This document shows positions 1 through 12,051 of a DNA stretch of 12,051 nucleotides, in pieces; within the stretch, counting starts at the first letter, position 1; every line of letters begins with the position of its first letter. Below the pieces are notes generated by a model. It worked only from the letters and a program-made list of their open reading frames with translations, searched no databases and had not been told where the DNA came from. A program made the translations under genes and the position numbers. Where the stretch lies: assembly GCA_024409185.1 (NCBI GenBank), contig JAKSUD010000009.1:1-12051 (forward strand), in the 5' to 3' direction. This stretch comes from an archaeon (lineage in GTDB: Archaea > Methanobacteriota > Methanobacteria > Methanobacteriales > Methanobacteriaceae).

Positions 1-497
1 TTAATTCTCTTCTTAAATATTTTAGACCCACATATCTCACAATCTTCAAAAGGATAATTTTCATCGTATTCTTTTTTACATCCTTCACAAACCTTTTTCC
101 AATTGTAAACTCCTTTAATTCCTTCAGTTATAATACTTTCAAAAGGAATATTTAAAATTTTTAAAACATTCTGCATAGAATAATCATCAGTTAAAACTTT
201 AATATTTTTATGAGATGAATAAATTTCTAAAGCTAAAGCAAGCAACTTTTTATCAGGCCCAGATAATCGTAAACTATCTCCAGATTTTGAGATAATTTCA
301 TCTAACTCTTTAATAAACTGATTATCTGGATTTTTAATAATAATTTTACCTTCTTCAATAGCTTGATCAAATCTTAATTTAGAAGATAAATCTTTAACTT
401 CCTCTGTGATTTCAGAAACAGTGAAATTAAAGGAATTAAGTGGTTCAAAACCATTAATAAAAGCAGATGCATCTAAAATATAATAAAGATTATTCAT
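1..497 (-). CDS. nob1: Nob1-type rRNA maturation endonuclease (PIN domain plus zinc ribbon), 3' end cut by window edge
   Basis: Archaeal Nob1 cleaves the 3' end of precursor 16S rRNA during late small-subunit assembly in the cytoplasm. The visible 165 residues begin at an ATG (495-497). An N-terminal PIN nuclease domain covers roughly residues 5-120. Candidate acidic metal ligands are D9 (motif ILDASAFI), E32/E33, D82 (SGPDKKLLALA) and D104/D105 (VLTDDYSMQN). A zinc ribbon follows, with C137-x2-C140 and C153-x2-C156, and then a basic tail. This order of domains is the normal archaeal Nob1 arrangement, and the visible length is already close to full, so few residues should be missing. No stop codon is seen: the frame runs off position 1. 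No clear SD lies upstream. An AT-rich TATA-like stretch at about 519-528 would suit a leaderless transcript, but this is weak. Identification is by motif and domain order only. Confidence 0.85.
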   Translation of the reverse strand, partial: MNNLYYILDASAFINGFEPLNSFNFTVSEITEEVKDLSSKLRFDQAIEEGKIIIKNPDNQFIKELDEIISKSGDSLRLSGPDKKLLALALEIYSSHKNIKVLTDDYSMQNVLKILNIPFESIITEGIKGVYNWKKVCEGCKKEYDENYPFEDCEICGSKIFKKRI

Positions 498-550
498 AGT
501 TTAATATTTAAATTTAGAATTAATATAGTTTTGTAAATTAAAATTAACTA

Positions 551-650
551 AAAAAAGAAACTAAAAATAAAATCTTAAAAAAATAAAATTAATTAAAAAA
601 AAAAAAGAAACTAAAAACAAAATCTTAAAAAAATAAAATTGATTAAAAAA
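551..650. repeat. 50-bp tandem duplication in A-rich intergenic DNA
   Basis: Positions 551-600 and 601-650 are the same 50-bp unit in direct tandem. They differ only at 568/618 (t/c) and 591/641 (a/g). The unit is A-rich with a central AATCTT. It lies between the 3' end of pyrE and the start of nob1, both on the minus strand. It therefore falls in the pyrE terminator and nob1 promoter region. It is probably a replication-slippage duplication, and copy number may vary between strains. Confidence 0.85.
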
Positions 651-690
651 AATAGAATAAAAAAATAAAAAAAGAAAAAATAAAGAAAAT
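645..690 (-). terminator. T-tract terminator after pyrE
   Basis: Read on the minus strand, the DNA just past the pyrE stop codon (697-699) is a run of T-tracts broken by single A or C bases. Oligo-T tracts without a hairpin are the usual archaeal termination signal. The tandem duplication at 551-650 supplies further T-tracts in the same direction. No hairpin was seen. Confidence 0.5.
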
Positions 691-696
691 GAGCAA

Positions 697-1221
697 TCAT
701 TCAAAGAATTCGCTAACTGAAATTAAAGGTTCTAATTTAACTCCTTCAGATTCAAAGGATTCTAAAGCACCTTCTTCTCTATCCACTACAACAAAAGCTC
801 TTTTTACAATTCCTCCGTTGTTTTGAATAGCTTTAATAGCTTTAAGAAGAGATCCTCCAGTAGTTGTTACATCTTCAACAACAATAACATTATCATCTTG
901 ATTAAGTTCTCCTTCAATTAATTTAGAAGTACCATATCCTTTCTTTTCTTTTCTAATCATTAAAAGAGGAATTTCAGATTCTAAAGAAACTGCAGTTGCA
1001 ATTGGAACCGCACCAAGAGCTGGGCCTGCAACTTTATCGATTCCATCATTTTCAATTTTTTCAGTGATTAATTTAGCTATTGTTGATAAAATTTCAGGAT
1101 TAGTGATAGCTTTTTTCATATTTACATAATAATTACTTTTTTTACCTGAAGCTAAAGTAAAATCTCCTTGCTCAAAAACATGATTTTCTTTTAAAATTTT
1201 AATTAAAAACTCTTTAGACAT
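697..1221 (-). CDS. pyrE: Orotate phosphoribosyltransferase
   Basis: PyrE transfers the phosphoribosyl group of PRPP to orotate, giving OMP in the fifth step of UMP synthesis, in the cytoplasm. The 174-residue product has the usual short archaeal length. The orotate-side motif [16 protein letters not shown] is at residues 21-36. The basic loop segment RKEKKGYGT is at 90-98. The PRPP-binding motif [13 protein letters not shown] is at 112-124, with acidic pair E116/D117. These leave little doubt about the family. The ATG at 1219-1221 is set by a GGAGA SD at 1228-1232 with a 6-nt spacer. The PRC-barrel gene ends 40 nt upstream on the same strand, so the two are probably cotranscribed. T-tracts follow the TGA stop. 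All key motifs are intact. Confidence 0.95.
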
Positions 1222-1261
1222 TAAATATCTCCAATATATTCACTTGATTTAATTATTAAAT

Positions 1262-1615
1262 TCACACCCGACTTCTTAACTCATCAAGTTCTTCTTCTTC
1301 AACATCAACATCCTCAACATTGCCAAAATTATCATTAATATCATCCGAAGATTTAACTTTAGAAGATTTAACATTTCCTTCAAAATTATAATCTAATATT
1401 AATTTATCACCAATTTTTTTAACAAAATCCCAAGGAATAACAAGTTCTCCTTTTTTAATATTTAAAGTTTCTTGAATTCCTTTTTTAGATACAATTAAAG
1501 AAAGATTATTAACTTCATTATCTACAAATTCTAAATCAATGTCAATAACTTTACCAACAAGACTTGCCTCTGAATTCATAACCTCTTTACCAATTAATTC
1601 TTTAGCTATTCTCAT
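1262..1615 (-). CDS. PRC-barrel domain protein with acidic tail
   Basis: This is a 117-residue soluble protein. Residues 1-77 match the small beta-barrel of the PRC family, with ELIGKEVMNSEASLVGKVIDI near the start and LVIPWDFVKKIGDKLIL closing the domain. Residues 80-117 form a low-complexity tail ending in an acidic run (VDVEEEELDEL). PRC barrels are known from photosynthetic reaction centre H subunits and RimM. In archaea they also occur as short stand-alone proteins, including the cell-division proteins CdpB1 and CdpB2 of haloarchaea. Which archaeal subgroup this one belongs to cannot be told from the sequence alone. The gene lies 40 nt upstream of pyrE. Only a weak SD-like GGGATG precedes the ATG. 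A TATA-like stretch centred about 30 bp upstream (near 1645) suggests a very short leader. Confidence 0.75.
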   Translation of the reverse strand: MRIAKELIGKEVMNSEASLVGKVIDIDLEFVDNEVNNLSLIVSKKGIQETLNIKKGELVIPWDFVKKIGDKLILDYNFEGNVKSSKVKSSDDINDNFGNVEDVDVEEEELDELRSRV

Positions 1616-1635
1616 TTTAACATCCCATAATTTAA

Positions 1636-1650
1636 ATAAAATATAAAATA
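1636..1650 (-). promoter_or_regulatory. Candidate TATA box for the PRC-barrel and pyrE unit
   Basis: On the minus strand this reads as a TTTTATATTTTA-like box centred about 30 bp before the PRC-barrel ATG. That matches archaeal TATA spacing for a transcript starting within a few bases of the start codon. The surrounding DNA is almost pure A/T, so the match is only suggestive. Confidence 0.3.
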
Positions 1651-1693
1651 ATAAAATTTAAAATATTTAATAATTTAAATCTAATCATGAACT

Positions 1694-1729
1694 AAAAATA
1701 AAAATAAAGAGAGATAATTAATCTCCTTT
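1694..1729 (-). terminator. Hairpin plus T-tract terminator after the symporter operon
   Basis: On the minus strand AAAGGAGAT (1729-1721) pairs with ATCTC plus CTTT (1715-1711 and 1709-1706), with one bulged base at 1710 and a 5-nt loop that contains the TAA stop of the small gene. It is followed at once by ATTTTTATTTTT (1705-1694). This resembles an intrinsic terminator. Archaea rely mainly on the T-tract, so the stem may matter more for 3'-end stability. Confidence 0.55.
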
Positions 1730-1828
1730 ATTCCAATTAATTGCACCATAAATAATACAAAGAATTGTAGATATCCATAAAAGAAGATAACCTCCTAACA
1801 CCCACGGGTCTTCAATACCAATAAACAT
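1718..1828 (-). CDS. Symporter small accessory protein (36 residues)
   Basis: This is a very short gene directly after the symporter. Translation from the ATG at 1826-1828 gives 36 residues: a short polar start (MFIGIEDPWV), one hydrophobic membrane segment (about residues 10-31, LGGYLLLWISTILCIIYGA), and the ending INWNKGD before TAA. The IEDPW start and NWNKG end are features I recall for the small single-span proteins encoded next to some sodium:solute symporters in methanogens and bacteria. Its probable role is as a membrane partner of that transporter; the mechanism is unknown. The start is chosen because a full AGGTGAT SD (1839-1833) lies 5 nt upstream. An ATG at 1834 overlaps that SD and is less likely. 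The frame is closed upstream by the symporter TAG, so the two genes are tightly coupled. Confidence 0.8.
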   Translation of the reverse strand: MFIGIEDPWVLGGYLLLWISTILCIIYGAINWNKGD

Positions 1829-1832
1829 AATC

Positions 1833-1839
1833 ATCACCT
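1833..1839 (-). promoter_or_regulatory. Shine-Dalgarno site deciding the start of the small accessory gene
   Basis: AGGTGAT on the minus strand is a long match to the anti-SD end of archaeal 16S rRNA. It overlaps the symporter TAG stop and ends 4 nt before the ATG at 1828 (5 nt if counted from GGTGA). This favours that ATG over the one at 1834 and suggests translational coupling. Confidence 0.65.
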
Positions 1840-3478
1840 AATCTTTGTAATCATTTATTCCTTTAAATGCAAAATCTACAAATTCTTTTTCCATTGGTTT
1901 AGTAAGTAAACTTACAACAATAGTAACAATAGCAGAAATAGGAACTGCTACTAACATTACATCCATAGAACACCATGGCATTGTTGGGATTAACATTGCT
2001 TTACCAGTTAAGAATTGACAGATTCCAAGTCCAACAGCAGTTTTCTTGTAAATGAATAAAAGTAAGAATAAACTTACAATAGTTCCAGAGAGAATTCCGC
2101 CAATAGTTCCTGCTTTTGTAGTTCTCTTCCAGAACAAAGCAGCTGTATAAACAGGTAAAAATGCTGCTGCACAAATTCCCATAAATAAAGATGTTCCAAG
2201 AGCAACAATACTTCCAGGTAAAATTAAACCTAAAACAACTGCTAAAATAACTCCAATTAAAATACCAATTTTTGTAATAGGTACAGAAGATTTATTCTTA
2301 TTAGAAGATTCATTCTTAGCTGCTTCTAAAGCAGATTCTTTTCTAGTTTTAATTGCTTCAACAATATCATGCCCTAATGAAGTACCTTGAGTATGAAGTT
2401 GAGCACTTAAAGTAGACATCGCTGCTGCAAGTAAAGAGAGTAAGAAAATATATACAAACCATTCAGGTAATGCTAATGAAATAAATGTAGGAATAATTGA
2501 ATCAATATTTCCACCAACAAAATCAATAGCTACTTTACCAAAGTTATTAAAGAAGTAAACATTAGATAAAGCACCTACAATATATGCAGAACCAGTGATA
2601 ACTCCAATAAATAAAGCACCAATTAAAAGAGACCTATTAAGTTCTCTATCAGATTTAACAGTCATGAATCTAACAGCTAATTGAGGTTGTGATAATGCAC
2701 CTATACCTACTCCTAACATCATAGTAGAAACAAGACTCCACCACATTGTACTATTAAATGCAAGGAATGAAGTCCAACCAGTACCTCCATCAGCAGCAAG
2801 ACTTGCAGGATAATGAGATGCAAGATTAGTTAAAGCTAAATGAGATTCAGTAACTCCACCTAAAGTCCAATAAACAAATACAAGTAAGAAAACCATACCT
2901 AAAAACATGATAGTTCCTTGTAATGCATCAGTGTACATAACTCCTTTAATACCTCCAAAGAATACATAAGCACAAACAACAACAGCAAGTATTAAAAGAG
3001 CAACATTAAAGTTAATAAGTAATGATGATTCCATGAAACGTGCAGCTCCAATAAGAACTACAGAAGCATAAATAGGCATTGCACAGAAAATTAATCCACC
3101 ACTAAAGTACTGAATAAATTTACTATCAAATCTACGACCAAGGAACTCAGGGAAAGTTAAAGTATCAAAATTAACTCCCATACGACGAGTTCTTTTACCA
3201 AAGAATACGAATGCTATGAACATACCTACGAGAATATTTAAAAATGCTAACCATAATATTCCCATACCATATGTAGCGGCAACTCCACCAAAACCTACAA
3301 TAGCAGCCGTGGAGATAAAAGTAGCACCATAACTTAATGCCATAACATAAGGGTGAGTTGATCTCCCAGCAACTAAGAAGTCCTCAGTGGATTGAGTACT
3401 TTTCCAAGCACGGTATCCTACATAAGCTACTAAAACAAAATAAACAACGAAAACCGCAGCCAATATAAAATAATTCAT
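1838..3478 (-). CDS. Sodium:solute symporter family transporter
   Basis: This is a 546-residue integral membrane protein of the SSS family (TC 2.A.21), which couples Na+ entry to uptake of organic acids, amino acids, sugars or vitamins. The first membrane helix is followed by the family segment STEDFLVAGRS (30-40). Next comes the first inverted-repeat helix with Na+-site residues in ALSYGATFISTAAIVGFGG (47-65). The signature FFGGIKGVMYTDALQG is at 173-188. The Na2-site helix LLAAAMSTLSAQL (349-361) carries S355 and T356. Many further hydrophobic helices fit the usual 13-helix fold. A polar loop at 376-398 is probably cytoplasmic. The ATG is preceded by AGAGG (3486-3490) with a 7-nt spacer. 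The substrate cannot be read from sequence. The divergent phenylacetate-CoA ligase gene hints at a carboxylic acid, and the small downstream protein is a likely partner. Confidence 0.85.
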   Translation of the reverse strand: MNYFILAAVFVVYFVLVAYVGYRAWKSTQSTEDFLVAGRSTHPYVMALSYGATFISTAAIVGFGGVAATYGMGILWLAFLNILVGMFIAFVFFGKRTRRMGVNFDTLTFPEFLGRRFDSKFIQYFSGGLIFCAMPIYASVVLIGAARFMESSLLINFNVALLILAVVVCAYVFFGGIKGVMYTDALQGTIMFLGMVFLLVFVYWTLGGVTESHLALTNLASHYPASLAADGGTGWTSFLAFNSTMWWSLVSTMMLGVGIGALSQPQLAVRFMTVKSDRELNRSLLIGALFIGVITGSAYIVGALSNVYFFNNFGKVAIDFVGGNIDSIIPTFISLALPEWFVYIFLLSLLAAAMSTLSAQLHTQGTSLGHDIVEAIKTRKESALEAAKNESSNKNKSSVPITKIGILIGVILAVVLGLILPGSIVALGTSLFMGICAAAFLPVYTAALFWKRTTKAGTIGGILSGTIVSLFLLLFIYKKTAVGLGICQFLTGKAMLIPTMPWCSMDVMLVAVPISAIVTIVVSLLTKPMEKEFVDFAFKGINDYKD

Positions 3479-3698
3479 CTAAAAACCTCTAAATAATCAT
3501 AATAAAATTAATATTTAACATTAATTATATCTTAAATCTAAATTATATTAATTAAAAAAAATAAACATTAAAATAGTTTATAAAAAAATAAATTTAAATA
3601 TTAATAAATTATGATAAACAGAATTTAACGAATATAAAGAGAATTATCAAAATAATACTTATCTTATAATATTAATTACTCTTCTTAGAGGAGATAAA
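3479..3698. promoter_or_regulatory. Divergent promoter region between symporter and CoA ligase genes
   Basis: These 220 bp of A/T-rich DNA must hold promoters for both directions. For the symporter (minus), ATATAATTAA at 3521-3530 would give a start near 3498 and a leader of about 20 nt. For the ligase (plus), candidates are AATATAAAG at 3631-3639 (preceded by AACG) and a weaker TTTATAAAA near 3578-3586. The first gives a leader of about 40 nt. A shared regulator is possible, but no convincing palindrome was seen. Confidence 0.4.
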
Positions 3699-5000
3699 AT
3701 GATTTGGAATAAAAATGCAGAATGTATGAGTAGAGAAGAAAAAGAGGAATTACAACTTGCTTTACTTAAAGAAGTAGTTAAAAAAGCTTATGAAAAAGTT
3801 CCATTTTACACAGAAAAATTCGATAAAGCAGGATTTAAAGTAGAAGATTTACAAACTTTAGAAGATGTAAGTAAAATACCATTTACAACTAAAGATGATT
3901 TAAGAAAAGCTTATCCTTTTGGATTATTTGCAGTTCCTGATGAAGAAATTATAGAAATTCATAGTACTTCAGGAACTACTGGTACTCCAGTAGTTAGTGG
4001 ATATACTAAAAAAGATTTAGACATTTGGGGAGAATGTGCAGCAAGAGCTATTGTAATGGCAGGAGGAAGTAGTAAATCTAAAATACAAAACTCTTATGGA
4101 TATGGTTTATTTACAGGAGGATTTGGTATTGATCATGGAGCAAAAACTCTTGGAGCTACTGTAATTCCAATGTCTTCAGGAAATACAGAAAGACAATTAA
4201 AAATGATGGAAGATTTCCAAAGTGATATTCTTACTTGTACTCCTTCATATGCATTATATCTTGCAGAATCTCTTGAGAAAAAAGGAGTTAAACCAGAAGA
4301 AATTAGTTTAAAAGCAGGTATCTTTGGGGCAGAAATGTGGACTGAAGCTATGAGGTCTGAACTTGAAGAAAAATTAGGAATCACTGCTCATAATATTTAT
4401 GGATTAACTGAAATAATGGGCCCTGGAGTAGCTGCAGAATGTATTGAACGTAATGGACAACATATTCAAGATGATCATTTTTACCCAGAAATTATTGACC
4501 CAAAAACAGAAGAAGTTTTAGGAGAGGGTGTTAAAGGAGAATTAGTATTAACTACTTTAACAAAAGAAGGAATGCCAATTATTAGATTTAGAACAAAAGA
4601 TGTAACTGCCCTTAGAAAAGATAAATGTCCTTGTGGAAGAACTACTGCAAGAATTGATAGAGTTACAGGAAGAACTGATGATATGTTGAAAGTTAAAGGT
4701 GTAATGTTCTTCCCATCACAAATCGAAACTGCATTACTTAGTATTAATGGTTTAACAGCTAATTACCAAATCCATATTACAAGACCAAAACACTTAGATG
4801 TTATTGAAATTAAAGTTGAAACCTCTCCAGAATTATTCACAGATGAAATGAGAGGATTAGATGCTCTTGAAGCTAAAATAGCTCATAAAATCCAAAATAC
4901 TATTGGTATACGAGTAAACATTTCACTTGTAGAACCAGAATCTTTACCAAGAAGTGAAGGAAAAGCTATTAGAGTAATTGATGAGAGAAACTTTGATTAA
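3699..5000 (+). CDS. Phenylacetate-CoA ligase family adenylate-forming enzyme (PaaK-like)
   Basis: The enzyme probably activates an aryl or other carboxylic acid with ATP and CoA through an acyl-adenylate. The 433-residue length is typical of PaaK. Visible motifs are the phosphate loop STSGTTGTP (89-97), YGLTE (234-238), RFRTKDVT (296-303), a CPCGR turn (C310, C312), the hinge region [14 protein letters not shown] (321-334), and the catalytic C-terminal lysine in [10 protein letters not shown] (K422). The first 70 residues carry the [15 protein letters not shown] pattern usual in this family. GAGGAG (3688-3693) lies 5 nt before the ATG. The ACT-domain gene follows 95 nt downstream, a pairing common in methanogens. 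Relatives in Methanothermobacter have been described as coenzyme F390 synthetases, so F420 adenylation is a real alternative. Arylacetate activation for aromatic amino acid synthesis is favoured here by the neighbouring symporter. Confidence 0.85.
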
Positions 5001-5095
5001 ATAAATTAAATTATAAATTTGAAATTAAAAATTTAAAACTAAAAATTTAGAATTATAAACTAGGAAATTAATAATATCATAAAAGGAGGGAAACT

Positions 5096-5527
5096 ATGAC
5101 AGTAAAACAAATTTCTGTATTTATTGAAAATAAAGAAGGAAGAATCAAAAAAGCAGTGAATGCCATTTCAAAAGAAGGAATAAATATAAGAGCTCTTTCA
5201 CTTGCAGATAATACTAAATATGGAATTTTAAGATTAATTGTATCTGACAATGAAAAAACAAAAGAAGTTTTAAAAGCAGAAAATTTCATTGTAAAAGAAA
5301 CAGAAGTTTTAGTTGTTGGAGTAAAAGATGAACCTGATGGATTAAACTCAACTCTTGAAATATTTGAAAATGCTAATATTAATGTTGAATATATTTATGC
5401 ATTTGTAAGTTCTAAAACTGATGAAGCTATTGTAGTTATTAAAATAGAAGATTATGAAGAAGGTATTAAAGCATTATCTAAAGAAAATGCAAACATATTA
5501 ACTGAAGAAGATATTAACCAATTATAA
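5096..5527 (+). CDS. Tandem ACT-domain protein
   Basis: This is a 143-residue soluble protein made of two ACT domains and nothing else. The first covers about residues 3-70, with the ligand-loop pattern ENKEGRIKKAVNAISKEGIN at 11-30. The second covers about 73-143, with KDEPDGLNSTLEIFENANIN at 77-96. ACT domains bind small ligands, usually amino acids, and transmit an allosteric signal. Stand-alone tandem ACT proteins often sit beside PaaK-like ligases, as here, which suggests they sense an aromatic amino acid or regulate the ligase; this is inference. The ATG is fixed by an excellent GGAGGG SD (5085-5090) with a 5-nt spacer. The strong SD after a 95-nt gap may mean separate translation control within the same operon. 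A large hairpin follows the TAA stop. Confidence 0.85.
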   Translation: MTVKQISVFIENKEGRIKKAVNAISKEGINIRALSLADNTKYGILRLIVSDNEKTKEVLKAENFIVKETEVLVVGVKDEPDGLNSTLEIFENANINVEYIYAFVSSKTDEAIVVIKIEDYEEGIKALSKENANILTEEDINQL

Positions 5528-5534
5528 TTTACAT

Positions 5535-5607
5535 ATTAGAATATTTTTTAATAGAATTACAAAATATAAATTTGTAATCTATTAATAGATGTTCTAATTT
5601 ATTTTTT
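5535..5607 (+). terminator. Long stem-loop with following T-run after the ACT gene
   Basis: An inner stem pairs 5548-5555 and 5557-5563 with 5571-5577 and 5578-5585 (15 bp, one bulged A at 5556, 7-nt loop). Beyond a symmetric 6-by-6 internal loop, ATTAGAA (5535-5541) pairs with TTCTAAT (5592-5598). TTTATTTTTT then follows to 5607. It lies between convergent genes and fits a transcription terminator or RNA 3'-end protection for the plus-strand operon. Confidence 0.6.
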
Positions 5608-5637
5608 AAAATATAATATAACAATTGTTAAAAATAA

Positions 5638-5672
5638 CCCAATAAAAAAAGAAAAAATAATAAAAAATATAA
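5638..5672 (-). terminator. T-tract terminator after the 96-residue orphan gene
   Basis: Just past the stop codon at 5675-5677, the minus strand is a series of T-tracts (TATTTTTTATTATTTTTTC and similar) with no hairpin of its own. This is a typical archaeal termination signal, converging on the plus-strand terminator at 5535-5607. Confidence 0.45.
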
Positions 5673-5674
5673 AA

Positions 5675-5965
5675 TTAAATTTCTTGAAGCATTTTTGCTA
5701 TATCTTTTCTACTATAACCTAATTTAACAAGTAAAGTTTTAAAATTATCTTTTTGATTCCAATCAATAGCTCTCCAAGCTTTAAAATCATTTTTTAAGAT
5801 TGCATTAACGAGTAATTGAATAGTAATCAAATCTTCACTATTAATAACCATTAATGTATCTTCACCTGAAAAAGTTCCTTCAGGATCAATTAAAGCAAAT
5901 TCACCAGTATTTTGATTCTTTTTAATAATTGCATTATTAATTTTGTATTGCAAGATTTCACCCAT
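5675..5965 (-). CDS. Hypothetical protein, 96 residues
   Basis: I do not recognise this family. The product is small, soluble and without a signal peptide or membrane segment. Residues 1-40 look beta-rich (EILQYKINNAIIKK, then GEFALIDPEG). Residues 42-60 look helical (NSEDLITIQLLVNAILKND). After the aromatic patch FKAWRAIDWN (61-70) comes a likely helix pair, NFKTLLVKLGYSRKDIAKML (74-93), which loosely recalls a helix-turn-helix but is too short to claim one. No SD precedes the ATG. A TATA-like box about 25 bp upstream instead suggests a leaderless transcript. A TTG at 5951-5953 with GGGTGA before it is an alternative start, but would cost four residues. It is transcribed alone, convergent with the ACT gene. 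Codon use matches its neighbours, so it is probably a real lineage-restricted gene. Confidence 0.6.
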   Translation of the reverse strand: MGEILQYKINNAIIKKNQNTGEFALIDPEGTFSGEDTLMVINSEDLITIQLLVNAILKNDFKAWRAIDWNQKDNFKTLLVKLGYSRKDIAKMLQEI

Positions 5966-5983
5966 ATAAATTTTAACAATAAT

Positions 5984-5996
5984 ATTTATTTATATC
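5984..5996 (-). promoter_or_regulatory. TATA box for a probable leaderless transcript
   Basis: On the minus strand this region reads GATATAAATAAAT, centred about 25 bp before the ATG of the 96-residue gene. Archaeal TATA boxes sit about 26-27 bp before the transcription start, so the mRNA should begin at or next to the start codon. The absence of an SD agrees with this. Confidence 0.45.
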
Positions 5997-6034
5997 ATTA
6001 CTATTTAATAAAAGGATAAGGTTTAAAATAGTTA

Positions 6035-6128
6035 AAAATAAAATAAAAAAATAAAAACAGAAAAAATAGAATAAAAAATAAAAACAGAAACAAAAAAGAT
6101 AAAATAGTTTAAAAAAAATAAAAAAATA
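6035..6128 (-). terminator. T-tract terminator region after carB
   Basis: On the minus strand, the DNA past the carB stop (6164-6166) is a long series of T-tracts, the nearest at about 6111-6128. An 18-bp A-rich motif (AAAAAATAAAAACAGAAA on the plus strand) occurs at 6046-6063 and again at 6073-6090. The tract probably terminates the car transcript. The short repeat may be slippage in low-complexity DNA. Confidence 0.5.
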
Positions 6129-6163
6129 GAAATGTAAAATAAATTTAATGATTAAAAGATAAT

Positions 6164-9100
6164 TTAAATATCATCTATATAATCATTTAATGATTTTACA
6201 CCAATTTCATTTTCTTTAATAGCTTGAATTGCATTTAATGCAGCTCTTGCACCTGCTAAGGTAGTTACATAAGGAATTCCAAGCTCAATAGCTAAACGTC
6301 TGATTTCATAACCATCTTCAGAAGCTTGTTTTCCAGAAGGAGTATTAATAATCAAATCAATTTCATTATTTAAAATAGCTTCTTTAATATTAGGAGTTCC
6401 TTGAGATACTTTTTTAACTCTTTCTACAGGTACACCTAAAATAGAATTTGCAGTACCACGAGTAGCTACAATATCAAATCCTAATTCATGGATTTTCTCA
6501 GCAATAGGTTGGATTTTCTTTTTATCTTGATCTCTTACAGTAATGAATACTTTACCTTCTTTAGGTAAATCCATACCTGCAGATAATTGAGATTTATAGA
6601 ATGCAAGACCAAAGTTTTCATCTATACCAATACTTTCCCCAGTAGATTTCATTTCAGGACCTAAAACTGTGTCAGCTTCAGGTAATTTTAAGAATGGGAA
6701 AACAGATTCTTTAACAGCAACATGGTTAATTTTAATTTCTTTAGTTAAACCAAAGTCTTTAAGTTTTTTACCCATCATTAAAGAAGTAGCTACTTTAGCA
6801 AGAGGAATACCAATAGCTTTACTTACAAATGGTACAGTTCTACTTGCTCTTGGGTTAGCTTCAATAATATAAACTTGTTCTTCATCTAATTTTACTGCAT
6901 ATTGAATGTTCATTAAACCAGTGACATCTAATTCTAAAGCTAATTTTTTAGTATGATTTCTAATAACTTCAAGTAAATGTTCAGGAATAGTTTGCGGTGG
7001 AATTACACAAGCAGAGTCACCAGAGTGAACACCAGCTTCTTCAATATGTTCCATGATTCCAGCTATGAAAACATCTTCTCCATCAGCAAGAACATCCACA
7101 TCTAATTCTACAGCATCTTCTAAGAATTTATCAACGAGAATAGGATGTTCAGGAGAAACTTTTACTGCTTCTTTCATATATTCCTCAAGTTCATCTAAAT
7201 CATAAACTATTTCCATAGCTCTTCCACCAATAACATAGGAAGGACGTACAAGAACTGGGAAACCAATATTTTCAGCAGCTTCTTTAGCTTCTTCAAAGGA
7301 ATTAGCTAATCCATAAGGAGCTTGACGAATATTTAATTCATTCAATACTTGAGTAAATCTTTCTCTATCTTCAACTCTGTCAATACTTTCATAAGGAGTA
7401 CCTAAAATTTTAACACCTGCTTTTGCAAGAGGTACAGATAAGTTAATAGAAGTTTGACCACCAAATTGGACAATTACTCCTTCAATATCTTCTTGTTCAA
7501 TAATTCCCATTACATCTTCAAAAGTTAATGGTTCAAAGAATAATTGATCAGAAACATCATAATCAGTACTTACAGTTTCAGGGTTGTTATTTACAAGAAT
7601 AGTTTCAATTCCAGCTTCTTTTAAAGCTAAACTTGAATGTACACAACAGTAATCAAATTCAATACCTTGACCAATTCTAATAGGTCCTGCACCTATAATT
7701 AAAATCTTTTTATTTTCAGAATTAACAATTTCATTATGTTCATCATAAGTACTGTAATAATAAGATTCTTTAGCTTCAAATTCACCAGCACAAGTATCTA
7801 CTTTCTTATAAGAAGGTTTGATATCGAATTTATCAAGTAATACTTTTACATCCTCTTCTTCTAAACCAGCTATTTTTGCAATAGTAAAGTTAGAGAATCC
7901 TAATTTTTTAGCTTCAAGTAAGAAGTCTTTATCTTGAATAGATTCTTTAGTGATTTTTTCTTCAAAATCAACAATATTTTTAATTTTGTATAAGAAGAAT
8001 TCATCAATATTAGCTAATTTGAATAATTCAGGAACAGACATTCCATCTTTTAATGCAGAGTATAATTGGAATAATCTTTCATCTGTAGGATTAATCAAAT
8101 CATCTTCAGTATAATCATAATATTCAAAACCATGTAAACCAATATCTAATGAACGAATAGCTTTTTGAATAGCTTCTTCAAAAGTTCTACCAATAGCCAT
8201 TACTTCACCAGTAGCTTTCATTTGAACACCAATTTTAGTGTCGATTCCTTTGAATTTATCAAATGGCCATCTTGGGATTTTTACAACAATATAATCAATG
8301 GATGGTTCAAATGAAGCAGGGGTTTCTTTAGTAATATCATTTTTAATTTCATCTAAAGTTAAACCAAGTGCGACTTTTGAGGATATTTTAGCAATTGGGT
8401 AACCAGTAGCTTTAGATGCAAGTGCACTACTTCTACTTACACGAGGATTAACTTCAATAATTTTATATTCATTAGTTTCAGGATTAAGTGCAAATTGAAT
8501 ATTACATCCACCACAAATTCCTAAAGCTTTAATAATTTTAATAGATGCTTCTTTAAGACGAGCAGTTGTTTTATCATCTAAGTTTTGAATTGGAGCTACA
8601 ACCATACTTTCTCCTGTATGAATACCCATTGCATCAATGTTTTCCATATTACATACAATAATACAAGTATCGTTTTTATCTCTCATAACTTCGTATTCAA
8701 TTTCTTTCCAACCGAGAACAGATTCATCAATTAAAACTTGATTAATGAAACTCATATCAAGACCATGGGTAGCAATTTCAATTAATTCTTCTTTATTATG
8801 AGCTACTCCACCACCAGTACCTCCTAAGGTAAATGCTGGTCTGACAATAACTGGATAACCAATTTCTTCAACAGCTTCTAAAGCTTCATCAATTGATTCA
8901 ACAGCTTGACATTTTGGAATAGGTTCATTAAGTCTATCCATAAAATTAGCAAAAAGGTCTCTGTCTTCTACATCAGCAATAGTTTGAACATCAGAACCAA
9001 GAACTTTAATTCCATCTAAAAGACCTAATTTACCAAGTTCAGTAGCAATATTTAAACCAGTTTGTCCCCCCATAGTTGGTAAAATAGAATCAATATTTTC

Positions 9101-9340
9101 TTTTTCAATAATTTGAGCAACTAATTCTGGAGTTAAAGGTTCTGTATAAACAGTATCTGCCATATCCATATCAGTTTGAATAGTAGCAGGGTTACTATTA
9201 ACAAGAACAGTTTCTATTCCTTCTTCTCTTAATGATTTACAAGCTTGAGATCCAGAGTAATCAAACTCTGCAGCTTGACCAATTTGAATAGGTCCAGAAC
9301 CAATTATAAGTACTTTTTTAATATCCTCATCAACAGGCAT
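6164..9340 (-). CDS. carB: Carbamoyl-phosphate synthase large subunit
   Basis: CarB makes carbamoyl phosphate from bicarbonate, ammonia and two ATP, for pyrimidine and arginine synthesis. The 1058 residues show the full duplicated architecture. The first synthetase half starts LIIGSGPIQIGQAAEFDYSG (11-30), with ATP-grasp motifs VRPAFTLGGTGGG (166-178) and EVNPRVSRSSALASKATG (296-313). A linking oligomerisation region spans about 400-540. The second half starts LIIGAGPIRIGQGIEFDYC (547-565), with VRPSYVIGGRAMEIVYD (698-714) and EANPRASRTVPFVSKA (827-842). An MGS-type allosteric domain follows from about 928, including GTANSILGVPVERV (962-975) and IINTPSGKQASEDG (997-1010). Ligand residues of the regulatory site in LGPEMKSTGE (893-902) are kept. 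It is one uninterrupted gene, unlike the split carB of some methanogens. carA lies 162 nt upstream, and only a weak SD-like GGGGAT precedes the ATG. Confidence 0.97.
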   Translation of the reverse strand: MPVDEDIKKVLIIGSGPIQIGQAAEFDYSGSQACKSLREEGIETVLVNSNPATIQTDMDMADTVYTEPLTPELVAQIIEKENIDSILPTMGGQTGLNIATELGKLGLLDGIKVLGSDVQTIADVEDRDLFANFMDRLNEPIPKCQAVESIDEALEAVEEIGYPVIVRPAFTLGGTGGGVAHNKEELIEIATHGLDMSFINQVLIDESVLGWKEIEYEVMRDKNDTCIIVCNMENIDAMGIHTGESMVVAPIQNLDDKTTARLKEASIKIIKALGICGGCNIQFALNPETNEYKIIEVNPRVSRSSALASKATGYPIAKISSKVALGLTLDEIKNDITKETPASFEPSIDYIVVKIPRWPFDKFKGIDTKIGVQMKATGEVMAIGRTFEEAIQKAIRSLDIGLHGFEYYDYTEDDLINPTDERLFQLYSALKDGMSVPELFKLANIDEFFLYKIKNIVDFEEKITKESIQDKDFLLEAKKLGFSNFTIAKIAGLEEEDVKVLLDKFDIKPSYKKVDTCAGEFEAKESYYYSTYDEHNEIVNSENKKILIIGAGPIRIGQGIEFDYCCVHSSLALKEAGIETILVNNNPETVSTDYDVSDQLFFEPLTFEDVMGIIEQEDIEGVIVQFGGQTSINLSVPLAKAGVKILGTPYESIDRVEDRERFTQVLNELNIRQAPYGLANSFEEAKEAAENIGFPVLVRPSYVIGGRAMEIVYDLDELEEYMKEAVKVSPEHPILVDKFLEDAVELDVDVLADGEDVFIAGIMEHIEEAGVHSGDSACVIPPQTIPEHLLEVIRNHTKKLALELDVTGLMNIQYAVKLDEEQVYIIEANPRASRTVPFVSKAIGIPLAKVATSLMMGKKLKDFGLTKEIKINHVAVKESVFPFLKLPEADTVLGPEMKSTGESIGIDENFGLAFYKSQLSAGMDLPKEGKVFITVRDQDKKKIQPIAEKIHELGFDIVATRGTANSILGVPVERVKKVSQGTPNIKEAILNNEIDLIINTPSGKQASEDGYEIRRLAIELGIPYVTTLAGARAALNAIQAIKENEIGVKSLNDYIDDI

Positions 9341-9397
9341 CGAAAATCCCCAATTAATATTTATTTTAAATTTTTAATAGTATTTTAATTTTAATAA

Positions 9398-9428
9398 CTT
9401 TTTATAATCATAAAAACACTTAAGTGTT
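9398..9428 (-). promoter_or_regulatory. Candidate carB promoter with adjacent 14-bp palindrome
   Basis: On the minus strand TTATAAAAAG (9407-9398) is a good TATA-like box that would start transcription near 9376, about 36 nt before the carB ATG. Seven bases upstream of it is the perfect palindrome AACACTTAAGTGTT (9428-9415). A palindrome touching the upstream edge of an archaeal promoter is a typical position for a dimeric regulator. Together they suggest that carB can be transcribed separately from carA. Confidence 0.45.
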
Positions 9429-9458
9429 AAAACTTAATAATTCTAATAATTTGTTAAT

Positions 9459-9472
9459 AATATACAATGAAT
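9459..9472 (-). repeat. 14-mer shared with the carA upstream region (spacer copy)
   Basis: The minus strand reads ATTCATTGTATATT within the carA-carB spacer, 31-44 nt after the carA stop codon. The identical 14-mer occurs on the plus strand at 10582-10595, just upstream of carA. The two copies bracket carA in opposite orientations. Confidence 0.5.
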
Positions 9473-9502
9473 ACAATTTAATTAATTTAAACTTAAAATT
9501 AA

Positions 9503-10564
9503 TTAATAATCTTTAATTAACTGAATAAATTCATCAAAGAAACCATCAGCAGCACTTGGTTCAAATTGAACAGTTCTTAAAGGTAATTCTTTATGTTTAA
9601 ATCCTTCAGAAGTACCATCATTAAGGTTAATTTGAGTTAATTCTAAATCAGTGCCATTTAAAGAATCTTTATCTACAACAAAACCATGGTTTTGAGTAGT
9701 AATAAGAACTTGACCAGTGACTAAATCTTTTACTGGTTGGTTAGCACCTCTATGACCCAATTTCATTTTAGAAGTAGTAGCACCGAAAGTTTTAGCAATT
9801 AATTCATTACCTAATGAAACTCCAAATACTGGGAATTTATTAAGTAATTGTTCAATATTAGCTACAGTTTCAGTTAATCTTTCAGGGTTTCCAGGACCAT
9901 CAGAAACCATAAGACCATCTACACCATAATCAAGAATATCTTGATAAGAAGCATTGTAAGGGAACAAAGCAACATTAATTTCATTTTCAAGGAAATTATC
10001 TATAACACTTTTTTTAACACCACAATCAATAATAGCTACAGTTTTATTAAAATCACCAAAGGTTTTAACTCCATCTGTAGATACTAAAGGAACTAAATCT
10101 AAGTCAATAATATCTTTTTGATTAGCTACTTTCCCAAGAAGATCTTCATCACTAATTTCTTCAGTTGAAACTGCACATTTTAAAGCACCTTCTTCACGAA
10201 GTTTTAAAGTTAAAAATCTTGTATCAATATCCATAATTCCTGGAACTTCAAATTCATTTAAAAATTCATCTAAAGTCTTTTTAAAACCCCAGTTAGAGAC
10301 TTGAGTACAGATTTCACGTGCAACATATGCCTCAGCTTGGATTTTATCAGATTGATACCATTCTTCACTAACTCCATAATTACCTTCTAAAGGATAATTA
10401 GACATTAAAATATGTCCTTTAAAAGAAGGGTTAGTTAAAGATTCAACATAACCAGACATAGCAGTTGTAAAAGCAAGCTCACCAACTGCAGTAGTTTCAA
10501 AACCAAAGGATTTACCCTTAAGTATAGTGCCATCTTCTAAAGCTAATTTTGCTTCATTCACCAT
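9503..10564 (-). CDS. carA: Carbamoyl-phosphate synthase small subunit, glutaminase triad substituted
   Basis: CarA normally hydrolyses glutamine and passes ammonia to CarB. The 353-residue protein keeps the family frame: an N-terminal CarA domain (FTTAMSGYVESLTNPSF, 32-48), then a class I amidotransferase fold from about 172 (VAIIDCGVKKSVIDN, VSDGPGNPERL, GHRGANQPVKDL, ITTQNHGF). The catalytic positions are changed. The usual GICLGHQ reads GVSLGNE (248-254), putting Ser250 at the nucleophile. The usual QFHPEA reads QFEPSA (333-338), so His becomes Glu335 and Glu becomes Ser337. The codons are unambiguous (TCA at 9817-9815) and the frame is intact, so this is not a sequencing slip. Glutamine hydrolysis should be absent; ammonia-dependent synthesis with a structural CarA is inferred. 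GGTGAT lies 4 nt (after GGTGA) before the ATG. Family assignment is certain; the functional reading is likely. Confidence 0.95.
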   Translation of the reverse strand: MVNEAKLALEDGTILKGKSFGFETTAVGELAFTTAMSGYVESLTNPSFKGHILMSNYPLEGNYGVSEEWYQSDKIQAEAYVAREICTQVSNWGFKKTLDEFLNEFEVPGIMDIDTRFLTLKLREEGALKCAVSTEEISDEDLLGKVANQKDIIDLDLVPLVSTDGVKTFGDFNKTVAIIDCGVKKSVIDNFLENEINVALFPYNASYQDILDYGVDGLMVSDGPGNPERLTETVANIEQLLNKFPVFGVSLGNELIAKTFGATTSKMKLGHRGANQPVKDLVTGQVLITTQNHGFVVDKDSLNGTDLELTQINLNDGTSEGFKHKELPLRTVQFEPSAADGFFDEFIQLIKDY

Positions 10565-10581
10565 TAAATCACCATTTTCTA

Positions 10582-10595
10582 ATTCATTGTATATT
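10582..10595 (+). repeat. 14-mer shared with the carA-carB spacer (upstream copy)
   Basis: ATTCATTGTATATT on the plus strand, 18-31 bp before the carA ATG, is an exact inverted partner of 9459-9472. It is followed by a partial echo (ATTCATATTGT), so ATTCAT occurs twice with an 11-bp period. It sits close to the carA ribosome binding site, where a bound protein or RNA structure could affect expression. Confidence 0.5.
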
Positions 10596-10663
10596 CATAT
10601 TGTAACTTAATAAAATAATTAAAAATCAAAAACATATTCTGCATAAATTAATAAAAGTAAAAT

Positions 10664-10736
10664 TTACATAGAATAATCTAAAGTTACATAATAATTATAT
10701 ATTTAAATTACATAGTATTTTAAAGTATCGATACTA
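10664..10736. promoter_or_regulatory. Possible operator cluster upstream of carA
   Basis: TTACATA occurs three times in direct orientation (10664-10670, 10684-10690, 10708-10714). It is followed by the perfect 12-bp palindrome AGTATCGATACT (10724-10735). TAGTAT at 10713-10718 also pairs with ATACTA at 10731-10736. The region lies 100-170 bp before carA and after the T-tract of the preceding gene. The CG-centred palindrome stands out in such AT-rich DNA. No regulator family can be named. Confidence 0.35.
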
Positions 10737-10741
10737 ATAAA

Positions 10742-10798
10742 AAATAAGTAAAAAATGTTAAAATAAAAATAAAAAATAGATAAAAAAATAGCACATAA
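10742..10798 (-). terminator. T-tract terminator after the small-gene cluster
   Basis: On the minus strand, the bases after the stop codon at 10799-10801 contain several T-tracts (including TATTTTTTTATC and TATTTTTTATTTTTATTTT) with no clear stem. This should end the transcript of the three small genes before the carA promoter region. Confidence 0.5.
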
Positions 10799-11254
10799 TC
10801 ATCGCTCTTCATTAAGACAATGATTATAAAATTTATTTTTCTTTTTAAGAGAATTTTGCTCTTCTTTAGATAATGGTTTATTTAACTTTTCTAAAAAATC
10901 ATTAAATTCTTTAGTTTTTTCTGCAGAATTTTTAAAATCATTATACTCTTTTAAATTAGAAATTAAATTATCAAAGAACCATTTAGTAGCAAAACTATCA
11001 CTACTTTTAAGATAAATTACTCCATCATTATATTTAATAAAAATAGTTAAATCCAAAGAATTTTTTTTAGATTTTAATAAATTAACTTCTAAAAAATCAT
11101 CAAACTTAATTAATTCATTAGCTATTTTTTTACGAGAAATAACATGTTTCTTTTCTAAAAGTATAGAATCTTCCCTTAGATAAGTTTCAGCAACAATAGT
11201 GGAATGGTTTAAATAAGCATCTGAAACTGTAAAATTAAGAAAAATATCAGTCAT
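10799..11254 (-). CDS. Hypothetical protein, 151 residues
   Basis: No family is recognised. The protein is soluble, without a signal peptide or membrane segment. Residues 1-85 look like mixed beta strands and helices (TDIFLNFTVSDAYLNHSTIV, then DLTIFIKYNDGVIYLKSS at 68-85). From about 95 to the end it is strongly charged, lysine- and glutamate-rich and probably helical or coiled (KEYNDFKNSAEKTKEFNDFL; SKEEQNSLKKKNKFYNHCL). One cysteine lies near the C-terminus. The ATG follows a GGTG SD with a short spacer. The gene begins 27 nt after the end of the membrane protein gene and in the same direction, so the two are probably cotranscribed and may act together. It is likely restricted to close relatives. 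Confidence 0.6.
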   Translation of the reverse strand: MTDIFLNFTVSDAYLNHSTIVAETYLREDSILLEKKHVISRKKIANELIKFDDFLEVNLLKSKKNSLDLTIFIKYNDGVIYLKSSDSFATKWFFDNLISNLKEYNDFKNSAEKTKEFNDFLEKLNKPLSKEEQNSLKKKNKFYNHCLNEER

Positions 11255-11269
11255 AAAAACACCAAAACT

Positions 11270-11302
11270 ATTAAGATTTTATTAAGATTTTATTAAAGAT
11301 TT
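11270..11302. repeat. 11-bp tandem repeat spanning a stop codon
   Basis: ATTAAGATTTT occurs at 11270-11280 and 11281-11291, followed by a degenerate copy at 11292-11302. The repeat covers the last codons and TAA stop of the membrane protein gene and part of the spacer before the next gene. It probably arose by slippage and may have altered the C-terminal SLIKS residues. Confidence 0.7.
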
Positions 11303-11689
11303 ATTTAAAAAATAACTATAAATTTTAATTAGAACAATATAAATTAAACAGGATATAAAATAACACACTACATCATTTAAATCAAAAACTGCTCCATTTT
11401 TAATAAATAAAGCAATATATTCCCACACAAATGATGCAATAGCTGTAATAAACAATAATAAATAAATATTAGTTAATTTAACAGGATAAAGTGCATTTAA
11501 AAAACTAAATAAAACAATACTTGCTAATAAATCTGAAAAATAAAAAGCAAAAAACCAATTTGGAGATTTGAATAAAAGATTTTTTAAAAAATAAAGAAAA
11601 AGTGAAATAATGAAGATAAAAATATTAAATATTCTAAAATTTTTATCATTTCTCTCAAAGGAAATCTTTTTTAAATTATGAAAGTTCAT
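11282..11689 (-). CDS. Small four-helix membrane protein, VanZ-like pattern
   Basis: This 135-residue protein is mostly hydrophobic. After a basic, polar start (residues 1-18) come four probable membrane helices at about 19-36, 46-68, 74-95 and 104-128, then a short basic tail. The segment WEYIALFIKNGAVFDLNDVV (89-108) recalls the acidic WE...D..D pattern of small VanZ-like and DUF2809-type membrane proteins, whose molecular roles are mostly unclear. That resemblance is by eye only. Basic residues at the start favour a cytoplasmic N-terminus. The ATG has only a weak SD-like GGTTGA. The region around this start is duplicated upstream (11729-11760). The gene sits between the tail-anchored gene (101 nt upstream) and the soluble 151-residue gene (27 nt downstream), probably as one operon. 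Confidence 0.6.
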   Translation of the reverse strand: MNFHNLKKISFERNDKNFRIFNIFIFIISLFLYFLKNLLFKSPNWFFAFYFSDLLASIVLFSFLNALYPVKLTNIYLLLFITAIASFVWEYIALFIKNGAVFDLNDVVCYFISCLIYIVLIKIYSYFLNKSLIKS

Positions 11690-11760
11690 TAAATCAACCC
11701 ATATTCTTATTCAACTAAAAGAATTATAAAAGTTCATTAAATAATCTTATTCAACTAAAA
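11681..11760. repeat. Imperfect tandem duplication of a gene start region
   Basis: AAAGTTCATTAAAT occurs at 11681-11694 and 11729-11742. TCTTATTCAACTAAAA occurs at 11705-11720 and 11745-11760. The two composite units are in direct tandem and differ by an 8-bp indel between the blocks. The first unit contains the start codon of the membrane protein gene. The second carries a relic ATG (11735-11737) that opens an 8-codon frame ending in TGA at 11711-11713. Confidence 0.8.
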
Positions 11761-11790
11761 TTACTGCTTTTTGATTAATATTTTAATCAT

Positions 11791-12009
11791 TTACATAAAT
11801 ACCATTAAGAAAATGATTATTAAAGCAAATACAATTAAAGGAATAATTAAACATGCAGAATCTGATATAGTAGTTGAACTGTAATAATGAGTATTAGATT
11901 GCTGAGACTCATAATTTTGTGAATTTTGAGCATTATTCTCATCACCAGTATCTTCAATTTCTTTTTTATCAATCACTTCATAGTCTATATCTATTACATC
12001 TTTATCCAT
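11791..12009 (-). CDS. Hypothetical tail-anchored acidic membrane protein, 72 residues
   Basis: No family is recognised. Residues 1-24 are acidic (MDKDVIDIDYEVIDKKEIED), 25-50 are polar and rich in Asn, Gln, Ser and Tyr, and 52-72 form one strongly hydrophobic helix that ends the protein. This suggests a tail-anchored protein with its acidic part in the cytoplasm, although the opposite topology cannot be excluded. The ATG at 12007-12009 follows AAGGTGG (a good SD). The gene is first of three small minus-strand genes, 101 nt before the four-helix membrane protein. The linker is disordered-looking, which fits an adaptor or docking role, but nothing in the sequence proves that. Confidence 0.55.
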   Translation of the reverse strand: MDKDVIDIDYEVIDKKEIEDTGDENNAQNSQNYESQQSNTHYYSSTTISDSACLIIPLIVFALIIIFLMVFM

Positions 12010-12051
12010 TATACCACCTTATACTATGAATATCTCTTTAAAAATCAAATA

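Follow-up and report, generated by a model that had tools for sequence, protein, structure and literature searches.

Carbamoyl phosphate feeds arginine and pyrimidine synthesis and also serves the cyanide ligands of [NiFe] hydrogenase in archaea that have this enzyme (PMC13260591, excerpt). Glutamine is taken as the nitrogen donor for all bacterial carbamoyl-phosphate synthetases (CPSases), Cys269 and His353 of Escherichia coli CarA are described as essential for its hydrolysis (PMC6245113, excerpt), and every type of CPS but CPS1 is stated to use glutamine (PMC4655335, excerpt). In the 12,051-nucleotide stretch of methanogen DNA analyzed here (the window), the gene for the small subunit, carA, encodes none of the residues of the glutaminase triad, which raises the question of whether its product can still draw nitrogen from glutamine or whether the enzyme runs on ammonia alone. 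The window belongs to a genome (G000) of 1,221,534 bases in 261 contigs that is 64.2% complete, and a second genome of the same genus (g1), G017, about 82% complete, also carries a triad-less carA. The carrier clade is small and made up of gut-type methanogens akin to Methanobrevibacter. The genes of the window that concern the enzyme and its pathway are as follows:

9503-10564, minus strand: carA, a triad-less CPS small subunit of 353 aa, with an ATG start and no internal stop
6164-9340, minus strand: carB, a complete large subunit of 1058 aa, 162 bases downstream of carA
697-1221, minus strand: pyrE, orotate phosphoribosyltransferase (TIGR00336, 187.7 bits against a cut-off of 106.8)

CarA matched TIGR01368, a profile that is silent on catalysis, with 389.6 bits (cut-off 307.35), and contains the Pfam domains PF00988 and PF00117, the latter at 120.5 bits, indicating that the amidotransferase fold is kept. 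CarB matched NF003671 with 1584.7 bits (cut-off 599) and aligned full-length with E. coli CarB (residues 1-1065). The two genes are separate and adjacent rather than fused into one polypeptide, an adjacency also found in G017, and pyrE encodes a later step of a pathway that consumes carbamoyl phosphate. Two reading frames without a Pfam match lie on either side of this pair:

11282-11689, minus strand: a 135-aa hydrophobic membrane protein two genes upstream of carA, fast-evolving (dN/dS 0.39) and with 65% identity to the corresponding G017 protein
5675-5965, minus strand: a 96-aa open reading frame flanked by carB and an ACT-domain protein (5096-5527)

The original prediction held that CarA has lost Cys, His and Glu of the triad and carries Glu254 in the nucleophile motif. 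This was confirmed by re-reading of the codons by script, by alignment with E. coli CarA and by an alignment with 15 relatives, which agreed with the E. coli-based placement of the triad positions. The changes, and their state in the seven triad-less sequences (from G000, G017 and the protein clusters P0001-P0005), are:

9815-9817, minus strand: Ser250 (TCA) replacing the nucleophile Cys, from the alignments and codon re-reading
9803-9805, minus strand: Glu254 (GAA) at the position four residues after the Cys (Cys+4), Glu in all seven
9560-9562, minus strand: Glu335 (GAA) replacing the catalytic His, Glu in all seven
9554-9556, minus strand: Ser337 (AGT) replacing the triad Glu, Ser or Thr in the seven
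9539-9544, minus strand: site of a six-residue deletion, between codons 341 and 342, from the alignment with relatives

Counted along the alignment, residues 250, 254, 335 and 337 correspond to E. coli CarA 269, 273, 353 and 355. The codons at these positions in G014, the nearest genome with an intact triad, are TGT, CAC, CAC and GAG, and differ from those of the window by 2, 2, 2 and 3 bases, respectively. As two to three bases differ per codon and independent sequences carry the losses, a read error does not explain them. An artefact of sequencing, assembly or frame might be suspected in a metagenome-assembled genome (MAG) broken into 261 contigs, but G017 and P0002-P0005 carry the same changes and the frame is open throughout, leaving this explanation a negligible probability. 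The deleted segment lies directly behind the C-terminal motif, where relatives read GPGPNDT, and was read off the alignment as corresponding to the position of E. coli Gly359, which we take to be the residue altered in the 'escape route' mutant.

At Cys+4, a position that presumably binds glutamine in E. coli CarA, the predicted change from Gln to Glu254 holds relative to E. coli, which has Gln there, and does not hold for the genus, in which CarA with an intact triad has His in 14 of 16 cases (L003-L016) and Gln in two. Given the His in these intact relatives, changes in the glutamine pocket may have preceded triad loss. Cysteines are present in the window CarA at positions 86, 130 and 181 and histidines at 51, 271, 293 and 324. 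Cys86 and Cys181 are family-wide residues, Cys181 being Leu in four of the seven triad-less sequences, while Cys130 is kept in all seven but is also present in 42 of 253 intact rows. Checked against triad-less and intact rows, these residues include no evident candidate for a replacement Cys or His, and the concern that the catalytic pair might lie elsewhere in the protein thus found no substitute to support it. Hydrolysis of glutamine by other residues, for example Ser250 or Glu335, would draw on the identity of Glu254 and Glu335 in all seven sequences; against it, position 250 is Ser or Asp, position 337 is Ser or Thr, the loop is deleted, and the two E. coli residues are reported as essential (PMC6245113, excerpt), which makes such chemistry highly improbable. 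Judged from sequence, the CarA glutaminase is almost certainly dead.

When the CarA proteins of relatives were aligned and the positions mapped on a tree, as had been proposed along with the original prediction, the sequences that share the losses of the window CarA formed one clade within the family. In genus g1, carA was matched in 18 of 19 genomes and the triad is intact in 16 of these, the exceptions being G000 and G017, whose CarA reads Asp250, Glu254, Glu335 and Thr337. Across the family, carA was found in 132 of 138 genomes and read in all 132; the triad could be made out in 130, of which 126, G026 included, carry Cys-His-Glu, leaving G000, G017, G095 (His to Arg) and G135 (Cys to Ser). 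Outside the family the triad was intact in 19/19 genomes read. The clusters P0001-P0005, each 353 aa long, have the same losses and the same deletion as the window CarA. A maximum-likelihood tree of 57 rows, made by a quick search with the pocket columns left out and with SH-aLRT support only, without bootstrap, placed G000, G017 and P0001-P0005 in one clade (SH-aLRT 100) that groups with G014 and P0007 (SH-aLRT 94). As P0001 is close to the window CarA (98% identical) and P0005 adjoins G017, about five distinct lineages stand behind the seven sequences. The tree demands at least three changes of triad state.

The further changes arose independently and belong to two other genera. In a lineage of genus g5, L043 (from G095), P0088, P0100 and P0107 have Arg for the catalytic His with the Cys kept, and the Asn of the NHG motif is replaced by Ser or Gly; P0107 additionally has Asp for the triad Glu. 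In a lineage of genus g10, L134 (from G135) and P0108 show Cys to Ser alone, the same change as in human CPS1, with His and Glu kept. These two lineages have lost 2-7 conserved positions without significant enrichment in the pocket (p 0.05 to 0.36), and the case for a dead glutaminase in them consequently rests on single triad residues. As other amidotransferases keep their motifs in these genomes (GuaA subunit A and a PurQ-type protein in G095, a TrpG-type protein in G135), here too the change is particular to CarA.

We next turn to where conservation was lost in the window clade. A position was called conserved when 98% or more of 253 intact rows agreed there, a set that counts some genomes twice (as locus and protein, or by a second locus). 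By this measure the triad-less sequences have lost 13-14 of 111 highly conserved positions and kept 97-98, and 9-11 of the lost positions fall in pocket segments, which account for 22 of the 111 (Fisher p 4e-5 to 4e-7; segments 247-256, 289-296 and 331-346, chosen after the alignment had been viewed). Cys250, Phe269, Ser290, Tyr334, His335, Glu337, Pro340 and two loop residues are lost in all seven. AlphaFold2 models of the window CarA and of the intact P0012, both monomers built from a shallow alignment of the same 48 sequences, had a mean pLDDT of 80.6 and a pTM of 0.77 for the former versus 91.1 and 0.90 for the latter. The best structural matches of the window model were E. coli CarA chains (TM 0.84-0.86), and its largest drop in pLDDT relative to P0012 was at residues 35-74, a stretch whose E. 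coli counterpart, we assume, holds tunnel and glutamine-site residues; in the models, the drop fits a loosened or opened pocket. Where frame, length and fold had been described as intact, the frame proved so, the length is short by six residues, and the packing of residues 35-74 is predicted to be weaker.

Comparison of carA between G000 and G017 gave a dN of 0.147, a dS of 0.40 and a dN/dS of 0.37 (bootstrap 0.26-0.52), with 0.37 for the N domain and 0.39 for the C domain. The corresponding dN/dS was 0.094 (0.068-0.124) for carB, 0.039 (0.016-0.073) for hisH, which is partly cut off in G000, and 0.093 for a 366-aa neighbour of hisH. carA is thus about four-fold looser than carB and about nine-fold looser than hisH, and comparable to the upstream membrane protein gene (0.39). 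Among intact pairs of the genus, 41 of 120 of which had usable dS, values were 0.022-0.069 for carA and 0.010-0.055 for carB; carB of the triad-less pair is also above its intact range, and the carA/carB ratio of 3.9 lies inside the intact-pair range of 0.64-4.98. These values suggest that carA is loosened yet constrained and that carB is a working gene. Neither mark of a pseudogene, a broken frame or neutral evolution, was seen: the frame is open over 353 aa in all seven sequences, and the dN/dS of 0.37, with its upper bound of 0.52, lies below one. A slower decay, in which CarB alone would make enough carbamoyl phosphate from ammonia and CarA would have no present role, could account for a carA dN/dS above the intact range and as loose as that of the nearby 135-aa gene, and for the lower AlphaFold2 confidence; yet the frame stays open, both domains remain below a ratio of one, and the conserved positions are largely kept with losses concentrated in the pocket, and we consider decay unlikely.

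The large subunit is full length in both G000 and G017, whose CarB proteins are 95% identical and have in common 18 substitutions at sites that do not vary among 16 relatives. The largest cluster of these falls in one segment:

8528-8563, minus strand: CarB residues 260-271, carrying four of the 18 changes unique to the triad-less pair

This clustering had a permutation p of 0.010, and no such substitutions were found there in the control genomes G014, G013 and G011. In E. coli, CarB residues 262-273 presumably line the tunnel. Tunnel-gate residues are present as Cys230, Ala249 and Ala311, read off the alignment with E. coli, where we take the gate to be Cys232, Ala251 and Ala314. In the window CarA, Ala274 occupies the position of E. 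coli Gly293 (counted on the alignment), with no blocking Gln. Given this Ala and the gate residues, ammonia could come in through the old tunnel as well as from the side. Human CPS1 has the gate residues Cys648, Ala667 and Ala729, and a side entry for ammonia has been proposed for it (PMC4655335, excerpt). The C-terminal domain of the window CarB, the domain at which N-acetylglutamate activates CPS I, aligned with CPS1 (5dot, E 1.8e-8) and was closer to E. coli (E 1.3e-18).

The genomic setting bears on whether glutamine could enter the pathway by another door. Both G000 and G017 have pyrB, for aspartate carbamoyltransferase (TIGR00670, 418 and 421 bits), and argF, for ornithine carbamoyltransferase (TIGR00658, 442 and 441 bits), above the curated cut-offs. 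G000 has one carA and one CarB-type gene, the two halves of CarB giving two hits on the window contig. A search for a second, intact carA, proposed with the original prediction, found none in the contigs of G000 (64.2% complete), where no second carB was found either, and a second carA was likewise not found in G017 (82%). An intact copy in the missing genome parts could supply the glutaminase and free the window copy for something else, and the incompleteness of both genomes leaves room for one; the triad-less copy nevertheless adjoins the only CarB found, both searches came back empty, and each other family genome listed has a single match at the CarA threshold, and we regard a hidden second carA as very unlikely.

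Two broader explanations were tried and rejected. A general loss of glutamine use is at odds with G017, in which the HisH and PurQ motifs are intact and glutamine synthetase is present; as these motifs are kept, glutamine use has not been lost in general. HisH of G000, cut by a contig end, retains its nucleophile motif. Glutamine synthetase was not found in G000 or G135, both incomplete, and searches of the incomplete G000 and G017 turned up no TrpG-, GuaA- or PyrG-type domain; G014, with an intact triad, is also without PyrG. The second explanation was a small ATP-grasp CPS serving as backup: a 41-kDa CPS has been reported from Methanobrevibacter smithii, of the same archaeal family as the window (PMC6022934, excerpt), although its CPS role has been doubted and the protein placed in pseudomurein synthesis (PMC11915815, excerpt). 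Unlike the window enzyme, it is a small ATP-grasp protein without CarA. CarB itself is an ATP-grasp protein, in contrast to the amino-acid-kinase fold of carbamate-kinase-like CPS. ATP-grasp matches in frames of 376-406 aa, possible counterparts of the M. smithii protein, occur in triad-less and intact genomes alike.

The ammonium transporter Amt (PF00909) was considered as a marker of the ammonia-rich niche suggested with the original prediction. It was not found in 4/4 triad-changed genomes, all incomplete, versus 8/125 intact ones (Fisher p 4.5e-5), and among genomes at most 85% complete it was missing in 4/4 versus 4/30 (p 0.0015). The control gene pyrG (PF06418) was not found in 4/4 versus 9/125 (p 6.5e-5) and, at 85% completeness or less, was missing in 4/4 versus 6/30 (p 0.0045). 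As the control gives the same pattern, the Amt association is unusable and was rejected as a niche marker; both absences may reflect MAG gaps or general reduction. In single genomes, pyrG (CTP synthase) was not found in G000, G017, G095 and G135, nor in G014, which is rated 90% complete, and in genus g10 Amt was not found in 3/3 genomes (G135, G136 and G027, one of them 93% complete), of which G135 alone has a changed triad.

The reading we prefer, and hold to be probable, is that the window CarAB is an ammonia-only carbamoyl-phosphate synthetase. The original prediction of an ammonia-dependent enzyme is upheld as far as the loss of the glutaminase in sequence, its sharing across the clade and a complete, conserved CarB are concerned. 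CarA would not hydrolyse glutamine and was likely kept as a cap with structural and regulatory roles but no catalysis, retained because CarB would need it to hold its shape, for allostery or to shield intermediates. Ammonia from the cytoplasm would enter either by way of the opened glutaminase pocket and old tunnel or from the side, along the interface of the subunits, and would meet carboxyphosphate in CarB's first half; carbamate would then move on to the second half of CarB as usual. In E. coli CPS, ammonia is described as working only at a very high, likely unphysiological concentration (PMC6245113, excerpt), so that either the habitat would be ammonium-rich or the window enzyme would handle ammonia better. 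A bolder version, which we offer tentatively and think doubtful, would make CarA a rebuilt intake port for ammonium. Glu254 and Glu335, present in 7/7 clade rows, with Ser or Asp at position 250, would form an acidic pocket binding NH4+, loss of the six-residue tunnel-wall loop would open the ancestral tunnel outward, and CarA would pass ammonia from the cytoplasm directly to CarB; the change from glutamine to ammonia would then have occurred three times in Methanobrevibacter-type methanogens, each time by a different lesion.

Among known enzymes, the ammonia-only CarAB predicted here is most usefully set beside vertebrate CPS I. Human CPS1 (PDB 5dot) is unable to use glutamine because it has Ser294 in place of the Cys (PMC4655335, excerpt). 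Both thus keep a dead glutaminase-like domain with a Cys to Ser change, and ammonia, the sole nitrogen donor known for CPS1, is predicted to be that of the window enzyme. In contrast to the two genes of the window, CPS1 is one polypeptide that needs N-acetylglutamate; its Gln318, at the place of E. coli Gly293, closes the old glutamine tunnel (PMC4655335, excerpt), whereas the window CarA has Ala274 there, and the window CarA has also lost His, Glu and a loop. E. coli CarAB (CPS II) has the same subunits, both of which align full-length with the window proteins, but hydrolyses glutamine with Cys269 and His353, whereas the window triad is gone. Structures of its C269S and G359F variants have been solved (1c30 and 1m6v), and variants of the E. 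coli enzyme in which the glutamine tunnel was blocked or perforated are reported to show normal activity with external ammonia (PMC4655335, excerpt).

If the ammonia-only reading is true, a prokaryotic CarAB with a dismantled glutaminase, together with the site changes of two further lineages, would break the rule of glutamine as donor, the window CarAB would stand as a natural parallel to the tunnel mutants of E. coli, and the glutamine-to-ammonia transition known from vertebrates would become testable in an independent case. To our knowledge, such a switch has otherwise been reported for the urea-cycle enzyme of vertebrates. Among the matches listed in the open-access literature, none described a prokaryotic CarA lacking the triad, which is weak evidence of novelty. 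P0003, a member of the triad-less clade, is labelled 'glutamine-hydrolyzing' by its source, an annotation error.
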